Shown here: piece by piece, positions 1 through 64,000 of the stretch
How positions within the stretch are numbered: the stretch's first letter is position 1
How the letters are laid out: each line of letters begins with the position of its first letter
DNA from: Chryseobacterium arthrosphaerae
Lineage (GTDB): Bacteria; Bacteroidota; Bacteroidia; Flavobacteriales; Weeksellaceae
Direction of reading: 5' to 3'
Assembly: GCF_001684965.1 (NCBI RefSeq)
Contig: NZ_MAYG01000001.1
Span: 248,001-312,000 of the forward strand
Length of the DNA stretch: 64,000 nucleotides
The notes under the pieces: generated by a model
Told to the model about the DNA's origin: nothing
The model's input: the letters and a program-made list of their open reading frames with translations, nothing else
The model's database searches: none
Position numbers and translations under genes: made by a program

Positions 1-89
1 GATTTTCAAAACTTAAGTGCACTTTTTATATATAAAGCTTGTCACTTAAAATAACTTAAGTATTCAAAACTTTTGTGTCTTTTGTGGTT
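1..89 (-). repeat. Dispersed 3'-end repeat, copy A (diverged, cut by window edge)
   Basis: This segment aligns to the copies at 17838-17980 and 46984-47123. Shared blocks are GATTTTCAAA, CACTTAAAATAACTTAAG and CTTTTGTG..TTTTGTGGTT. Read on the reverse strand it starts with AACCACAAAAG 17 nt after the stop codon of the DUF1501 gene. The far end lies outside the window. Confidence 0.75.
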
Positions 90-106
90 ACTAAAATTCA
101 ATTCAC

Positions 107-1291
107 TTATATAAAATCATAAATCCCGTTTTTCCAGCCCAAAACTTTAGAAGAGTCAGCCTTAAGCCAGTTTTTCAGGATCGTGGCATATACTTTTCTG
201 AAATCTTCCGTATAGATCAGATCTCCTTCGTTGAGGTTCTGAAGGTCAGGAAGACTATTGAGAAGACCTTTCTTTTTCAGGTTTCCACTGATGAAAAACA
301 TCTGATTGGCTGTGCCGTGATCTGTTCCGTTGCTGGCATTCTGGGCAACCCGGCGTCCGAATTCAGAAAATGTCATCAGCAGGATATTATTGAAGAGGCC
401 ATTGCTTTTCATATCAGCCACAAAAGATTTTACGGCATCATTGATATCACTGAACAGTTTTTTCTGTCTGTCATTCTGATTCACATGGGTATCAAAACTC
501 CCGATTGAAAGATAGTAAACCTGTGTATTGATGTCGGATTTGATCAGGGACGCTACTGTTTTGAAATCTTTTCCCAGTTGGGAATTCGGATAAATCTGTT
601 CCGTCTTTTTGGCTTTGCTTTTTTCAAAAATATAATCCGCATTATTAATGGTAGAACCTAAAGTCTGATAAAGATAAGAAACGGTTTCATCATCGTGATG
701 ATGGTCATACAGAGACTTGAAGTACTTTTCCTGGCTCGTTTGGTAAAGCCTTTTGGGGTCTTTAAAAGCAAAGGCTTTATTATTTTCACCTTTTAAGGCA
801 AGGCTCAGCATATCATCTACTTCCAGCGCCTGGGTAGGGTGCTCACAGCGGTAGCATTCTTCATCCAGAAACCGTCCGAGCCAGCCTGTTTCCAGAAATT
901 CATCACTTCTGCTGGCGGAATGCCAGATGTCCATACTCCGGAAGTGGGATTTATCAGGATTGGGATAGCCTACATTATTCATTACAGAAAGCTCACCATT
1001 ATCGAACAATTCCTTGAAATAGGAAAGGGAAGGATTGATTCCGGCATCATCAGTCAGGGCCATTGAATCCTGGATGGCAAGGGTTTTCCTTTCTCTGAAA
1101 TAGATATCATTTTTTACCGGGATAATTGTATTCAAACCATCATTTCCACCGGTGAACTGGAGTACTACCAGTATATTCCGGCTGGCGGGAAGTGCTTCGT
1201 CCAGGGTCATTGCTTTTAAGAATTCAGGCATCAGCAGGGAAGCAGTTGCCAGTGAACTTATTTTTAGGAATTCTCTTCTTTTGATGAGCAT
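107..1291 (-). CDS. DUF1501 family protein with twin-arginine signal
   Basis: A 394-residue protein of the DUF1501 family, related in fold to sulfatase/phosphatase-like enzymes; its reaction is not established. The N-terminus has the twin-arginine pattern KRREFLK followed by a hydrophobic stretch, so Tat export of a folded protein is likely. Typical family blocks are visible: FTGGNDGLNTIIP near residue 45, SHFRSMDIWH near 113, and TFSEFGRR and TDHGTA near 305-325. It lies 54 bp downstream of the DUF1800 gene on the same strand; these two families very commonly occur as a pair, so one operon is expected. Which substrate the pair acts on cannot be told from sequence. Confidence 0.9.
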   Translation of the reverse strand: MLIKRREFLKISSLATASLLMPEFLKAMTLDEALPASRNILVVLQFTGGNDGLNTIIPVKNDIYFRERKTLAIQDSMALTDDAGINPSLSYFKELFDNGELSVMNNVGYPNPDKSHFRSMDIWHSASRSDEFLETGWLGRFLDEECYRCEHPTQALEVDDMLSLALKGENNKAFAFKDPKRLYQTSQEKYFKSLYDHHHDDETVSYLYQTLGSTINNADYIFEKSKAKKTEQIYPNSQLGKDFKTVASLIKSDINTQVYYLSIGSFDTHVNQNDRQKKLFSDINDAVKSFVADMKSNGLFNNILLMTFSEFGRRVAQNASNGTDHGTANQMFFISGNLKKKGLLNSLPDLQNLNEGDLIYTEDFRKVYATILKNWLKADSSKVLGWKNGIYDFI

Positions 1292-1345
1292 AGCTTTTTG
1301 TTTAGATTATGGTTTATACTGCTATCTGAGATCTCTTGCTGGTAT

Positions 1346-2725
1346 CTACATTAATTGATATTCAGGGGTTGACATCAGGTTGATGACATTTATTTTTGTG
1401 GTATGATCCGAAAAGCTTTTTACAGCGTCCATATTCATATTTTTTGTATTGATAATCAGGTAGTCTTCGCAGCTTTTATGGGCGAATGTCTGATCTACAC
1501 GGTTCCAGTCTATCGTAATGTTTGGGTTTTTAAAAGTCTTGTTTAGAGCCGTCTCTCTGGATTTCATCCCCATATCAAGATCATCATCCTGGCGTGGGCT
1601 ATATTCCAGTGGGCGAAGTCCGGACCAGATCTGCGGAACCTGAAGTCTTAGCATCAGGGTAGAACTGTCGATCCATGATTTTCCGTTGGGCCATCCTGCT
1701 ACATTAGGAGGATAAAGGAGCATCTGTCCCAGTAACTTCTGATAAACAATAAGGTTCTCGGGGTTCTGAATATGCATGGGAAGTATCCTCATGATTCCTG
1801 CCATCAGTTCTACAGGAGATTTTATTCTGTTTCCGATGTTCTTTTGATCATAGAACCAGGCGCTTGAAAAAATCTCTGTCATCAGTTTTTTTATATCATA
1901 TCCTGAAGTATAGAAACCGGTGCTTAGTTTATCAATGATACTGTCATCCGCTTTTTCATTGACGAAGAACTTATAGATCTTTGTGGTAATAAACCTGGCT
2001 GTGGCTTTCTGTTCCAGAATAATATTCAGGACATCTGATCCGTCAAAGTTACCGGTTTTTCCCAGGAAAGTCTTGGTGCCTTCATCGTGAAGGTTTTTTC
2101 TTTCTTTAAAATTGCCCTCCTTATCATAGCTCCATCCGGTAAATGCTCTGGCTCCTTCCCGGATATCTTTTTCTGTATAATTTCCTCTGCCCATGGTAAA
2201 AAGTTCCATTACTTCACGGGCAAAATTTTCATTGGGATGGTCCTTTTTATTTTGCTGATTATTCAGAAAATTAAGCATGGCAGGCGACTGGCTTACCTCA
2301 AAAAGCAGGTCTTTTAAATTTCCTAGCGCATTTTTGCGGATTGTATTGAGAATCTGTCTGTTGAATTTAGGATTGAGCACTCTAGAGGCAAAGTGTCCAT
2401 GCCAGAAAAACGCCATTTTTTCTCTCAGCTGTTCTTTGCTGTTCACCATTGTATTCAGAAAATTCAGGTTCAGTTCATTATTCTGGAGCCTGTTGAGACG
2501 CTGCATTTCCTTTTTCTTTTCTGCCGGAGCTGTACTGTTCATATAATCTGTGGCAGGATCGGCATCAGGAGTATCATAATTGATTTCGCTGAAACGGTCC
2601 TCTTTAAATAATTCATGAATCAGCGTTTTTGTGTTTTTATTTTTCAGATCATCAATCTGATTGATTCCAATACCGAAACCTGCGCGCCAAAGAAGATGTT
2701 TGTTTTGTAATAATGAATCAGCCAT
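1346..2725 (-). CDS. DUF1800 family protein
   Basis: A 459-residue DUF1800 protein. Family hallmarks are LLWRAGFG at the N-terminus, the FFWHGHFA segment near residue 108, NENFAREVMELFTMG near 165, ARAFTGW near 190 and PPNVAGWPNGKSWI near 340. Function is unknown in general; the family nearly always accompanies DUF1501, which is the next gene. No signal peptide is visible, whereas its partner has a Tat signal, so export together with the partner is possible but is inference. It is probably first in the operon; no exact TAnnTTTG element was found upstream. Confidence 0.9.
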   Translation of the reverse strand: MADSLLQNKHLLWRAGFGIGINQIDDLKNKNTKTLIHELFKEDRFSEINYDTPDADPATDYMNSTAPAEKKKEMQRLNRLQNNELNLNFLNTMVNSKEQLREKMAFFWHGHFASRVLNPKFNRQILNTIRKNALGNLKDLLFEVSQSPAMLNFLNNQQNKKDHPNENFAREVMELFTMGRGNYTEKDIREGARAFTGWSYDKEGNFKERKNLHDEGTKTFLGKTGNFDGSDVLNIILEQKATARFITTKIYKFFVNEKADDSIIDKLSTGFYTSGYDIKKLMTEIFSSAWFYDQKNIGNRIKSPVELMAGIMRILPMHIQNPENLIVYQKLLGQMLLYPPNVAGWPNGKSWIDSSTLMLRLQVPQIWSGLRPLEYSPRQDDDLDMGMKSRETALNKTFKNPNITIDWNRVDQTFAHKSCEDYLIINTKNMNMDAVKSFSDHTTKINVINLMSTPEYQLM

Positions 2726-3119
2726 GGTGAAAAATATTTATTTTTTTGATAGAATTGACAGAATAAGGTTAAAATAATAACGGGTTAAAGATTGTTAATA
2801 TTATCATCTGTTGAGTCTGGACTGCAGAACTGTTGTAAAACCCAGGATTTCTATGCTATTAAAAATATAACCACCGATCTCTATATAATAAATCAAATGA
2901 TACATTAAGTTGACTTTATAAGCTGTTGTTTTTTCGACTTATTTCATATTTCAGGCTTTATTTTGATAAATTTTGTTAAACAAACATTTAAATTTTGTTA
3001 AAATTAACATGTTGATATTCATTATTTTATGTTGTGTATATGTGTTAAAATCAAGAAAAAAGCCTTGCTTGGCATGATTTTTACATCCTCTTGTTTAGTA
3101 AAATTTAAAAATTAGAGTT
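2726..3119. other. Divergent intergenic region, promoters expected
   Basis: 394 bp without a gene between the divergent DUF1800 and beta-barrel genes. It is very AT-rich. A direct repeat of TTTTGTTAAA occurs around 2972 and 2993. Promoters for both flanking genes must lie here, but I find no exact TAnnTTTG match and no RNA gene. Confidence 0.6.
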
Positions 3120-3683
3120 ATGAAAATGTTTAAACAAGCAATATTGCTTGCTGGGATTTTAACAGCAGGTGTAGTAAGTGCCCAAAGTGCTCAGATGAAC
3201 AATATGATCAAAGTAGGTGCAAATGTTGGTTTAGCAGTTCCTTCAGATAATCTTTCCGCTGCGGTAGGAGTGGATGTAGCTTACCAGAACCTGATTACAC
3301 CAGGATTTGGTTTAGGTATCGCATCAGGATATACTCATTATTTCGGTAAAGAAAATAATGGTTATAAAAATAATGATGTAGGAGTAGTGCCTGTGGCAGC
3401 TTTAATCAGAATTTATCCAAAACAAACCGGGTTCTATTTCGGAACAGACTTAGGATATGGTTTCCTGGTTGGAGATAATGCAGTGGCATCCAACACCAAT
3501 GTTGAAAGAGCAAGCGGAGGTTTTTACCTTAAACCGGAAATCGGATACCACAACAGAGACTGGAACTTCTTCGTACAATACCAGAAGGTTTTTGTAGGAA
3601 CAAAAGGAGATTTACCTGGTCAGGACTATAATGTGGGGAATATCGGAGTTGGATTCGGTTATAATATTCCATTAGGAAAGTAG
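3120..3683 (+). CDS. Outer-membrane beta-barrel protein
   Basis: A 187-residue protein with a clear signal peptide (MKMFKQAILLAGILTAGVVSAQ, cleaved after about residue 22). The remainder alternates Gly/aromatic strands typical of small barrels (KVGANVGLAVP, GLGIASGYTHYFG, YFGTDLGYGFLVG, GVGFGYNIPLGK) and ends near a strand-like C-terminus. It resembles small porin-family/OmpW-like barrels, but the exact family is not certain. It is a single gene followed by a terminator at 3714-3745. Confidence 0.75.
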   Translation: MKMFKQAILLAGILTAGVVSAQSAQMNNMIKVGANVGLAVPSDNLSAAVGVDVAYQNLITPGFGLGIASGYTHYFGKENNGYKNNDVGVVPVAALIRIYPKQTGFYFGTDLGYGFLVGDNAVASNTNVERASGGFYLKPEIGYHNRDWNFFVQYQKVFVGTKGDLPGQDYNVGNIGVGFGYNIPLGK

Positions 3684-3713
3684 TTAGATTTAATATATAA
3701 ACAATTATTAACC

Positions 3714-3745
3714 AAAACCTTTTCACGAAAGTGGAAAGGTTTTTT
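3714..3745 (+). terminator. Rho-independent terminator
   Basis: A 13-bp stem with one G-T pair (AAAACCTTTTCAC / GTGGAAAGGTTTT, loop GAAA) followed by T residues, placed after the beta-barrel gene. Confidence 0.85.
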
Positions 3746-3776
3746 CGTTCTGTGCAGGATTTACGAAAACTATTAT

Positions 3777-3784
3777 TATATTTG
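3777..3784 (+). promoter_or_regulatory. -7 promoter element for the glucokinase gene
   Basis: TATATTTG matches the Bacteroidota consensus TAnnTTTG. It ends 15 nt before ATG 3800 and lies downstream of the in-frame codon at 3731, so translation must start at 3800. Confidence 0.7.
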
Positions 3785-3799
3785 GTAAAATTTGAGGTT

Positions 3800-4849
3800 A
3801 TGATTCTGAATCCAAAATTTCCGCTTTATTTACCAGGAGTAGAGAACAATAATAATGATAATATTTCTATCATTGGAGCAAGTCTTCGTGAAGATATAAC
3901 CATCTTAGGCTATTTCGTTTCCGGTAACGGAGGTCTTGAGATGAAAGTCCAGAATGTTTATCAAACCAAAGAATATGCTTCTTTTTCAGATATCCTGAAG
4001 AAGTTTATTCAGGATAATCAACTGGAAAATGTAAAACGTCTTGGAATGGCAGTTCCGGGGCCTGTACTGAACGGGAAAAGTAATCCTGTAAGGTTGGGCT
4101 GGAACCTGGACATTGAAGAATATGCAAGAGATTTCGGGTTTGAAAAGGTAGAAATGCTTAATGACCTGGAAGCATCTGCTTACGGAATGGCTCTTCTTGA
4201 AGATGATGATCTTGAAGCCATCTATACAAGCGGACATCTTGAAAAAGGGAATGTTGCCGTTCTGGCACCCGGAAATGGTTTGGGGGAAGCAGGTTATTTC
4301 TTTGACGGAAAATACCTGAGACCTTTTGCTACGGAAGGCGGACATTCTGAATTTTCACCGAGAACCAATGTGGAAGTTGAATTTTACCAGTTCCTGAATA
4401 ATATTTACGGAATTGTAAGCTGGGAAAATGTACTTTCTAAAACAGGTTTATTCAATATCTACAGATTCCTGAGAGACGTAAAAAGACATCCTGAGCCGGA
4501 ATGGCTGGGAGAGCGTCTTGCACAGGGGAATTTTGTGGAAGAATTGTACAAAGCTGCGGTAGAAGAGAATGTATTGATCTGCAGGATTGCTTTGGATACT
4601 TTCCTTGAATTCCTTGCCCGTGAAGCGAATAATTTAACACTGAAGGTGAAAGCTACCGGAGGATTACTGATTGCCGGAGATATCCCTCAGATCGTGAGAG
4701 AATATATAGACAAGGACAAGTTCTATGAAAAATTCAAGATCAGTGATAAAATGGAAGAGATGCTGAGAAACATTCCAATCTATCTGGTCAAGCAAAACCA
4801 CACAGCATTAAAAGGTATGGCCCTTTACACAGCCTACTATCAGATATAA
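3800..4849 (+). CDS. glk: Glucokinase (Glk family)
   Basis: A 349-residue protein when started at ATG 3800. It matches the Glk branch of hexokinases that phosphorylates glucose to glucose-6-phosphate. Visible motifs are AVPGPV near residue 92, the catalytic-site LNDLEASAYG near 130, APGNGLGEAGY near 165 and EGGHSEFSP near 190, equivalent to the GxGLG and GGHxDFAP motifs of bacterial Glk. Odd feature: the N-terminal phosphate-binding motif DxGGT is not recognisable; the region reads ISIIGASLREDITILG. Activity therefore cannot be taken for granted. It is monocistronic, with its own -7 element upstream and a terminator at 4857-4884. Confidence 0.8.
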   Translation: MILNPKFPLYLPGVENNNNDNISIIGASLREDITILGYFVSGNGGLEMKVQNVYQTKEYASFSDILKKFIQDNQLENVKRLGMAVPGPVLNGKSNPVRLGWNLDIEEYARDFGFEKVEMLNDLEASAYGMALLEDDDLEAIYTSGHLEKGNVAVLAPGNGLGEAGYFFDGKYLRPFATEGGHSEFSPRTNVEVEFYQFLNNIYGIVSWENVLSKTGLFNIYRFLRDVKRHPEPEWLGERLAQGNFVEELYKAAVEENVLICRIALDTFLEFLAREANNLTLKVKATGGLLIAGDIPQIVREYIDKDKFYEKFKISDKMEEMLRNIPIYLVKQNHTALKGMALYTAYYQI

Positions 4850-4856
4850 AATACAG

Positions 4857-4884
4857 ACTCCGGATTCTTTCCGGAGTTTTTTTT
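4857..4884 (+). terminator. Rho-independent terminator of glk
   Basis: Stem ACTCCGGA / TCCGGAGT with loop TTCTT, followed by eight T residues. Confidence 0.85.
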
Positions 4885-4957
4885 GCGGGATGATATTATT
4901 CATAAAAATAATTGTTTTTCTTGATATACATCAACGCCATCTATCGAATAAGATGGC

Positions 4958-4965
4958 TACCTTTG
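4958..4965 (+). promoter_or_regulatory. -7 promoter element for first yceI
   Basis: TACCTTTG, an exact TAnnTTTG match, ends 29 nt before ATG 4995. The longer reading frame from 4890 would start upstream of the promoter and is rejected. Confidence 0.7.
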
Positions 4966-4994
4966 TGATCAACTTAATTAAAATAATTCAATCA

Positions 4995-5561
4995 ATGAAA
5001 AAAATATTTTTCTTAGCAGTTTTAGCCGGTGGTCTGGCTTTCGGACAATCTAAAAAAGTAGTAGCATCTGATGTACACTGGTGGGGATATAAAGTAGCAA
5101 AATCTGAGGCAAGCTCTCACGATGGTACTGTAAAAGTAAAATCAGGAGACATGGTGATGAAAGGAAACCAGCTTGTAGGAGGTAACTTTGTGTTAGATAT
5201 GACTTCTATCAACGCTACTGACCTTACAGGTGAATATCAGCAAAAACTTAACGGGCACCTTAAGAACGGTGACTTCTTTGAAGTTGAAAAATTCCCTACT
5301 GCCAGCTTCAAAATTACTTCTGTAAAGAAAAACAACGATAAGATCTATAACTCTTTAGTAACAGGAAACCTTACTGTAAAAGGAAAAACCAATACAGTTT
5401 CTTTCCCTGCAAAAATTTCTTACAGCAAAGGAGTAGTAAGTTTGGTATCCAACAAATTCTCTTTCGACAGACAGAAATTTGATGTAGCTTACAAGTCTAC
5501 TATGCAGGATGTTTTTGTGAAAGATGATATTGATATGGTTGTAAAGGTAACTGCTCAATAA
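4995..5561 (+). CDS. YceI family periplasmic protein, paralogue 1
   Basis: 188 residues with signal peptide MKKIFFLAVLAGGLAFGQ. The mature part is a YceI-like lipocalin-fold domain: the SDVHWWGYKVAKSEASSHDG start, the FVLDMTSINATDL segment, the FFEVEKFPTASFKITSV block and the late TVSFPAKI strand. YceI proteins bind polyisoprenoid-type lipids in the periplasm; the ligand here is unknown. The next gene is a paralogue in the same orientation, separated by a terminator and a second promoter, so the two are transcribed separately. The ATG at 4995 is chosen because it gives the signal peptide and follows the promoter. Confidence 0.9.
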   Translation: MKKIFFLAVLAGGLAFGQSKKVVASDVHWWGYKVAKSEASSHDGTVKVKSGDMVMKGNQLVGGNFVLDMTSINATDLTGEYQQKLNGHLKNGDFFEVEKFPTASFKITSVKKNNDKIYNSLVTGNLTVKGKTNTVSFPAKISYSKGVVSLVSNKFSFDRQKFDVAYKSTMQDVFVKDDIDMVVKVTAQ

Positions 5562-5582
5562 ATTAATCAAAAAAAGATTGTT

Positions 5583-5612
5583 AAAAGTGTAGAAGTTCTA
5601 CACTTTTTTTTA
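5583..5612 (+). terminator. Rho-independent terminator between the yceI genes
   Basis: Stem AAAAGTGTAG / CTACACTTTT with loop AAGTT, followed by a T tract. Confidence 0.9.
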
Positions 5613-5618
5613 TTTTTG
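5611..5618 (+). promoter_or_regulatory. -7 promoter element for second yceI
   Basis: TATTTTTG, an exact TAnnTTTG match, begins inside the T tract of the preceding terminator and lies 21 nt before ATG 5640. Confidence 0.65.
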
Positions 5619-5639
5619 TTGAATTGTAAATAAAAAAGA

Positions 5640-6266
5640 ATGAAAAGATTACTATTGTTTGCTATGGTATGCGCAGGTATGTCATTGGTTTCTGCCCAAA
5701 AGAAATTTGATAAAGTTTCAAAAGTGACTTCATCAGAGATCAGATGGTGGGGATATAAGGTTGTAAAAACTGAAGCTTCCTCCCATTCAGGAACCGTAAA
5801 GCTGAAGAGCGGAAAATTCAACTTTGACCATACAGTTCTGGTAGACGGAGAATTTGTGATAGATATGAGAAGTATAATGGCAGGTGATGTTTCTGATGAA
5901 GATCAGATCAAACTTACCAATGACCTGAAGAGTACCAACTTTTTTGAAGTGAAGAAATTCCCGGTGGCTAAATTCCATTTAACTAAAATCATCCCTCTGG
6001 CAAACAGTGAGTACAACTCTACAGTATATGGAGATCTTACCCTTAAAGGAGTGAGAAAAACAATCTCTTTCCCGGCTAATGTATATGTTACCCAGTTTAC
6101 AACATCCATTGAGTCTGCTAAGTTCTCTTTGAACAGGAGAGACTTTAAAGTTTTCTATCAGTCTTCACTGAAAGATTACTTCATTAAGAATGAAATGGAT
6201 ATCCAGTTCAAGGTTTCTACAGAAATGCTGGACAACGAGAACAGAGTTCCTAAGAAGAAAAAATAA
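5640..6266 (+). CDS. YceI family periplasmic protein, paralogue 2
   Basis: 208 residues with signal peptide MKRLLLFAMVCAGMSLVSAQ, then a YceI domain closely matching the upstream paralogue (IRWWGYKVVKTEASSHSG, FFEVKKFPVAKFHLTKI, GVRKTISFPANV). It carries a basic C-terminal tail (RVPKKKK) that the first copy lacks. The pair is a tandem duplication that has diverged; each copy has its own promoter, which suggests different expression. A terminator at 6288-6321 ends this unit. Confidence 0.9.
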   Translation: MKRLLLFAMVCAGMSLVSAQKKFDKVSKVTSSEIRWWGYKVVKTEASSHSGTVKLKSGKFNFDHTVLVDGEFVIDMRSIMAGDVSDEDQIKLTNDLKSTNFFEVKKFPVAKFHLTKIIPLANSEYNSTVYGDLTLKGVRKTISFPANVYVTQFTTSIESAKFSLNRRDFKVFYQSSLKDYFIKNEMDIQFKVSTEMLDNENRVPKKKK

Positions 6267-6287
6267 AATTAAATATTATATTGATAT

Positions 6288-6321
6288 AAAAGAACAGTGC
6301 TCAGGGACTGTTCTTTTTTTT
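6288..6321 (+). terminator. Rho-independent terminator
   Basis: Stem AAAAGAACAGT / ACTGTTCTTTT with an 8-nt loop and a long T tract. Confidence 0.85.
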
Positions 6322-6409
6322 GTGGGAAACAGGAGTGTGAAAAGGCTGTTTCTTTATACTTTTTCCCTCTGAAAGGTTAGCCTGTCTGTATTTTTTATAA
6401 ATTAGTGGT

Positions 6410-7057
6410 ATGAAAATTTATATTGTAAGCGGGCTGGGAGCAGATTTCAAAGTATTGGAAAGAATAGAGTTCCCCAGACACTGTGAACTGATTTTTATAG
6501 ACTGGCTTATTCCTGAGAAAAACGAGCCTTTTGACGCCTACGTGAAAAGGATGGCTGAAAAAGTGGATGATTCGGAGCCGTTTTGTCTGCTGGGATACTC
6601 TTTTGGAGGAATTATGGTACAGGAGATCAACAGGCTGAAACCTGCTGAGAAAGTAGTAATCCTGGGAAGCATAAAATCGGATAAGGAAAAATCCAGATTC
6701 ATCAAAACGGGTGAGGTTACCAAAATCCCTAGAATACTTCCGGTAGGGCTTTTCAATGATAAAGCAGCTAATGTCTATGGTGTGGTCAGAAAACTTTTTG
6801 ATCCTAAAAATCCTAAGATCCTGCAGTATTTCAAGGTTCGAGATCCTTACTACCTCAAGTGGTCTGTAGAAAAGGTCTCTGAGTGGAAATTCGAAGAAAA
6901 TCCTGACGTGATCCAGATTCTTGGTGATAAAGATATCGTTTTTCCGATCCGTTATTCTAAGCCGGATTATGTGATCAAAGGTGGAACTCATCTTTTTCCG
7001 GCGACTAAATCTAAGGAAGTTTCAAAAATTTTGAAAGAAGTGTTTTGTGAAAAATAA
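6410..7057 (+). CDS. Alpha/beta hydrolase fold protein
   Basis: A 215-residue small alpha/beta hydrolase. The nucleophile elbow GYSFGG is near residues 63-68 (Ser 65), after the strand CLLGY. IQILGDKDIVFP near 175 is where the acidic residue of the triad is expected, and GGTHLFP near 192 supplies the likely histidine. No signal peptide, so cytoplasmic. Substrate unknown: esterase, lipase-like and thioesterase roles are all possible. It is a single gene before amtB, and no strong terminator lies between them. Confidence 0.75.
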   Translation: MKIYIVSGLGADFKVLERIEFPRHCELIFIDWLIPEKNEPFDAYVKRMAEKVDDSEPFCLLGYSFGGIMVQEINRLKPAEKVVILGSIKSDKEKSRFIKTGEVTKIPRILPVGLFNDKAANVYGVVRKLFDPKNPKILQYFKVRDPYYLKWSVEKVSEWKFEENPDVIQILGDKDIVFPIRYSKPDYVIKGGTHLFPATKSKEVSKILKEVFCEK

Positions 7058-7130
7058 TAAAATATTGTTACTTGAATAATATTTTATAGGGGTTTGTTGT
7101 TGAAAATGTATTTTTTTTAAAATTTATGTT

Positions 7131-7138
7131 TAAATTTG
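7131..7138 (+). promoter_or_regulatory. -7 promoter element for the ammonium transporter
   Basis: TAAATTTG, an exact TAnnTTTG match, ends 21 nt before ATG 7160. It overlaps a possible upstream TTG start at 7136, which rules that start out. Confidence 0.75.
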
Positions 7139-7159
7139 ATAGGGTTAAACATAAATTTT

Positions 7160-8503
7160 ATGAAAATAGGACTGAAGTGGATTGTTTCATTCTCTGTCAT
7201 CACCATTGTTGCCATCGGAGGTTTATTCTGGAGCCCGGCTGCAAATATTCCTGACACGGGAGAGTTTTTAAGTGAAGATAAAATTGTAGGTGCAGACGTA
7301 GCATGGATCCTTGCTGCAGCAGGACTTGTTCTGCTTATGACACCCGGACTTTCCTTCTTTTATGGAGGAATGGTAGGAAGGAAAAATGTAATTTCTACCA
7401 TGCTGCAGAGTTTTATTGCTCTGGGAGTCATCTCTATGGTTTGGGTGGTGTTGGGTTTTTCTCTGTCTTTTGGCGAATCTATAGGAATTACAATTGACGG
7501 AACACATTACGGTATCATTGGAAATCCATTAAGTTATCCTTTTTTCAGCGGGGTAGGAAATCTGCCTCATAAAATGATGGCTCCCACTATTCCTTTTATC
7601 CTTTTTGCCCTGTTTCAGATGAAATTTGCTGTTATCACTCCGGCTATTATTACCGGATCTTTTGCGGAAAGGGTTCGTTTTGTTTCCTATTTATTATTCA
7701 TTGTTCTTTTCAGTATCTTTATTTATACGCCTCTTTGTCATATGGTATGGCATCCTGAAGGTCTTTTGAACAAATATTTCGGTGTAAAAGATTTCGCAGG
7801 AGGAACCGTAGTGCATATGAGTGCCGGTTTTGCTGCACTTGCAGGAGCCCTGGTAGTAGGAAACAGAAGAAATCCGCATCATGAGCCTTCCAATATTCCT
7901 TACGTACTGCTGGGAACGGGAATGCTGTGGTTTGGGTGGTTTGGCTTCAATGCAGGATCTGCGCTGAGCGCTTCTGCGTCTGCTGCTACCGCATTCGGAA
8001 CAACAACTATCGCCTCTGCTTCGGCAATGATGACCTGGATCTTTTTTGACAGGATCAATGGGAGAAGCATTTCGGCTTTGGGTGCGTGTATAGGAGCGGT
8101 AGTAGGACTGGTGGCCATTACGCCCGGATGTGGTTTTGTGAGTATTCAGGAGAGCCTTTTTATAGGATTTGTTACTGCTATAGTTTCCAATCTGATGGTA
8201 AACTGGAAGGTTTTAAAGAAAGTAGATGATACGCTGGATGTTTTTGCCTGCCATGGAGTAGGGGGAATAATGGGAATGATTCTTACTGCTGTTTTTGCTC
8301 ATGGTGAAAAAGCAAGCCTGCTGCATGGCGGGATTGAGGTTTTTCTTCATCATATGGCAGCATTGGTTTTGGTTTCTGTTTTTACATTCTTCGGCTCGCT
8401 TCTGCTGTATAAGATGACGGATTCCATCATTACCCTGAGGGTTTCTGAAGAGTCTGAAAATAAAGGCCTTGACCTGTCTCAGCATGAGGAAACTTTCATT
8501 TGA
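7160..8503 (+). CDS. amtB: Ammonium transporter (Amt/MEP/Rh family)
   Basis: 447 residues from ATG 7160. An inner-membrane ammonium channel with a hydrophobic leader, then about eleven membrane segments. Diagnostic blocks are DVAWILAAAGLVLLMTPG, the GGTVVHMSAGFAAL segment with the first pore histidine, the WFGWFGFNAGSAL segment and DVFACHGVGGIMG with the second pore histidine. These are the twin-His pore residues of AmtB. No adjacent gene for a PII protein (glnK/glnB) is present, although in many bacteria amtB is paired with one. A C-terminal cytoplasmic tail of about 25 residues follows the last helix. Confidence 0.95.
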   Translation: MKIGLKWIVSFSVITIVAIGGLFWSPAANIPDTGEFLSEDKIVGADVAWILAAAGLVLLMTPGLSFFYGGMVGRKNVISTMLQSFIALGVISMVWVVLGFSLSFGESIGITIDGTHYGIIGNPLSYPFFSGVGNLPHKMMAPTIPFILFALFQMKFAVITPAIITGSFAERVRFVSYLLFIVLFSIFIYTPLCHMVWHPEGLLNKYFGVKDFAGGTVVHMSAGFAALAGALVVGNRRNPHHEPSNIPYVLLGTGMLWFGWFGFNAGSALSASASAATAFGTTTIASASAMMTWIFFDRINGRSISALGACIGAVVGLVAITPGCGFVSIQESLFIGFVTAIVSNLMVNWKVLKKVDDTLDVFACHGVGGIMGMILTAVFAHGEKASLLHGGIEVFLHHMAALVLVSVFTFFGSLLLYKMTDSIITLRVSEESENKGLDLSQHEETFI

Positions 8504-8583
8504 TACCATAGTAACAGTCCCAAAAATCTGATGATTTGAATTTTGGAACTGCTGCAGACCGGTCTGTCAGAATCAAAAATAAT

Positions 8584-9207
8584 TTATTGAATTGATTCAA
8601 TCGCTTTGAAGATCTTATTTTTTGAATTTTCAAAGACTTCACCTCCGAATTCTTCATTATCCAGAGAATGTATTGTGATATCATTCACGCCCATAATCCC
8701 GAAAATATGTTTCAGATAGGTGGTTTGAAAATTGATGTGGCCGTTCTTTTCATTTTCTCCGTACCCGGTATCACCCCGCGTTGAAAGGATGAAGACTTTT
8801 TTGTTTTCAAGAAGTCCTACGTAATCACCATCCGGAACTCCGGATCTGAACTTCCAGGTTTCATTGATCCGCATTACCTGGTCTATATAAGCTTTCAGCC
8901 CGGCAGGAACAGACCAGTTGTACATTGGAGTTCCGATTACATATACATCATGTTCTTTGAGTTCCTGTACCAGCTCATTGCTGAGTTGTAAAGGTTTCTG
9001 GTTTTCTTCAGTTCTGTCTTCAGGTTTTTTGAAGGCACCTGCAATCCAGGATTCATCGATATTGGGAATGGTATCCGTTCCGGTTTCCCTGTAGGTGAAA
9101 GTATCATGGGGAAATTTGGTTTTCCAGTTTTCAGCGAAAAGCCGGGTCAGTTTTCTGCTGTAAGATCTTTCACTTCTTACACTGGCATTAATAATCAGTA
9201 TTTTCAT
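8584..9207 (-). CDS. azoR: FMN-dependent NADH azoreductase-type flavoprotein
   Basis: 207 residues of the flavodoxin-like NAD(P)H oxidoreductase fold. MKILIINASVRSERSYSRKL at the N-terminus is the FMN phosphate loop, and GTPMYNWSVPAGLKAYIDQV near residue 95 is the AzoR signature. Such enzymes reduce azo compounds and quinones with NADH. It lies 61 bp downstream of a Crp/Fnr-type regulator on the same strand, a plausible local regulator. The gene symbol reflects family resemblance, not proven substrate. Confidence 0.8.
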   Translation of the reverse strand: MKILIINASVRSERSYSRKLTRLFAENWKTKFPHDTFTYRETGTDTIPNIDESWIAGAFKKPEDRTEENQKPLQLSNELVQELKEHDVYVIGTPMYNWSVPAGLKAYIDQVMRINETWKFRSGVPDGDYVGLLENKKVFILSTRGDTGYGENEKNGHINFQTTYLKHIFGIMGVNDITIHSLDNEEFGGEVFENSKNKIFKAIESIQ

Positions 9208-9268
9208 TTGTTTAAGAATTTATACCGGCAAAATTCCTGATTATTGAGTCCTGAAAAATTGATCTGGT

Positions 9269-9847
9269 TCAAGAGGATTTATTTTTTTTCCTGATCCTGC
9301 TGATAAATTCTGCGGAGATTCCCAGGTAAGAAGCAATCAGATATTGAGGCACCCTCGATGAAATATCAGGGTAAGTCTGCAGGAAATCATAATACTTCTG
9401 CTCAGCGGTGCGCATATGATTGAATACAATTCTTTTTTCAAGAGTTCCAAGATACCCTTCCAGGATTATTCTGAAATATCTTTCTAAGGATGGAATTTCT
9501 TTCAGCATTTTTTGAAAAGACTGATGGCTGATCTGTAAGAGCTTTGTCTTCTCAACAGCCTGTATATTATAAATGGAAGGCTTTTGTTTTGAAAAACTGG
9601 TGATATCTGTTGCCCACCAATGGTCAATAGCTAAAAACAGGATTTCTTCGTTCCCGTTTTCTTCATTGATGCAAAAAGCTTTTAAAACCCCTGAAATAAC
9701 ATAACTGTCATACCGGCAGGTTTCACCGTTTCTTAATAAAAAATCCCCTTTTTCCAGTGTTTTTTCTGTCCAGAAGCTTTTACATACCGCTATTTCTTCC
9801 GGACTTAACTGCACATGCTGCAGAATAGCCTTGATTAATGTTTCCAT
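9269..9847 (-). CDS. Crp/Fnr family transcriptional regulator
   Basis: 192 residues. The N-terminal half is a cyclic-nucleotide-binding-like beta roll (LEKGDFLLRNGETCRYDSYVISGVLKAF), the C-terminal part a winged helix with recognition segment VPQYLIASYLGISAEFISRIRKK. The short length and the absence of Fnr-type cysteines fit the Bacteroidota Crp-like group whose ligands are unknown. The azoreductase lies downstream on the same strand. A TATTTTTG element sits upstream at 9915-9922. Confidence 0.9.
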   Translation of the reverse strand: METLIKAILQHVQLSPEEIAVCKSFWTEKTLEKGDFLLRNGETCRYDSYVISGVLKAFCINEENGNEEILFLAIDHWWATDITSFSKQKPSIYNIQAVEKTKLLQISHQSFQKMLKEIPSLERYFRIILEGYLGTLEKRIVFNHMRTAEQKYYDFLQTYPDISSRVPQYLIASYLGISAEFISRIRKKNKSS

Positions 9848-9914
9848 TCAAAAAATAATTAAAAAGAAGAGTAAATGATCAATCTGACTGAAATTCATAT
9901 CATCAGCTCATTTA

Positions 9915-9922
9915 CAAAAATA
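9915..9922 (-). promoter_or_regulatory. -7 promoter element for the Crp-type regulator
   Basis: On the reverse strand this reads TATTTTTG (TAnnTTTG); it is 68 nt before the start at 9847. Confidence 0.55.
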
Positions 9923-9991
9923 CTTATTTTATAGAGAGTCAAAACCAAATAAATCTACGATTTTGCTGTGCTTTTATTAGGATTTATCATG

Positions 9992-9999
9992 TATCTTTG
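9992..9999 (+). promoter_or_regulatory. -7 promoter element for serine dehydratase
   Basis: TATCTTTG, an exact TAnnTTTG match, ends 25 nt before ATG 10025. The longer frame starting at 9968 would begin upstream of it. Confidence 0.7.
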
Positions 10000-10024
10000 T
10001 TTTGAGGAAAATGAAGATATATTT

Positions 10025-11443
10025 ATGGAATCAATATCGGTTTTTGAGATTATTAAAGTAGGAATAGGTCCGTCCAGTTCGCATACAATGGGCCCCTGGA
10101 ATGCAGCTGCTGCATTTATCAGAATTATAAAAAGAGAGAGGTCAATTGAAGAGGTGAAGGAGGTTTTCCTTGAATTTTTCGGTTCTTTGGCAAAAACAGG
10201 GATCGGACATGGTACAGATATCGCCGGAATGCTGGGATTGAATGGTGAAGATTTCAAGACCATTGATACTACAAAAATTGATGAGAAAATCGAGAAAATA
10301 AAAAAAGACCAGATCATCAACCTGGGCGGGGAAAAAGAAATTCCCTTCATTTATGGGTACCATTTGGTGTTGAACATGCAGAAATCCCTTGATTTCCACC
10401 CGAACGGAATGATCTTCAGAGCCGTATTTGAAGACGGAACAGAACTCGTTCAGGATTTTTATTCCGTAGGTGGCGGATTTATTGCGAGCCAGGAGAAAAA
10501 TTCTATTCAGAAGCAATGTGTACGTACTCTGTACCCATGTCATAAATCTTCAGATATTGTAAAGTACTGTCAGAAATTAGGTTTCAGCAGAATTTCAGAT
10601 CTGATCCTGATCAACGAAGAGAGCTGGAGGTCTCAGGAAGAAACCAGAGAGGAAGCTTTATATATCTGGAAGCAGATCAAAGAATGTGTTTATAAAGGAG
10701 TCAATAAAGAAGGGGTTCTTCCGGGAGGTCTCAATGTTACGAGAAGGGCAGCCGGAATCAACAGAAAGCTGTTAGGTGATAAAATTTATAAAAATAAAGA
10801 CGAATGGTTTCAACAGGTTGTTGATGCTGAAGAAAACTTTACCAATATCAACAAATGGATTGCCTGTTTTGCGTTGGCTGTGAATGAAGAGAACGCAAGT
10901 TTCGGAAGAATCATTACGGCGCCTACTAATGGGGCTAGTGGAGTAATTCCGGCTGTTTTGATGTACGCTCAGGCATTCACGCCATTTACCAGTGAAGACG
11001 ATATTGTAAGGTTTTTGCTTGTTGCGGGTGAAATTGGAACGTTATTCAAGAAAAATGCAACGATTTCCGCAGCGATGGGAGGATGTCAGGCAGAGATCGG
11101 TGTATCTTCTGCAATGGCGGCGGCCGGTCTTACGGAAATTTTAGGAGGAAGCGTAGGGCAGGTGCTGATGGCGGCAGAAATTGCAATGGAACATCACCTG
11201 GGACTAACCTGTGATCCTATTAAAGGACTTGTACAGATCCCGTGTATTGAAAGAAATACAATGGGTGCGATGAAAGCCATTACCGCTGCAAATATCGCTT
11301 TGGAAAGTGATCCTACAAAAGCAAAAGTAACCCTGGATGAGGTGATTCAGACCATGTGGGAAACCGCACAGTCTATGAGTGACCGTTTTAAAGAAACTTC
11401 TGAAGGCGGGTTGGCAATTGCGGTGAACGTTCCGGAATGTTAA
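10025..11443 (+). CDS. sdaA: L-serine ammonia-lyase, iron-sulfur, single chain
   Basis: 472 residues from ATG 10025. Converts L-serine to pyruvate and ammonia. The N-terminal beta domain starts with SVFEIIKVGIGPSSSHTMGPW, the standard opening of the family. The C-terminal catalytic domain contains ITAPTNGASGVIPAV near residue 300. GGCQAEIG, LTCDPIKGLVQIPCIERN supply the cysteines expected to bind the [4Fe-4S] cluster. Fused alpha and beta domains match the Escherichia coli SdaA/SdaB type. Monocistronic, ended by the terminator at 11468-11500. Confidence 0.95.
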   Translation: MESISVFEIIKVGIGPSSSHTMGPWNAAAAFIRIIKRERSIEEVKEVFLEFFGSLAKTGIGHGTDIAGMLGLNGEDFKTIDTTKIDEKIEKIKKDQIINLGGEKEIPFIYGYHLVLNMQKSLDFHPNGMIFRAVFEDGTELVQDFYSVGGGFIASQEKNSIQKQCVRTLYPCHKSSDIVKYCQKLGFSRISDLILINEESWRSQEETREEALYIWKQIKECVYKGVNKEGVLPGGLNVTRRAAGINRKLLGDKIYKNKDEWFQQVVDAEENFTNINKWIACFALAVNEENASFGRIITAPTNGASGVIPAVLMYAQAFTPFTSEDDIVRFLLVAGEIGTLFKKNATISAAMGGCQAEIGVSSAMAAAGLTEILGGSVGQVLMAAEIAMEHHLGLTCDPIKGLVQIPCIERNTMGAMKAITAANIALESDPTKAKVTLDEVIQTMWETAQSMSDRFKETSEGGLAIAVNVPEC

Positions 11444-11467
11444 TGGTAACCAATGTTTTGAAAATAT

Positions 11468-11500
11468 AAAATCCTTAGGTTTTTTCCTAAGGATTTTTTT
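11468..11500. terminator. Bidirectional terminator between sdaA and serine hydrolase gene
   Basis: Stem AAAATCCTTAGG / CCTAAGGATTTT with a T6 loop and T tracts on both strands; the flanking genes converge. Confidence 0.9.
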
Positions 11501-11541
11501 ATGTTGTAAATTTTCAGGGTGTTAACAGTGTAGTAAGCTTA

Positions 11542-13176
11542 TTACTTTTTATTGAATAAGTAGGTTTTTCCGCCCTGAGTAAGTTTTAGCTGGTTACTTT
11601 CCGGGATGAATTCCAGCTTCAGGCCTGCCTTGTCAAATGTAAACTGATCTTTTTCTGCAGGTGTCAGGAGAAACTCAGCCTGATTGGTTCCCTGGGCGTA
11701 TAATGTTTCATCTCTTACAAATACTTTTAAGCCAAGACAAATATCTTTTGAAGTATAGTCTCCGGCATATTTTTCCAGTTCAGGTGCCGGAGCTTTAGCC
11801 TTACCGAATACAGGATATTTATATTCTCTGTCGTAGATCAGGTTCAAAAGGGCAACATAGAAACTGTTGTGATTGAATTTTTCTCCGTTGATGGTAACGG
11901 CATAAGACAGCTGATCTGTCGGCTCAAAACCCACTGTGGAATGACTTCCTGCAGTATCACCTCCATGTCCGTATAAGGTGATATTATAAAAAGGCATTTT
12001 CATAATTCCGGAACCGAACAACTTTTCATTTTTATTGGAAATCATCATATCGAGCGTGCTCTTCTGGATAAATTTTCCGTTGAAAAAAGCATTGATAAAA
12101 ATATTAAGATCTTCAGGGGTAGAAGTGATATCTCCCAGTCCGATACAGTTTTCAAAATTAAAATCTCTGGCTTCACTCCAGACGTTATTTTTTAATTCAT
12201 AGGATTTGAATACATTTTCCTGACGGTCAAGTGCAGAAAAAGTGTTTGGCATCGGGGCTTTTGCCAGAATATTTTCTTTTAGGATCTGGTGGTAAGGCTG
12301 CTTATATATTTTTTCCAGAATTCTGCTCAGGAGGTAATAGGCTGAATTGGAATACCTCATTTTTTCTCCCGGTTTTGTGCTTACTTTCTGTTTTTTGATC
12401 GCTGCGATGATTGCTGCATCACCCACAGGTTTATCAAAAAGCCAGTTATTTTCTTTATTTCCTACATAATCACCCAATCCGCTGGTATGGTTCAGCATAT
12501 GCTGAATGGTTATTTTCCTGGCATTGGGAATGTCGGGATAAAATTTTGAAAGCGGATCGGCAAGGTTGAGTTTCCCTTTTTCTACAAGCTGTAAAAGCAT
12601 TACCGCAGTAATAAGTTTACTGATAGAACCTATCTGGTAACCCGTATTTTTATTATAGTTTACATTGGGTAAAAGCTGCTGGCCAAAATCTTTATGATAC
12701 ACCTCTGATCCGTTTCTGAACAGGGAAATACTTCCGATGACCTGATTGTTCTGAACCATATAATTTAAAAAATCATCGATTCTCTGCGTATTAACCGCTT
12801 TATCTTTGAGATAGGGAATAGCTGAGCTTTCGGGTTGGGCATTCCTGTAAAGGTTGAGTGCCATTGTTTTTTCGTTTTGAAGAAAATCTCCTTCAAAATG
12901 GTCTGTTTTATAGGTGCCTTTATATCCGGCTCTTAGGGTCTGTATATCAAAAGTGAGCTCGTTATTGTCGAATTTGATGTTGTCTGCAGGAAATTCCCTG
13001 GAGCTTTGACTGGGGCTTACTAAGGCTGCAGTATAGCCTTTTGTTTTTTTGGATATTGTAACGATAACAGGTAGTTTCATGGCCTGAGTGTCCAGTTCGC
13101 CGTTCCAGGTTCCTTCAATTTGGGCGTGACAAAGATGTGCCAGGAAAACCAGCACTAAAAATAATTTATTTTTCAT
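11542..13176 (-). CDS. Secreted beta-lactamase-fold serine hydrolase
   Basis: 544 residues with signal peptide MKNKLFLVLVFLAHLCHAQ. After an N-terminal beta domain of about 110 residues comes a class C beta-lactamase/penicillin-binding-like domain: the SxxK motif is SISK near residue 182, the YxN motif is YSN near 272, and the KTG-equivalent is HGG in LYGHGGDTAG near 396. A C-terminal lipocalin-like extension follows. Such proteins act as D-amino-acid or peptide hydrolases or esterases; substrate is unknown. It is the third gene of an operon with a YIP1-like membrane protein and a DUF2089 regulator. Confidence 0.85.
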   Translation of the reverse strand: MKNKLFLVLVFLAHLCHAQIEGTWNGELDTQAMKLPVIVTISKKTKGYTAALVSPSQSSREFPADNIKFDNNELTFDIQTLRAGYKGTYKTDHFEGDFLQNEKTMALNLYRNAQPESSAIPYLKDKAVNTQRIDDFLNYMVQNNQVIGSISLFRNGSEVYHKDFGQQLLPNVNYNKNTGYQIGSISKLITAVMLLQLVEKGKLNLADPLSKFYPDIPNARKITIQHMLNHTSGLGDYVGNKENNWLFDKPVGDAAIIAAIKKQKVSTKPGEKMRYSNSAYYLLSRILEKIYKQPYHQILKENILAKAPMPNTFSALDRQENVFKSYELKNNVWSEARDFNFENCIGLGDITSTPEDLNIFINAFFNGKFIQKSTLDMMISNKNEKLFGSGIMKMPFYNITLYGHGGDTAGSHSTVGFEPTDQLSYAVTINGEKFNHNSFYVALLNLIYDREYKYPVFGKAKAPAPELEKYAGDYTSKDICLGLKVFVRDETLYAQGTNQAEFLLTPAEKDQFTFDKAGLKLEFIPESNQLKLTQGGKTYLFNKK

Positions 13177-13181
13177 GGTAT

Positions 13182-13763
13182 TTAAATGAATTTAGACATA
13201 ATGATCTGGCAGATGAGGGTGGAAACTATTGAGACCACTGCAAAGAGTACAATATGCTGCCATTTTTTAAGGTTGGTTGCTGTTTTAAAACCGTTGTAAA
13301 AGATAACGATGCTGTATGTCAGCAGAACGATACTGAATAAAGCCATTCCCATCATAATAGCAGTGTCCGGCAGCGGAACAGAATCGGTGGGATGGGCAGC
13401 ATAACTGATCATCCTTTGTCTGGCTTCCTGTATAAAGGAGATTTTTTCCGTACACTGCAGAACAACCAATACCAGCTGTGAAATCAGAACAGTATTGATG
13501 ATATCGATCATTCTGGTTTTATTATTTATAATTTTCCCCAATATATAAAGGATGATGATCGCAAGAGTAAAGCTGGCGAGAGTAGACAGGGCTACAGCCT
13601 GGAGAGAAACCTGATCTACCTTATTGACCTTGTAGATACTGCTGAAAGTAGTTCCGGTCCAGTATCCTGCGGCAATAGCAATAATTACGGTAAGAATTCC
13701 GGCAAGGAGAAGAAGTTTCTCATCAAATCTTTCAAATGGATTAAAAATGGTTTTCCAGTTCAT
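13182..13763 (-). CDS. YIP1-like multi-pass membrane protein
   Basis: 193 residues with about five hydrophobic helices (LLLLAGILTVIIAIAAGYW, LASFTLAIIILYILGK, VLISQLVLVVLQC, MGMALFSIVLLTYSIVIF, IVLFAVVSIVSTLICQI). The pattern fits the YIP1 family of small membrane proteins. Function is not known. It starts 18 bp after the DUF2089 gene and ends 5 bp before the serine hydrolase gene, so it is co-transcribed with both. Confidence 0.7.
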   Translation of the reverse strand: MNWKTIFNPFERFDEKLLLLAGILTVIIAIAAGYWTGTTFSSIYKVNKVDQVSLQAVALSTLASFTLAIIILYILGKIINNKTRMIDIINTVLISQLVLVVLQCTEKISFIQEARQRMISYAAHPTDSVPLPDTAIMMGMALFSIVLLTYSIVIFYNGFKTATNLKKWQHIVLFAVVSIVSTLICQIIMSKFI

Positions 13764-13781
13764 GGTAATGAGTTTTACAGG

Positions 13782-14048
13782 TTATTTTTTCAGCTGTTCG
13801 ATTTTAGTGATAAGGTCATCCATTTTATTTCTCATAGTGGGATAAGAAAGGCCTGCCTGCTTGGCCATTTCTTTAATGCTTCCGCTGGAGAGGAAAAAAT
13901 TGAGAACAAAATCCTGCTCTTCGCGATTCAGTTTAAGGAGTACAGGCAGTTCATAATCACCACTTACTTCTGTTTTACAGCTCGGGCATTTCATCTGGCT
14001 TACATTAAGCGTATGATCACAACTTGGGCAGACAATAGGTAGCTTCAT
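13782..14048 (-). CDS. DUF2089 family zinc-ribbon/HTH protein
   Basis: 88 residues. The N-terminus has two CPSC knuckles (CPSCDHTLNVSQMKCPSC) forming a zinc ribbon. The C-terminal half looks like a helix-turn-helix with a short coiled tail (SGSIKEMAKQAGLSYPTMRNKMDDLI). This matches DUF2089. As the first gene of the operon it is a likely local regulator of the YIP1-like and serine hydrolase genes, which is inference. A TACTTTCG -7-like element is 14 nt upstream of the start. Confidence 0.85.
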   Translation of the reverse strand: MKLPIVCPSCDHTLNVSQMKCPSCKTEVSGDYELPVLLKLNREEQDFVLNFFLSSGSIKEMAKQAGLSYPTMRNKMDDLITKIEQLKK

Positions 14049-14062
14049 GAATTATTTTTTTA

Positions 14063-14070
14063 CGAAAGTA
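14063..14070 (-). promoter_or_regulatory. -7-like promoter element (TACTTTCG)
   Basis: On the reverse strand this reads TACTTTCG, the TAnnTTTG pattern with C for T at position 7. It is 14 nt before the DUF2089 start. Confidence 0.5.
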
Positions 14071-14258
14071 ATACTTTTTTTTAATAAAGTTAAAATATTT
14101 TTTAATTTTATTAAAAATTGATTCAATGAAAAGAAATGGGAAGGGAGAAGTTAAGTGGAATACTGAAAGGGAATATAATCGTTGTTGAGTAACCGTCCCG
14201 GCAAAAATTCCTGAATTTTACCACTTTATCGGAGGTGTAGAATTTTTAGCTGAAAATA

Positions 14259-14309
14259 AAACCGGAAGAAAAAATCTGAATCGTCATTTCAGTTCGTTTC
14301 TTCCGGTTT
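14259..14309 (-). terminator. Terminator of tyrA
   Basis: A 13-bp perfect stem (AAACCGGAAGAAA / TTTCTTCCGGTTT) around a 25-nt loop that contains its own short stem. On the reverse strand it is followed by TTTTATTTT. It ends the tyrA transcript 20 nt after its stop codon. Confidence 0.75.
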
Positions 14310-14328
14310 GAGCTTATGCGGGATTTTT

Positions 14329-15171
14329 TTATCTTAAAATTCCTCTGATCCTGTTGGCATTCGTGATCAGCTCTTCAAGATATTCATAGTTCTCTTTTTC
14401 CAGAGCAGACTTGAATTTTCTGAGCTGGGAAATATGCTCATTCAAAACATCCAGCACATTTTCTTTATTCTGCTTAAAGATCGGTACCCACATTTCGGGA
14501 TGGGATTTGGCAAGACGTACGGTACTTGAAAAACCGGAACTGGCAAGCTGGAATATCGTTTCTTCCTCACGTTCCTTTTCCAGTACGGTATTGGCAAGGG
14601 CGTAAGAAGTAATATGGGAGATATGTGAAATATAAGCGGTATGGATATCATGATCCTGTGCATTCATGTAAATCATATGCATATCCAAAGCTTCAACGAT
14701 TTTTTCAACGGTCTGTAAGGCATCTTCGGCAGATTCTTCTTTATTACAGATCACTCCTGCTTTTCCTGAGAAACTTTCGGCAACAACAGACTGCGGACCA
14801 CTGTTTTCCGTACCCCACATCGGGTGAAAGGCTACAAACCTTGATCTTTTCGGATGGTCTTTTACTGCATTCACAATTCCTGCTTTGGTAGAGCCTGCAT
14901 CCATAACGGTCTGGTGATCTGAGATAAGGTCCAGCACTCCCGGAAGTATTTTTCTCGCTGCATCTACCGGAATGGCAATGATGACTACATCCGCATTTTT
15001 TACCCCCTGTTCAAGGTCTGCTCCTGCATCAATGATTTTCATTTCCAGGGCTTTACTGATATGCTGCTGATTGTTATCAATTCCATAGATGAAGTGTGCT
15101 ATTCCTTTCTCTTTTAACTTCAAAGCCATCGAACCTCCGATCAATCCTGTTCCTATAATACTTATTTTCAT
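14329..15171 (-). CDS. tyrA: Prephenate dehydrogenase
   Basis: 280 residues. Converts prephenate to 4-hydroxyphenylpyruvate in tyrosine synthesis, using NAD(P)+. The N-terminal Rossmann fold starts with MKISIIGTGLIGGSMALKLK. AGSTKAGIV near residue 91 and the HPMWGTENSGP block near 117 are typical of the TyrA family, and the helical C-terminal half carries TAYISHISHITSYALA near 178. There is no chorismate mutase or ACT domain. It is preceded by a Tyr-rich leader peptide and a terminator, so attenuation by tyrosyl-tRNA supply is expected. Confidence 0.93.
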   Translation of the reverse strand: MKISIIGTGLIGGSMALKLKEKGIAHFIYGIDNNQQHISKALEMKIIDAGADLEQGVKNADVVIIAIPVDAARKILPGVLDLISDHQTVMDAGSTKAGIVNAVKDHPKRSRFVAFHPMWGTENSGPQSVVAESFSGKAGVICNKEESAEDALQTVEKIVEALDMHMIYMNAQDHDIHTAYISHISHITSYALANTVLEKEREEETIFQLASSGFSSTVRLAKSHPEMWVPIFKQNKENVLDVLNEHISQLRKFKSALEKENYEYLEELITNANRIRGILR

Positions 15172-15195
15172 CTTTAAATCTTTTTGTAAATAAAA

Positions 15196-15220
15196 AAAAC
15201 CTCGTCAAGGACGAGGTTTT
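15196..15220 (-). terminator. Attenuator terminator upstream of tyrA
   Basis: On the reverse strand, stem AAAACCTCGTC / GACGAGGTTTT with loop CTT, followed by eight T residues, ends 20-25 nt before the tyrA start codon. A strong intrinsic terminator directly before a biosynthetic gene and directly after a Tyr-codon leader is the signature of attenuation. An upstream segment around the leader stop codon (15241-15248, GGGATAGG) can pair with CCTCGTCC of the terminator (6 of 8 positions), a candidate antiterminator. Confidence 0.85.
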
Positions 15221-15241
15221 AAGTTATGTTCATAAGAATCC

Positions 15242-15298
15242 CTATCCCAGTTCTGAGTTAAAAATTCCGTAATAATATGTTCTGTTATTAAAATTCAC
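15242..15298 (-). CDS. Tyr-rich leader peptide of tyrA
   Basis: An 18-codon frame starting with GTG and ending in TAG: MNFNNRTYYYGIFNSELG. It contains three consecutive Tyr codons (TAT TAT TAC) and two Phe codons. It lies between a TACCTTCG -7-like element (ending 5 nt before the GTG) and the terminator before tyrA. Known leader peptides of attenuated operons are rich in the end product, and tyrosine is the product here. The short distance to the promoter suggests a leaderless mRNA. The GTG start is inferred from position; no in-frame ATG exists. Confidence 0.75.
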   Translation of the reverse strand: MNFNNRTYYYGIFNSELG

Positions 15299-15302
15299 GA
15301 GG

Positions 15303-15310
15303 CGAAGGTA
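15303..15310 (-). promoter_or_regulatory. -7-like promoter element of the tyrA leader
   Basis: On the reverse strand this reads TACCTTCG, a one-base variant of TAnnTTTG, ending 5 nt before the leader GTG. No clear -33 TTG is visible. Confidence 0.5.
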
Positions 15311-15431
15311 TAAAATTTTTTTTAAAGTTGATGTATTTTTATGATTTCTTCCTGATCTGAACCGGGAGGTCAACAGTCTGCCTTCCGTTGCTGCCGGAGC
15401 ATTGCAACAGAACTTTTTGCCTGTAACAAAG

Positions 15432-16031
15432 CTATTTTTTTGCAGTTGTAGTGGTTTTCCTTCTTTTAATGTGTCCCGGATATGCGCAACCTGACTTTAT
15501 TATGGTTTGACGACGTCCGAACCTGCTTAAGGCAAAGGTTTCAGATAAATAAGAAAGCCTTTCCGGTACTTTTATCATTTCTAGCTGCATATCATCATAG
15601 CTTTTTTCACCCAGGCCTGTAAGTTCTATTTTGGTTTTTTCACCGGGAAACTCCTTGGGATTGTAAAGTTCTGCGGTTATTTTTCCTTTGATCAGAATGC
15701 CTTTAAGCCATCCGTTTTCCTGCTTTTCTCCCTGTCTGATCAGGTGATAGGTACCGTAAATACTGTCATTCTCTTTACCTTCCTGAAAGATGAGCCCGAA
15801 TTGCCATAATGGAACATAAGTTTCATAACTAGAATATGTCCAGAATCCCTTTATGGAATCTTTGATTTTCTGGTGATAAAGCTCATCCATATAAGTCTGT
15901 ATGGCGATACTGTCACGGCTGTCAATCTCCTGCATGAGAGTACTTTTATGACCCTTCCTGCACGAAAGCAGAGAAGCTGTGCAGAATACGAAGAGGGTAA
16001 AGCAGATGGAATATTGTTTTTTGATCATCAT
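15432..16031 (-). CDS. Predicted lipoprotein of unknown function
   Basis: About 199 residues from ATG 16031 (MMIKKQYSICFTLF...), the start that gives a lipoprotein signal with lipobox LLSC around residues 21-24. The mature part is a soluble, beta-rich domain (KGFWTYSSYETYVPLWQFGLIF, KGILIKGKITAELYNP) with a basic tail. I do not recognise a family. It begins 8 nt after the end of a frameshifted small lipoprotein gene, with which it would form an operon. An earlier in-frame ATG at 16061 would spoil the signal peptide. Confidence 0.65.
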   Translation of the reverse strand: MMIKKQYSICFTLFVFCTASLLSCRKGHKSTLMQEIDSRDSIAIQTYMDELYHQKIKDSIKGFWTYSSYETYVPLWQFGLIFQEGKENDSIYGTYHLIRQGEKQENGWLKGILIKGKITAELYNPKEFPGEKTKIELTGLGEKSYDDMQLEMIKVPERLSYLSETFALSRFGRRQTIIKSGCAYPGHIKRRKTTTTAKK

Positions 16032-16038
16032 ATTCTTT

Positions 16039-16264
16039 TTAAAAACGACTATAAGTTTCAATTCTACTTTTATAATACTGAAAGCTTTTTCCTATGGAAT
16101 TACCCGTTAAAGCATACCTGTCAAAATCAACTGTTATTTTGCCAACAAGGGATGAAACTGTCTTTTCAGGAACCGTATTCCGGAACCTGTTTTTTCTCCT
16201 GGCAGTTAATCAATACAGATATCAATAGAATCAGAAAGCTTTTATTTTTTATGTTTGAGACCAT
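16039..16264 (-). pseudogene. Frameshifted small lipoprotein gene
   Basis: From ATG 16264 the frame encodes a lipoprotein signal (SFLILLISVLINC) and stops at 16166 after 32 residues. One base away, a second open frame continues with VPEKTVSSLVGKITVDFD and ends YYKSRIETYSRF at the stop at 16039. Together they would give about 74 residues with one extra base. The second stop lies 8 nt before the next lipoprotein start, normal operon spacing, which argues that both halves once formed one gene. Either a real frameshift mutation, a sequencing error or a short lipopeptide. Confidence 0.5.
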
Positions 16265-16279
16265 GGCTAATCAGTTTTG

Positions 16280-16861
16280 TTACTGTACCGAACTCAGTTT
16301 AACCATATGATTTTCCCGCCATTGGCTGGCTTTTGCCTCGTCATTATCACGGTTAACAGTAAAAGTATCAATCGTTTTCCAGGTATTATTAGTGCTGTTA
16401 TATTGGTATAAAAATATTTTTCTCTGAGGCAGAGGTGTGTAGGGAGCATCCATTTCCGGAGTATGCTTCAGAAATTTTTTGGGAGTATGGAAGATCAGGA
16501 TATCAAATTCTTTGCTGAGACTTCTGAATGACTGTCTGTTCAGGTATTTTTCAATCCTGGTATCTGTCTCTTTTTTATACTGTTTCACCTTCTGCCGGTA
16601 CCATTTTTCAGCTCCTGCCTTAGGAACAAGGATAAACATGGTTTCTCCATTTCTGTAGTTAAAATCAAAATTTCTGTAGATCCCGTTATATCCGGTGCTT
16701 GTGATCCCTTCCAGGTCATCAACAGGGTAGCTGATGAAGTCTGTATCTGTAGAGGACTGCCCACAGGGGATGATTTGGGAATGATTTCTTTCATGAGCTT
16801 TTGCACTGTGTTTACCATTGGCCAGAAGCAGTAAAAAGCAAACCGGAAGTATCCTTTTCAT
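16280..16861 (-). CDS. Secreted protein of unknown function
   Basis: 193 residues with a signal peptide (MKRILPVCFLLLLANGKHSAKA). The mature protein contains ISYPVDDLEGITSTGYNGIYRNFDFNYRNGETMFILVP and a late KIFLYQYNSTNNTWKTIDTFTV strand segment. No family recognised. It is first in a reverse-strand group with the broken lipoprotein and the lipoprotein downstream; gaps are 15 and 8 nt, so these are probably co-transcribed. Confidence 0.65.
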   Translation of the reverse strand: MKRILPVCFLLLLANGKHSAKAHERNHSQIIPCGQSSTDTDFISYPVDDLEGITSTGYNGIYRNFDFNYRNGETMFILVPKAGAEKWYRQKVKQYKKETDTRIEKYLNRQSFRSLSKEFDILIFHTPKKFLKHTPEMDAPYTPLPQRKIFLYQYNSTNNTWKTIDTFTVNRDNDEAKASQWRENHMVKLSSVQ

Positions 16862-17041
16862 AGTGGTAATTCTGTTTTTTCAGGGTAAATATAAGTTTTA
16901 TCATTGCTACAGATAGGATGGTAACCGGTAAATTGAGGAAAAATGGCTGAAATCAGGTATAATTTCCGGAGTTTTCAATGGGGGCCAGGTTATTTATTTT
17001 TAATAATTTTAATCCTTATTATTAACGTAAAATGCAACATC

Positions 17042-17689
17042 ATGAAAAGCAGACATGGGCTTGGGATTCTTATTGTATTGACTTTTATAAATTTTGGATA
17101 TGCCAGAAGTTTCAACCATGAATCTTCAGACCTTTCTGATAGGATTAAAAAAGACACTGTAAAAATCAAAGCAGCTTTCCGTGAAGATGATATTGCTGCC
17201 AATGAATATTTAAAAGACCGCCTGAAACCAATCCGGACTAATTTTAAAAGAATCAATTCCATCACCCAATGGACCTCTGTCCTGAAAAAAGACATTGAGG
17301 GAGAATCTGCTGAAGGGGGTGAAGCTACTTTTTTCTTTAAAGGCAGGCGCCTGGAAAAGGTTTTAGCCAGACATTACGGCGAAATGGGACAGGCTCTGAT
17401 TGAATATTACCTGATGAACGGCCAATTGTCTTTTGTTTTTCAAAAAGACTACAAGTACAACCGTCCGATGTTCTATGATGCCAAAGCAATGAAGGAAAAT
17501 AACGATACGGAAGCTTTTGATTTTAAAAAATCAGAAATCATGGAAAACAGGAATTACTTTGAAAAGGGAAATCTGTTTCATATTGTGAACAGCCAGGATT
17601 GTGGAGCTCCTTTTAGCGGTGAATATATGGCCGAAGAAGAGAAAAGTATACAGGATGATTTTAAAAGATTGATGGAGCTTTTGAAGTGA
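17042..17689 (+). CDS. Secreted protein of unknown function
   Basis: 215 residues from ATG 17042, chosen because it gives a signal peptide (MKSRHGLGILIVLTFINFGYA). The longer frame from 16943 has no support. The mature part has FKRINSITQWTSVLKKDIEGES and RPMFYDAKAMKEN segments. No family recognised with confidence. It is transcribed alone and converges on the repeat region at 17698-17980. Confidence 0.65.
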   Translation: MKSRHGLGILIVLTFINFGYARSFNHESSDLSDRIKKDTVKIKAAFREDDIAANEYLKDRLKPIRTNFKRINSITQWTSVLKKDIEGESAEGGEATFFFKGRRLEKVLARHYGEMGQALIEYYLMNGQLSFVFQKDYKYNRPMFYDAKAMKENNDTEAFDFKKSEIMENRNYFEKGNLFHIVNSQDCGAPFSGEYMAEEEKSIQDDFKRLMELLK

Positions 17690-17697
17690 GAAGAAAT

Positions 17698-17871
17698 GGT
17701 TTTGCATATATTCTCTCGCGGATTGAGCTGATTCCGCAGATTTTTAATTGAAAACCTTTGGTTTTAAAAGGGTTAATAGTTTAATATTTACGTAAGGTTA
17801 ATTGTAAGACTGATTCCGCTGTTGGTTTTGCATATATTCTCTCGCAGATTGAGCTGATTACGCAGATTTTT
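17698..17871. repeat. Direct repeat of 48 bp flanking an AT-rich spacer
   Basis: The 48-bp units at 17698-17745 and 17824-17871 differ at two positions. Each starts with GGTTTTGCATATATTCTCTC and contains GATTGAGCTGATT. The second unit runs on into the larger dispersed repeat at 17838-17980; the first is followed by a different hairpin-like sequence (AAAACCTTTGGTTTT). Confidence 0.85.
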
Positions 17872-17980
17872 TGATTGAAAATCAGAGATTTTCAAAGGCT
17901 TATGTGTACTTAATATACGCAAGAAATATCACTTAAAATAACTTAAGTGTTAAAAAGCTTTTGTGACTTTTGTGGTTGAA
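17838..17980 (-). repeat. Dispersed 3'-end repeat, copy B
   Basis: About 143 bp, nearly identical to the inverse copy at 46984-47123 and recognisable at 1-89. On the reverse strand it begins AACCACAAAAG 29 nt after the stop codon of the gene at 18007-18543. Internal stems are GAAAATC/GATTTTC, TGTGTA/TACGCA (one G-U) and CTTAA/TTAAG. Confidence 0.85.
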
Positions 17981-18006
17981 CTAATGAATGTTTCCTGCCG
18001 TATCAG

Positions 18007-18543
18007 TTATTTAGTTTCCCTGATGAGAGTAAGCCGCTCTTCCACCTCTTTGATTTTCCCGATCCAGTAGTTGATTCCTTCCTGATTGGTTACGGTCTGT
18101 CTGAAAGCATTTTTATTAACAGCCCATAGCCTGGAGCCGTTTTTCTGATACTCTACTTCACGCTCTCTTTTATTTTCAGGTTCTATACGGTATCTCCAGA
18201 ATACAAGCGAATGCATATATTCTGAACGGATCTTTTCAAGGTAGTTGATAATCGCTTTGCGGTCCTGCGGAATATATCCCGGGCCCGAGCAACCGCAGGA
18301 ATGGAAAGTTATCCCAACAGTATACAGATTCCGGATATGGGCCCATTGCTTGTGATCATTTTTTGCCGGTGATTCAAAATCCAGGCCCATATTGGCCATC
18401 ATGCTTCCACATTCAGGACATCTGGCTTCCACAGAAGTGGTTGCATCCCTGTCTACATCTTTTAAAACACGGCGTTTGAATGTCTTCTGACAATTGAAAC
18501 ATGCATAATGACATTTGTAAACCATCATGGCGTATCGGCACAT
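18007..18543 (-). CDS. Conserved-looking protein with zinc-ribbon cysteines
   Basis: 178 residues. The N-terminal half carries CHYACFNC near residues 11-18 and CPECG near 42-46, two knuckles of a likely zinc ribbon, and a later CGC. The rest is charged and helical (KAIINYLEKIRSEYMHSL, VNKNAFRQTVTNQEGINYWIGKIKEVEERL). No signal peptide. I know of no assigned function for such proteins; nucleic-acid or metal binding is possible only by analogy. It lies just downstream of another hypothetical gene on the same strand, 32 bp apart. Confidence 0.7.
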   Translation of the reverse strand: MCRYAMMVYKCHYACFNCQKTFKRRVLKDVDRDATTSVEARCPECGSMMANMGLDFESPAKNDHKQWAHIRNLYTVGITFHSCGCSGPGYIPQDRKAIINYLEKIRSEYMHSLVFWRYRIEPENKREREVEYQKNGSRLWAVNKNAFRQTVTNQEGINYWIGKIKEVEERLTLIRETK

Positions 18544-18575
18544 ATTACGATCTTATTCTTTGGTTATTAGTTAAT

Positions 18576-19058
18576 TTATATTTTATCTTCTTCCTTATAA
18601 TGTATTCCCATCATGCTGCTGGCGCTTCTCGGATCATAAACGGACCAGACTTCACCCCAGGAAAACCTGAAAAGACATCTTGGATAGGGTGTTTTCTCTT
18701 TCCGGGTAGGAGCTGTTCCAAGAATAAGGCTCAGAAACCTGTTATTTCTGTAGAAAACCTGCATTTCTTTTTCTTCAGACCAGTCCTTCCAATCTTTTGC
18801 ATCACCGTTTTCCGATGTATTCATATGAATGCTGTGCAACTGATCTCTCCAAAAGCACAGTTGAAAATACACCTGATATCCCTGCACTTCTATCGTGTTG
18901 AAACAGTACCAGAAATATCCGGTTGTCACATCCCGCATATTATAGTATTTCTCTTTATAAAATGCAGTCTGCTGCAGTTCCTCAAGCAACATTCCTTTAT
19001 ACAGTGTGGTATCAAAGGTTTCCAGCTCTATCCATCCGTTTTGATCATTGATCAGCAT
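18576..19058 (-). CDS. Hypothetical cytoplasmic protein
   Basis: 160 residues, rich in aromatic residues (GYFWYCFNTIEVQGYQVYFQLCFW, CLFRFSWGEVWSVYDPRSASSMMG). There is no signal peptide or membrane segment and I recognise no family. Same strand as the zinc-ribbon gene downstream, probably co-transcribed. A TATATTTA near-match to the -7 element lies shortly upstream of the start. Confidence 0.6.
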   Translation of the reverse strand: MLINDQNGWIELETFDTTLYKGMLLEELQQTAFYKEKYYNMRDVTTGYFWYCFNTIEVQGYQVYFQLCFWRDQLHSIHMNTSENGDAKDWKDWSEEKEMQVFYRNNRFLSLILGTAPTRKEKTPYPRCLFRFSWGEVWSVYDPRSASSMMGIHYKEEDKI

Positions 19059-19157
19059 AGTTCAAAAAAAATTGAAGCCATAAATATACCCGTTTTTTCT
19101 TTACAGACAACAGATAATATTTACAGCTTCTTGTAGAAATAGAAATATCGGTGTGTG

Positions 19158-21434
19158 TTATGGATTTGAAATGATTAATGTGGAAGGAATGTCAGACAGC
19201 CAAAGACTTTTTGTGTCTATCAGACTCTTCCAGCTTTTGCTGCTGATGAGCATCAGGTCCTGGGAATTCAGGAACTCTTTCTCTATCTTTTTCTCATTAT
19301 ACAGCGTAATATGATTGGGGGCTACCTGCTCAATACTTCTGATCAGTTCCTTTACTTCAATATTATTGCGGATCTGGCCTGCTGCATCCAGGATGATGAT
19401 CTGTGAATTGTTATTATTGATGAGCCTTTTAGCATATTCCAGCAGGTAAAAATCACTTAAGTTAAAGATCGGAACAAATACTTTATCGGCAGTTTTAAAG
19501 TTTTTTTCTACCAATACACCAACAGGGATATTGGTTTTATCTAAAATCTGAAGGGTAAAATCGTCAAAAGGAGAGTTGTTGAAGATATTTCCTTTGCCTT
19601 TTACCGTATTCAAAAGTTTTTCAGGATTGATAATTTTGGTGGTAAAACCTAATAATCTCCCCAATAAGCTTCCTTCATACATTGATTTTCCAAGCATGAT
19701 CAGGAGAAGATCATAGTGCCCCTTATTTGTAATGCTGGTAAGATCATTTTCTATATCGGTAGAAGCTTTGAAGAGGGTAGTCACTTCAAGGTTGAGCTCA
19801 TGGGAAGTTTCAATGACGTGCTGAAACTGAGAATCTTCATATTCATCAATATCATAAGCATGCATTTCGTTCACAGGGGCAATATTCATAGCGGTGATGC
19901 TTTTATTGCCGTTCATTTTATGGGTGAAATCATGGGCCAGTTTAAGGAGGGTACTTCCGGATTCAGGTTTGTCAAAAGATAAGAGTACGCGGTATTGGGA
20001 ATCGTTTTCATGTACAGGCTCTTCCTCTTTTTTAGATTTAAAAATAAAATTAATGAAATCCAGGGCAGGCCCGGTCATGAATGTTGTAAATAAAGCCATA
20101 ATAACGAGCATGGCAAAGATTTCGGGGCTTAAGACCCCAAGATCATACCCGATATTCAGTACAATAAGCTCCATTAAACCTCTTGTATTCATCAGGGCGC
20201 CAATCGTTAAACTTTCTTTCCAGTTGATCCCCACAAACCTGGCAGTGAGCGCACTTCCTGCAAATTTTCCAAGTACAGCCGTCAGGATAATGAAGCCTGC
20301 AGTGATCCAAAGGTGTGCATCATTCAAAAGGCCGATCTGGGTACGAAGACCCGTAAAAACAAAGAACAGCGGCAGAAGCAGTACCAGTGCCACATCTTCT
20401 ACTTTATCGATAAACAGGGTCCGGAATTTTGTATTTTCCGGCATGATGGCACCTGCCATGAAAGCCCCGAATAAAGCATGGATCCCAATAACTTCGGTTA
20501 CATATGACGATAAAATAAGGGTAAGGAAAAAGATAGCTACCATAGGTTTACTGATCGTATTTTTGCCGGCCTGAAGATCCCCGACCCTTTTCAGGAATGG
20601 CCTTACAATTTTGATCATTAAAAATACATAAGCTATTGCCATGATGATCACATAGATGGAACTTGTGAAAGAACCGGCTTTTACAATAGCAATTACCGCT
20701 GCAAGAATACACCATGCCGTAATATCATCAGCTGCTGCACAGGTAATCACAATGGTGCCCAGTTTGGTCTTCTGAAGATTTCTCTCCTGTACAATTCTTG
20801 CCAGTACCGGAAATGCCGTTATACTCATAGAAATTGCTATAAATAAGGCAAAGGAGGTAAACTGAATCCCTGAAGGGGCAAATTCCTGATAAATAAAATA
20901 CGACAAGCCAATACCCAGCGCAAAAGGAATAATAATACTGGCATGACTGATCACTACAGCATCATGGGCTTTTTTTCGCAGGACACTGAGGTCAAGTTCC
21001 ATTCCTACGATATACATAAACAGAATAAGCCCTATCTGGCTGAGAAACTGTAAGTTTCCCAATGATTCTTTTGGAAATAAGAATGCAGAAAACTCAGGAA
21101 AATACATCCCTACAAGAGAAGGTCCCAGCACGATCCCGGCAATCATTTCCCCAATTACACTGGGCTGTTTGATCTTCATACAGATCCATCCGAACAGTCT
21201 GGCAGTAAGAATAATGGTTACGATCTGTGCCAGTAGCAGTGCCAGAGGGTGGTGAAGGTTGGTTTTAAAAGATTCAAGGAAGTTGTCCCAGGTAGAGCCA
21301 CTGCTGGTTTTACTGACGATATTTTCTTTGATTTCCAGTGTCTGCCCTTCCATGATAAAGAAGTACATCAGGCCGGAAAAAACCGCTATAGTCGTAATGT
21401 AGAAAATTAAATTTCTGTATTTCCCCAAATTCAT
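19158..21434 (-). CDS. Cation/proton antiporter (CPA2) with C-terminal stress-protein domain
   Basis: 758 residues. An N-terminal membrane anchor (residues 9-28) and spacer precede a Kef-type Na+/H+ exchanger domain of about 12 helices, with GEMIAGIVLGPSLVGMYFP near residue 92 and ITCAAADDITAWCILA near 232, where the paired aspartates of CPA2 transporters sit. NTRGLMELIVLNIG near 415 is also characteristic. The last 280 residues are cytoplasmic and resemble two tandem universal-stress-protein folds. Role: monovalent cation efflux or pH homeostasis; the ion is not deducible. Monocistronic. Confidence 0.88.
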   Translation of the reverse strand: MNLGKYRNLIFYITTIAVFSGLMYFFIMEGQTLEIKENIVSKTSSGSTWDNFLESFKTNLHHPLALLLAQIVTIILTARLFGWICMKIKQPSVIGEMIAGIVLGPSLVGMYFPEFSAFLFPKESLGNLQFLSQIGLILFMYIVGMELDLSVLRKKAHDAVVISHASIIIPFALGIGLSYFIYQEFAPSGIQFTSFALFIAISMSITAFPVLARIVQERNLQKTKLGTIVITCAAADDITAWCILAAVIAIVKAGSFTSSIYVIIMAIAYVFLMIKIVRPFLKRVGDLQAGKNTISKPMVAIFFLTLILSSYVTEVIGIHALFGAFMAGAIMPENTKFRTLFIDKVEDVALVLLLPLFFVFTGLRTQIGLLNDAHLWITAGFIILTAVLGKFAGSALTARFVGINWKESLTIGALMNTRGLMELIVLNIGYDLGVLSPEIFAMLVIMALFTTFMTGPALDFINFIFKSKKEEEPVHENDSQYRVLLSFDKPESGSTLLKLAHDFTHKMNGNKSITAMNIAPVNEMHAYDIDEYEDSQFQHVIETSHELNLEVTTLFKASTDIENDLTSITNKGHYDLLLIMLGKSMYEGSLLGRLLGFTTKIINPEKLLNTVKGKGNIFNNSPFDDFTLQILDKTNIPVGVLVEKNFKTADKVFVPIFNLSDFYLLEYAKRLINNNNSQIIILDAAGQIRNNIEVKELIRSIEQVAPNHITLYNEKKIEKEFLNSQDLMLISSKSWKSLIDTKSLWLSDIPSTLIISNP

Positions 21435-21531
21435 GATTCCAATATTTTAATGCAAAGTTGATAAGAATATGTTGATGTTAAATACACTTTTTTTTAAAAT
21501 GTAATGAATGTTCTAAAAAATGTAATAAAAT

Positions 21532-21921
21532 CTATTTAAATGAATATCCAACGCCGGCCCCTATTTTCCAGCTTCCGTTCTGGTCCGGAGTTTTGGTGTT
21601 ATAATAGACCGGAATCTGAAGGACAATTTTTCTGTAAACCATCGTAAAACCGGCTCCTAAGGTAGGCGTAACAGGGCTGTTTCTTGTTCCGGAGGATCTG
21701 TCTTCCCTGATTCTAAGAGAGGGAAGCATCCCTGCAATATATTTTATGTTTTTGTGCTTAAGGCTTATATTAGGCCCGGTAAAATTGAGAAAAGCACCAT
21801 GATCTACATATCCGGCTACTGCGATTCCCTCAAAAAATGAGACCTTGATTTTTGAACCCGTTTCCTGAGAAAAGCACAGTCCGGATAGAAGAATTCCTAC
21901 TGCATACAGACAGTTTTTCAT
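21532..21921 (-). CDS. Small exported protein, probably outer-membrane associated
   Basis: 129 residues with signal peptide MKNCLYAVGILLSGLCFSQ. The mature part has short beta-strands and ends in WKIGAGVGYSFK, an aromatic C-terminus typical of outer-membrane barrel proteins, though it is short for a complete barrel. Function unknown. A single gene between the antiporter and the LytTR operon. Confidence 0.65.
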   Translation of the reverse strand: MKNCLYAVGILLSGLCFSQETGSKIKVSFFEGIAVAGYVDHGAFLNFTGPNISLKHKNIKYIAGMLPSLRIREDRSSGTRNSPVTPTLGAGFTMVYRKIVLQIPVYYNTKTPDQNGSWKIGAGVGYSFK

Positions 21922-22029
21922 TATTAATCATTTAATCAGGAGTAAAAATACGTCCCTGTAATGGTACAAAAAATGAAGATGTAATGAAGCGAAAGCTTTC
22001 TGTAATGAAAACGGAAATGTCTGAAAAAT

Positions 22030-22740
22030 CTATTTTCCGAATAATTCCATCAGTGCACTTTTATAGGTATCTCCGATTTGCAGCTTCAGGAAATTTTCTC
22101 CTTCGGTGAGAATGGTTGTAATAATTTCGTTGGTGGTAAATACTTTGATGGAAGACATTGCAATGATCTCTTTTTTATTGATCTGGGCAAAATCTTTAGC
22201 CGGAAGCATTTCAAGAAGATTTTTGAAATTAAGGTTTTTTAAAACGATAACGGTTCCGTCATTCAGGGTAATATCTTTATCCCGGCTGTCAATTTCCGAA
22301 GTTTTGATGTAAACAATCTGTTCGGTGGGAATGATGGTTTTACCGATGTTGGTATTCCATTCTATGAATGTTTTTTTCTGGATGGTGCTGATTTGTTCTT
22401 TTGCCTTATCAAAAGCCTGGATCAGACGTTCTTTTTTAATAGGTTTTCTTACATAATCCACTACATTGAGATCAAAAGCTTCTGCTGCATATTCTTTATA
22501 GGCGGTAGTGAAGATGATCTTTTTTGAACCGGAAATCAGCTCGGCAACCTGAAGACCCGTCATTCCGGGCATTTCAATATCCAGAATGCAAAGATTACAG
22601 TCCAGGGAGTCAATTTCTTTCAGAAAAACCTTAGGATCGTTGAAGGCCTTTACCACTTCCACATCATCAATTTGCTCACACAGAAGTTTAAGGTAGCTGA
22701 TGGCCAGCAGTTCATCATCCAGAATAACGCATTTTATCAT
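22030..22740 (-). CDS. LytTR-family response regulator
   Basis: 236 residues. The receiver domain occupies residues 1-120 with the phosphoacceptor in LCILDIEMPGMTG (Asp near 54) and the conserved TTAYKEYAAEAFDLNVVDYVRKP switch region. The C-terminal LytTR DNA-binding domain has IVYIKTSEIDSRDKDITLNDGT and FAQINKKEIIAMSSI. Its start overlaps the histidine kinase gene by 26 bp, so the two are translated together and form a two-component pair. Confidence 0.93.
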   Translation of the reverse strand: MIKCVILDDELLAISYLKLLCEQIDDVEVVKAFNDPKVFLKEIDSLDCNLCILDIEMPGMTGLQVAELISGSKKIIFTTAYKEYAAEAFDLNVVDYVRKPIKKERLIQAFDKAKEQISTIQKKTFIEWNTNIGKTIIPTEQIVYIKTSEIDSRDKDITLNDGTVIVLKNLNFKNLLEMLPAKDFAQINKKEIIAMSSIKVFTTNEIITTILTEGENFLKLQIGDTYKSALMELFGK

Positions 22741-23488
22741 AGAATTCTCCTAAATTGATTTTTAATTCTGCTGTGAAAATCCCGTTTTTAGAACTTCTTT
22801 CCAGCTGATAGTAAGTACTGTAGATCATTTTAAGCCTTTGGTCAAAAGACTGGCTTCCGAAACCGCTCTTTTCCTTCTCGAGGATATTTTTCAGAGAGGC
22901 TTTGTTGCTGACTTTCATGGTGAAGATGCCGTTTTCAAGCTCCATATAAATGGAAATAAAAGAATCCTGAGCCAGAAAGTCAGTATGTTTGAAAGCATTT
23001 TCTATAAGATCCACAGAGATTAACGGGGCAAACACTTTTTCTTCATACACAGAATCGGATTTATTGATCCTGGATTTGATTCTGAAATCGAAAAGAGGAT
23101 TGATCTTGATCTTATTAATTTCAATGAGACTTAGTGCAAAAGTCAGTTCCTCCTTAGGACTTACAAACTTATTGTTGCTTTCGTATAAAATATAATCCAG
23201 TACATTGGCCAGCTTATCCAGCGACATATAGGTCTGGTAAGCATGGGACTGCACTGAATTGAGAATATTTTTAAAAAGATGGGGATTCAGCTTGGTACCA
23301 ATGTGTTCCAGGCGTACTTCATTCAGGCGCTGCTCAATGATCTTATTGGTTTCTGACAGTTGGGTATTTTTTTGTTTCAGATTCTGATTCTGGCTGAACA
23401 GGTAAATGCTCGTGGTCAGGAAAAAGAAAATGGCAAAAACCCCGACGAATATCAGATAATCATGAATCATGTAGTAATTGCCCCCCAT
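22715..23488 (-). CDS. LytS-type sensor histidine kinase
   Basis: 257 residues. One N-terminal membrane segment (IFVGVFAIFFFLTTSIYLF), a short coiled coil, then the His-kinase domain with LNPHLFKNILNSVQSHA, matching the LytS/YehU phosphoacceptor motif (usually NPHFLFN). The ATP-binding region has VDLIENAFKHT and a glycine-containing GFGSQSFDQRLKMIY block. No extracellular sensor domain is present. ATG 23470 (MIHDYLIF) is an alternative start. It lies 18 nt after the small membrane protein gene, in the alanine dehydrogenase operon. Confidence 0.88.
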   Translation of the reverse strand: MGGNYYMIHDYLIFVGVFAIFFFLTTSIYLFSQNQNLKQKNTQLSETNKIIEQRLNEVRLEHIGTKLNPHLFKNILNSVQSHAYQTYMSLDKLANVLDYILYESNNKFVSPKEELTFALSLIEINKIKINPLFDFRIKSRINKSDSVYEEKVFAPLISVDLIENAFKHTDFLAQDSFISIYMELENGIFTMKVSNKASLKNILEKEKSGFGSQSFDQRLKMIYSTYYQLERSSKNGIFTAELKINLGEFYDKMRYSG

Positions 23489-23506
23489 ATGATCAGTGAA
23501 AGAAAA

Positions 23507-23878
23507 TTATTGAAGTTTTTTCAGGCTGTTTACCGTCACGGTTTCCTCACATTTCTCAAAAGTGATTTCGTAAGACGGCTTTTTTTCAGGATAAGAGATC
23601 AGATAATCCGGACATGGTTTTTTCTGTGCATGGCTGCGGTCAAAATCTACTTTTCCATTGGTAATGATGCTGTCCTTTACAAACTTCTCATCAATTCTGT
23701 AAATACTCATGGCATTCTTTGCCTCTTCAGAATACTTAAATTCCTTCGACAGGGTTTCTGCAATCACACGGCTGTTCGGTAAATAACCGCTGCAGCTTGC
23801 CCCTTTTTTGTTTAAAATAAAAAATACAATCAATAGGCCCGGTATGAAGCCTATTGCATAAAATTTCAGCTTTTTCAT
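23507..23878 (-). CDS. Small membrane-anchored protein (DUF4258-like)
   Basis: 123 residues with an N-terminal hydrophobic anchor (FYAIGFIPGLLIVFFIL) and a soluble domain with three cysteines (GASCSGYLPNSRVIAETLSKE, KPCPDYLI, FEKCEETV). It resembles the DUF4258 proteins often found next to alanine dehydrogenase in Flavobacteriia; this assignment is from memory and moderate. The start abuts the ald stop codon, which implies translational coupling. Confidence 0.65.
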   Translation of the reverse strand: MKKLKFYAIGFIPGLLIVFFILNKKGASCSGYLPNSRVIAETLSKEFKYSEEAKNAMSIYRIDEKFVKDSIITNGKVDFDRSHAQKKPCPDYLISYPEKKPSYEITFEKCEETVTVNSLKKLQ

Positions 23879-25069
23879 TTAGAAAATTAAAAGATTGATA
23901 TCGTGGTACGTAAGTCCGAAACGGTCACAGATGATCTTTTTGGTATGTCTTCCCTTGTACATATATAAACTCTGCTTCATTTCGTTTTTGCGGATCAGCA
24001 TATTTTCAAAACCGCCTTCTTCATCATAATTCAAAATATAGGAAAGGAAGAAATTCGAAATCGCCTTGGTTGTTGTCCTTGGCATTCTTGAGGTAAGATT
24101 CGGAAGTCCGCAGTGGATCACACCGTGTTTGATGATGTAAGGATCTTCCATGGTGGTAAGTTCTGAAGTTTCAATCACCTTACCGTTGTCTATGGTAATA
24201 TCGATGATGACGCTCCCTTTTTTCATATTCATGACCATATCTTCAGTTACGATAGGGGTCATATTCAGCCTTGGCAGCGCTCCGATCACCACATCGGCAC
24301 GTCTTAGGCTTTTGCTGAGTTCCTTCGGATCTATGATAGATGTGGGAACCCTGCTGTCTACCATTGTGTGAAGTCTTCTGAGTTTAGATAATGAGTTGTC
24401 GAAAACTTTTATGCTGGCACCCAGGCCAATGGCTGCTTTCGTAGCAAATTCGCCTACAATTCCGGCTCCGAGGATTACTACTTCAGCAGGTCTTACCCCT
24501 GTAATTCCGCCCAGCATTAAACCATTTGACAATGCCAATAATTCTGAAGCATATAATATGGAAACGGTTCCTGCAATTTCACCCACCAGTCTTACCAGAG
24601 CCAGCTGCTTGTATTCATCCACGATAAATTCAAAAGCGATGGCATTTATTTTTTTCTCTGCAAGCTTTAAGAAGTATTCTTTATCTCTGAGGTTGATCTG
24701 AAGTGCTGAAACCAGATAAGTATTCGGTTTCATATATTCAATTTCATCTTCAGTAGGAGGGTTGACCTTTAAAATAAGATCCTGCCCGAATGCTTCTTTA
24801 GGATCATTGGTAATTTTTGCTCCCGATTCAGAATACTGTAAATCTGTAAAAAATGACCCTTGCCCGGCCCCTGATTCTATAATGATCTCATGACCGTGTT
24901 CTACCAACACCTGTACGGCGTCAGGAGTAATGCAGGTTCTCCTTTCGTTGAGACAGGTCTCTTTGGGAATCCCAATACTGAATTGTTTTCCCTTCTTTAT
25001 AACCTCCAATTTTTCCTCTTTCGGCATCAATTCTTCTTCTGTGAAAGGAGTAAAAATATTTGTACTCAT
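23879..25069 (-). CDS. ald: Alanine dehydrogenase family protein
   Basis: 396 residues, about 20 longer than Bacillus Ald because of an N-terminal extension. Family motifs: IPKETCLNERRTCITP near residue 33 (substrate Arg), DLILKVNPP near 97 (catalytic Lys), the Rossmann loop VVILGAGIVGEFATKA near 201 and VIIDITIDNG near 295 (catalytic Asp). Odd: the segment where Ald has the catalytic His in YLHLA reads YLVSALQIN, so Gln replaces His, as in the related transhydrogenase alpha subunit. The reaction is therefore uncertain. It heads an operon with a small membrane protein and a LytS/LytTR pair. Confidence 0.8.
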   Translation of the reverse strand: MSTNIFTPFTEEELMPKEEKLEVIKKGKQFSIGIPKETCLNERRTCITPDAVQVLVEHGHEIIIESGAGQGSFFTDLQYSESGAKITNDPKEAFGQDLILKVNPPTEDEIEYMKPNTYLVSALQINLRDKEYFLKLAEKKINAIAFEFIVDEYKQLALVRLVGEIAGTVSILYASELLALSNGLMLGGITGVRPAEVVILGAGIVGEFATKAAIGLGASIKVFDNSLSKLRRLHTMVDSRVPTSIIDPKELSKSLRRADVVIGALPRLNMTPIVTEDMVMNMKKGSVIIDITIDNGKVIETSELTTMEDPYIIKHGVIHCGLPNLTSRMPRTTTKAISNFFLSYILNYDEEGGFENMLIRKNEMKQSLYMYKGRHTKKIICDRFGLTYHDINLLIF

Positions 25070-25120
25070 CCTTAAATTAAATTATGTCTTACAGATTGTT
25101 TTTTACACTCAATTAATGAG

Positions 25121-25128
25121 CAAAGATA
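25121..25128 (-). promoter_or_regulatory. -7 promoter element of the ald operon
   Basis: On the reverse strand this reads TATCTTTG (TAnnTTTG), 51 nt before the ald start. It separates ald from tsaE upstream. Confidence 0.65.
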
Positions 25129-25136
25129 CATAATAT

Positions 25137-25538
25137 TTAATCGAATGTAACTTCTCTGTTTTCACCCGTGTTCACAATACTCATTGTGTGGTAGTTGAGC
25201 CCGTACAGCTCATCTTCATACACTTCCGGCCATTCGATGATGCACAGGAAAGAATTGTCAAGGTATTCTTCAATCCCGATATCATAGACTTCTTCAATGT
25301 TTTTGAGACGGTAAAGATCAAAATGATATACCTTTCCCTTGGGAGTGTTATATTCATTCACAATGGAGTAGGTAGGAGAGTTTACCTCGTCTTCACTGCC
25401 CAGGTTTTTAAGCAGAAATTGAGTGAAAGTAGTTTTTCCGGCACCCAGGTTTCCCTTTAATAAAAGGATATTATATTTTAGATTAGGAATGACTTCATCC
25501 ACAATGTGCTGCCATTCCGGTAAAGATTGTATTTTCAT
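25137..25538 (-). CDS. tsaE: tRNA threonylcarbamoyladenosine ATPase TsaE
   Basis: 133 residues. TsaE supports the TsaB-TsaD complex that installs t6A at position 37 of tRNAs reading ANN codons. The P-loop is LLLKGNLGAGKTTFTQ near residue 26, and the family blocks SPTYSIVNEY near 54, YHFDLYRL near 71 and CIIEWPEVYED near 99 are present. Length fits the family. Confidence 0.95.
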   Translation of the reverse strand: MKIQSLPEWQHIVDEVIPNLKYNILLLKGNLGAGKTTFTQFLLKNLGSEDEVNSPTYSIVNEYNTPKGKVYHFDLYRLKNIEEVYDIGIEEYLDNSFLCIIEWPEVYEDELYGLNYHTMSIVNTGENREVTFD

Positions 25539-25698
25539 TTGCCAAATTTAAATCTAAATTATGTTTTTTATTATTATTTTGATTGCTAATAACAAAGAGT
25601 AAGTCCTTTTTATGTATCGTATCGTTTGTTTGGAGTGGTGTTTTCTTGTGTTTTCGATAATGAAACCTTATATTTGATTGAATACTAAATATTTTATT

Positions 25699-26436
25699 AT
25701 GAAAAAAATTTACTTAGCTTTATTTATTTCTTTTTTTGGAATAGCAGGCGCACAAGTAGGTACAACCTGTACCAACCCTATTGTAATTACCTCCTTGCCA
25801 TATACGACAACGGATGACACCGCAAATTATGCAGACAATTATGACCCTGATCCTGATAACAGCCCGGCTTGCAGTGGTTCTGCAGATGATTTTGGCAATT
25901 ATTACCATGGCGGGAATGATGTGATTTATTCTTATACCGCTGCCTCTTCAGGAACTATAAAAATAGAAATTCCCGGTGCAACGGGATGGACAGGCTTATT
26001 TGTTTATACCAATTGCGCAGATATCGGCTTGAACTATGCTGCATGTGAAGGCAATGTTTCAGATGATGATTTACTTATTGATAATTTTGCAGTAACTGCA
26101 GGGCAGACCTATTATATATTGATTTCTTCATGGCCAGCCCCGCAAACTGTTCCTTATACGCTGAACGTTACCTCTCTGACACTTTCCGTACATGATGCTG
26201 AAGTGAAAAAGAAGCAGACCGGAATTTATCCTAACCCTGCAGCCAAAGATTTATTTTTTAAATCAGAAAAAGAGATTACTTCCGCAACCGTTTATACCAT
26301 GGAAGGTAAAAAACTGGAAACCGCAAAAGTGAATAACAATTCGATTTCGGTGAACCATCTGAGTGCAGGAAGTTATATTGTGGAGTTTACGGATAGATCA
26401 GGTAATACCTCTGCAAAAATATTCATCAAGAAGTAA
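25699..26436 (+). CDS. T9SS-exported protein with C-terminal sorting domain
   Basis: 245 residues from ATG 25699, which gives signal peptide MKKIYLALFISFFGIAGAQ. Residues 20-165 form a beta-rich domain like pre-peptidase C-terminal domains (CTNPIVITSLPYTTTDDTANY, VIYSYTAASSGTIKIEI, TYYILISSW). Residues 170-245 are a type A T9SS sorting domain (IYPNPAAKDLFF, ATVYTMEGKKLE, LSAGSYIVEFTD). So it is exported through the outer membrane by T9SS and released or attached there. Function unknown. Confidence 0.85.
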   Translation: MKKIYLALFISFFGIAGAQVGTTCTNPIVITSLPYTTTDDTANYADNYDPDPDNSPACSGSADDFGNYYHGGNDVIYSYTAASSGTIKIEIPGATGWTGLFVYTNCADIGLNYAACEGNVSDDDLLIDNFAVTAGQTYYILISSWPAPQTVPYTLNVTSLTLSVHDAEVKKKQTGIYPNPAAKDLFFKSEKEITSATVYTMEGKKLETAKVNNNSISVNHLSAGSYIVEFTDRSGNTSAKIFIKK

Positions 26437-26460
26437 AGACATCCTTTATTTCTGACGCTT

Positions 26461-26487
26461 AAAAATCTCCGTTACGGAGATTTTTTT
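26461..26487 (+). terminator. Rho-independent terminator
   Basis: Stem AAAAATCTCCG / CGGAGATTTTT with loop TTA, then T residues; follows the T9SS protein gene. Confidence 0.9.
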
Positions 26488-26619
26488 ATTGATAAAGCGA
26501 TGAGGTCAGGTTTCTGTCTGTTGATTATTGGCTGGTTTTGTTCATTTTTTTGTTTTTGCCGGTTTTAAATTCTGCTGCCCGAAGCTTCAGATTTGTACAT
26601 AAATACTTAATTTTACAGC

Positions 26620-28605
26620 ATGATTTCCAAACAGACCATAGATAAGATATTCTCCACGATCAGAGTAGAAGAGATTGTGGGTGAATATGTGCAGTTGAAA
26701 AGAGCAGGGTCTAATTTCAAAGGGCTCAGTCCTTTTCACGACGAAAAGTCGCCAAGTTTTGTGGTGTCACCAAGTAAACAGATCTGGAAAGATTTCTCTA
26801 CCGGAAAAGGAGGTACGGCCATCTCTTTCCTGATGGAAATTGAGAATTTTACTTATCCTGAAGCGCTTCGCCACGCCGCTAAGAAATACGGAATTGAGAT
26901 TGAAGAAGATCAGCGTGAAATTTCCGAAGAGGCCAAAAATGCGCAGACGGAAAAAGATCTTCTCTATAAAATTCATGAAGTGGCCAATACCTATTTTCAG
27001 GAAATACTTTGGGATGATCAGGAGGGAAGAAGCATAGGACTTTCTTATTTTAAAGAAAGAGAGCTTAAGGATGATATCATCAGAAAATTCCAGTTGGGAT
27101 ATTCTCCGGAGAAAAAGAATGCTTTTACAGCATATGCGCTGGAGAAAGGGTATACGAAGGAAATACTTGAAAAATCAGGACTTTCCATCTTCCCTGAAAA
27201 CACTCCTGCCGGGGTAGACCGTTTCCGGGAAAGGGTTATTTTCCCGATTCACAGTTTTTCAGGAAGAGTATTGGGATTCGGAGCAAGGATACTGAAGAGC
27301 AATGTCAAAACGGCAAAATATCTTAATTCCCCTGAAACCGAAATCTATCATAAATCCAATGTTCTTTATGGTTTAAACCAAAGTAAACAGGCCATTTCAA
27401 GAAAGAACGGCTGTCTTTTGGTAGAAGGATATATGGATGTGATCTCCCTGCATATGTCAGGGATCGAAAACGTAGTAGCAAGTTCGGGAACCTCCCTTAC
27501 CACCGAGCAGATTAAACTGATCAAAAGGCTTACTGAAAACGTAACCATCCTTTTCGACGGAGATAATGCCGGAATTAAAGCAAGTTTCCGCAGTATCGAC
27601 ATGCTGCTGACAGAAGGGATGAACATCCGTGTTTTGCTTTTCCCTGACGGGGATGACCCGGATTCCTTCGCCAGAAAGCACCCGCAGGAATACGTTGAAA
27701 AATACATCGAAAACGAAGCGACGGACTTCATCGATTTCAAAGCGGAAATCCTGTTGAGAGATGTAGGCAATGATCCTATCAAAAAGGCAGAAGCCATCCG
27801 TGATATTGTAAAATCGGTTTCCTTTGTACAGAATGCACTGAAAAGAGAAGTTTATCTGAAGGAAGTTTCCAATAAATTCGGACTTTCTGAGCAGAGCCTT
27901 TTCAACGAGCTGGATGTTCAGAAGCAGATCACCCAGAACCAGACCCACCACGTTCAGCAGCAGCAAAAAGAGAAGGAAACCCCGAAAATGGAGATTGTTC
28001 CTCCGGATAAGGAAAAAGAAGATCCTTTCCTGTTTGATGTTTTGTTTATGGAAAACAAACTTGTTGAGCATATGTTGGCATTCGGGGATATCGTTCTTAA
28101 AAGGAGAAATGAAAATAATGAAGAATATCAGATAACAGTTATTGAAGAAATTCTTCATCACTTTGAAGAGGAAGAATATACTTTTTTAGTTAAAGGGAAT
28201 GAGATTATTATCAATCAGGTAAAGGAAGGAATTCAGAAAGACGAGTTGAGAAGTGGAAACTTTTTTGTATCTTTTATGGATGAAGAAATTACCACAAAGG
28301 TTGTAGATGCATTGATTCCTCTGGATGAACTGGAAAACTGGGCTTCCAGAAATATTTATCCGCCCAATTACGGAGATAAGGTGGCAGATCAGATTAAAGG
28401 TGATGTCTTATTGCATAAATACAGGTATATCGATTATCTGATCACCGAAACAGATAAACAGCTCGATCAGTACAGGGATACTGATGAATTGAAATATTAT
28501 GAGCTCATAAAAAAAATAACGCTGCTGAAACAGGCTTCGATAAGGCTGAACAATATCATTGAATATTCACCCATCAAAGGAATCTATAGAGACAGAAGAA
28601 GATAA
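26620..28605 (+). CDS. dnaG: DNA primase
   Basis: 661 residues. Synthesises RNA primers at the replication fork. The N-terminal CHC2 zinc domain spans about residues 30-95, the catalytic Toprim domain about 255-340 (VEGYMDVISLHMSGIENVVASSGTSLT, ILFDGDNAGIKASFRS), and the C-terminal DnaB-interacting region follows. Odd: three of four zinc ligands are missing. The block equivalent to CPFH reads SPFH and the YHCFGCG equivalent reads WKDFSTG. I believe related Flavobacteriia primases share this, so it is probably functional rather than damaged. Confidence 0.95.
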   Translation: MISKQTIDKIFSTIRVEEIVGEYVQLKRAGSNFKGLSPFHDEKSPSFVVSPSKQIWKDFSTGKGGTAISFLMEIENFTYPEALRHAAKKYGIEIEEDQREISEEAKNAQTEKDLLYKIHEVANTYFQEILWDDQEGRSIGLSYFKERELKDDIIRKFQLGYSPEKKNAFTAYALEKGYTKEILEKSGLSIFPENTPAGVDRFRERVIFPIHSFSGRVLGFGARILKSNVKTAKYLNSPETEIYHKSNVLYGLNQSKQAISRKNGCLLVEGYMDVISLHMSGIENVVASSGTSLTTEQIKLIKRLTENVTILFDGDNAGIKASFRSIDMLLTEGMNIRVLLFPDGDDPDSFARKHPQEYVEKYIENEATDFIDFKAEILLRDVGNDPIKKAEAIRDIVKSVSFVQNALKREVYLKEVSNKFGLSEQSLFNELDVQKQITQNQTHHVQQQQKEKETPKMEIVPPDKEKEDPFLFDVLFMENKLVEHMLAFGDIVLKRRNENNEEYQITVIEEILHHFEEEEYTFLVKGNEIIINQVKEGIQKDELRSGNFFVSFMDEEITTKVVDALIPLDELENWASRNIYPPNYGDKVADQIKGDVLLHKYRYIDYLITETDKQLDQYRDTDELKYYELIKKITLLKQASIRLNNIIEYSPIKGIYRDRRR

Positions 28606-28718
28606 TTCAGGCACAATGTTTTCTAAGATTCTGTGACAAAAAGTCCTATAAAATTTTAGGAATAAATATTGTAATTTAAACTTCGAGAATATTTGTTAAA
28701 ATAATACATAATAGAAAT

Positions 28719-29405
28719 ATGGACATTAAAAAGGAATTCAGAGATTTCTCTGTAAAACATTTAGGAAACAACGGTCTGGTTACCGATCAGTATATGGGAA
28801 TGTATGGCCCAACGAATCTTACCCCGTACATCATGGAAGAAAGAAGATTGAACGTTGCTCAGATGGACGTTTTCTCCCGTCTGATGATGGACAGGATTAT
28901 CTTCCTGGGAACAGGTATTGATGATCAGGTAGCGAATATCGTTACGGCACAGCTTTTATTCCTTGAAAGTGCAGACCCTTCAAAAGATATTCAGATTTAT
29001 ATCAACTCTCCGGGTGGTAGTGTATATGCAGGTTTAGGTATTTATGACACCATGCAGATCATCAAGCCTGATGTAGCTACAATCTGTACAGGGATGGCAG
29101 CATCAATGGGAGCAGTACTACTGGTGGCAGGTGAAAAAGGAAAACGTTCTGCACTGAAGCACTCAAGAGTAATGATCCACCAGCCTTCAGGAGGAGCACA
29201 GGGTGTTGCTTCTGACATGGAGATCAACCTTAGAGAGATGTTGAAACTGAAGCAGGAGCTATATGAAATCATCGCGCACCACTCAGGCCAGACCTACGAT
29301 TGGGTTGAAAAATCTTCTGACAGAGATTACTGGATGACTTCTGAAGAAGCTAAAGGCTACGGAATGGTAGATGAGGTACTTCAGAGAGCAGCTGAGAAAA
29401 AATAA
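28719..29405 (+). CDS. clpP: ATP-dependent Clp protease proteolytic subunit
   Basis: 228 residues. Barrel-forming serine peptidase working with ClpX/ClpA-type unfoldases in the cytoplasm. The catalytic Ser is in GMAASMGAVLLV near residue 127 and the His in KHSRVMIHQPSGG near 152; YINSPGGSVYAGLGIYDTM is the conserved oxyanion region. Single gene with a strong terminator; no clpX next to it. Confidence 0.97.
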   Translation: MDIKKEFRDFSVKHLGNNGLVTDQYMGMYGPTNLTPYIMEERRLNVAQMDVFSRLMMDRIIFLGTGIDDQVANIVTAQLLFLESADPSKDIQIYINSPGGSVYAGLGIYDTMQIIKPDVATICTGMAASMGAVLLVAGEKGKRSALKHSRVMIHQPSGGAQGVASDMEINLREMLKLKQELYEIIAHHSGQTYDWVEKSSDRDYWMTSEEAKGYGMVDEVLQRAAEKK

Positions 29406-29423
29406 TTGATTGTAAAATCACAG

Positions 29424-29452
29424 AAACCGCACCCATCTGGTGCGGTTTTTTT
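29424..29452 (+). terminator. Rho-independent terminator of clpP
   Basis: Stem AAACCGCACC / GGTGCGGTTT with loop CATCT, then seven T residues in all. Confidence 0.92.
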
Positions 29453-29490
29453 ATGATCTGCAAAATTTTGATTCTGTTATTAAAGGTTTA

Positions 29491-29553
29491 GATTCCTACG
29501 GAATGACCATTTGGGGTAAACCATTATTTCAATTGGGTCATTCCGTAGGAATC
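29491..29553. repeat. 18-bp perfect inverted repeat with 27-bp spacer
   Basis: GATTCCTACGGAATGACC at 29491-29508 is matched exactly by its reverse complement at 29536-29553. It lies between two convergent genes, after the clpP terminator. There is no T tract, so it is not a standard terminator. The arms themselves contain the near-palindrome ATTCCTACGGAAT, which suggests a REP-like mobile or structural element. Confidence 0.8.
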
Positions 29554-29602
29554 CGGCTGGTATTGCATTATCAGAATATGGGAAAGCTACAACACTGATT
29601 TC

Positions 29603-30715
29603 CTATTTTTTAACAATTTTATGTATCGTAGAACGATCATTTGTTTTAATCTCAACGAAATAAATTCCTGTCTGTAATGATTGAATATCAATTTTAGTCA
29701 TCTGGGAAGTCATCACTTTCTGTCCTGTTACAGAATAAATATTCACCTCCTTAAGCTTTTCAGTGGTTTCGATCTGAATAACATCACTGGCGGGATTAGG
29801 ATAAATACTGAATTTTTTCTTATTCACATCCGAAACTCCCAGCATTGCATCAGCTGCTTCTGCAGGCGTGAAAGGTCTTCTTTCTCCAAAGCTCAGTCCA
29901 AGCCAATCGTTGTTTGCCAGTTGAACCTGAGACAGATTATCCTTCGTTTGCCAGCTTGATAAATCTTTTCCTTTGTATACTTTCCAGCTGTCAGTTCCTG
30001 AAGAATTTCCGGTAAAGCTGTTTAATGACAGGGTGGAAATTTGACTGTTAGCTGTGGTAAAATTAAAATACGGAGCCTGGGCCTGAATTAACTGTAGAGC
30101 CTGCTCAGCGGTTAATGTACCGTTGTATTTGATCCCAAAAACGAAAGAATGCGCATTGCCGTTAGCATTATCTGTCCCGAAATCAATAACGACAAGGCTT
30201 TTATGAGTTCCGGTTCCGATCCAGTTGGTGATCTGAGATGAGGTATACCATTGGGAACTATAGGCAGGGACAGGGGTGGATGGGGGAATATCCATATCAT
30301 CCAGACCATATTTAATACCAAACCATAATCCGTCTATTAAATCAACATAACCTGCACCATTATTGTTATTCGACATATTTTCTGCATCTGAACCTATCCA
30401 GGGTATCCAGGAATCATTAGTACCTGGAGTATGGTGGTTGTATTTGAAGCTGTAGAGAAACCCTGATAAAATATCAGCTTCCATGTTAGGTTCTGCTGAT
30501 ATAATAGCATTCATCATATCTTCTGCTTTTAAATTATCAGCATCAAAGCGATATCCCCATGCATAAGAATTGGGGGTTGTATCGTCATTGAAATCGGCAA
30601 TGAAATAAGCCTTTTTAGAACCGGTTCCTACCCAGAATTTAATGTCGTTTTCTGTAAACTGGGCCGACAACAACTGCATACAAAGCAGTAAGAAAAAAAA
30701 ATAGATTTTTCTCAT
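29603..30715 (-). CDS. Cobalamin-riboswitch-controlled T9SS-exported two-domain protein
   Basis: 370 residues. Signal peptide MRKIYFFFLLLCMQLLSAQ, then two related domains: the first opens FWVGTGSKKAYFIADF (near residue 27) and has SYAWGYRFDADNLKAEDMMN, the second opens NWIGTGTHKSLVVIDF (near 165) and has SFVFGIKYNGTLTAEQALQL. A T9SS type A sorting domain follows from about residue 303 (IYPNPASDVIQI ... GIYFVEIKTNDRST). A complete cobalamin riboswitch lies in its 5' UTR. Surface proteins under such riboswitches in Bacteroidota bind B12; I therefore infer a B12 or corrinoid capture role. No btuB, btuF or cob gene is adjacent. Confidence 0.8.
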   Translation of the reverse strand: MRKIYFFFLLLCMQLLSAQFTENDIKFWVGTGSKKAYFIADFNDDTTPNSYAWGYRFDADNLKAEDMMNAIISAEPNMEADILSGFLYSFKYNHHTPGTNDSWIPWIGSDAENMSNNNNGAGYVDLIDGLWFGIKYGLDDMDIPPSTPVPAYSSQWYTSSQITNWIGTGTHKSLVVIDFGTDNANGNAHSFVFGIKYNGTLTAEQALQLIQAQAPYFNFTTANSQISTLSLNSFTGNSSGTDSWKVYKGKDLSSWQTKDNLSQVQLANNDWLGLSFGERRPFTPAEAADAMLGVSDVNKKKFSIYPNPASDVIQIETTEKLKEVNIYSVTGQKVMTSQMTKIDIQSLQTGIYFVEIKTNDRSTIHKIVKK

Positions 30716-30800
30716 GATATTATTAAATTAAAGTTTTATTCCCGAAACTTATGGCAGAAAAAAGAACCTGTCTTTGTTCCCCGGATTTTAAACAGTGTCC

Positions 30801-30960
30801 TAAGGCAGGTCTCCTGGCTCACATCCTTTAGCAGCCTTCCCGGAAATTGATCCAGTGGCAAAAATGCTAGAGGTGAAACGGTTTACAGTTGCGGGTACAG
30901 CTCAAGAATTGAATAATATTCTCACTTGATTCCCTATTAATGAACAGTGTTCAACCTTAA
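30801..30960 (-). ncRNA. Cobalamin (B12) riboswitch
   Basis: Reverse strand, 5' to 3': P1 strand TAAGG (30959-30955), GGGAATCAAGTGAG (30934-30921), ACCCGCAACTGTAA (30896-30883), GCCACTGG (30859-30852), CCGGGAAGGC (30843-30834), the B12 box AGCCAGGAGACCTGCC (30819-30804) and the P1 closing strand CCTTA (30805-30801). All conserved elements of the class are present in order. The 3' edge is 85 nt before the start codon of the T9SS protein. A weak hairpin with a T tract (about 30757-30781) lies between and could be the expression platform. Confidence 0.95.
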
Positions 30961-30967
30961 AACGCCG

Positions 30968-30975
30968 CAAATATA
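30968..30975 (-). promoter_or_regulatory. -7 promoter element of the cobalamin riboswitch
   Basis: On the reverse strand this reads TATATTTG (TAnnTTTG). A start about 5-8 nt downstream puts the transcript start right at the riboswitch P1 stem, so the riboswitch has its own promoter. Confidence 0.7.
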
Positions 30976-31207
30976 TCATATAAATTTTTGGTACTCCTTT
31001 TGTGAATTATTGATCCGTTTCCTGTTGTAGAAAATTATAATAAGCATTTATAGTGCTGTATTTTTTAAATTAATAAGGAATTTGATATTGTGTTTTTATT
31101 TCCGGATTCTGATACCGGTTATTATTGTTGATGTTGAATTCATTTTGCAGGCTCTATTGTTAAAGTACAATTATCATTGTATTCAAGATCAGTTTATAAT
31201 CAATTTA

Positions 31208-31215
31208 TACTTTCG
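31208..31215 (+). promoter_or_regulatory. -7-like promoter element (TACTTTCG)
   Basis: TAnnTTTG with C for T, 17 nt before ATG 31233. The remaining 31000-31200 stretch between the riboswitch and this gene shows nothing else recognisable. Confidence 0.5.
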
Positions 31216-31232
31216 CAGCCATAAAAGAAAAT

Positions 31233-32501
31233 ATGAAAAAGTTACTTTTATCTGTTTTGATGCTGGCTGCATTGGCATCATGTAACGACAATGATACGGT
31301 AAACAATCCGGATACTGATATCAATTACTCAAGACTTCCCCAGGAATTTCCTTTTACCAAATTGGCAACAATCAATGGAGTAGACGTGATCAATGGTGGG
31401 TTTGGTTCAGGAGCGGCGGCACATCCTACCCGAAAAGGAGAATTTTATGTGATTACAGACCGTGGCCCGAATACTGATTATCTGAACGGAAAAAAATTCC
31501 TGACACCCAATTTCACGCCAACCATTATGCATTTTAAGATCAATGCAGACGGGAATGTGGAGGTTATTAAATATATTAAACTTAAAAACCCGGGAGGACA
31601 GCCTATTACTGGGCTTCCGAACCCTGTGGGAATGGGCAGTACAGGAGAAGTTCCTTATGATGCTTCCGGAAATGTTCTGGGTACGGATAAATACGGATTG
31701 GACAGTGAAAGTATTGTTGCTGCACCGGATGGTACATTCTGGGTTTCTGACGAATATGGCCCTCATATTGTACATTACAATGCTGACGGGATTGAACTGG
31801 AAAGAATAAGTCCGGTTGGGGTAAATACAGGCCCGAGAAAATTACCTGCAGTTTTAGCCAAAAGAAGAGCCAACAGAGGAATGGAAGGTCTTTGTATGAC
31901 ACCGGATGGAAAAACCCTGGTAGGTACCATGCAATCGATGATGTTTGTCCCTACTAAAGCGTTGGCAACCAATACAACCCTGATAAGAATTGTGACATTT
32001 GATATCAGTACCGGGCAGACCAGACAGTTTCTATATAAACAGGATGGTGGAGCTTCCGATTCCGTTTGTGATATTACCGCACTGAGCAATACTGAATTTT
32101 TAGTGATCGAAAGGGATGGAAATTTCGGTTCACAGGGAGGAATCAAAAAAGTATACAGAATCAACCTTGCCAATGCCACAGATGTAAACGGGACTGACAT
32201 CAATGCTGTGAACGGAAAAGAAATAAACGGAAAGGCTCTGGAGCAATGCTCATGGGATGAAATTACCAATGCCGGAATAAAACCTGTTTCCAAAACCCTG
32301 GCCGTGGATCTGGTTAAAAAGTTAGGGTATGAGCATGATAAATTTGAAGGAATTGTTTATTTAGGAAACAATAAACTGGCGGTTTTCAATGATGATGATT
32401 TCGGAGTTGTAGATGATGGAAACGGAAATCCCAAAGCAAAAATTCTGCCTAAAACAGGAAAGGTGGATAAAGGAACAATGTATGTAGTCGATATTCAATA
32501 A
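31233..32501 (+). CDS. Lipoprotein with esterase-like/phytase-family beta-propeller domain
   Basis: 422 residues. Lipoprotein signal MKKLLLSVLMLAALASC with the lipobox Cys at 17. The mature domain matches the 'esterase-like activity of phytase' family: GGFGSGAAAHPTRKGEFYVITDRGPN near residue 55, TFWVSDEYGPHIVHYN near 170, RRANRGMEGLCMTPDGKTLVGTMQS near 210 and HDKFEGIVYLGNNKLAVFNDDDFG near 370. Such proteins are surface or periplasmic phosphoesterase-like propellers; the substrate is unknown. Ended by a strong terminator. Confidence 0.85.
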   Translation: MKKLLLSVLMLAALASCNDNDTVNNPDTDINYSRLPQEFPFTKLATINGVDVINGGFGSGAAAHPTRKGEFYVITDRGPNTDYLNGKKFLTPNFTPTIMHFKINADGNVEVIKYIKLKNPGGQPITGLPNPVGMGSTGEVPYDASGNVLGTDKYGLDSESIVAAPDGTFWVSDEYGPHIVHYNADGIELERISPVGVNTGPRKLPAVLAKRRANRGMEGLCMTPDGKTLVGTMQSMMFVPTKALATNTTLIRIVTFDISTGQTRQFLYKQDGGASDSVCDITALSNTEFLVIERDGNFGSQGGIKKVYRINLANATDVNGTDINAVNGKEINGKALEQCSWDEITNAGIKPVSKTLAVDLVKKLGYEHDKFEGIVYLGNNKLAVFNDDDFGVVDDGNGNPKAKILPKTGKVDKGTMYVVDIQ

Positions 32502-32519
32502 TTAGATTTTTTTAACGGA

Positions 32520-32550
32520 AACGGCGGAATCGAAGATTCCGCCGTTTTTT
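32520..32550. terminator. Bidirectional terminator
   Basis: Perfect 12-bp stem AACGGCGGAATC / GATTCCGCCGTT with loop GAA and T/A tracts on both sides, between converging genes. Confidence 0.92.
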
Positions 32551-32848
32551 ATTGATAGTCTTTTTTATTTCTTACTCCTCCAAAGAGGAATCTGTACATT
32601 AAAAATGCCTGTACCAAAACGTTCCCTATAAATATCAATATCGCCTGATAAGTGGGGATAAGAGCATAGAAGGGCAGCGATTTATTAAACAGAACTGCCG
32701 GAAATAGCGCCAGAACCTTGATCAGGGCCAATGGATAATTCAGGAACTCAGGCTTTAAACCTATCATAAACTGATCATAGATAAAGACATAAATCAAATC
32801 AAATAAAAGAAGTCCGAAGAATATTATACTGAATCTTTTTATGTTCAT
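32549..32848 (-). CDS. Small membrane protein of unknown function
   Basis: 99 residues with three hydrophobic helices (FSIIFFGLLLFDLIYVFIY, YPLALIKVLALFPAVLF, YQAILIFIGNVLVQAFLMYRFLF). No family recognised. It begins 14 nt after tpiA ends and is the last gene of the reverse-strand operon running from DUF1599. Confidence 0.65.
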   Translation of the reverse strand: MNIKRFSIIFFGLLLFDLIYVFIYDQFMIGLKPEFLNYPLALIKVLALFPAVLFNKSLPFYALIPTYQAILIFIGNVLVQAFLMYRFLFGGVRNKKDYQ

Positions 32849-32862
32849 CCGATGGAAAGTCT

Positions 32863-33624
32863 TTATGAGTTAAAAGCTTCAATGATCTTCGAGAAGTCTT
32901 CTAATTTTAAAGCAGCACCTCCAATAAGCCCTCCGTCAATATCAGGCTGGGAGAAGATCTCTTTTGCATTGTCCGGCTTTACAGATCCACCGTAAAGGAT
33001 TGAAACTTCATCTGCCGTTTCCTGACCGTATTTTGCCGCAATAATATTTCTGATGTGTGCATGAATTTCCTGAGCCTGCTCCGGTGTTGCCGTTTCTCCG
33101 GTTCCGATAGCCCAAACCGGTTCGTAGGCGATTACCACTTTTCTGATCTCTTCAGCAGAAAGAGTGAAAAGAGCTTCTTCTGTCTGGCTTTTTACCACTT
33201 CAAGGTGCTGTCCGGCCTTTCTTTGATCAAGAGTTTCCCCGTTACAATAGACAGGAATAAGCCCCTTATCCAATGCCAGCTTAATCTTTTTGTTACACTG
33301 GGCATCTGTTTCACCGTGGTATTGTCTTCTCTCAGAGTGACCGATCAGTGAACCTGTTGCGTCGATAGACTCTAACATATCTGCAGAAATTTCTCCGGTG
33401 TAAGCACCGCTTTCATGCTCGCTCATATCCTGGGAAAATACTCCGATCTCATCCTTTTCAAAGATATCTTTGGCCATCATCAGATACAGAGACGGGGGAG
33501 CGATCCAAACCTCGCAGTTGGTAGAAGTGTTGTTTTTATAGCTTAGTAACTGAATCATCAATTGTTGTGCATCAATTACATTTTTGTTCATTTTCCAGTT
33601 GCCTGCAACTATTTTTCTTCTCAT
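32863..33624 (-). CDS. tpiA: Triosephosphate isomerase
   Basis: 253 residues. Interconverts glyceraldehyde-3-phosphate and dihydroxyacetone phosphate in glycolysis. Conserved features: GNWKMNKN near residue 8 (catalytic Lys), LIGHSERRQ near 95 (catalytic His) and VIAYEPVWAIGTGETATPEQ near 167 (catalytic Glu and flexible loop), plus LYGGSVKPDNA. In Flavobacteriia tpiA commonly follows the DUF1599 and BT_3928-type genes, as here with three extra genes in between. Confidence 0.97.
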   Translation of the reverse strand: MRRKIVAGNWKMNKNVIDAQQLMIQLLSYKNNTSTNCEVWIAPPSLYLMMAKDIFEKDEIGVFSQDMSEHESGAYTGEISADMLESIDATGSLIGHSERRQYHGETDAQCNKKIKLALDKGLIPVYCNGETLDQRKAGQHLEVVKSQTEEALFTLSAEEIRKVVIAYEPVWAIGTGETATPEQAQEIHAHIRNIIAAKYGQETADEVSILYGGSVKPDNAKEIFSQPDIDGGLIGGAALKLEDFSKIIEAFNS

Positions 33625-33637
33625 AATTATTTCTTAT

Positions 33638-34042
33638 TTAATCTTCGTTTATTTTTGTGTCAGTAAAAACATAGGTGTTGTCCTTTTTTCCCATCATTTC
33701 GACAGATTGAAATTTCACATCACCATTAGCCAGTACTTCATAATTATAAATGTCTGTCACATTATCTGTTTTATGAAGTTCATAATATTTCCCGTTTTGA
33801 GTCCACCAGCTGCCGTTTTCCGTTTCCTGTACCACACTGCCGTCTGCGTTGATGGCAACAAACATCAGAATGCTTTTACCTTTTTCCAGCCTGCATGATA
33901 CCCAATATTTTGAAACTCCTTCCATCTGCTGATTGACTTCAGAGCCTTTGTAACATCCCATGACTTTTGGATCATATTCCTTTTTTTGAGCTGTTAACCC
34001 TGCTGCTATAGAAAACAGGGATAAAACAAGTAATTTTTTCAT
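33638..34042 (-). CDS. Exported protein of unknown function
   Basis: 134 residues with signal peptide MKKLLVLSLFSIAAGLTAQ. The mature domain is small and beta-rich (GSVVQETENGSWWTQNGKYYELHKTDNVTDIYNYEVL) with two cysteines, reminiscent of lipocalin-like folds but not assigned. It is 3 nt from the oligopeptidase gene and 13 nt from tpiA, so co-transcribed. Confidence 0.65.
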   Translation of the reverse strand: MKKLLVLSLFSIAAGLTAQKKEYDPKVMGCYKGSEVNQQMEGVSKYWVSCRLEKGKSILMFVAINADGSVVQETENGSWWTQNGKYYELHKTDNVTDIYNYEVLANGDVKFQSVEMMGKKDNTYVFTDTKINED

Positions 34043-34045
34043 AGA

Positions 34046-36172
34046 TTATTTATTAATTCCTTCCAGTTTAAACATGAATGCATATACCAATGCGATATCC
34101 TTCAGGTAATCAAACCTTCCGGAAGCACCGCCATGACCGTAGTCCATATCGGTTTTTAGCAATAATACATTTTTATCCGTTTTCATATCTCTCAGTTTCG
34201 CCACCCATTTTGCAGGCTCGAAATACTGTACCTGAGAATCATGAAGACCTGTTGTTACCAGTAGGTTAGGATAGTTTTTCTTTTCTATATTTTCGTAGGG
34301 CGAATAAGATTTCATATAGAAATAGGCCTCTTTATTATTCGGATTTCCCCATTCGTCATATTCATTGGTCGTAAGCGGAATACTTGTATCCAGCATGGTA
34401 TTGACAACATCTACGAAAGGTACCTGAGAGATCACTCCGTTCCACAGCTCAGGGCTCATATTGGCTATGGCACCCATCAGTAATCCGCCGGCACTTCCTC
34501 CCTGGGCATACAGATGCTTTGGAGAGGTATATTTTTCTTTTACCAGATATTCTCCGGCATCAATGAAATCGGTAAACGTATTTTTCTTTTTCATCATTTT
34601 ACCGTCCTCATACCATTGTCTGCCCATTTCCTGTCCGCCACGGATATGAGCAATAGCATAGGCAAAACCTCTGTCGAGAAGACTCAGCCTGTTACTGCTG
34701 AAAGTTGCATCCATAGAACTTCCGTAGGAGCCGTATGCATAAAGAAGCAATGGATTTTTACCATCCTTTTTAAACCCTTTTTTATAAACAATGGAAATCG
34801 GAATTCTGGTACCGTCCTTTGCAGTGGCAAAAAGCCTTTCAGTGGTATAATCGTCTTTCTGATACCCTCCCAGAACTTCCTGCTGCTTTAATAATGTTCT
34901 TTTTCCGGTCTTTAAATCCTGTTCATACTGAGAACCTGGAGTAATCATGGAAGTATATCCGAAACGGAAATTATCAGTATTGTATTCAGGATTTGCTGAC
35001 GGATAAACCGTATAAGCGGCTTCATCAAACTTCAGGAACTCTTTTTTTCCTGTTTGTCTGTCATAGATCACCAGCTGGGTCAGTCCGTTCTGTCTTTCGC
35101 TGAAAACAAGATAGTTTTTGAATGCAGAAACATCCTCCATCAGCACATCTTTTCTGTGCGGGATAAAATCTTTCCAGTTTTCGATGCCGGTTTTATCCAA
35201 AGGAACCTCCACCACTTTGAAGTTGAGGGCATCCTTATTGGTCGTTACCAAAAATTTATCTTCCAGAGAAGTCACGTTATACAATACGTTCTTTATTCTG
35301 GGCTGGAAAACTTTGAAGTTTCCATTGGGATCATTGGCATCCAGATACCTTGTTTCAGAAGAAGTGGTAGCACTGGATTCGATCAGGATAAACTTGTTGT
35401 TTTTGGTCTTTCCTACACCAATATAGTTGGTTTTATCCTTTTCCTCATATACCAGAACATCTTTTGCGGAATCTGTTCCCAGTGTATGTCTGAAGATCTT
35501 TTCCGTTAAAAGGGTTTCAGGATTTTTGGAGGTATAGAAAATTGTTTTGTTATCGTTGGCCCATGTTGCAGAACCTGTTGTATTTTTTATCCCGAGATCA
35601 GTTGTTTTTCCGGTAGAAAGATCTTTTAAGAATAGCTTGTACTGCCTTCTCGAAACATCATCCACTCCGTAGATCATTTTAGTATTGTCAGGGCTTATGC
35701 TGAAGCCTGCTGCGGCATAATAAGGATGTCCTTCCGCCATCTTGTCTACATCCAGAAGTACTTCTTCCGGAGCAGTAAGGCTGCCTTTTTTTCTACAATA
35801 TTTAAAATACTGTTTTCCTGCTTCTGTACGGCTGTAGTAATGATAACCGTTTTTGAAAACAGGCACAGACTCATCCTTTTCCTTGATTCTGGCCTTCATT
35901 TCCTGGAACAGCTTCTCTCTGAAAGGTTCAGTATCTTTCATCATACCTTCCCAATAGGAATTTTCGGCCTTTAAATAGTCAACGACTTTGGTAGAGTCTT
36001 TTCCTTTTTTAAAATAATCAATCATCCAGTAATAAGGATCATTGACCTTATCGCCGTGGATTTCTCTAATGTGTTCCTGCTTTTCTGCAACAGGAGCCTT
36101 CAGGTTTGGAAATTGCTGAGACTGAAATGTAGATGCACTCATTACTAATAATCCTAGATAAATTTTTTTCAT
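34046..36172 (-). CDS. ptrB: Exported prolyl oligopeptidase family peptidase (oligopeptidase B type)
   Basis: 708 residues with an N-terminal signal peptide (MKKIYLGLLVMSASTFQSQ), so probably periplasmic, unlike cytoplasmic Escherichia coli PtrB. The N-terminal S9 propeller domain starts at DPYYWMIDYFK, the C-terminal alpha/beta hydrolase has Ser in AQGGSAGGLLMGAIANM near residue 560, Asp in TTGLHDSQVQYFEPAKW near 645 and His in DMDYGHGGASGRFDYLKD near 685. The LTTNEYDEWGNP block is typical of oligopeptidase B, which cuts short peptides after basic residues. Confidence 0.88.
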   Translation of the reverse strand: MKKIYLGLLVMSASTFQSQQFPNLKAPVAEKQEHIREIHGDKVNDPYYWMIDYFKKGKDSTKVVDYLKAENSYWEGMMKDTEPFREKLFQEMKARIKEKDESVPVFKNGYHYYSRTEAGKQYFKYCRKKGSLTAPEEVLLDVDKMAEGHPYYAAAGFSISPDNTKMIYGVDDVSRRQYKLFLKDLSTGKTTDLGIKNTTGSATWANDNKTIFYTSKNPETLLTEKIFRHTLGTDSAKDVLVYEEKDKTNYIGVGKTKNNKFILIESSATTSSETRYLDANDPNGNFKVFQPRIKNVLYNVTSLEDKFLVTTNKDALNFKVVEVPLDKTGIENWKDFIPHRKDVLMEDVSAFKNYLVFSERQNGLTQLVIYDRQTGKKEFLKFDEAAYTVYPSANPEYNTDNFRFGYTSMITPGSQYEQDLKTGKRTLLKQQEVLGGYQKDDYTTERLFATAKDGTRIPISIVYKKGFKKDGKNPLLLYAYGSYGSSMDATFSSNRLSLLDRGFAYAIAHIRGGQEMGRQWYEDGKMMKKKNTFTDFIDAGEYLVKEKYTSPKHLYAQGGSAGGLLMGAIANMSPELWNGVISQVPFVDVVNTMLDTSIPLTTNEYDEWGNPNNKEAYFYMKSYSPYENIEKKNYPNLLVTTGLHDSQVQYFEPAKWVAKLRDMKTDKNVLLLKTDMDYGHGGASGRFDYLKDIALVYAFMFKLEGINK

Positions 36173-36196
36173 GGTTTTTTTATTAGAATTGAGGTT

Positions 36197-36547
36197 TTAT
36201 GACAAACCCCATAGGTTTTTAAGAAGAATGTAAAATGTATGCTCTTCATCCGTTACCTTATGATCTGCTTTGATCAGCGATTTTGCAAATTCTGCAAATT
36301 TTACACGCTCATCTTCGGTAGAATCTTCGTGGAAGCATCTTGCATGAAACTCAAAATGGTCTTTCCATTCTTCAGGCTGTAAAAGAGCCAGGGTTTCAAG
36401 CTCATTGTCAAGATTCATCCTGAACGGGAATTCATCGGCCAGATATTGCTGTACAAGCATTCCTTCCTCAGGAGCAAACTCTCCGTCTACAGAAGAAAGG
36501 ATCATTAGTAAGTGATAACCGGCGATTGATTTATTTGATTTTTGCAT
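36197..36547 (-). CDS. TerB-like helical protein
   Basis: 116 residues, all-helical, with the TerB-like signature of an acidic early segment (LLMILSSVDGEFAPEEGMLVQQYL) and a similar later one (FAKSLIKADHKVTDEEHTFYILL). Annotation as tellurite-resistance-like is by fold only; no ter operon is nearby. Within the DUF1599-tpiA operon region. Confidence 0.7.
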   Translation of the reverse strand: MQKSNKSIAGYHLLMILSSVDGEFAPEEGMLVQQYLADEFPFRMNLDNELETLALLQPEEWKDHFEFHARCFHEDSTEDERVKFAEFAKSLIKADHKVTDEEHTFYILLKNLWGLS

Positions 36548-36629
36548 AAGTATTATAATTAAGTTTAGTGTTTAACGTTGATGATCAGCTCTGTGGATTG
36601 ATATTGATATTCCGGCCTTTGTTCCGGTA

Positions 36630-37739
36630 TTATTTAACGTAATCTTTAGCAGGCTGCTTGTCAATGATTTTACCCTTTTCCAGGATCAGAACAAACGGGT
36701 TGCTTCTTGCTATTGTTTTGATGGCAGTTCCGTCCATCATGGCATTTTTGATTGTTTTAAAAGTATTCGGGTCTGTAGAAATTCCATAGATTAATGCTCC
36801 TTTCTGCGTGTTTACTTTGGCCTCCACTTTTTGAAGCAGTTCAGCCGGAACCTCTTTTGGATGGTAGGAAAAAACCAATACGGCTTTTGGCGCATTAATG
36901 ATCTCTTCCGTAAGTTCCATTCCTGAAGGATTTTCAATTTTAAATTTTACGATCTCAGATTTGTAACCTTCTTTCGTCAGTACAGATTCATTTTTTCCTT
37001 CTTCAATTTTCCATGGCGATCCTTCTTCCCAGTATTTTGTTTCTTTGATATAATCATCCTGATTGATTCTGATAACTTCCCCGGTTTTCTGATTTTTCAG
37101 AGAATAAAAGGTCTTATATTCAGAAGGGTTTTTACTTATTTTCAGCTTTTCTCCTCTGATGTCGGTTCCTATTTTGTAATCACGGAAATCAATGATCGGT
37201 TCATGCATAATGCCCTGAGCCATAATGTAAATCATGACCAATGAAAAAATACCCAGAAGAGCATATTTCAATTTGCTGGAAGACTCTTTTCTGCTCACTC
37301 CGTATTCGTCCTTTTTACGGAACTCTTTTCTATACATTACAAACAGAAGGATAAGCCCTGCTAAAAGAGCCACATCTTTGAAAAAGCTCTGCCATGGTGT
37401 GAATTTGATCGCATCGCCGAAACATCCGCAATCCGTTACCACATTGAAGTAAGCCGAATAAAAAGTAAGAAATCCGAAGAATACACAGAGAGCGATTAAA
37501 AATGATAAGGTAAATTTAAGCTTTAATTTCAGCAGCAGCATAAACCCGAGGAAAAGCTCAAGCACCACTACAATGATTGAAAACAGCAGGGCAAATTTTT
37601 CAAAAAACGGCATATTAAAGACCGCAGGAGAAAAATATTCCTCCATTTTGAAAGAAAATCCTACCAGATCCACAGCTTTTACAAAGCCTGAAAGGATGAA
37701 AATAACTGCAATAATAAAGCGTAATAAACCTTTGATCAT
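36630..37739 (-). CDS. BT_3928-type DoxX-like membrane protein
   Basis: 369 residues. The first 190 residues hold about five membrane helices resembling DoxX/MauE (FIIAVIFILSGFVKAVDLVGF, FLGFMLLLKLKLKFTLSFLIALCVFFGFLTFYSAYF, then DCGCFGDAIKFTPWQSFFKDVALLAG). The CGCFGDA motif is characteristic of the MauE-like group. The last 150 residues form a soluble, possibly thioredoxin-like domain. It starts 1 nt after the DUF1599 gene, the conserved neighbour in Bacteroidota. Function unproven; redox or quinol-linked roles are proposed for DoxX relatives. Confidence 0.82.
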   Translation of the reverse strand: MIKGLLRFIIAVIFILSGFVKAVDLVGFSFKMEEYFSPAVFNMPFFEKFALLFSIIVVVLELFLGFMLLLKLKLKFTLSFLIALCVFFGFLTFYSAYFNVVTDCGCFGDAIKFTPWQSFFKDVALLAGLILLFVMYRKEFRKKDEYGVSRKESSSKLKYALLGIFSLVMIYIMAQGIMHEPIIDFRDYKIGTDIRGEKLKISKNPSEYKTFYSLKNQKTGEVIRINQDDYIKETKYWEEGSPWKIEEGKNESVLTKEGYKSEIVKFKIENPSGMELTEEIINAPKAVLVFSYHPKEVPAELLQKVEAKVNTQKGALIYGISTDPNTFKTIKNAMMDGTAIKTIARSNPFVLILEKGKIIDKQPAKDYVK

Positions 37740-37740
37740 A

Positions 37741-38307
37741 TTAAATAGTTTTGGGTTCGAATTGATTGTTTTTTTCAGAGAATTTAATCAGACAGAAAAC
37801 GGCATAGTTCAGCATATCGAAATAGTTGGCATCAAGACCTTCAGAAACGATGGTTTTCCCCTGGTTGTCTTCAATCTGTTTGGTTCTCAGTACTTTTTGA
37901 TAAATAAGATCTGTGATGGATGAAATTCTCATATCCCTCCATGCCTCACCGTAATCATGATTTTTTCTTTCCATTAAAGCCTTGGCTTCACCGGAATATT
38001 TATCGTACAGGCTTAAAATTTCTTCCTTATTTTCATTAAAGTCATTGGCAAGCCCCTTTTCAAGCTGAATAAGTCCAATGATAGAATAGTTGACAATGGC
38101 GACGAATTCATCTTCTTCACTTTCATCCACCATCTTTTTATCGGTCATCTGCAGCGTACGGATTCTGTTGACTTTGATGTAAATCTGATCCGTTATGGAA
38201 CTCGGCCTTAAAACCCTCCATGCCGCACCGTAATCCTGTAATTTTTTACTGAAAAGATCACGGCACTGACTGATAACTTCCCCGAATTGTACTGATGTTT
38301 TTAGCAT
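37741..38307 (-). CDS. DUF1599 domain protein
   Basis: 188 residues made of two copies of the same motif: LQDYGAAWRVLRPSSITDQIYIKVNRI near residue 21 and NHDYGEAWRDMRISSITDLIYQKVLRT near 115. This matches the DUF1599/Nmad-related family, whose members are suggested to act in nucleotide modification or clean-up; no activity is proven. First gene of a reverse operon and divergent from folP, its usual neighbour in this group. Confidence 0.88.
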   Translation of the reverse strand: MLKTSVQFGEVISQCRDLFSKKLQDYGAAWRVLRPSSITDQIYIKVNRIRTLQMTDKKMVDESEEDEFVAIVNYSIIGLIQLEKGLANDFNENKEEILSLYDKYSGEAKALMERKNHDYGEAWRDMRISSITDLIYQKVLRTKQIEDNQGKTIVSEGLDANYFDMLNYAVFCLIKFSEKNNQFEPKTI

Positions 38308-38324
38308 AAATTTTCTTAATCTTC

Positions 38325-38332
38325 CAAATATA
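38325..38332 (-). promoter_or_regulatory. -7 promoter element of the DUF1599 operon
   Basis: On the reverse strand this reads TATATTTG (TAnnTTTG), 17 nt before the start codon at 38307. Confidence 0.7.
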
Positions 38333-38339
38333 CGAATTC

Positions 38340-38642
38340 GGTTTTAGATTTTTGAATTTGAGGAGGCGAGTTTGTGAGTGAGAGGGCTTGAGAGTAGGAG
38401 AGTAAGAAGTAAGAGCGTTTGAGGGTTGAAGAATAAAGAGGACTGGATTTCGGGGTGTAGTGTGGGGTGCTAACTTCTAACTTCCCGCCCATCATTTCTA
38501 ATTTCCAGCTTCTAATTTCTCATTAAACACTCACAAATCACTAATTTTGCAGAATACAGAATCATTTATCAATTATCATTCATCAATTATAAACTCCCAT
38601 GCTCTCCAACTCTTCAACTCTCCCACACTCAGACTCTCCAAC
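38340..38642. repeat. Polypurine and polypyrimidine degenerate repeat tracts
   Basis: 38355-38440 is almost pure purine with GAGAG/GAAG units; 38465-38525 and 38594-38642 are pyrimidine-rich (TTCTAATTTCCAGCTTCTAA, CTCTCCAACTCTTCAACTC). The first tract resembles the reverse complement of the last. The last tract encodes the first residues of FolP. Similar TTCCAGCTTC units occur at 51747-51780. A promoter element for folP lies at 38542-38549. Confidence 0.6.
38542..38549 (+). promoter_or_regulatory. -7 promoter element of folP
   Basis: TAATTTTG, an exact TAnnTTTG match, 49 nt before ATG 38599. Confidence 0.6.
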
Positions 38643-39465
38643 CTATTCAATCAACTGCAATGGCCGCCTGGTACAGCTAGACACTCCAAAGATCATGGGA
38701 ATTCTCAACCTTACTCCCGATTCTTTCTCTGACGGCGGAAAATTCAATAATGAAAATGCGGCATTGAAGCAGACCGAAAAACTTCTGAAAGATGGAGCTG
38801 AAATCATTGATATCGGTCCGCAGTCTACACGCCCCCATGCCAAATTTCTCAGCAGTGAAGAAGAAATAAACAGGATTGGAAATGTCATTTCCGGAATCAA
38901 AAAAGAATTTCCGGAAGCGTTGATATCGCTGGATACTTTTTATGCTGCTACTGTCAGGTTTGGGTTCAGTGAAGGAATCGATATCGTTAATGATATTTCA
39001 GGGGGGCAGTATGATACGGAAATGTTTGATACAGTGGCGGAAACAAAGCTTCCCTATATCCTTATGCACATCAATCCGTCTTATGAAACCATGCATGAGA
39101 AGATAAAATTTGAAGACATTACGCTGGAGGTCAATCGTTACTTTTCCGGGAAGGTGAATCTGCTTCGGGAAAAAGGAGTCAAAGACATTATTCTTGACCC
39201 CGGTTTCGGCTTTGGAAAAACCGTAGAAGACCAGATGAAAATGATCAGTGAAGTGGAATACCTTGGATTTGGAAGATTACCTTTACTCATAGGGATTTCA
39301 AGAAAATCATTTATCTATAAACCGCTTGGGAAATCACCGCTGGATATCAATGAAGAAACCCAGAAACTTCACCTGAAAGTATTGGAACAGGGAGCTAAAA
39401 TTTTAAGAGTTCATGACGTCGCTGAAGCAAAGGAAACACTTACTCACTTTTTGTTAAAAAAATAA
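38599..39465 (+). CDS. folP: Dihydropteroate synthase
   Basis: 288 residues. Condenses p-aminobenzoate with hydroxymethyl-dihydropterin diphosphate in folate synthesis; sulfonamide target. The TIM barrel has MGILNLTPDSFSDGGKF near residue 33, DIGPQSTRPHA near 74, DTFYAATVRF near 113, NDISGG near 130 and LDPGFGFGKT near 195. The first 17 residues (Ser/Pro-rich, MLSNSSTLPHSDSPTY) come from a pyrimidine-rich repeat tract and are probably a recent non-conserved extension; the family core begins at INCNGR. The next in-frame ATG would remove a core strand. Confidence 0.95.
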   Translation: MLSNSSTLPHSDSPTYSINCNGRLVQLDTPKIMGILNLTPDSFSDGGKFNNENAALKQTEKLLKDGAEIIDIGPQSTRPHAKFLSSEEEINRIGNVISGIKKEFPEALISLDTFYAATVRFGFSEGIDIVNDISGGQYDTEMFDTVAETKLPYILMHINPSYETMHEKIKFEDITLEVNRYFSGKVNLLREKGVKDIILDPGFGFGKTVEDQMKMISEVEYLGFGRLPLLIGISRKSFIYKPLGKSPLDINEETQKLHLKVLEQGAKILRVHDVAEAKETLTHFLLKK

Positions 39466-39503
39466 AAAGTGTTAAAAAAACTTGTGAGTAATTAAAAAGT
39501 TTA

Positions 39504-39511
39504 TACATTTG
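39504..39511 (+). promoter_or_regulatory. Promoter of the ilv operon (-7 element)
   Basis: TACATTTG (TAnnTTTG) with a TTG at 39482-39484, 19 bp upstream, the spacing expected of the main Bacteroidota sigma factor. It ends 5 nt before the ATG of leader peptide 1, so the mRNA may begin at or next to the start codon. Confidence 0.8.
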
Positions 39512-39515
39512 CAAC

Positions 39516-39599
39516 ATGAATTTTACGAATCAGAAAAATATTATTGTCATTTCTATTGCAGCTGTTGTCATTTACAACAGTAAGGAAACGGCATTTTAA
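39516..39599 (+). CDS. Ile/Val-rich leader peptide 1 of the ilv operon
   Basis: A 27-residue frame whose residues 9-19 read IIVISIAAVVI (eight of eleven are Ile or Val), ending ...NSKETAF before TAA. It lies between the operon promoter and a strong terminator. Its 3' part contains GAAACGGC (39585-39592), complementary to the 5' arm of the terminator, and GCTGTT (39561-39566), which can pair with AACGGC (39587-39592). These are the segments 1, 2 and 3 of classical attenuation: a ribosome waiting at Ile/Val codons would free segment 2 to pair with segment 3 and allow read-through. Confidence 0.85.
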   Translation: MNFTNQKNIIVISIAAVVIYNSKETAF

Positions 39600-39627
39600 A
39601 AATAGATTTTTAATTTAAATTATATAT

Positions 39628-39658
39628 AAGCCGTTTCATTTTTGAAGCGGCTTTTTTT
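39628..39658 (+). terminator. Attenuator terminator 1 of the ilv operon
   Basis: 11-bp stem AAGCCGTTTCA / TGAAGCGGCTT (one G-U) with loop TTTT, followed by seven T residues. Its GCCGTTTC (39630-39637) pairs perfectly (8 bp) with GAAACGGC in leader 1, the competing antiterminator. Confidence 0.9.
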
Positions 39659-39662
39659 AATT

Positions 39663-39670
39663 TTTATTTG
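39663..39670 (+). promoter_or_regulatory. Possible second promoter before leader peptide 2
   Basis: TTTATTTG differs from TAnnTTTG at one position. TTTG at 39641-39644, inside terminator 1, is 18 bp upstream. It ends 8 nt before ATG 39679. If active, transcription could start after attenuator 1. Confidence 0.35.
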
Positions 39671-39678
39671 TACAGCAT

Positions 39679-39735
39679 ATGTATCAGTTATTAGCAGTAA
39701 TTATTATCGTCATTATTATTCCCTTGCGTCTGTGA
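39679..39735 (+). CDS. Leu/Ile/Val-rich leader peptide 2 of the ilv operon
   Basis: An 18-residue frame, MYQLLAVIIIVIIIPLRL, ending in TGA. Twelve of 18 residues are Leu, Ile or Val, the three amino acids made from this pathway. The last codon and stop lie in CTGTGAGAAGG (39730-39740), which pairs at 10 of 11 positions with CCCTCTCACAG (39768-39778) in the following terminator. A ribosome that reaches the stop would cover this antiterminator strand; one held at Leu or Ile codons would leave it free. Confidence 0.85.
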   Translation: MYQLLAVIIIVIIIPLRL

Positions 39736-39765
39736 GAAGGAAAGTGTATGACTGTACATATATTG

Positions 39766-39797
39766 AGCCCTCTCACAGCGTGAGAGGGCTTTTTTTA
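39766..39797 (+). terminator. Attenuator terminator 2 of the ilv operon
   Basis: Stem AGCCCTCTCAC / GTGAGAGGGCT with loop AGC and a T8 tract, 34 nt before the ilvE start codon. With leader 2 it forms a second complete attenuator. Confidence 0.92.
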
Positions 39798-39830
39798 TTC
39801 CCATTTATTAAATTTTAACCCCCATATAAC

Positions 39831-40703
39831 ATGTATTACAACGACGACACGATCATCTATTTTGACGGAAACTTTATGAAAGCAAAAGAAGCGGGAACTG
39901 ATCTTTACGGGCAGTCACTCCACTACGGATACTCTGTGTTTGAAGGCATTAAATCCTACCGCACAGAAAACGGAACAGCAATCTTTAAAGCAAAAGAACA
40001 TTATGAAAGACTCAAAAGATCAGCAGAACTGATGCATATCCCTTTCGATTACTCCGTAGAACAGCTTACAGAACTTACGTATGAGCTTTTGGAACGAAAC
40101 GGATTCACAGATGCCTATATCCGACCGTTGGTGACCTGCTCCCCGAATATGTCTCTGTCAAAAGGAAAACAGTCTTATCTCTCCCTGTTGGCCTGGGAAT
40201 GGAATAACGGATATCTCGCCGATAAAATGAAGATCATGACTTCAGACTTTCAGCGGCCCAACCCTAAAGCCTTCAAGGTAGAAGCCAAAGTAGGCGGGCA
40301 CTATGTCAATTCCATTCTGGCTTGTCAGGATGCTAAAGATAAAGGATATGACGAAGCCCTTGTTCTGGATGAAAACGGAAATGTAGCTGAAAGTTCGGGA
40401 GCCAATGTATTCTACGAAAAAGACGGAATGCTGTTTACCCCTGCAAAAGGAAGCATTCTTCCCGGAATCACGAGGCAGACGGTCTTTGAGATCTGTAACG
40501 AGCTGAGTATTCCAGTAAAAGAAGAGTTCTTTTCACCGGAAGAAATGAGAGGGGCCGATGCAGGATTTTTCTGCGGAACAGCCGCTGAGATCGTTGCCCT
40601 GGATTCTCTTGATGATGTTCCTTTTACCAAAAACTGGGATGATACCGCAAGTGCTCTTGTACAGCAGGCTTATCAGAAAAGAGTAAGAGTTTTGTCATTG
40701 TAA
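39831..40703 (+). CDS. ilvE: Branched-chain amino acid aminotransferase
   Basis: 290 residues, class IV PLP-dependent aminotransferase. Makes Ile, Val and Leu from their 2-oxo acids with glutamate. Visible: QSLHYGYSVFEGIKSYRTENG near residue 27, the PLP lysine in VEAKVGGHYVNSILA near 150, and EALVLDENGNVAESSGANVFY near 175. First gene of the ilv operon, directly behind the tandem attenuators. A 167-bp gap to ilvD contains a TAGTTTTG (40812-40819) that might be an internal promoter. Confidence 0.95.
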   Translation: MYYNDDTIIYFDGNFMKAKEAGTDLYGQSLHYGYSVFEGIKSYRTENGTAIFKAKEHYERLKRSAELMHIPFDYSVEQLTELTYELLERNGFTDAYIRPLVTCSPNMSLSKGKQSYLSLLAWEWNNGYLADKMKIMTSDFQRPNPKAFKVEAKVGGHYVNSILACQDAKDKGYDEALVLDENGNVAESSGANVFYEKDGMLFTPAKGSILPGITRQTVFEICNELSIPVKEEFFSPEEMRGADAGFFCGTAAEIVALDSLDDVPFTKNWDDTASALVQQAYQKRVRVLSL

Positions 40704-40870
40704 ATTTTAAAAATTTAAACAATTGATTTTCAATTAAATAAATCTGTTTTTCAAACGGTTGGATATTGTAGTTTTCGGGAAATTTGAAAATGATAAAAAT
40801 ATAACAAGCTGTAGTTTTGGGTCGGAATTAAGCAAAGACTTCATTATAAAAACAGGATAAAGAAAAGCAA

Positions 40871-42562
40871 ATGCAGGATAATATGTTAAATAAATATTCA
40901 AAAACATTTACACAGAACAGCGAACAGCCCGCCGCAAAAGCCATGTTATACGGGATAGGTTTTACAGAAGAAGATATGCATAAAGCCCAGGTCGGAATTG
41001 CAAGCATGGGCTATGACGGGAATACCTGTAATATGCATCTTAACGATCTGGCAAAAATGGTCAAAAAAGGAACCTGGAGTCATGGCCTGGCCGGATTGAT
41101 ATTCAATACAATCGGTGTAAGTGACGGGATGAGCAACGGGACAGAAGGAATGCGCTATTCTTTAGTAAGCCGTGATGTGATCGCCGACAGCATTGAAGCG
41201 ATCTGCGGAGCACAATACTACGACGGTCTTATCGCACTGCCGGGATGTGACAAAAATATGCCGGGAACCATTATGGCCATGGGAAGACTGAACAGACCTT
41301 CCATCATGGTATATGGCGGAACCATTGCTCCGGGATGCTATAAAGGAGAACAGCTCAATATTGTTTCTGCTTTTGAAGCTTTAGGTAAAAAAATCGCGGG
41401 CGAGATTTCTGAGGAAGATTTTGATGGCGTTGTAAAAAATTCATGCCCGGGTGCAGGAGCCTGTGGCGGAATGTACACTGCCAATACAATGGCTTCAGCA
41501 ATAGAAGCGTTGGGGATGAGTCTGCCATATTCCTCTTCCAATCCTGCTTTAAGCAAAGAAAAACAGGAAGAATGCCATGAAGCAGGAAAATACTTGAAAA
41601 TATTATTGGAAAAAGATATCAAACCCTCCGATATCATGACCCGTAAAGCTTTTGAAAATGCATTACGGCTGATTGTAATCCTCGGAGGAAGTACCAATGC
41701 TGTCCTGCATTTTATAGCGATGGCTAAAAGTGTAGGAGTACAGGTTACCCAGGATGATTTTCAAAAGATGAGCGACTGTACACCGGTTCTGGCAGATCTT
41801 AAACCCAGCGGAAAATACCTGATGCAGGACCTTCATGAGCATGGTGGAACCCCTGCGGTGATGAAATACCTTTTACAGGAAGGACTTCTGCACGGTGAAT
41901 GCCTTACAGTGACAGGAAAAACATTGGCAGAAAATCTGGAAAATGTTCCGGATCTGGATTTCAATACGCAGAAAATTATAAAACCTCTTTCAGAGCCGGT
42001 AAAAGAGACCGGACATTTGAGAATACTGTATGGCAATCTTGCCGAAAAAGGAAGTGTAGCTAAAATTACAGGGAAAGAAGGAGAACGTTTTGCCGGAAAA
42101 GCCCGGGTATTTGACGGCGAGAAAAATCTCATCAGGGGAATTCAGGATGGAACCGTACAGAAAGGTGACGTCATTGTCATCCGCAATGAAGGCCCGAAAG
42201 GAGCTCCGGGAATGCCGGAAATGCTGAAACCTACCAGCGCTTTGATAGGAGCAGGGCTGGGAAGCAGTGTTGCCCTGATCACAGATGGCCGGTTCAGTGG
42301 AGGAACCCATGGCTTCGTAGTGGGACATATCAGCCCTGAAGCTTATGAAGGAGGCTTGATTGCTTTTGTAGAAAATGATGACCTTATCGAAATAGATGCT
42401 GTCAACAATACCATACAGCTTAAAGTTTCAGAAGAAGAAATCAAAAAACGAAAACAGGGCTGGCAAAAACCTTCACTGAAAGTACAGAAAGGATTACTCT
42501 ATAAATATGCATTAACCGTATCATCAGCTGCTGAAGGCTGTGTAACGGATGAAATCTCATAA
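40871..42562 (+). CDS. ilvD: Dihydroxy-acid dehydratase
   Basis: 563 residues. Dehydrates dihydroxy-isovalerate and dihydroxy-methylvalerate, the third step of Val and Ile synthesis. Iron-sulfur ligands are visible: GNTCNMH near residue 50, PGCDKNMPG near 121 and [18 protein letters not shown] near 192. The [30 protein letters not shown] segment is the conserved C-terminal signature. An alternative start is the ATG at 40883. Overlaps ilvB by 14 bp. Confidence 0.96.
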
Positions 42563-44297
42563 TCACAATATCATGGAGCATTTAAACAGATCTAATGAAA
42601 CAGAACTTAGCGGAAGCCGGATCATTCTGGAAGCTTTTATTCAGGAAGGTGTAAAAACGGTTTTCGGGTATCCGGGAGGAGCCATCATTCCCATTTATGA
42701 TGCATTGTATGACTATAAGGAGCAGCTGGAACATATTCTGGTCCGCCATGAGCAGGCAGCAGTACACGCTGCACAAGGACTTGCGAGAGTTTCGGGCGAA
42801 GTAGGCGTTGTACTGGCAACCAGCGGGCCGGGAGCAACCAATCTGGTAACAGGTCTTGCAGATGCCTTACTGGACAATACCCCTTTGGTATGCATCACAG
42901 GTCAGGTCTTTGAGCACCTTTTGGGTACCGATGCCTTTCAGGAGATTGATGTGATGAATATTACAAGCCCTGTCACCAAATGGAATTACCAGGTTACAGA
43001 TGCCCATGAGCTTCCCGAAGTGCTGGCAAAAGCGTTCTACATTGCAAAATCAGGACGTCCGGGACCTGTGCTTATTGATGTTACCAAAAATGCCCAGTTA
43101 CAGCATATTCTGTTCAGAGGATATTCCCCATGCTACTCATTAAGGAGCTATAATCCCGATCCCAAACCTGATATGGAAAATATCGAAAAAGCCGCCGCTC
43201 TGATTAATTATGCAGAGAAACCTTTTGTGATTGCCGGACAGGGAATTATGCTGGGAAAAGCAGAAAAAGAGTTTTTGAATTTTGCCGAGAAATCAGGAAT
43301 TCCGGTTGCCTGGACGGTTTTAGGAATGAGTGCCATTCCTACCGGTCATCCGCAAGCCGTAGGAATGGTAGGAATGCATGGAAATTACGGACCGAATGTT
43401 CTTACCAATGAATGTGATGTCCTGATTGCTGTCGGGATGCGCTTTGATGACAGGGTGACAGGAAAGCTGGACCAGTATGCGAAGCAGGCAAAAATCGTTC
43501 ACCTGGATATTGACAGGGCAGAGATTGATAAAAACGTAAAGGCAGATATTCCGGTACTGGGAAACTGTAAAGAAACGCTTCCGCTCCTTACGGATTTGAT
43601 TGAGAAAAGAGATCACTCCGGATGGCATAAGAAGTTTACCTACTGTTTCGAAATTGAAGACAGCACGCTCATCAGGAAAGAATTATATCCGCTGGAAGGA
43701 GAAATTACAATGGGTGAAGTGATCCGGCGCCTTAATGATATCACAGACGGGGAAGCCGTGATTGTAACGGATGTAGGCCAGCACCAGATGGCTACCTGCA
43801 GGTATTCAAGCTTCAAACATTCCCGAACCAATGTGACAAGCGGCGGATTAGGTACAATGGGATTCTGTCTTCCGGCAGCAATAGGAGCCTCGTATGCGGA
43901 AACCGGCCGTAAAGTGATTGCTGTAATGGGTGATGGAGGAGCGCAGATGAATATACAGGAGCTGGGAACCATTATGCAGTACCGTCCCGATGTTAAGATC
44001 TTGATTCTCAACAATTGTTATCTGGGCATGGTAAGGCAATGGCAGGAACTGTTCCACGAGGAAAGATATTCGTCTGTAGATATTCAGAGTCCGGATTTTG
44101 TACAGGTAGCTAAAGGATATGGAATTGAAGGATGCAGGGTATCCGAACGGGAAGATCTTGACACTGCCCTGCACAGAATGCTGGATCATAAAGGAGCTTT
44201 TCTTCTTGAGGTGATGACCGGAAAAGAGCATAATGTATTTCCCATGATCCCACAGGGGAAAAGTGTTTCAGAGATTGTGCTGAATAATAAATTGTAA
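42549..44297 (+). CDS. ilvB: Acetolactate synthase, large subunit
   Basis: 582 residues; ThDP-dependent enzyme forming acetolactate or acetohydroxybutyrate, the first common step. The N-terminal domain has [17 protein letters not shown] and the catalytic Glu in [16 protein letters not shown]; the C-terminal domain has the ThDP/Mg motif [17 protein letters not shown] ending in [12 protein letters not shown]. Start at 42549 overlaps ilvD; ATG 42573 (MEHLNRSN) is an equally plausible start. Works with ilvN downstream. Confidence 0.95.
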
Positions 44298-44308
44298 AAA
44301 ATAAAAAG

Positions 44309-44590
44309 ATGAGAACAGAACATAAAGAATATACCATTACGGCTTATACAGAAGACTATCTAGGACTGATCAGCAGGATCAATGCCATTTTTTCAAGAAG
44401 AAGAATTTCCATGGTGACCTTTAATGTGGGACCTTCTGAAACGGAACGTGTGAAAAAATTTGTCATCGTGATCCGGGAAACGGAAGAATCGGTACAGAAA
44501 ATTACCAGACAAATGGAAAAACAGGTGGATGTACTGGAAGTGCATTATCATAAAAATCCATATTTCACGGCAATAGAGTTTGCCAACTAA
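44309..44590 (+). CDS. ilvN: Acetolactate synthase, small (regulatory) subunit
   Basis: 93 residues, essentially one ACT domain: YTITAYTEDYLGLISRINAIFSRRRISMVTFNVGPSE. This is shorter than the usual 160-residue IlvH and like Escherichia coli IlvN (96 residues). It regulates IlvB, usually giving valine feedback inhibition. 11 nt after ilvB. Confidence 0.9.
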   Translation: MRTEHKEYTITAYTEDYLGLISRINAIFSRRRISMVTFNVGPSETERVKKFVIVIRETEESVQKITRQMEKQVDVLEVHYHKNPYFTAIEFAN

Positions 44591-44633
44591 CAATACAGTT
44601 AAATCAAAAGAATAATAAATAAAATCAAAGAAA

Positions 44634-45680
44634 ATGGCAAAATTGAATTTTGGAGGAGTAGAGGAAAACGTAGTAACAAGAGAAGAATTTCCATTAAAAA
44701 AAGCACAGGAAGTATTAAAAGATGAGGTGGTAGCTGTGATCGGCTATGGAGTACAGGGACCAGGGCAGGCACTGAATCAGAAAGATAACGGGATCAATGT
44801 CATTGTAGGGCAGAGAAAAAATTCAAAATCGTGGGACAAGGCTGTAGCAGACGGGTTTGTACCAGGCGAAACCCTGTTTGAAATTGAAGAGGCCCTGCAG
44901 AAAGGAACCATTATCTGCTACCTTTTGAGTGATGCTGCGCAGATCGAATACTGGCCAAAGGTAAAACAGCATCTTACCCCGGGGAAAGCACTGTATTTTT
45001 CCCACGGTTTCGGAATAACCTTTAACGAACGTACGGGGATTGTACCTCCGGCAGATGTGGATGTATTTCTGGTAGCACCTAAAGGATCAGGAACCTCACT
45101 GAGGAGAATGTTTCTTCAGAACAGAGGGCTGAACAGCAGTTTTGCCGTATATCAGGATGCTACAGGTAAAGCCAGGGACAGGGTAACTGCATTGGGAATA
45201 GCCATTGGAAGCGGTTATCTGTTTGAAACGGATTTTAAAAAAGAAGTATACAGTGATCTTGCAGGGGAAAGAGGAACCCTGATGGGCGCTGTACAGGGAA
45301 TATTTGCTGCACAATATGATGTTTTGAGGAAAAACGGCCACAGCCCGTCCGAAGCCTTTAACGAAACCGTAGAAGAACTTACCCAATCATTAATGCCGCT
45401 AGTGGCTGAAAACGGTATGGACTGGATGTATGCCAACTGCAGTACAACCGCACAAAGAGGCGCCCTGGACTGGTGGAAACGCTTCAGAGATGCTACTTCT
45501 CCTTTATTTGAAGAACTGTATGATAATGTGGCAAAAGGGAATGAAGCCCAACGTTCTATCGACAGCAACAGCAAACCTGATTACAGAGAAAAGCTGGAAG
45601 CTGAACTGACAGAGCTGAGAGAAAGCGAAATGTGGAAAGCAGGAAAAACCGTACGAAGCCTCAGACCGGAAAACAATTAA
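44634..45680 (+). CDS. ilvC: Ketol-acid reductoisomerase (class I)
   Basis: 348 residues, class I length. Converts acetolactate to dihydroxy-isovalerate with NAD(P)H. Rossmann motif AVIGYGVQGPGQALNQKD near residue 35; the cofactor loop is VGQRKNSKSWDKA near 61; metal-binding region DLAGERGTLMGAVQGIFAAQYD near 206 and the C-terminal knotted domain follow. GYGVQGPGQ instead of GYGSQGHAQ is a sequence variant of note. Confidence 0.95.
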   Translation: MAKLNFGGVEENVVTREEFPLKKAQEVLKDEVVAVIGYGVQGPGQALNQKDNGINVIVGQRKNSKSWDKAVADGFVPGETLFEIEEALQKGTIICYLLSDAAQIEYWPKVKQHLTPGKALYFSHGFGITFNERTGIVPPADVDVFLVAPKGSGTSLRRMFLQNRGLNSSFAVYQDATGKARDRVTALGIAIGSGYLFETDFKKEVYSDLAGERGTLMGAVQGIFAAQYDVLRKNGHSPSEAFNETVEELTQSLMPLVAENGMDWMYANCSTTAQRGALDWWKRFRDATSPLFEELYDNVAKGNEAQRSIDSNSKPDYREKLEAELTELRESEMWKAGKTVRSLRPENN

Positions 45681-45692
45681 TATCCCTGGAAA

Positions 45693-46955
45693 ATGATGAA
45701 AGAAGAAATAGGCTCTTCTGTACTGGAAGAGGTCTGTAAAGCTGAGGAAAGACTTAAAAATGTTGTTGTTAAAACACCTTTAGCCGTCAACAATAATCTT
45801 TCGGCTGTTTACGGAGCCAACATAAGCTTTAAAAGAGAAGATCTTCAGCAGGTAAGATCATACAAAATCAGAGGTGCTTATAATAAAATGGCAACGATGT
45901 CTCCGGAAAGCCTTGCGAAAGGAGTGGTTTGTGCAAGTGCAGGAAATCACGCCCAGGGAGTAGCTTTTGCATGCAGCAGGATGAAAGTGAATGGAACGAT
46001 TTTCATGCCTTTGCCTACTCCCGGGCAGAAGCTGGAACAGGTAAAGATGTTCGGAGGAAGCTATATTGATGTAGTGCTGTATGGAGATACCTTTGATGAA
46101 GCAAAAAATGCCGCATTGAGGTTTTGTGATCAGCATGACGGAGTATTCATTCATCCGTTTGACGATCCTGCGATCATTGCAGGTCAGGCAACGGTAGGAA
46201 TGGAAATCCTTGAACAGTCGGATGAACCTGTAGATTTTCTTTTTGTTCCCGTTGGAGGCGGAGGATTAGCGGCCGGAGTCTGTTCTGTGTTTGAAAAGCT
46301 TTCTCCGCACACCAAAATCATAGGAGTGGAACCATCAGCGGCGGCAAGTATGAAAAAAGCCATGGAAAAAGGCAAGCCCGTTCTTCTTGAAAAAATAAGC
46401 AGGTTTGTAGATGGTGCGGCAGTTCAGCAGGTGGGTGCCATCACTTTTGAACTGTGTAAGAATGCCTTATTTGATATGGTGACCGTAGATGAAGGCCTGG
46501 TATGCGAAACGATCTTATCGCTTTACAACAAAGATGCCATTGTAGCAGAGCCTGCGGGAGCACTCTCAGTAGCCGCTTTGGAAAAGTACAGAGACGAGAT
46601 AAAAGGTAAAAATGTAGTATGCATCATCAGTGGAAGCAATAATGATATCACCCGTATGGAAGAAATCAAGGAAAAAGCTTTGCTGTATGCCGGCCTGAAG
46701 CATTATTTCCTGGTCAGATTTCCCCAGCGTCCCGGTGCGCTGAAAACTTTTGTGATGGAAGTGCTGGGGCCCGATGATGACATTACGTATTTTGAGTACA
46801 CCCAAAAAAACTCAAAAGAAAAGGGAATTGCTGTGGTAGGAATTGCATTGAAACAGAACAGAGATTTCAGTCCGTTGATCAGTAAAATGAAACAATATGA
46901 TTTTTTTGTCAATTACCTGAACAATGATCCGTCTCTGATGAACCTGCTTATTTAG
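45693..46955 (+). CDS. ilvA: Threonine ammonia-lyase (threonine dehydratase)
   Basis: 420 residues; makes 2-oxobutyrate from threonine, the first committed Ile step. PLP lysine in VRSYKIRGAYNKM near residue 56; the glycine loop VPVGGGGLAAGV near 190; serine-containing VCIISGSNNDI near 309. A single ACT-like regulatory domain from about 340 (YFLVRFPQRPGALKTFVMEVLGPDDDITYFEY), half the regulatory region of Escherichia coli IlvA. Last gene of the operon. Confidence 0.95.
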   Translation: MMKEEIGSSVLEEVCKAEERLKNVVVKTPLAVNNNLSAVYGANISFKREDLQQVRSYKIRGAYNKMATMSPESLAKGVVCASAGNHAQGVAFACSRMKVNGTIFMPLPTPGQKLEQVKMFGGSYIDVVLYGDTFDEAKNAALRFCDQHDGVFIHPFDDPAIIAGQATVGMEILEQSDEPVDFLFVPVGGGGLAAGVCSVFEKLSPHTKIIGVEPSAAASMKKAMEKGKPVLLEKISRFVDGAAVQQVGAITFELCKNALFDMVTVDEGLVCETILSLYNKDAIVAEPAGALSVAALEKYRDEIKGKNVVCIISGSNNDITRMEEIKEKALLYAGLKHYFLVRFPQRPGALKTFVMEVLGPDDDITYFEYTQKNSKEKGIAVVGIALKQNRDFSPLISKMKQYDFFVNYLNNDPSLMNLLI

Positions 46956-46983
46956 AAAAGCTGGAGAAGTAGAGGGGCCGATT

Positions 46984-47123
46984 GAACCACAAAAGGCACA
47001 AACGTTTTTAATGCTTAAGTTATTTTAAGTGATATTTCTTGTGTATATTAAGTACACATAAGCCTTTGAAAATCTCTGATTTTCATTAAAAAAATCTGAG
47101 GAATCAGCTCAATCGGCGAGAGA
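46984..47123 (+). repeat. Dispersed 3'-end repeat, copy C
   Basis: About 140 bp, inverse of copy B. It begins AACCACAAAAGGCAC 29 nt after the ilvA stop codon. Stems: CTTAAGTTATTTTAAG, TGTGTA/TACACA and GAAAATC/GATTTTC. The TGTGTA/TACACA stem has TACGCA in copy B, a change that keeps base pairing as G-U. Confidence 0.85.
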
Positions 47124-47169
47124 GGTATCCGGTACGTTCATGATTCTAAAAACACAATGATGAAAAAAG

Positions 47170-47197
47170 AAGCTTCACAAATTTTTGTGAAGCTTTT
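47170..47197. terminator. Bidirectional terminator after ilvA
   Basis: Stem AAGCTTCACAAA / TTTGTGAAGCTT with A and T tracts, between converging ilvA and the M28 peptidase gene. Confidence 0.9.
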
Positions 47198-47203
47198 ATG
47201 TTT

Positions 47204-48673
47204 TTATCTTTCAAGCGTAAAATTCGGAATGATTTTCGGGCGTTCCGTTTCATTAGCAACTTTCCAGGATGTTCTGTACATCCATTCTGTCATTTTGTAC
47301 AGCTTTTTATAGTTGATGTTCTCGGATTCATCCTGTGGGGTATGGTATTGGTCATGCAGTACACTGGTGAAGAATACGGCAGGAATCCCGATTTTAGCAT
47401 ACGGAAGATGATCACTTCTGAAGTAAAAATATTCAGCGTGGTTGGGAGAATCCCAATCTTTCAGATATTTAAATCTGGTACTCTCATTATTGGCTTCTTC
47501 AGCCATTTTTACAAGCTCTTCAGAATTTTTGTGAGGGGCATTTCCTCCTAATAAGGCCGCTTCATTATTATCATTTCTTCCGATCATGTCACCATTCAGC
47601 ACCGCTACAATTTTTTCTTTAGGAACTACAGGGTGGGCTGCATGCCATCTGGAGCCCAGCAATCCTCTTTCTTCAGCACCATGGAAAACAAAAAGGATGC
47701 TTCTCTTTCCCGGCTGTTTTTTATAGGCTCTTGCCATTGCCAGCATAGCAACACAGGTACTTGCATTGTCGTCGGCTCCGTTATAAATGGTATCATTTTT
47801 TACAGGATGTCTGATTCCGTCGTGGTCCTGATGTCCGCTGAGCAGAACATATTCATTTTTAAGGACCGGATCTGTACCGTCTATTTTTCCGATGATGTTC
47901 ACAGAAGGGTATTTGTAGGTTTCTGTAATCAGGTTCAATGATGCTTTAGGATTATTTTTCACCCAGCCTGCATTTTCTCTTTTGATCCATAAAACAGGAA
48001 TGTTATTGGTGATTTTTTCTCTCAGGCCTTCCACACCATAGCTTCCCCTGGTCATCTGGGGAAGTACTTCTACCCAGCTTTTTTCAGAGGTATCATCGGT
48101 AATGAAAATGATGGCTTTTGCTCCCAGTTCAGCAGCTTTATTATAGTATTTTGTTCTTACAAATCCAGGGTATCTTCTTACAAAAAGAGTCATTTCTTTC
48201 TCTATATTTTTATCAGAAGCATTTACAGCAAGTACTTTTCCCTTGATATTCAGTGTAGGGAGATCTTCAGGTTCAGCATTTCCTGCGTATACAATTTCAG
48301 CATCAATGGATGCATTTACAGGTTCGGCAACAAGGAAGTCTTTCCACAATTTAAGATTCTGATCTCCTATTTTCAGACTGCTTTGCGGAATAATCTGATG
48401 TCTGTACATATCAAAGAACTGGAAGAAAGTTCCGTTGTCTCCCGCAGGTTTCATTCCGGCCTCCTTCGCTTTGTCAGCAAGCCACATAGACACTTTCAGC
48501 TCGTCCAAAGTTCCGGCTTCACGGCCCCAGAACTGGTCTGCTGCAAGTTCATACATATCCTTACGGAGATCAGCTTCTTTAATAGCAGAAACCAAAGGCT
48601 TTTTATAGCTTTGAGCATTGCCTATACTGAACAGGAACAGGCCCAATAGTGAAAGAATATAATTTTTATTCAT
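47204..48673 (-). CDS. Exported M28 family metallopeptidase
   Basis: 489 residues with signal peptide MNKNYILSLLGLFLFSIGNAQ. A PA-like insert precedes the M28 zinc peptidase domain. Zinc ligands are visible in LLSGHQDHDGI (His, near residue 281), IYNGADDNASTCVAMLAMA (bridging Asp, near 299), FVFHGAEERGLLGS (catalytic and ligand Glu), NGDMIGRND (Asp) and TSVLHDQYHTPQDE (His). Probably a periplasmic or outer aminopeptidase. 7 nt after the 78-residue gene. Confidence 0.92.
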   Translation of the reverse strand: MNKNYILSLLGLFLFSIGNAQSYKKPLVSAIKEADLRKDMYELAADQFWGREAGTLDELKVSMWLADKAKEAGMKPAGDNGTFFQFFDMYRHQIIPQSSLKIGDQNLKLWKDFLVAEPVNASIDAEIVYAGNAEPEDLPTLNIKGKVLAVNASDKNIEKEMTLFVRRYPGFVRTKYYNKAAELGAKAIIFITDDTSEKSWVEVLPQMTRGSYGVEGLREKITNNIPVLWIKRENAGWVKNNPKASLNLITETYKYPSVNIIGKIDGTDPVLKNEYVLLSGHQDHDGIRHPVKNDTIYNGADDNASTCVAMLAMARAYKKQPGKRSILFVFHGAEERGLLGSRWHAAHPVVPKEKIVAVLNGDMIGRNDNNEAALLGGNAPHKNSEELVKMAEEANNESTRFKYLKDWDSPNHAEYFYFRSDHLPYAKIGIPAVFFTSVLHDQYHTPQDESENINYKKLYKMTEWMYRTSWKVANETERPKIIPNFTLER

Positions 48674-48680
48674 CTGTTTC

Positions 48681-48917
48681 TTAATTCAGATTGGCAAGTT
48701 TATCAGAGAACTGTTTTGAAAACTCTTTTCTGTCCTCTTCCAGTTTTTCCTGGTTGGAAGGCAAAATATAATTAAAAAGGATTTTGTCTTCGTTGTCTAA
48801 AAAGATGATTTCCTTTTCATTTCCATCGATCATCTGTGAGAAAATCTCCCACATCGGAGTGTCTTTTAATTTTAATAATTCAAAAAACTGTTCTGCTTTG
48901 ATTTCGATTTTCTGCAT
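48681..48917 (-). CDS. Small hypothetical protein
   Basis: 78 residues, acidic and helical (IKAEQFFELLKLKDTPMWEIFSQMIDGNEKEIIFLDNEDK). No signal or membrane segment; family not recognised. A TAATTTTG -7 element is 45 nt upstream and the M28 gene begins 7 nt downstream, so it heads that transcript. Confidence 0.65.
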   Translation of the reverse strand: MQKIEIKAEQFFELLKLKDTPMWEIFSQMIDGNEKEIIFLDNEDKILFNYILPSNQEKLEEDRKEFSKQFSDKLANLN

Positions 48918-48961
48918 GTTCTTTTTTATATATTATCGTTGAATGCTGTTGAAATATATTT

Positions 48962-48969
48962 CAAAATTA
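48962..48969 (-). promoter_or_regulatory. -7 promoter element of the small gene/M28 operon
   Basis: On the reverse strand this reads TAATTTTG (TAnnTTTG). Confidence 0.6.
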
Positions 48970-48992
48970 AAGATTTTGCCTTTCCCGGACCA

Positions 48993-51389
48993 TTAAAATT
49001 CCAAAAACTTCAGTTTAAACTGAACGGCAAAATTCTGATTGAAATATGGAGTAGCATAGTAGCCTACCCTGTAGAATACCCCGAGGTTGAAATAGCTGGA
49101 AAGGAAATTGTTCCATTCCAGACCTACTTCCTGATACAGGTGGTCTAGTTTTCTGAACCTAAACTGGTGGTATTCCGGATGCTTCATATCCCCGATGGTT
49201 CCCCTCAGTACAAAATCAAAGCTGGAAACATTATGTCCGAAACTTTTGAAGTAAAAGGGCAATTTGTGGGTGAAATAATAGGCTACGAACTTGTCATTAT
49301 AATACTTTCCGCCCTCCAGTGTTGCAAAACCGAGGAAAGAAGTCAGGTTGAAGTTGAAATCTTTTCCCGGAGAAGCCAGTCCGTTCATCGTAAAATTTTT
49401 CCAGATAGGTGCCTGCCCCAAAACAACTCCGCCGTAAAGCCTGAAGCCTGTAGTTCCGATCGGAGTTTTAAAGTTATGAACAAAAAGAGCATCAAAACGG
49501 GAGTAGTTAAAGCTTCCGCCCAGCATTTTGTAACTCTGCTCATAATTAAAATAAAGCTCAGGATATTTCTGGTCAATCAGTGATTTCCCCTGTGGGGTCA
49601 TGATATTGGTAGAATTGGGAGAGTACTTCAATGTAAACAGCGTATTGAAGTTTTTGAAGGAAGATCCTCCGTCCCTGAACTGATAATCAAATTCAGCTTC
49701 TTCTATATTTCTTCTTACCGCAAGGGCAAGGGTAAGACCGTTTGTGACATCATTCAGATAAGATAATGAGGCTCCTTTGAAGTGGAAATATTTGTCATTA
49801 TTCAGGTTGTTCCCGAAATTCATCATCCTCATTTTGAAGTTCCAGAGTCTTCTGTAGAATTCGCCGGATGCTGTTACATCATCATAAAATTCAAATCTGA
49901 AAAAGGAATTTTTTTCTAAAGAGGTCTTCATATCCAGTCCCATACCGTATTTCCATCTGCGGTCTTTCACACCATAGGCAAAATAATAATCGGGAGAGAA
50001 ATAGGGATTGAAATTTTCATTCATTTTGGCCTTTAATCCCAGTCTGAAACCTTCATACGAGTTATAGTTCACAACCTCATCTACTGCAAAATCTACGGAA
50101 TTGACCCTGATCTGCCCATTAAGCAAACCAGATAAAATCTGTGCTTTACCGTCTATTTTATATTGTTTTCCTAAACTGTCAATTGTTTTATAAGTATTTT
50201 GTTCCCTGTTGGTGAGAGGGTCGGTACGGTATTTATCCAACGAATGGCCGTCGATACTCTTTACCGAGAAAGTATAGCCTTTAAAATCTTTCCGGTCTTC
50301 TTCAATAGGAGATTCAAAATCAAAATATTTGGAAGTCAGGAAGGCATAGGTACCAAAGCTTTTTTTGTCTTTTTTGTTGAGACGGTCTTTATCATCCATG
50401 GCCATTTTACCCATTTTAAGCTTTGCTTTTTCCTGTGCAAGGAACCATTTGTTGTTGTAAAATACCCAGGTGCTGGTAATGATCCCGTCGTTTTTATTTT
50501 TGCTGAAGTTTTCAATTTTCTTGATTCCGTAAGTCTCGGTGTCTACATAGATTGCACCGTTGTACTTTCTTTTTCTGTCCGGATTTTTATAATTAACCTC
50601 ACGGAAGCGGATCACAAAATTTTTCCTTCCGTCAATGTCAACAGTATCGGAAAGAAAGAATCTGTAAAGTCCTCTGTTTTCAGGCTTCACCTGTTCCGGA
50701 ACGATGTCCCTGTTACTTTGCTGAAGGGCGATCATTTCGTAGATCGGCTGCTTCAGGCCGGAAATTCTGTTGTCGAGAATATTGATCTTTTCCCCGTATT
50801 TTTTTGAGTATAAAAACTCCTGGGCTCTTTCCCACAGAAACAGTTTGCTTTTAGAAAATATCTTTCTTGCGTTGATGTTGTTTAAAGAATCCTTTGTTCT
50901 CTTTTTCTTGAAAACATTCAGATCGTTGAAGTACTCCTGAAATTGGGAAATACTGTCTTCGTCAATATCCAGGGAGATTTTCTCATAAGATTTATAAGAG
51001 TAGGAGCCAAGGCTTTTGGGTGAATTTTCCTTGAACAGTTTGTTTACTTTTTTCAGAATTTCCAATGCTCTCGGATCACTTTTATCTTCTATAACCACCG
51101 CTTCAATATTGGTAGTTTTTGAAGATTTTCTGATCAGGGAAACTTCCATACTGCTTTCAATCGCAACGACTTCCTTCTGATAAGATTCGGCATCAATTTC
51201 TATGTCCTTACATTCTGTTTTGAATTCAAGGAACCCCAGTGCATTGGTATACCCGATAATCTTGTTATCACACGATATTTTCGCATTAGAGACAGGCTTT
51301 TGGCTGGTGTCATCCACAACCTTTATTTTCAGTTGTGAATACCCCAAAAAGCTCATCAGAAATAATAATAACAATAAAACCCTTTTCAT
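48993..51389 (-). CDS. DUF5686 family outer-membrane protein with carboxypeptidase-like domain
   Basis: 798 residues from ATG 51389; the frame from 51407 starts inside the promoter. Signal peptide MKRVLLLLLFLMSFLGYSQ, then a carboxypeptidase-regulatory-like fold (LKIKVVDDTSQKPVSNAKISCDNKIIGYTNALGFLEFKT) at residues 20-90, a middle domain, and a long C-terminal part with repeated aromatic strands of a large barrel, ending FNQNFAVQFKLKFLEF. This matches the DUF5686 family of Bacteroidota. Function unknown; envelope biogenesis or transport is likely. Confidence 0.85.
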   Translation of the reverse strand: MKRVLLLLLFLMSFLGYSQLKIKVVDDTSQKPVSNAKISCDNKIIGYTNALGFLEFKTECKDIEIDAESYQKEVVAIESSMEVSLIRKSSKTTNIEAVVIEDKSDPRALEILKKVNKLFKENSPKSLGSYSYKSYEKISLDIDEDSISQFQEYFNDLNVFKKKRTKDSLNNINARKIFSKSKLFLWERAQEFLYSKKYGEKINILDNRISGLKQPIYEMIALQQSNRDIVPEQVKPENRGLYRFFLSDTVDIDGRKNFVIRFREVNYKNPDRKRKYNGAIYVDTETYGIKKIENFSKNKNDGIITSTWVFYNNKWFLAQEKAKLKMGKMAMDDKDRLNKKDKKSFGTYAFLTSKYFDFESPIEEDRKDFKGYTFSVKSIDGHSLDKYRTDPLTNREQNTYKTIDSLGKQYKIDGKAQILSGLLNGQIRVNSVDFAVDEVVNYNSYEGFRLGLKAKMNENFNPYFSPDYYFAYGVKDRRWKYGMGLDMKTSLEKNSFFRFEFYDDVTASGEFYRRLWNFKMRMMNFGNNLNNDKYFHFKGASLSYLNDVTNGLTLALAVRRNIEEAEFDYQFRDGGSSFKNFNTLFTLKYSPNSTNIMTPQGKSLIDQKYPELYFNYEQSYKMLGGSFNYSRFDALFVHNFKTPIGTTGFRLYGGVVLGQAPIWKNFTMNGLASPGKDFNFNLTSFLGFATLEGGKYYNDKFVAYYFTHKLPFYFKSFGHNVSSFDFVLRGTIGDMKHPEYHQFRFRKLDHLYQEVGLEWNNFLSSYFNLGVFYRVGYYATPYFNQNFAVQFKLKFLEF

Positions 51390-51404
51390 GTAAAAAAACT
51401 GGAT

Positions 51405-51412
51405 CAAAATTA
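51405..51412 (-). promoter_or_regulatory. -7 promoter element of the DUF5686 gene
   Basis: On the reverse strand this reads TAATTTTG (TAnnTTTG), ending 15 nt before the start codon at 51389. Confidence 0.7.
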
Positions 51413-51787
51413 ATCATATTTATTGGCCTGTAAAAGTTTTTAACAGAGTATAACATTGATTTAATCTAATTCTGCAATGGAAAATTAAGAACGGTGAAAT
51501 GTTATTGATGATTGAGATGTTTAACCAGGAAGTCCGAAGCTGGAGGCTGAAAGTTATGAGGTCCGAAAGCAGAACTTTCAGACCTTATTAATTTTTCCAG
51601 GTTACATGATTAAATCTTAAGACTGGAGGTGTATACTCCGGGGAGTTGCACAGATAAAAAACTTCGCAATCTCATTAATCTGCGGTGGTTTAATCAAATT
51701 TCCATAAAGCAGTGAAAAAAGAAAGAGAATGATATGATAGCCGGATCATAACTTCCAGCTTCATTCTTCCAGCTTCCATCTTACTTA
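51413..51787. repeat. Intergenic region with purine-rich inverted units and a partial repeat
   Basis: 375 bp without a gene. GAAGCTGGAGGCTGAAAGTT at 51536-51555 recurs in inverse, degenerate form at 51747-51780 (CATAACTTCCAGCTTC, CTTCCAGCTTCC). 51558-51587 forms an imperfect 11-bp stem (AGGTCCGAAAG / CTTTCAGACCT). Around 51664-51690, GCAATCTCATTAATCTGCGG recalls the CGCAGATT part of the dispersed repeat. Nothing else recognised. Confidence 0.5.
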
Positions 51788-53602
51788 CTATCTGTCATCC
51801 AATGCTCTCATAAAATCAATAATATCATCAATTTCCTGATCCGTAAGCTGTAACGGAGCATCTGAAAGCGTCTGGTTTTCTACTTTGAATCCAAAGCCTT
51901 TTCCTCCGCCTTTATTATAAAAATTCATGACTTCTTTCAATGTTTTATAACCTCCGTTATGCATATAAGGAGCCGTCCTGCTGATGTTTCTGAGCGTAGG
52001 AGTTTTAAAGGAATGCTGAAGCGATGCCACTGTTTCATGGAATTTTCCTCTGCCCGGATCCTGGTCAAAAGTTTTGTTCGCTCCGTTGGTAGCTGTTCCC
52101 AGTACCTCCTGTTCTGTCTTTTTGAATGTGGGGGGTACGGTTCCGTTAAATAACGGGATAAAGTGGCATATGGCACACTGAGCCTTTCCTACAAAAAGAT
52201 TAAAACCGCGTTTCTGGCTTTCTGTCATTGCCGATTTATTGCCCCGCATATATTCATCAAAACCCGAATTGAATTTTGCCAGCGAACGGATATAGCTTGC
52301 CAGTACATTCTGAAGCTGCCAGATTTCTGTTTTCTGAGATTGATACACCTTTTTAAAGGCCGCCTGATATTCCTTATCCTGATTGATCTTTGCAAGAATA
52401 ACATTAAGGTCACCATGCATTTCTTCCTTATTGGAGATCACATCAGAGCTCTGGCCTTCCAGATCCTCCTTCCGCATATCCCAGAACTGCCCATGCTGGT
52501 AGCCTGCGTAATTAAGTGAAGGAGCATTTCTTGCAAGCTCTGCATTTTCAAGGGACATTGATTTTGCCAGCCCGTCAGTAAATGCTTTTTCAGGGATATG
52601 GCAGGTGGCACAGCTCCTGTTGTTATTGTTGGAAAGTATTTTATCGTTAAAAAGTCTGTGACCCAGTGCGGCTTTTTCTTCTGAAAATGCAAATTCATTA
52701 CCCGGAGTGAATGCATTGGGATTGAAAGCATTCTTTGAAAAAAATGTAGCGGCATTTTTGTTCAGAGCAGTCGTTACTTCAACATCCGGGATCTGTTCCT
52801 GTTTCTGGAAGTCCAGCAGCAGGGAAGTGATCTTGTTAAGATGATCAGGGATGAAACTGACATAATCAAAAGAATTCTTATCCGGATTCTTTTTCAGTAT
52901 TTCAACAGCGGAACTGATTTCAGCACTGATACTTTTCAAAGCCTTATCTTTTGACGTGCCGGTAGAAATTTGCTGTAAAGTCTGCTGTATTGCTTCAAGT
53001 GCATAGGGCATTTCCTGCAAAGATGTTCCGGAAACAGGAGTATCGAATCCTGCAATTCCTAAACTGGCAATTCTGAATACTTCCTGCCTTAATGCATCAA
53101 AAACCTGATTTTTACTTACCGTAATTACCTGAAAGTTGGTTTTAATAGCATTGCTTTTATTGATCAGCTTTTTCAGAAACCTGATCACCTCATCTTTATT
53201 GGCCTGATCATATGGGTAGAGCATTTCTTCCAGAAGCTGTAATCCCTCCGGTTCTATTTCCGTATGCTCATCCATTTCAATCTCAGGAAGGGCCGGTCCG
53301 TTGATGAATCTTGCAGAATGGGGGAGGAAATATTCTACAGCCCATTCCATTTTTTTGTAAGTCTTTCTGAGTGTTGCAAACTTTTCCTGAAGAAGTTTTT
53401 CATCAGCATTATTAGAAACAAGATCTGTAAGTGCATTGACCTGTTTTTCAAACTCAGCATTGTTGGTAAGGATTTCTTTTTTTACGGAACCTAAATCTTC
53501 ATATACAGGCTGAGGTTTTTCGTTTTTACAGTAGGCCAAAACCAAAAGTGCCGTTGCCGCATACAAAAACAGGAGTACCGGATATTTTGAGAGTTTCTTC
53601 AT
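51788..53602 (-). CDS. Di-haem cytochrome c peroxidase with N-terminal helical domain
   Basis: 604 residues from ATG 53602, which gives a hydrophobic export signal (KYPVLLFLYAATALLVLAYC, possibly a lipoprotein). Residues 30-270 are helical and look imelysin-like (YFLPHSARFINGPALPEIE, EIEPEGLQLLEEMLYP). Residues 290-600 are a di-haem peroxidase of the MauG/CCP type with haem motifs SCATCH near residue 338 and CAICH near 488. Periplasmic or outer-surface hydrogen-peroxide reduction or protein oxidation is expected. Pairs with the upstream PhoX-like gene (46 nt from it). Confidence 0.85.
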   Translation of the reverse strand: MKKLSKYPVLLFLYAATALLVLAYCKNEKPQPVYEDLGSVKKEILTNNAEFEKQVNALTDLVSNNADEKLLQEKFATLRKTYKKMEWAVEYFLPHSARFINGPALPEIEMDEHTEIEPEGLQLLEEMLYPYDQANKDEVIRFLKKLINKSNAIKTNFQVITVSKNQVFDALRQEVFRIASLGIAGFDTPVSGTSLQEMPYALEAIQQTLQQISTGTSKDKALKSISAEISSAVEILKKNPDKNSFDYVSFIPDHLNKITSLLLDFQKQEQIPDVEVTTALNKNAATFFSKNAFNPNAFTPGNEFAFSEEKAALGHRLFNDKILSNNNNRSCATCHIPEKAFTDGLAKSMSLENAELARNAPSLNYAGYQHGQFWDMRKEDLEGQSSDVISNKEEMHGDLNVILAKINQDKEYQAAFKKVYQSQKTEIWQLQNVLASYIRSLAKFNSGFDEYMRGNKSAMTESQKRGFNLFVGKAQCAICHFIPLFNGTVPPTFKKTEQEVLGTATNGANKTFDQDPGRGKFHETVASLQHSFKTPTLRNISRTAPYMHNGGYKTLKEVMNFYNKGGGKGFGFKVENQTLSDAPLQLTDQEIDDIIDFMRALDDR

Positions 53603-53666
53603 TGCATGAAAAAGTACCAACAGAATATTTTCTGCTGATACTTTGATTTTTTATGAGTAATTAAAG

Positions 53667-55145
53667 CTATTTTTCTACGTTTCTGATGATGACAACCTGT
53701 CCGCCCTCTTTATTGGTATTCACTCCGGAACCGTCAGGATTCATAAATTTATCCGATTGCCATGTATGAGAATGGATATTCACGGTAAATGTATTAGGAA
53801 CTCCAATGATATCTGAAATGTCAACCATTGCCCCGAATTCCCACGAACCAAATTTCTGAAGATCTCCGGACTGGTTGTAAGCCGTCTGCCATGCTGAATT
53901 ACCTCTGTTGTGCTTCATATTCAGCCACGGTTTATATTGTTTTGTTGCAATATTCAGCTGCCATATGTAAGAGTCGTGATTGGCTGCTTTGTAATAAGAA
54001 TCACCGTCTTCCTGAATGTAAACATAGTTTTCAGTCACGCAAAGGTTATCAGGATTGATCAGGTTGTTTCCAGGATTAGAATCTCCTTCAGCTACTACTT
54101 CCAGTTTCCCGGTCAGCATATTGTTGGAATTTAAAACAAGCTTGTAAACCCTTCCCCACATGGTTAATCCCGGTTTTGGATTAACACCGTCTGAAGATTC
54201 ACCGGTTGCTGTAAAATAGATCTCTCTTCCTTTTCCTGCCCCTTTTCTGTAATCTACATCTTCCACTCTTGAAAAACGGATTGCATTATTATTGATATTG
54301 GCCTGGTTGATCTGGGCTCCTGTAAGGTTTTTTGCTCCTGTAATTTCAACAAATTCCACATCGTAGCTGCCTCCTTTGTTCATGTCAGTTTCTTTGTAGT
54401 TATTGTTGGTTCTTTTTAAGGCATATAGTTTTCCGTTATCAAGATCTCCCTGGGTATCGGCTACGTACATGATCAGCTGTCCTGCAGATTGGTGTGAAGT
54501 AGAATAGGACTGATCTTCACCAATGATGATATAAGATTTCCCGTTGGATACGTCTTTAGGAAGCGGAACGGCATTTTCCATAGACGCTTTTCCTAAAGCC
54601 GGCTTTACCCTGGTCTTATCCGAAGCCTGGGAAACAGGTGCTAAAGGGTTTAAAGCATGCACCATACTCTCTTCCCCGGATTCTCCTGCAGTAAGGAATG
54701 CACTGAAACCGTGAATTTCAGGAGTTGCCAGTGTTGCAGAACATAATCTGGTGATTCCTCCGGTACCATTAAGAATGTATTCTCCTTTTACAGGTCTGAA
54801 TGTTTTATCCAAATAGACTCTGGATACAGACTGCTTGATCTCATGATTGGTGATCATCAGGTATCCGTCAGAATTAGGGTCCTTCATGATTCCCATCCCA
54901 TCCGGCTGGCCCCCGAAAACAAAGTTGGGAGATCCCGGAAGTACATCTGAACTTGAAATAAGTGTGGTGATGTTCAGATTTTCAAAACCTGGCATTCCAA
55001 AAACGAAAGCTGATTCCTTAGAAAAGTTGTCAATCTTAATATTGTCATTGACCGGAGTATTTCCTCCATCGTTATTATCATCATTACAGCTCTGAAAGAT
55101 AAGGGCTGCAAGGAATAAAGCACCGATAGTTCTGTTGATTTTCAT
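53667..55145 (-). CDS. PhoX-like (DUF839) lipoprotein
   Basis: 492 residues. Lipoprotein signal MKINRTIGALFLAALIFQSC with Cys 20. The mature domain fits DUF839/PhoX-like propellers: the SPNFVFGGQPDGMGIMKDPNSDGYLMITNHE segment near residue 75, VEDVDYRKGAGKGREIYFTATGESSDG near 290, and NPDNLCVTENYVYIQEDGDS near 360. PhoX enzymes are Ca/Fe-dependent phosphatases, but many DUF839 proteins are untested; phosphatase activity is only possible. Upstream of the peroxidase gene, likely one transcript. Confidence 0.8.
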   Translation of the reverse strand: MKINRTIGALFLAALIFQSCNDDNNDGGNTPVNDNIKIDNFSKESAFVFGMPGFENLNITTLISSSDVLPGSPNFVFGGQPDGMGIMKDPNSDGYLMITNHEIKQSVSRVYLDKTFRPVKGEYILNGTGGITRLCSATLATPEIHGFSAFLTAGESGEESMVHALNPLAPVSQASDKTRVKPALGKASMENAVPLPKDVSNGKSYIIIGEDQSYSTSHQSAGQLIMYVADTQGDLDNGKLYALKRTNNNYKETDMNKGGSYDVEFVEITGAKNLTGAQINQANINNNAIRFSRVEDVDYRKGAGKGREIYFTATGESSDGVNPKPGLTMWGRVYKLVLNSNNMLTGKLEVVAEGDSNPGNNLINPDNLCVTENYVYIQEDGDSYYKAANHDSYIWQLNIATKQYKPWLNMKHNRGNSAWQTAYNQSGDLQKFGSWEFGAMVDISDIIGVPNTFTVNIHSHTWQSDKFMNPDGSGVNTNKEGGQVVIIRNVEK

Positions 55146-55173
55146 AATTGTTTTTTTTGAATTTCGATTACGA

Positions 55174-55181
55174 CAAAACTA
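55174..55181 (-). promoter_or_regulatory. -7 promoter element of the PhoX-like gene
   Basis: On the reverse strand this reads TAGTTTTG (TAnnTTTG), 28 nt before the start at 55145. The remaining gap to 55515 shows only a weak 96-codon reverse frame that I do not accept. Confidence 0.6.
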
Positions 55182-55515
55182 GAGGTCTATTGTGAATTGT
55201 ATTTTACGGGGACGAAACAATTAGTTTAAGATTACGTCAGGATTTGTTAAGATAAGATCAATAATTAGAATGGATATAAATAAAAAAGCTTTTTGTTGAA
55301 AAATTAATATCATCAGTTGATGACACAGCGAATGCAAAGTTTTTCTTGCATTTTTGTCGTTTGCAATGGCATTACACTCAACTAAAGCTATGAAATAATT
55401 ACCTTTTTTACTGAATAAACTGACTTTTGCGACCGAAATATGGATCATGCTGAAACCCTTCCGGTCTGATGAATGAAGAATTTTATCATGGTTATACTGA
55501 TCAATGATCAAAGAA

Positions 55516-55546
55516 ACTGGGCTGCCTCGAAACGAGGCAGCCCAGT
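55516..55546 (-). terminator. Terminator of alaS
   Basis: Perfect 14-bp stem ACTGGGCTGCCTCG / CGAGGCAGCCCAGT with a 3-nt loop; on the reverse strand it is followed by TTTCTTTG. It is 21 nt after the alaS stop codon. Confidence 0.85.
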
Positions 55547-55567
55547 GTTATAATAGCTATATTATTC

Positions 55568-58171
55568 TCAGATATTCAAAGCTTTCTGATAGGCATTTTC
55601 CAGTCCATCAAGGTTTTTACCACCTGCTGTTGCAAAGCCCGGGTTTCCGCCGCCGCCTCCCTGGATCTCTTTTGCAAGATCTTTTACGATGGCACCGGCC
55701 TGGTAATCTGCTGCCAGATCATCAGAAACTCCTACAGTGATCATCGGTTTTCCGTCTGCATCAGAAAGGATAACCGTTACCGAAGTTGGAATTTCTTTTT
55801 TCAACTGGAATACGATATCTTTTACAGAACCGGCATCCAAAGAAGTTTTCTTTACTAAAAGCTGCTTGTTGCCTTTCTGCTCATAAGCATTCTTCCATTC
55901 CCCGATTTCTCCTTTTGCTTTCTCTTTCTTAAGAGCATCTACTTCAGATTTCAGTGAAGCATTTTCTTCGATTAGTTTTTCAATAGATCTTACCACATCT
56001 TTAGACTTCAGCAGCTGGGAAAGCTCAGTGATCTGCTTTTCAAGATTTTTGAAATACTCTTCGGATTTATCTCCTGAAATTGCTTCAATCCTTCTGATTC
56101 CTGCTGCTGCAGAACCTTCTGAGGTAATTTTGAAATGACCGATCTCGCTGGTGTTTTTTACGTGAGTTCCTCCACAAAGTTCTTTCGACGTTCCAAACTG
56201 AATCATTCTCACGTTATCACCATATTTTTCACCAAATAAAGCCATTGCTCCCTTATCCAAAGCCTCCTGGATAGGAATACTTCTGAACTCCTGCAATGCA
56301 ATGCTGTCTTTGATTTTCTGGTTTACTTTTTCTTCAATTAAAGCCAGTTCTTCTTCAGTCATTTTATTGAAATGAGAGAAGTCGAAACGAAGATAATCAG
56401 GACCTACATAAGAACCTTTCTGTTCTACGTGAGTTCCTAAAACATCTCTTAAAGCTTCATGCAGAAGGTGAGTTCCGGAGTGGTTTGCCTGAGAATTCTT
56501 TCTGTCGGAAACATTTACCTTAGCATAAAAAACGGCTCCTGCATCTTTCGGAAGACCGCTGATCAGCGAAATGATCAATCCGTTCTCTTTTTTAGTTTCC
56601 AGTACTTCAAAGCTTTCAACGGCATTCTCAAGAACACCTTTGTCTCCAACCTGTCCACCTCCTTCAGGGTAGAAAGGAGAGCTGCTCAGTACTACCTGAT
56701 AAAATTCCCCGTCTTTATTTTCTACCTTTCTGTATCTTGTGATATAGGTTTCAGATTCAGTCTGATCGTACCCTACAAAATTTTCATCTCTTTCTTCTAA
56801 TACAACCCAGTCATACACTTTCTGAGCAGAATCCTGCTGAGAGCGTTTTCTCTGCTTTTCTCTTTCAGCTTTGAAGCCTTCCTCATCAATTGTTAACCCT
56901 TTTTCTTCCGCAATGATTCTTGTTAAATCATCAGGGAAACCATAAGTATCATACAATTCGAAAACCTCAAGAGTAGGTAAAACTTTCTGATTGTCAGCAA
57001 TAGTTTGCTGAATTAATTTCTCAACACGGATCAGTCCTGTTTCAATCGTATTCAGGAATGAATCTTCTTCACTTTTGATTACTTCAGTAACCAGTTTACC
57101 TTGTTTTTCGATTTCCGGGAATACCGCTCCCATTTCCTTTTGCAGTACAGCTACAAGTTTATAAAGGAAAGGTTCTTTTATTCCTAAGAATCTGTAAGAA
57201 TAAGAGATAGCTCTTCTCAGAATTCTTCTGATTACATATCCAGCTCCTCCGCTTGCAGGAAGCTGACCGTCTGCAATTGCAAAAGAAACCGCTCTGATAT
57301 GGTCTACCACTACACGGATCGCAATATCTTTTTCGTCTTCTAAAATTCCTGTATATTTCTTACCTGAAAGCTCTTCAACTTTAGCAATAAGCGGAGTGAA
57401 AACGTCTGTATCATAGTTGGAAGATTTTCCCTGAAGCGCCATGCAAAGACGCTCAAAGCCCATTCCCGTATCTACATGCTGAGCCGGAAGTTTTTCCAGA
57501 GATTTATCTGCCTTTCTGTTGAATTCCATGAATACCAGGTTCCAGACTTCCACTACCTGCGGATGGTCCTGGTTCACTAATGTAATCCCCGGAACAGCTG
57601 CTTTTTCTTCAGGAGTTCTCAGGTCGATATGGATCTCTGAGCAAGGTCCGCAAGGTCCGCTTTCCCCCATTTCCCAGAAGTTATCTTTCTTATTTCCGTT
57701 GATGATCCTGTCTTCTGAAATGTGAGACTTCCAGAAATCATAAGCATCCTGGTCTCTGTCCAGATTTTCCGAAGCATCTCCTTCAAAAATCGTTACGTAT
57801 AAATTTTCTTTTGGAATTCCGTATACTTCAGTCAGTAATTCCCAGGCAAAAGCAATAGCCTCTTTCTTGAAGTAATCCCCAAAAGACCAGTTTCCTAACA
57901 TTTCGAACATGGTGTGGTGATAGGTATCTCTCCCTACATCATCCAGGTCATTATGCTTCCCCGAAACTCTCAGACACTTCTGTGTATCGGCAATTCTAGG
58001 GGCGGTAGGGGTTTTGTAGCCAAGGAAAAAATCCTTAAACTGCGTCATTCCTGAGTTGGAAAACATAAGGGTAGGATCGTCTTTCAGCACAATAGGAGCT
58101 GAAGGAACGATAAGGTGCTCCTTACTTTTAAAATAATCTAAAAATTTTTGACGTATCTCTTGTGATGTCAT
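55568..58171 (-). CDS. alaS: Alanyl-tRNA synthetase
   Basis: 867 residues, full length. The N-terminal class II catalytic core has MFSNSGMTQFKDFFLG near residue 33 and RVSGKHNDLDDVG near 70. The editing domain carries zinc-binding HSGTHLLHEAL near residue 566 and CGGTHVKNTSEIGHF near 665. The C-terminal domain contains the GGGGGNPGFATAGGKN segment. Single gene with its own -7 element upstream and terminator downstream. Confidence 0.98.
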   Translation of the reverse strand: MTSQEIRQKFLDYFKSKEHLIVPSAPIVLKDDPTLMFSNSGMTQFKDFFLGYKTPTAPRIADTQKCLRVSGKHNDLDDVGRDTYHHTMFEMLGNWSFGDYFKKEAIAFAWELLTEVYGIPKENLYVTIFEGDASENLDRDQDAYDFWKSHISEDRIINGNKKDNFWEMGESGPCGPCSEIHIDLRTPEEKAAVPGITLVNQDHPQVVEVWNLVFMEFNRKADKSLEKLPAQHVDTGMGFERLCMALQGKSSNYDTDVFTPLIAKVEELSGKKYTGILEDEKDIAIRVVVDHIRAVSFAIADGQLPASGGAGYVIRRILRRAISYSYRFLGIKEPFLYKLVAVLQKEMGAVFPEIEKQGKLVTEVIKSEEDSFLNTIETGLIRVEKLIQQTIADNQKVLPTLEVFELYDTYGFPDDLTRIIAEEKGLTIDEEGFKAEREKQRKRSQQDSAQKVYDWVVLEERDENFVGYDQTESETYITRYRKVENKDGEFYQVVLSSSPFYPEGGGQVGDKGVLENAVESFEVLETKKENGLIISLISGLPKDAGAVFYAKVNVSDRKNSQANHSGTHLLHEALRDVLGTHVEQKGSYVGPDYLRFDFSHFNKMTEEELALIEEKVNQKIKDSIALQEFRSIPIQEALDKGAMALFGEKYGDNVRMIQFGTSKELCGGTHVKNTSEIGHFKITSEGSAAAGIRRIEAISGDKSEEYFKNLEKQITELSQLLKSKDVVRSIEKLIEENASLKSEVDALKKEKAKGEIGEWKNAYEQKGNKQLLVKKTSLDAGSVKDIVFQLKKEIPTSVTVILSDADGKPMITVGVSDDLAADYQAGAIVKDLAKEIQGGGGGNPGFATAGGKNLDGLENAYQKALNI

Positions 58172-58214
58172 AGTATTGCTTTTGCTTTTTTTAATATCAA
58201 ATTTTGATAAGATG

Positions 58215-58222
58215 CAAATTTA
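58215..58222 (-). promoter_or_regulatory. -7 promoter element of alaS
   Basis: On the reverse strand this reads TAAATTTG (TAnnTTTG), 43 nt before the start codon. The rest of the 321-bp divergent gap holds only a short GGGAA/TTCCC stem and a TATCTTCG (58452-58459) that may serve the sigma factor gene. Confidence 0.65.
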
Positions 58223-58492
58223 CTATTTTTAAGCGATTTGTAATAATTTTATGCTATGTTTTGAATGGTGCCGGCATTAGCTTTCAGGATATTTGTTTTT
58301 TCCGGTACAAACCGTTGATAAAGCTTACAGGGTTCAAAAACATGTAAGGTTTGAGGGATGGGAAATGGTTGTTCCCAATAGAGAAGATGCAGATTTAATT
58401 ATATGTAAAATCAGGTTATTCATAAATTTTGCAATTTCCCACTTAACTTATTATCTTCGTTATGATCTGAGATAAGACAAAAAATCCTTCCC

Positions 58493-59047
58493 ATGACAAA
58501 AGACGAAGAGTTGAAAAACTGGATAGAGCAGTATTCCGGGCCGCTTCTGAAAAAAGCACTGTATCTGCTTTCCGATAAAGAAGATGCCCAGGATGTGGTT
58601 CAGGATGTTTTTCTGGCTGCCTACTCAGCCTATGATTCCTTTGAGGGGAAAAGCCAGCCTTTAACCTGGCTGATGGCGATACTGCAACGGAAAGTTGCTG
58701 ATTTTTACCGAAAAAAATACAAATCTGAGCCTCATGTAAGACTTGACCATTTTTTTGACGAAACGGGATCCTGGAAAAGGAATGATGTACTGAAAAGCTG
58801 GGATGCATCAGATACCGGTGATGAACTTTTAGATAATAATGATTTCAACAAAACACTTGAAGAATGTATTGAAGAATTGCCTGCAAGGTGGAAAATTTTG
58901 CTAAAAATGTATTATATCGAAGAAAAAAAAGCACCAGAAGTGAGTCAGGAATTAAATGTTTCAACGACTAACCTTTGGAAGATCCTTCAGAGGACCCGGA
59001 TGCAGCTTCGGGAATGTCTGGAATTTAACTGGTTTTCAAGAGTATAA
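58493..59047 (+). CDS. ECF-type sigma factor
   Basis: 184 residues. Region 2 at about 10-85 (LLSDKEDAQDVVQDVFLAAYSAYDSFEGKSQPLTWLMAILQRKVADFYRK) and region 4 at about 120-175 (LPARWKILLKMYYIEEKKAPEVSQELNVSTTNLWKILQRTRMQLRE). It is followed 9 nt later by a zinc-type anti-sigma factor, the usual arrangement. Likely target: the downstream DUF417-msrAB genes and itself, by inference from position. Confidence 0.93.
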   Translation: MTKDEELKNWIEQYSGPLLKKALYLLSDKEDAQDVVQDVFLAAYSAYDSFEGKSQPLTWLMAILQRKVADFYRKKYKSEPHVRLDHFFDETGSWKRNDVLKSWDASDTGDELLDNNDFNKTLEECIEELPARWKILLKMYYIEEKKAPEVSQELNVSTTNLWKILQRTRMQLRECLEFNWFSRV

Positions 59048-59056
59048 GTGATTTAA

Positions 59057-59326
59057 ATGATAAAAAAGATTTTACATATATTATTTCTTCCATGCAGCGA
59101 GGCCACTCTGCTGATGGAAAAGCGTAATGCGGGATTGATTTCTGCCGGAGAAAACAGAAAGCTTAACCTGCATATCATGATCTGTAAATGGTGTAAGGCC
59201 TATAATGAAAAGTTAAAGCTTCTCGATAAGCTTTTTGAAAAGACATTTTCTCAGCAAAAAACTGAAATAAATGAATCTGAAATTCAGGATTTTAAAAATA
59301 AAATGATTGAGAAATTGAATTTTTAA
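59057..59326 (+). CDS. Zinc-binding anti-sigma factor (ZAS type), cytoplasmic
   Basis: 89 residues, no membrane segment. It contains Cys13, His39, Cys43 and Cys46 (LPCSEA ... LHIMICKWCKAY), the HxxxCxxC ZAS motif plus the upstream Cys, with the same spacing as RsrA of Streptomyces (C11, H37, C41, C44), a thiol-redox-sensing anti-sigma factor. I infer a redox-controlled inhibitor of the preceding ECF sigma factor. The downstream methionine sulfoxide reductase fits an oxidative-stress role. Confidence 0.78.
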   Translation: MIKKILHILFLPCSEATLLMEKRNAGLISAGENRKLNLHIMICKWCKAYNEKLKLLDKLFEKTFSQQKTEINESEIQDFKNKMIEKLNF

Positions 59327-59362
59327 GAAAATTTTGTCAGGATTTTAAAATGGCTCCGACTA

Positions 59363-59370
59363 TACTTTTG
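59363..59370 (+). promoter_or_regulatory. Possible -7 element before DUF417-msrAB
   Basis: TACTTTTG matches TAnnTTTG, 34 nt before ATG 59405. No TTG lies 18-20 bp upstream (nearest 26 bp), so a different sigma factor may be used here. Confidence 0.4.
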
Positions 59371-59404
59371 AAAACAATAAAGTATCAATTAAAATCTTAA
59401 AGAC

Positions 59405-59854
59405 ATGGTCGGAACTACACACAAAATTACCCCAAGCCAATCAACCTATACCATCGGGTATTACCTTTCACTTTTCGGGGCAGCCCTCATCCTGTTATGG
59501 ATAGGAATTTTCAAATTTACCCCAACTGAAGCGGCAGCAATAAAACCTCTGGTAGAAAACCATTTTCTGACATTTTTCGTATATAGAGTAATGAGTGTTC
59601 AGACAGTGTCAAACCTTATCGGAGCGATAGAAATTATCATTGCCTTATTACTGGTATTTAGTGCGAAATTTGCTGTACTGAAAAAGTATGCCGGAATAGG
59701 TATGATCGTCACTTTCATGGTAACATTGAGCTATCTGTTTACTACGCCGGGAGTCTGGAGGGTGGTAGATGGGGTGCCCGTGACAGATTTTTTTATTTTA
59801 AAAGACCTTATGCTTTTAGGATTTGGATTGATGATCGTTCAAAGTAATAAATAA
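59405..59854 (+). CDS. DUF417 family inner-membrane protein (YkgB/RclC-like)
   Basis: 149 residues with four hydrophobic helices ([90 protein letters not shown]). The [14 protein letters not shown]...PLVENHP-like block is the DUF417 signature. Escherichia coli RclC (YkgB), a member, belongs to the reactive-chlorine regulon. Its stop overlaps the start region of msrAB, so they are co-translated. Confidence 0.85.
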
Positions 59855-59871
59855 TGAATAAAAAGCTAAAT

Positions 59872-60981
59872 ATGAAAAATATATTAATTGTACTCGGGAT
59901 TATTCTGGGTATAGCAGTATTTGCTGCAGGATCCGGGCTTTTTAAGAAGACGAAGCCCAATGAAGCTGAAACTAAAAAAGAAAAACAGGAAATTATGGAT
60001 AACAAAAACGTCAGAGAGATTTATTTTGCAGGCGGATGTTTCTGGGGAACAGAACATTTTTTTCAACAGATCCGTGGAGTAGTAGGAACGGAAGTGGGAT
60101 ATGCCAACGGAAATACCCAGAATCCTACTTATGAAGAAGTGGTAAGCCATACTACAGGTTTTGCCGAAACGGTAAAAGTGAAGTATGATCCGGAACAGGT
60201 AGATCTGAAGCTTCTGATTGATCTGTACTTTAAAACAATTGATCCTACAAGTAAGGATCAGCAGGGAAATGACAGAGGTAATCAGTACAGAACGGGAATT
60301 TATTTTACCGATAAAACGGATGAAGCCGTAGTAAAAGGCGAAGTGCAGAAGCTGGCAAAAAATTACAGCAAACCTATATTGGTGGAAACCATTCCTCTGA
60401 AAAACTTCTACAAAGCGGAAGATTATCACCAGGATTACCTGGATAAAAATCCGGGCGGATACTGCCATATTGAACCGGGACTGTTTGAAATGGCCAAAAA
60501 AGCCAATCCGCTTCCGGCAGCAACAAAAGCAACCTCTTATCAAAAGCAGGATAAAAAAGTTTTAAAAGAAAAACTGACTGCCGAGCAATATAATGTTACC
60601 CAGGAAAACGGCACTGAAAGACCTTTCCAAAACGAGTACTGGGATGAAACCCGAGAAGGAATATATGTAGATATCACCACCGGGGAACCTTTATTTGTTT
60701 CTACAGATAAATTTGAGTCGGGGTGTGGATGGCCAAGCTTTTCAAAACCGATTACCAAAAGTCTGATTGATGAAAAACTTGACCGTACCCACGGTATGAC
60801 AAGAGTAGAAGTCAGAAGTAAAACAGGAGATGCCCATCTGGGACACGTATTTACGGATGGTCCTAAAGATAAAGGAGGTCTTCGGTATTGTATCAACAGT
60901 GCTTCCTTGAAGTTTATTCCCAAAGCGGAAATGGAAACAAAAGGGTATGGAGAATACCTTCCGCTGCTGGATAAAAAATAA
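59872..60981 (+). CDS. msrAB: Bifunctional methionine sulfoxide reductase MsrA-MsrB, membrane-anchored or exported
   Basis: 369 residues from ATG 59872 (59854 is 6 codons longer). An N-terminal hydrophobic segment ([19 protein letters not shown]) anchors or exports it. MsrA domain at about 50-210 with the catalytic GGCFWGTEH; MsrB domain at about 225-365 with SGCGWPSF and the catalytic [10 protein letters not shown]. The two CxxC zinc pairs usual in MsrB are absent (ITTGEPLF and [12 protein letters not shown]), as in zinc-free MsrB forms. Repairs both sulfoxide epimers of methionine in envelope proteins. Confidence 0.93.
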
Positions 60982-61005
60982 TATTTTTTGAGAGTATATG
61001 ATTAA

Positions 61006-61044
61006 AGTTCCGGCTGAACCTGAAGGTTCAGCCGGAACTATTTT
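61006..61044. terminator. Bidirectional terminator after msrAB
   Basis: Perfect 15-bp stem AGTTCCGGCTGAACC / GGTTCAGCCGGAACT with loop TGAA, followed by ATTTT. Confidence 0.9.
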
Positions 61045-61120
61045 GTAACAACGGAGATTTGTGCACCGGTGTAAGTATACAATTCTCAATGAATGAAGGA
61101 TAAAGATTGCATCCGGTTAT

Positions 61121-61771
61121 TTAAATTCTGTTCCGGCTCAAGTACATCTGGAATCTTTCTTTAATGCTGAGCATCGAGATATTTAAAAATAGTAAAAACC
61201 CGAAAATCATGTAAAAAGACTGTTGTGGTAAATGGGATAGCTGATATTCAAATTTTTGAAACCCTCTGAAGTAATATTCTTCAGGAAAATGGGAAAGGGT
61301 TCCGCATCTGAACATGAGTGACATATCAATATCTTTAAGAGTGGGGTCTATAAAAGAATGGACCGCAAAAATATGCCCTGTTTCCTCCAGGTCAATTTCA
61401 TACTGATATTGCTTTGCTATTTCCATATCATTCATCACAGATACAAAATCACCATACGTATTATTATTGTTTAAGATAAACTCAATGCCTGTATGCTTTT
61501 CATTCCTTTTCTGAAGGTTCCGGAGTTCGGTAACATACAGTTCTGAGTTCTGCTTGGCAGTACCGGGAGCTATTGCTATTCTTTTATAATTCCAGTTTCT
61601 GTAGGGCACAAATGAGATGGGGCTTTGTATGTCTTCTCTTATTTTTGCAGGAATACCAATATCCATTACACGGACGTTGATCTCCTCAAACTTCTTATTA
61701 CCGTAATACCAGAATAATACAGGAATGATCAGGGCACTGATCAGGCCCGGAAAATAGCAGATCTTTTTCAT
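61121..61771 (-). CDS. Bitopic membrane protein, tandem paralogue 3
   Basis: 216 residues with a membrane helix at each end (FPGLISALIIPVLFWYYG near 7-24 and FYMIFGFLLFLNISML near 185-200) and a periplasm-sized domain between. Shared with its two neighbours: PYRNWNYK, TGIEFIL, NTYGDFVSVMNDM and LEETGHIFAVH. Unknown family. Its start overlaps the stop of the upstream paralogue by 4 nt. Confidence 0.75.
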   Translation of the reverse strand: MKKICYFPGLISALIIPVLFWYYGNKKFEEINVRVMDIGIPAKIREDIQSPISFVPYRNWNYKRIAIAPGTAKQNSELYVTELRNLQKRNEKHTGIEFILNNNNTYGDFVSVMNDMEIAKQYQYEIDLEETGHIFAVHSFIDPTLKDIDMSLMFRCGTLSHFPEEYYFRGFQKFEYQLSHLPQQSFYMIFGFLLFLNISMLSIKERFQMYLSRNRI

Positions 61772-62430
61772 ACAAATCTCTTTTTGTTGATTTGAAGATT
61801 TTGTTTAATGCTGAACAGGGAAATACTGAACAGGATCATAAAGCCCATGAAAAGATAATAGGCTTCTTTGGTAAGGTGAATGAAAAATTCACGGGTCTTA
61901 TCAAAAAGATTAGGCTTCGGTATATTGTCATCTACAATTGAACCTGAATCTATTGCTTCAATCACTACATCATTACAAAGATAGCATGGTTCAGAATTCG
62001 GTTTCTGATACATAACGGGAACCAGCAAATGCCCTGTTTTTTCAAGATCTAATCCGTATTCTTCATGTTTTGTTATGTGCATGTCATTTAAAAGAGAAAC
62101 AAAATCACCATAGGTATTTCCTTCTCCTAATATAAATTCAATACCTGTTTTTTGTTCATTTCTTTGCTGTAGCGCCCTGACTTCCGAAATATATAAGCCT
62201 GAATTTTCTTTTGCCTTACCAGAGGGAATAAATATTTTTTTATAGTTCCAGTTTCTTAATGGCTCAAGCGTATCGTTATAATTGCTGTTATCCTGATTTA
62301 GTTTGGCCGGAATTCTAATATCCATCACCGATGTTGTTACTTCTTCGATTTTTTTGTTGCCGTAATACCACAATAGTACAGGAATTACTAATGCGCTTAT
62401 TAATCCCGGAAAATAATAGACTCTTATCAT
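61768..62430 (-). CDS. Bitopic membrane protein, tandem paralogue 2
   Basis: 220 residues; same plan as its neighbours with FPGLISALVIPVLLWYYG, PLRNWNYKKI, TGIEFILGEGNTYGDFVSLLNDM, LDLEKTGHLLVPV and a C-terminal helix. It is the most divergent in the segment after LEKTGH, where it carries CYLCND, a CxxC not found in paralogues 1 and 3. Overlaps both neighbours by 4 nt (ATGA type), implying coupled translation. Confidence 0.75.
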   Translation of the reverse strand: MIRVYYFPGLISALVIPVLLWYYGNKKIEEVTTSVMDIRIPAKLNQDNSNYNDTLEPLRNWNYKKIFIPSGKAKENSGLYISEVRALQQRNEQKTGIEFILGEGNTYGDFVSLLNDMHITKHEEYGLDLEKTGHLLVPVMYQKPNSEPCYLCNDVVIEAIDSGSIVDDNIPKPNLFDKTREFFIHLTKEAYYLFMGFMILFSISLFSIKQNLQINKKRFV

Positions 62431-63062
62431 ATCAGCCTTTTTCTGTTAATCTGAAGATTTTCTTTAATACTGAACATGGAAATATTCACCAATAATAGAA
62501 ACCCGAAAATCATGTAAAAAGATTGCTTTGGAATGTGATTGACAAATGTTTCCGGTTGGATTAAACTGAGAGTTCCTTTTTTACGATGATATTCAGGGCC
62601 AATTGATCCTCCACAGATCGGACCCTTTTCCTTGTCCGGATCTTTATAAAAATGAACAGCAAAAAAATGGCCTGTTTTTTCCATATCCACACCATAAGTT
62701 TCCTGTTGAGCAAGTTGCATTACATCCATCAGAGCAATGAAATCCTGATATGTGTTTTTATCGTTGATGATAAATTCAATTCCTGATTCTTTCTTATTTC
62801 CTGCCTGAAGTTTTTTCAATTCAGAAATATAGAATTCCTGATTTTGAAGAGCAGTATGGGGCTTAACTAAAATTTTCTTGTAATTCCAGTTCCTATAAGG
62901 TTCAAAAGTATTGTCGAGGGGTGTATTGGCCTTGATTTTAGCAGGAAGTCCAAGATCCATTACAGTATATTGCGGATGAACTCTCTGATTCCCATAATAC
63001 CAGAATAAAACCGGTATCAGTACCGCACTGATCAGTCCGGGAAAATAGTATAATTTTTTCAT
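62427..63062 (-). CDS. Bitopic membrane protein, tandem paralogue 1
   Basis: 211 residues; first gene of the triplet. FPGLISAVLIPVLFWYYG, PYRNWNYKKI, SGIEFIINDKNTYQDFIALMDVM, MEKTGHFFAVHFY, C-terminal helix FYMIFGFLLLVNISMF. Topology with N- and C-terminal helices and a domain between suggests a periplasmic loop. No function known to me; a terminator separates it from the ABC permease gene upstream. Confidence 0.75.
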   Translation of the reverse strand: MKKLYYFPGLISAVLIPVLFWYYGNQRVHPQYTVMDLGLPAKIKANTPLDNTFEPYRNWNYKKILVKPHTALQNQEFYISELKKLQAGNKKESGIEFIINDKNTYQDFIALMDVMQLAQQETYGVDMEKTGHFFAVHFYKDPDKEKGPICGGSIGPEYHRKKGTLSLIQPETFVNHIPKQSFYMIFGFLLLVNISMFSIKENLQINRKRLI

Positions 63063-63110
63063 GGATAGTATTTTTATCAGAACCGAATGAAAATCTTAAG
63101 CCAAAAAATA

Positions 63111-63137
63111 AAAAGTGACCCGGAATGAGCCACTTTT
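63111..63137 (-). terminator. Terminator after the ABC permease gene
   Basis: On the reverse strand, stem AAAAGTGG / TCACTTTT (one G-U) around an 11-nt loop, followed by T residues; lies between the permease stop and the paralogue triplet. Confidence 0.7.
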
Positions 63138-63184
63138 ATTAATAATTGTTATGAAATAGTATTATTTTCTCAATTGAAGATTGC

Positions 63185-64000
63185 TTACCAATCCCTTTTT
63201 CTCAGAATCCAGTAGGATCCGAAAATAAAAACGGCGCACCATACCAAACAGGCAATAAGGCTTTCTGTAGGGTAGTGGAATTCATATTTGATGCCCATCA
63301 TTTTAGCCATATTCAGTCTCATCATAGGATTAGGAATAAGACTAGACATGCTTTCCAGCGGTAAAAGATGGCTTATAAAGAAATCATTTTGAAGGATTTC
63401 ATTTCTTTGAGGTCCCTGCAGGCCTTTTACTTTGGTGAATACTTCAACGGTAGATAAAATTCCCTCCCCAATCCAGAAAACAAAAAGAGCCAGAAATACA
63501 AAGACCGATTTTCTCAGTAAAATGGATAAGAACATTAAAAAACAGAAGAACGTAAACAGTTTCACAAAGTAATTTCCAATGAAGAATATTTCTCCGAAAA
63601 CCTTTGCAGACTCCGTTGTTTTTGAATACTGATATCCCAAAAACATCGTAATGGCCAGCACAATGATCGTAGAGACAATGGTAAAAATGCTGATCGTCAG
63701 CAGTTTTGAAGTGATAAATTCTTTCCTGCTCAGCCCGTCAATGGTATTTTGCTTAAACATTCTGTTGCTGAATTCCTGTGAGATGGAGAAAACAATGATC
63801 AATCCTAAGAAAATTTTCAGCAAAGCAACGATCCATGTGGTAAAATTCCAGATTTCAGGGAAGTTATAAATACCCTGTTCTTTCAGGTTTACCGTTCCTC
63901 CCAAAATATCAAAATCTATCAAACCAATGAAAAGCAGTGCAATAAGAATGGCAAAATAGAGGAGTGTGAAAATCTTGAATGGTCTGTAATTCAGATTTTT
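63185..64000 (-). CDS. ABC-2 type transporter permease (5' end outside window)
   Basis: At least 272 residues; the frame stays open to the window edge (reading ...LNYRPFKIFTLLYFAILIALLFIGL before IDFDILGG), so the true start lies beyond 64000. Six hydrophobic helices, with the ABC-2 permease hallmark ISQEFSNRMFKQNTIDGLSRKEFITSKLL after the second. Such permeases work with an ATPase encoded nearby, presumably upstream outside the window. Exported substrate unknown. Confidence 0.8.
   Translation of the reverse strand, partial: KNLNYRPFKIFTLLYFAILIALLFIGLIDFDILGGTVNLKEQGIYNFPEIWNFTTWIVALLKIFLGLIIVFSISQEFSNRMFKQNTIDGLSRKEFITSKLLTISIFTIVSTIIVLAITMFLGYQYSKTTESAKVFGEIFFIGNYFVKLFTFFCFLMFLSILLRKSVFVFLALFVFWIGEGILSTVEVFTKVKGLQGPQRNEILQNDFFISHLLPLESMSSLIPNPMMRLNMAKMMGIKYEFHYPTESLIACLVWCAVFIFGSYWILRKRDW

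Follow-up and report, generated by a model that had tools for sequence, protein, structure and literature searches.

Two putative leader-peptide attenuators in series upstream of the ilv operon of Chryseobacterium

The region upstream of ilvE in Chryseobacterium arthrosphaerae raises the question of why one operon is preceded by two short, isoleucine- and valine-rich reading frames, each followed by a hairpin and a T tract. The region lies within the 64,000-nucleotide stretch of DNA that we analysed, referred to here as the window, between folP, which ends at position 39465, and ilvE, which starts at position 39831. It contains, in this order, a -7 box, leader 1, terminator T1, leader 2, and terminator T2 (Table 1). 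We propose, with a probability of roughly 0.8, that these elements form two ribosome-mediated transcription attenuators in series on one ilv transcript. The leaders of the original prediction are confirmed in their coordinates and reading, and both terminator hairpins are present, each followed by seven T. The antiterminator strand of unit 1, GAAACGGC, pairs at 8 of 8 positions with the T1 arm GCCGTTTC (39630-39637), and that of unit 2, CTGTGAGAAGG, at 10 of 11 positions with the T2 arm CCCTCTCACAG (39768-39778); the recomputed values are identical to those reported before. Folding of the leader region, a check put forward with the prediction, gave -80 kcal/mol versus a shuffle mean of -55.5 kcal/mol (z -5.2), and none of 100 dinucleotide shuffles was as stable. 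A scan of positions 38500-41000 against Rfam produced seven matches with E up to 1, all far below the gathering scores, and the region thus matches neither the T-box nor another Rfam cis-regulator at gathering score.

Table 1. Features of the ilv leader region and the downstream operon in the window
Feature	Position	Strand	Remarks
TACATTTG, match to the Bacteroidota -7 box (TAnnTTTG)	39504-39511	+	sole candidate leader promoter; 4 nt 5' of the leader-1 ATG
Leader peptide 1, MNFTNQKNIIVISIAAVVIYNSKETAF	39516-39599	+	ATG 39516, TAA 39597-39599; Ile/Val core conserved
Hairpin H1 (GCTGTTGT / ACAACAGT)	39561-39581	+	within leader 1; covariation and shuffle tests
Antiterminator strand of unit 1, GAAACGGC	39585-39592	+	overlaps the 3' part of leader 1; pairs 8/8 with 39630-39637
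Intrinsic terminator T1 and T tract	39628-39658	+	hairpin 39628-39653, then 7 T
Leader peptide 2, MYQLLAVIIIVIIIPLRL	39679-39735	+	ATG 39679, TGA 39733-39735
Candidate protector (1:2) hairpin P2, TCCCTTGC / GTGAG..GGA	39720-39741	+	encodes the PL codons
Antiterminator strand of unit 2, CTGTGAGAAGG	39730-39740	+	includes the leader-2 stop codon; pairs 10/11 with 39768-39778
Intrinsic terminator T2 and T tract	39765-39796	+	hairpin 39765-39791, then 7 T
ilvE, first gene of the controlled operon	39831-40703	+	TIGR01122 above cut-off
ilvD	40871-42562	+	TIGR00110 above cut-off
ilvB	42549-44297	+	TIGR00118 above cut-off
Short ORF in the ilvN position	44309-44590	+	without NCBIfam match at 1e-20
ilvC	44634-45680	+	TIGR00465 above cut-off
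ilvA	45693-46955	+	TIGR02079 above cut-off

Units were identified by two criteria. The leader criterion is a strong hairpin with a T tract, preceded by an ATG open reading frame that stops 6-90 nt upstream and has at least six Ile/Val in ten residues. The antiterminator criterion is a segment near the stop codon whose pairing with the 5' arm of the terminator exceeds that of 95% of dinucleotide shuffles. The ten-residue windows of leaders 1 and 2 contain seven and eight Ile/Val, respectively, and both units combine an intrinsic terminator with a mutually exclusive antiterminator. The window contains 103 terminator-like hairpins, 62 on the forward and 41 on the reverse strand, and only two have both a leader and an antiterminator; these are exactly the two reported units. 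The control DNA, which comprised the rest of the loci of 80 named relatives (994 kb), contains 448 such hairpins, five of which are preceded by a leader and none by a leader together with an antiterminator. The occurrence of two units is real and exceeds chance.

According to the proposed mechanism, a ribosome moving freely through the Ile/Val codons would reach the stop codon and cover the antiterminator strand, and the terminator would form. With charged Ile- or Val-tRNA scarce, the ribosome would be slowed, the strand would remain available for pairing with the 5' arm of the terminator, and transcription would continue. Since RNA polymerase must pass both terminators, read-through would be the product of two probabilities. 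With two independent terminators in series, the log-sensitivities would add, the leak would fall, and the response to Ile and Val would be steeper. Ribosome occupancy and termination are what we infer from the sequence and conservation of the parts, and the multiplicative response is arithmetic on that mechanism.

Each antiterminator strand was paired with its own terminator and with that of the other unit in 83 distinct tandem loci. The own terminator is preferred over both swapped pairings in 74 loci for unit 1 and in 71 for unit 2, with median energies of -14.3 and -13.9 kcal/mol versus -5.8 and -9.3 kcal/mol for the swapped pairings. A swapped pairing is at least equal in nine (unit 1) and 12 (unit 2) of the 83 loci; these exceptions include Aequorivita and Flavobacterium LE19, whose units are almost the same and appear to be recently duplicated. 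Because the strands favour their own terminators, the two switches look largely independent.

Of 222 distinct units, 190 have an antiterminator pairing that exceeds 95% of shuffles, and 138 have one that exceeds 99%. Thirty-two units fail at the 5% level. Eight of these belong to the Chryseobacterium clade, most of them being the second unit of species whose leader ends in W, and a further 12 are long-tailed single units of the genus g11, which is probably Flavobacterium. The antiterminator sequences are unrelated between lineages (GAAACGGC, GTGAGAAGG, GTGATGAGTAATGG, GAGTGAGTCAGGC, GTTGATATAG, and others). The peptide sequences also diverge between lineages, and it is the Ile/Val richness, the position of the stop codon, and the antiterminator pairing that are kept. 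This pattern argues against the idea that the leaders are functional hydrophobic micro-proteins, or that the terminated RNAs act in trans, which we consider highly improbable even though the peptides are hydrophobic and 18-27 residues long, and discrete short RNAs would be expected.

Within the Chryseobacterium clade, the antiterminator sequences are too uniform to give strong covariation. For unit 1, equally good pairing was seen in 110 of 500 shuffles, and the covariation score was reached in 32; for unit 2, eight of ten pairs are invariant and two slid versions outscore the true structure on covariation. The alignment of related genomes that had been suggested with the prediction thus bears it out in that both Ile/Val peptides and both competing stems are kept in most of the Chryseobacterium loci examined, with the covariation of the antiterminators remaining weak. 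Some pairs of T1 and T2 have changed on both sides in the clade alignment. RNAalifold applied to the whole leader recovered T1, T2, and P2; it missed H1 and also the antiterminators, which compete with the terminators.

The original prediction placed a complete 1:2/2:3/3:4 switch in leader 1, with the segment GCTGTT as the protector of antiterminator 1. We set this assignment aside in favour of H1, a conserved and covarying hairpin of eight pairs in which GCTGTT lies and whose other strand is ACAACAGT directly downstream (39574-39581). In all 40 distinct regions tested, H1 is more stable than 95% of its shuffles (eight loci in which the anchor motif was not found were omitted), and its covariation score is above those of all 500 column shuffles. 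Changes on both sides occur in four of seven pairs, a number reached by 45 of 500 shuffles. As to the register, four of 34 rows are unpaired, and 81% of cells still pair when the strands are slid by three columns, versus 90% in the original position. GCTGTT is replaced by ATTGTT in many relatives. H1 adjoins but does not include the unit 1 antiterminator strand and is therefore taken as a probable pause or timing hairpin. A protector (1:2) strand belongs to the textbook attenuator scheme and is absent from some described attenuators. In unit 2, P2 is paired in 34 of 34 aligned sequences (272 of 272 cells), but is almost invariant and hence beyond covariation testing; in 16 of 41 distinct regions it is more stable than 95% of the shuffles. 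A further candidate, a lock on the start codon, was not retained: the start region of leader 2 (39674-39690) is complementary to the conserved spacer ACTGTACATAT (39750-39761), and this pairing reaches p <=0.05 in only 28 of 68 distinct last units and in five of 53 upstream units.

The composition of the leaders bears on which amino acids the units sense. The control zone of unit 1 contains on average 5.38 Ile, 2.87 Val, and 0.04 Leu codons (53 distinct leaders), and that of unit 2 contains 5.51 Ile, 2.14 Val, and 1.46 Leu codons (37 distinct leaders). Across 28 distinct 18-residue peptides, the leader-2 core (V)III(V)IIIPL hardly varies, and Leu is present at position 4 in 24 of them and at position 5 in only 16. 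The difference in Leu codons between the two zones and the frequent Leu4 are what would be expected of a true AND gate, in which the two checkpoints sense different amino acids: Ile and Val at unit 1 and, in addition, Leu at unit 2. The leaders of Aequorivita, which mix Ile and Val in unit 1 and contain Ile only in units 2 and 3, likewise fit checkpoints of differing specificity. The geometry of unit 2 does not. A ribosome covers 12-15 nt from the P site (PMC3641672), and stalls at codons starting at 39709-39718 would leave the unit 2 antiterminator mostly free and the first strand of P2 covered. Leu4 and Leu5 are too early for control, and a stall at either would leave both strands of P2 free, favouring termination. 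The PL codons are too far downstream, as a ribosome positioned on them would already cover the antiterminator strand. Because the Ile/Val codon content of both zones is similar, both units should respond mainly to Ile and also to Val. A true AND gate is thus unlikely, as is a Leu checkpoint, and the tuning of unit 2 to Leu that had been proposed is not upheld. Of the two parts of the earlier description of the locus as 'an AND or graded gate', the second agrees better with these data: a graded gate in series is favoured over an AND that combines different amino acids.

Control in series further requires that both units lie on one transcript. The Bacteroidota -7 box has the consensus TAnnTTTG (PMC9723704). 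This motif is located 4 nt before the leader-1 ATG in 96 of 104 tandem loci, in which genomes of the same species are counted separately; six of the remaining eight have TACCTTTA at that place, and two were assigned another ATG by the script. Neither the 104 tandem loci nor 74 distinct spacers (up to 200 nt) contain TAnnTTTG between the units, which argues for control in line and not in parallel. Judged by this promoter type, it is very improbable that two promoters each have an attenuator of their own, although TTTATTTG, before leader 2 in the window, is only one letter off the -7 box. The in-line arrangement thus has a single candidate promoter, and the short distance between its -7 box and the leader-1 ATG means that the start codon may be at the extreme 5' end of the RNA or outside it. 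Leader 1 is probably leaderless or nearly so. Of the F. psychrophilum mRNAs with mapped starts, 5.5% are leaderless (PMC9723704). The 4-nt spacing (39504-39518) suggests a leaderless or 5'-terminal start codon as a component of an attenuator.

The 80 named loci come from a single IlvE scan and are the closest matches to the IlvE of the window, so that close relatives are over-represented in the counts, and many of the genomes belong to the same species; further genomes were added separately. Spurious second units from the permissive table, such as the ends of upstream genes, were excluded from all counts. At least two units are present in 56 of the 80 named loci by the leader criterion, and in 46 when the antiterminator criterion is also demanded. 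Two units precede ilvE in 51 of the 55 named Chryseobacterium loci, and this count, together with the parts and the controls, supports the prediction of two complete in-line attenuators. The four exceptions are C. culicis, a locus whose upstream stretch is only 113 nt long, and two loci with one unit each, from C. takakiae and from an uncultured species. Five other named loci have at least two units: F. beibuense, Aequorivita xiaoshiensis with three, Flavobacterium LE19 with two and a third seen only with a looser leader score, Gelidibacter maritimus, and a Flavobacteriales bin. Among 82 further distinct Chryseobacterium loci, 58 have two units, 23 have one, and one, which is cut by a contig end, has none. 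Of 75 distinct genomes outside the genus (L204-L279), 43 have at least one unit and four have two by the leader criterion, one of the four passing both criteria; the stretch read was mostly that upstream of ilvD, so that these counts would not include a leader located ahead of an earlier gene. In one additional genome (G297), two terminators with Ile/Val-rich frames were seen by eye, and the contig end cuts the locus. The three units of Aequorivita (L098:2575-2963) precede ilvE, each with a leader and a terminator; the second and third are almost the same, as would be expected if they had been duplicated in tandem recently.

The two terminators differ in stability, with T1 at -13.2 to -18.1 kcal/mol and T2 at -15.8 to -22.8 kcal/mol in the 51 named Chryseobacterium tandem loci. 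The weaker T1, and the C. culicis loci (L049 and also L023) in which leader 1 is kept and terminator 1 fails the scan, could indicate that unit 2 works alone and that unit 1 is the relic of an older attenuator. We regard this as very unlikely, since the clade as a whole retains leader 1, terminator 1, and H1, in which both sides of pairs have changed. The stem defect in terminator 1 of L049 and L023 is a natural variant, which perhaps has one working checkpoint.

The distribution of the units was compared with a tree of IlvE that contains 78 of the 80 named loci and ten others; L083 and L092 were omitted as broken. The tandem Chryseobacterium loci form one starred group of 52 rows, which includes C. 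culicis and the cut-off locus. Its sisters are F. beibuense, with two units, and F. akiainvivens, with one, and a group of C. takakiae and Cloacibacterium, with one unit in the rows examined, is placed further out. Aequorivita together with Flavobacterium LE19, Gelidibacter, and the Flavobacteriales bin (L107) are located elsewhere. The scattered positions of the multi-unit loci suggest several gains or losses. The IlvE proteins of F. akiainvivens (L081) and F. beibuense (L082) are 76-77% identical to that of the window; this identity and the sister position hint at a transfer of the operon with its leader. In 44 of 148 Chryseobacterium genomes, the IlvE match is distant at best (E about 1e-14 to 1e-18), which may reflect loss of the ilv operon and auxotrophy for branched-chain amino acids.

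Single leaders with a terminator are present at other operons of the same genome, which was scanned for ATG open reading frames ending within 100 nt of a strong hairpin only. A His leader precedes hisG (MKPIFLALHHYHHHIC, L291:895-924) and a Trp leader precedes the presumed trpE (MSNNIWWWLSNSSSGLEGLSCY, L293 reversed 1178-1204), and the leader-peptide mechanism thus appears to be in use in this genome. No short ORF with a terminator was found upstream of the presumed leuA (best PF00682 match) or of two homoserine dehydrogenase genes. Among the six places scanned, stacking was seen only at ilv.

The attenuators of the enteric ilvGMEDA and ilvBN operons consist of an Ile/Val(/Leu)-rich leader, an antiterminator, and an intrinsic terminator, with one unit each. 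The Chryseobacterium region resembles them in placing a leader rich in branched-chain amino acids and a competing antiterminator and intrinsic terminator before genes for these amino acids, and differs in having units in series, two here and three in Aequorivita, in belonging to another phylum, and in its probably near-leaderless leader 1. These operons are listed in PMC1183508, the attenuation model of which, in the text available, treats sensitivity as a property of one leader, without mention of tandem or series arrangements. The closest described case that we found is Salmonella mgtCBR, where two leader ORFs in one mRNA leader respond independently and additively to ATP and proline, a case that the authors call singular in that its tandem attenuators sense different signals (PMC3641672, Lee and Groisman 2012). 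Unlike the ilv leaders, mgtCBR is described there as having two unlike signals and no structure resembling an intrinsic terminator, and the operon does not serve amino-acid biosynthesis. In tandem riboswitches, for example that of B. clausii metE, two sensors and two intrinsic terminators also stand in series, but those sensors are small-molecule aptamers that use neither leader peptides nor ribosomes (PMC3641672). The rimP-leader of some Gammaproteobacteria has a second terminator in tandem with a potential antiterminator; it concerns another gene and signal, and no amino-acid leader peptide is described in the available text (PMC2965389). Leader-peptide attenuators were predicted before amino-acid operons of F. 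psychrophilum, which belongs to the same order, and are of the same mechanism class; a tandem arrangement is not mentioned in the text available, and a word search of the main text did not find ilv (PMC9723704). For the phylum, the sources found contain predictions of leader-peptide attenuation only (PMC9723704, PMC7366714). Among the matches listed from the open-licence literature, which leaves subscription papers largely outside, and judged by title and opening of the abstract, we found no earlier description of serial leader-peptide attenuators of the same class on an amino-acid operon, in agreement with the statement in the original prediction that none was known.

Taken more widely, and tentatively, at somewhat less than even odds, flavobacteria may stack whole leader-peptide attenuators for the control of branched-chain amino acid synthesis, two in Chryseobacterium and three in Aequorivita. 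The units would have been gained and duplicated repeatedly, their number would set the steepness and the leak of the response, and downstream units in some lineages would have shifted towards sensing isoleucine alone. Relatives that naturally carry one, two, or three units before this operon would make it possible to test directly how stacking affects leak and steepness. If the reading is true, such stacking would be a compact, protein-free route to sharp amino-acid sensors.
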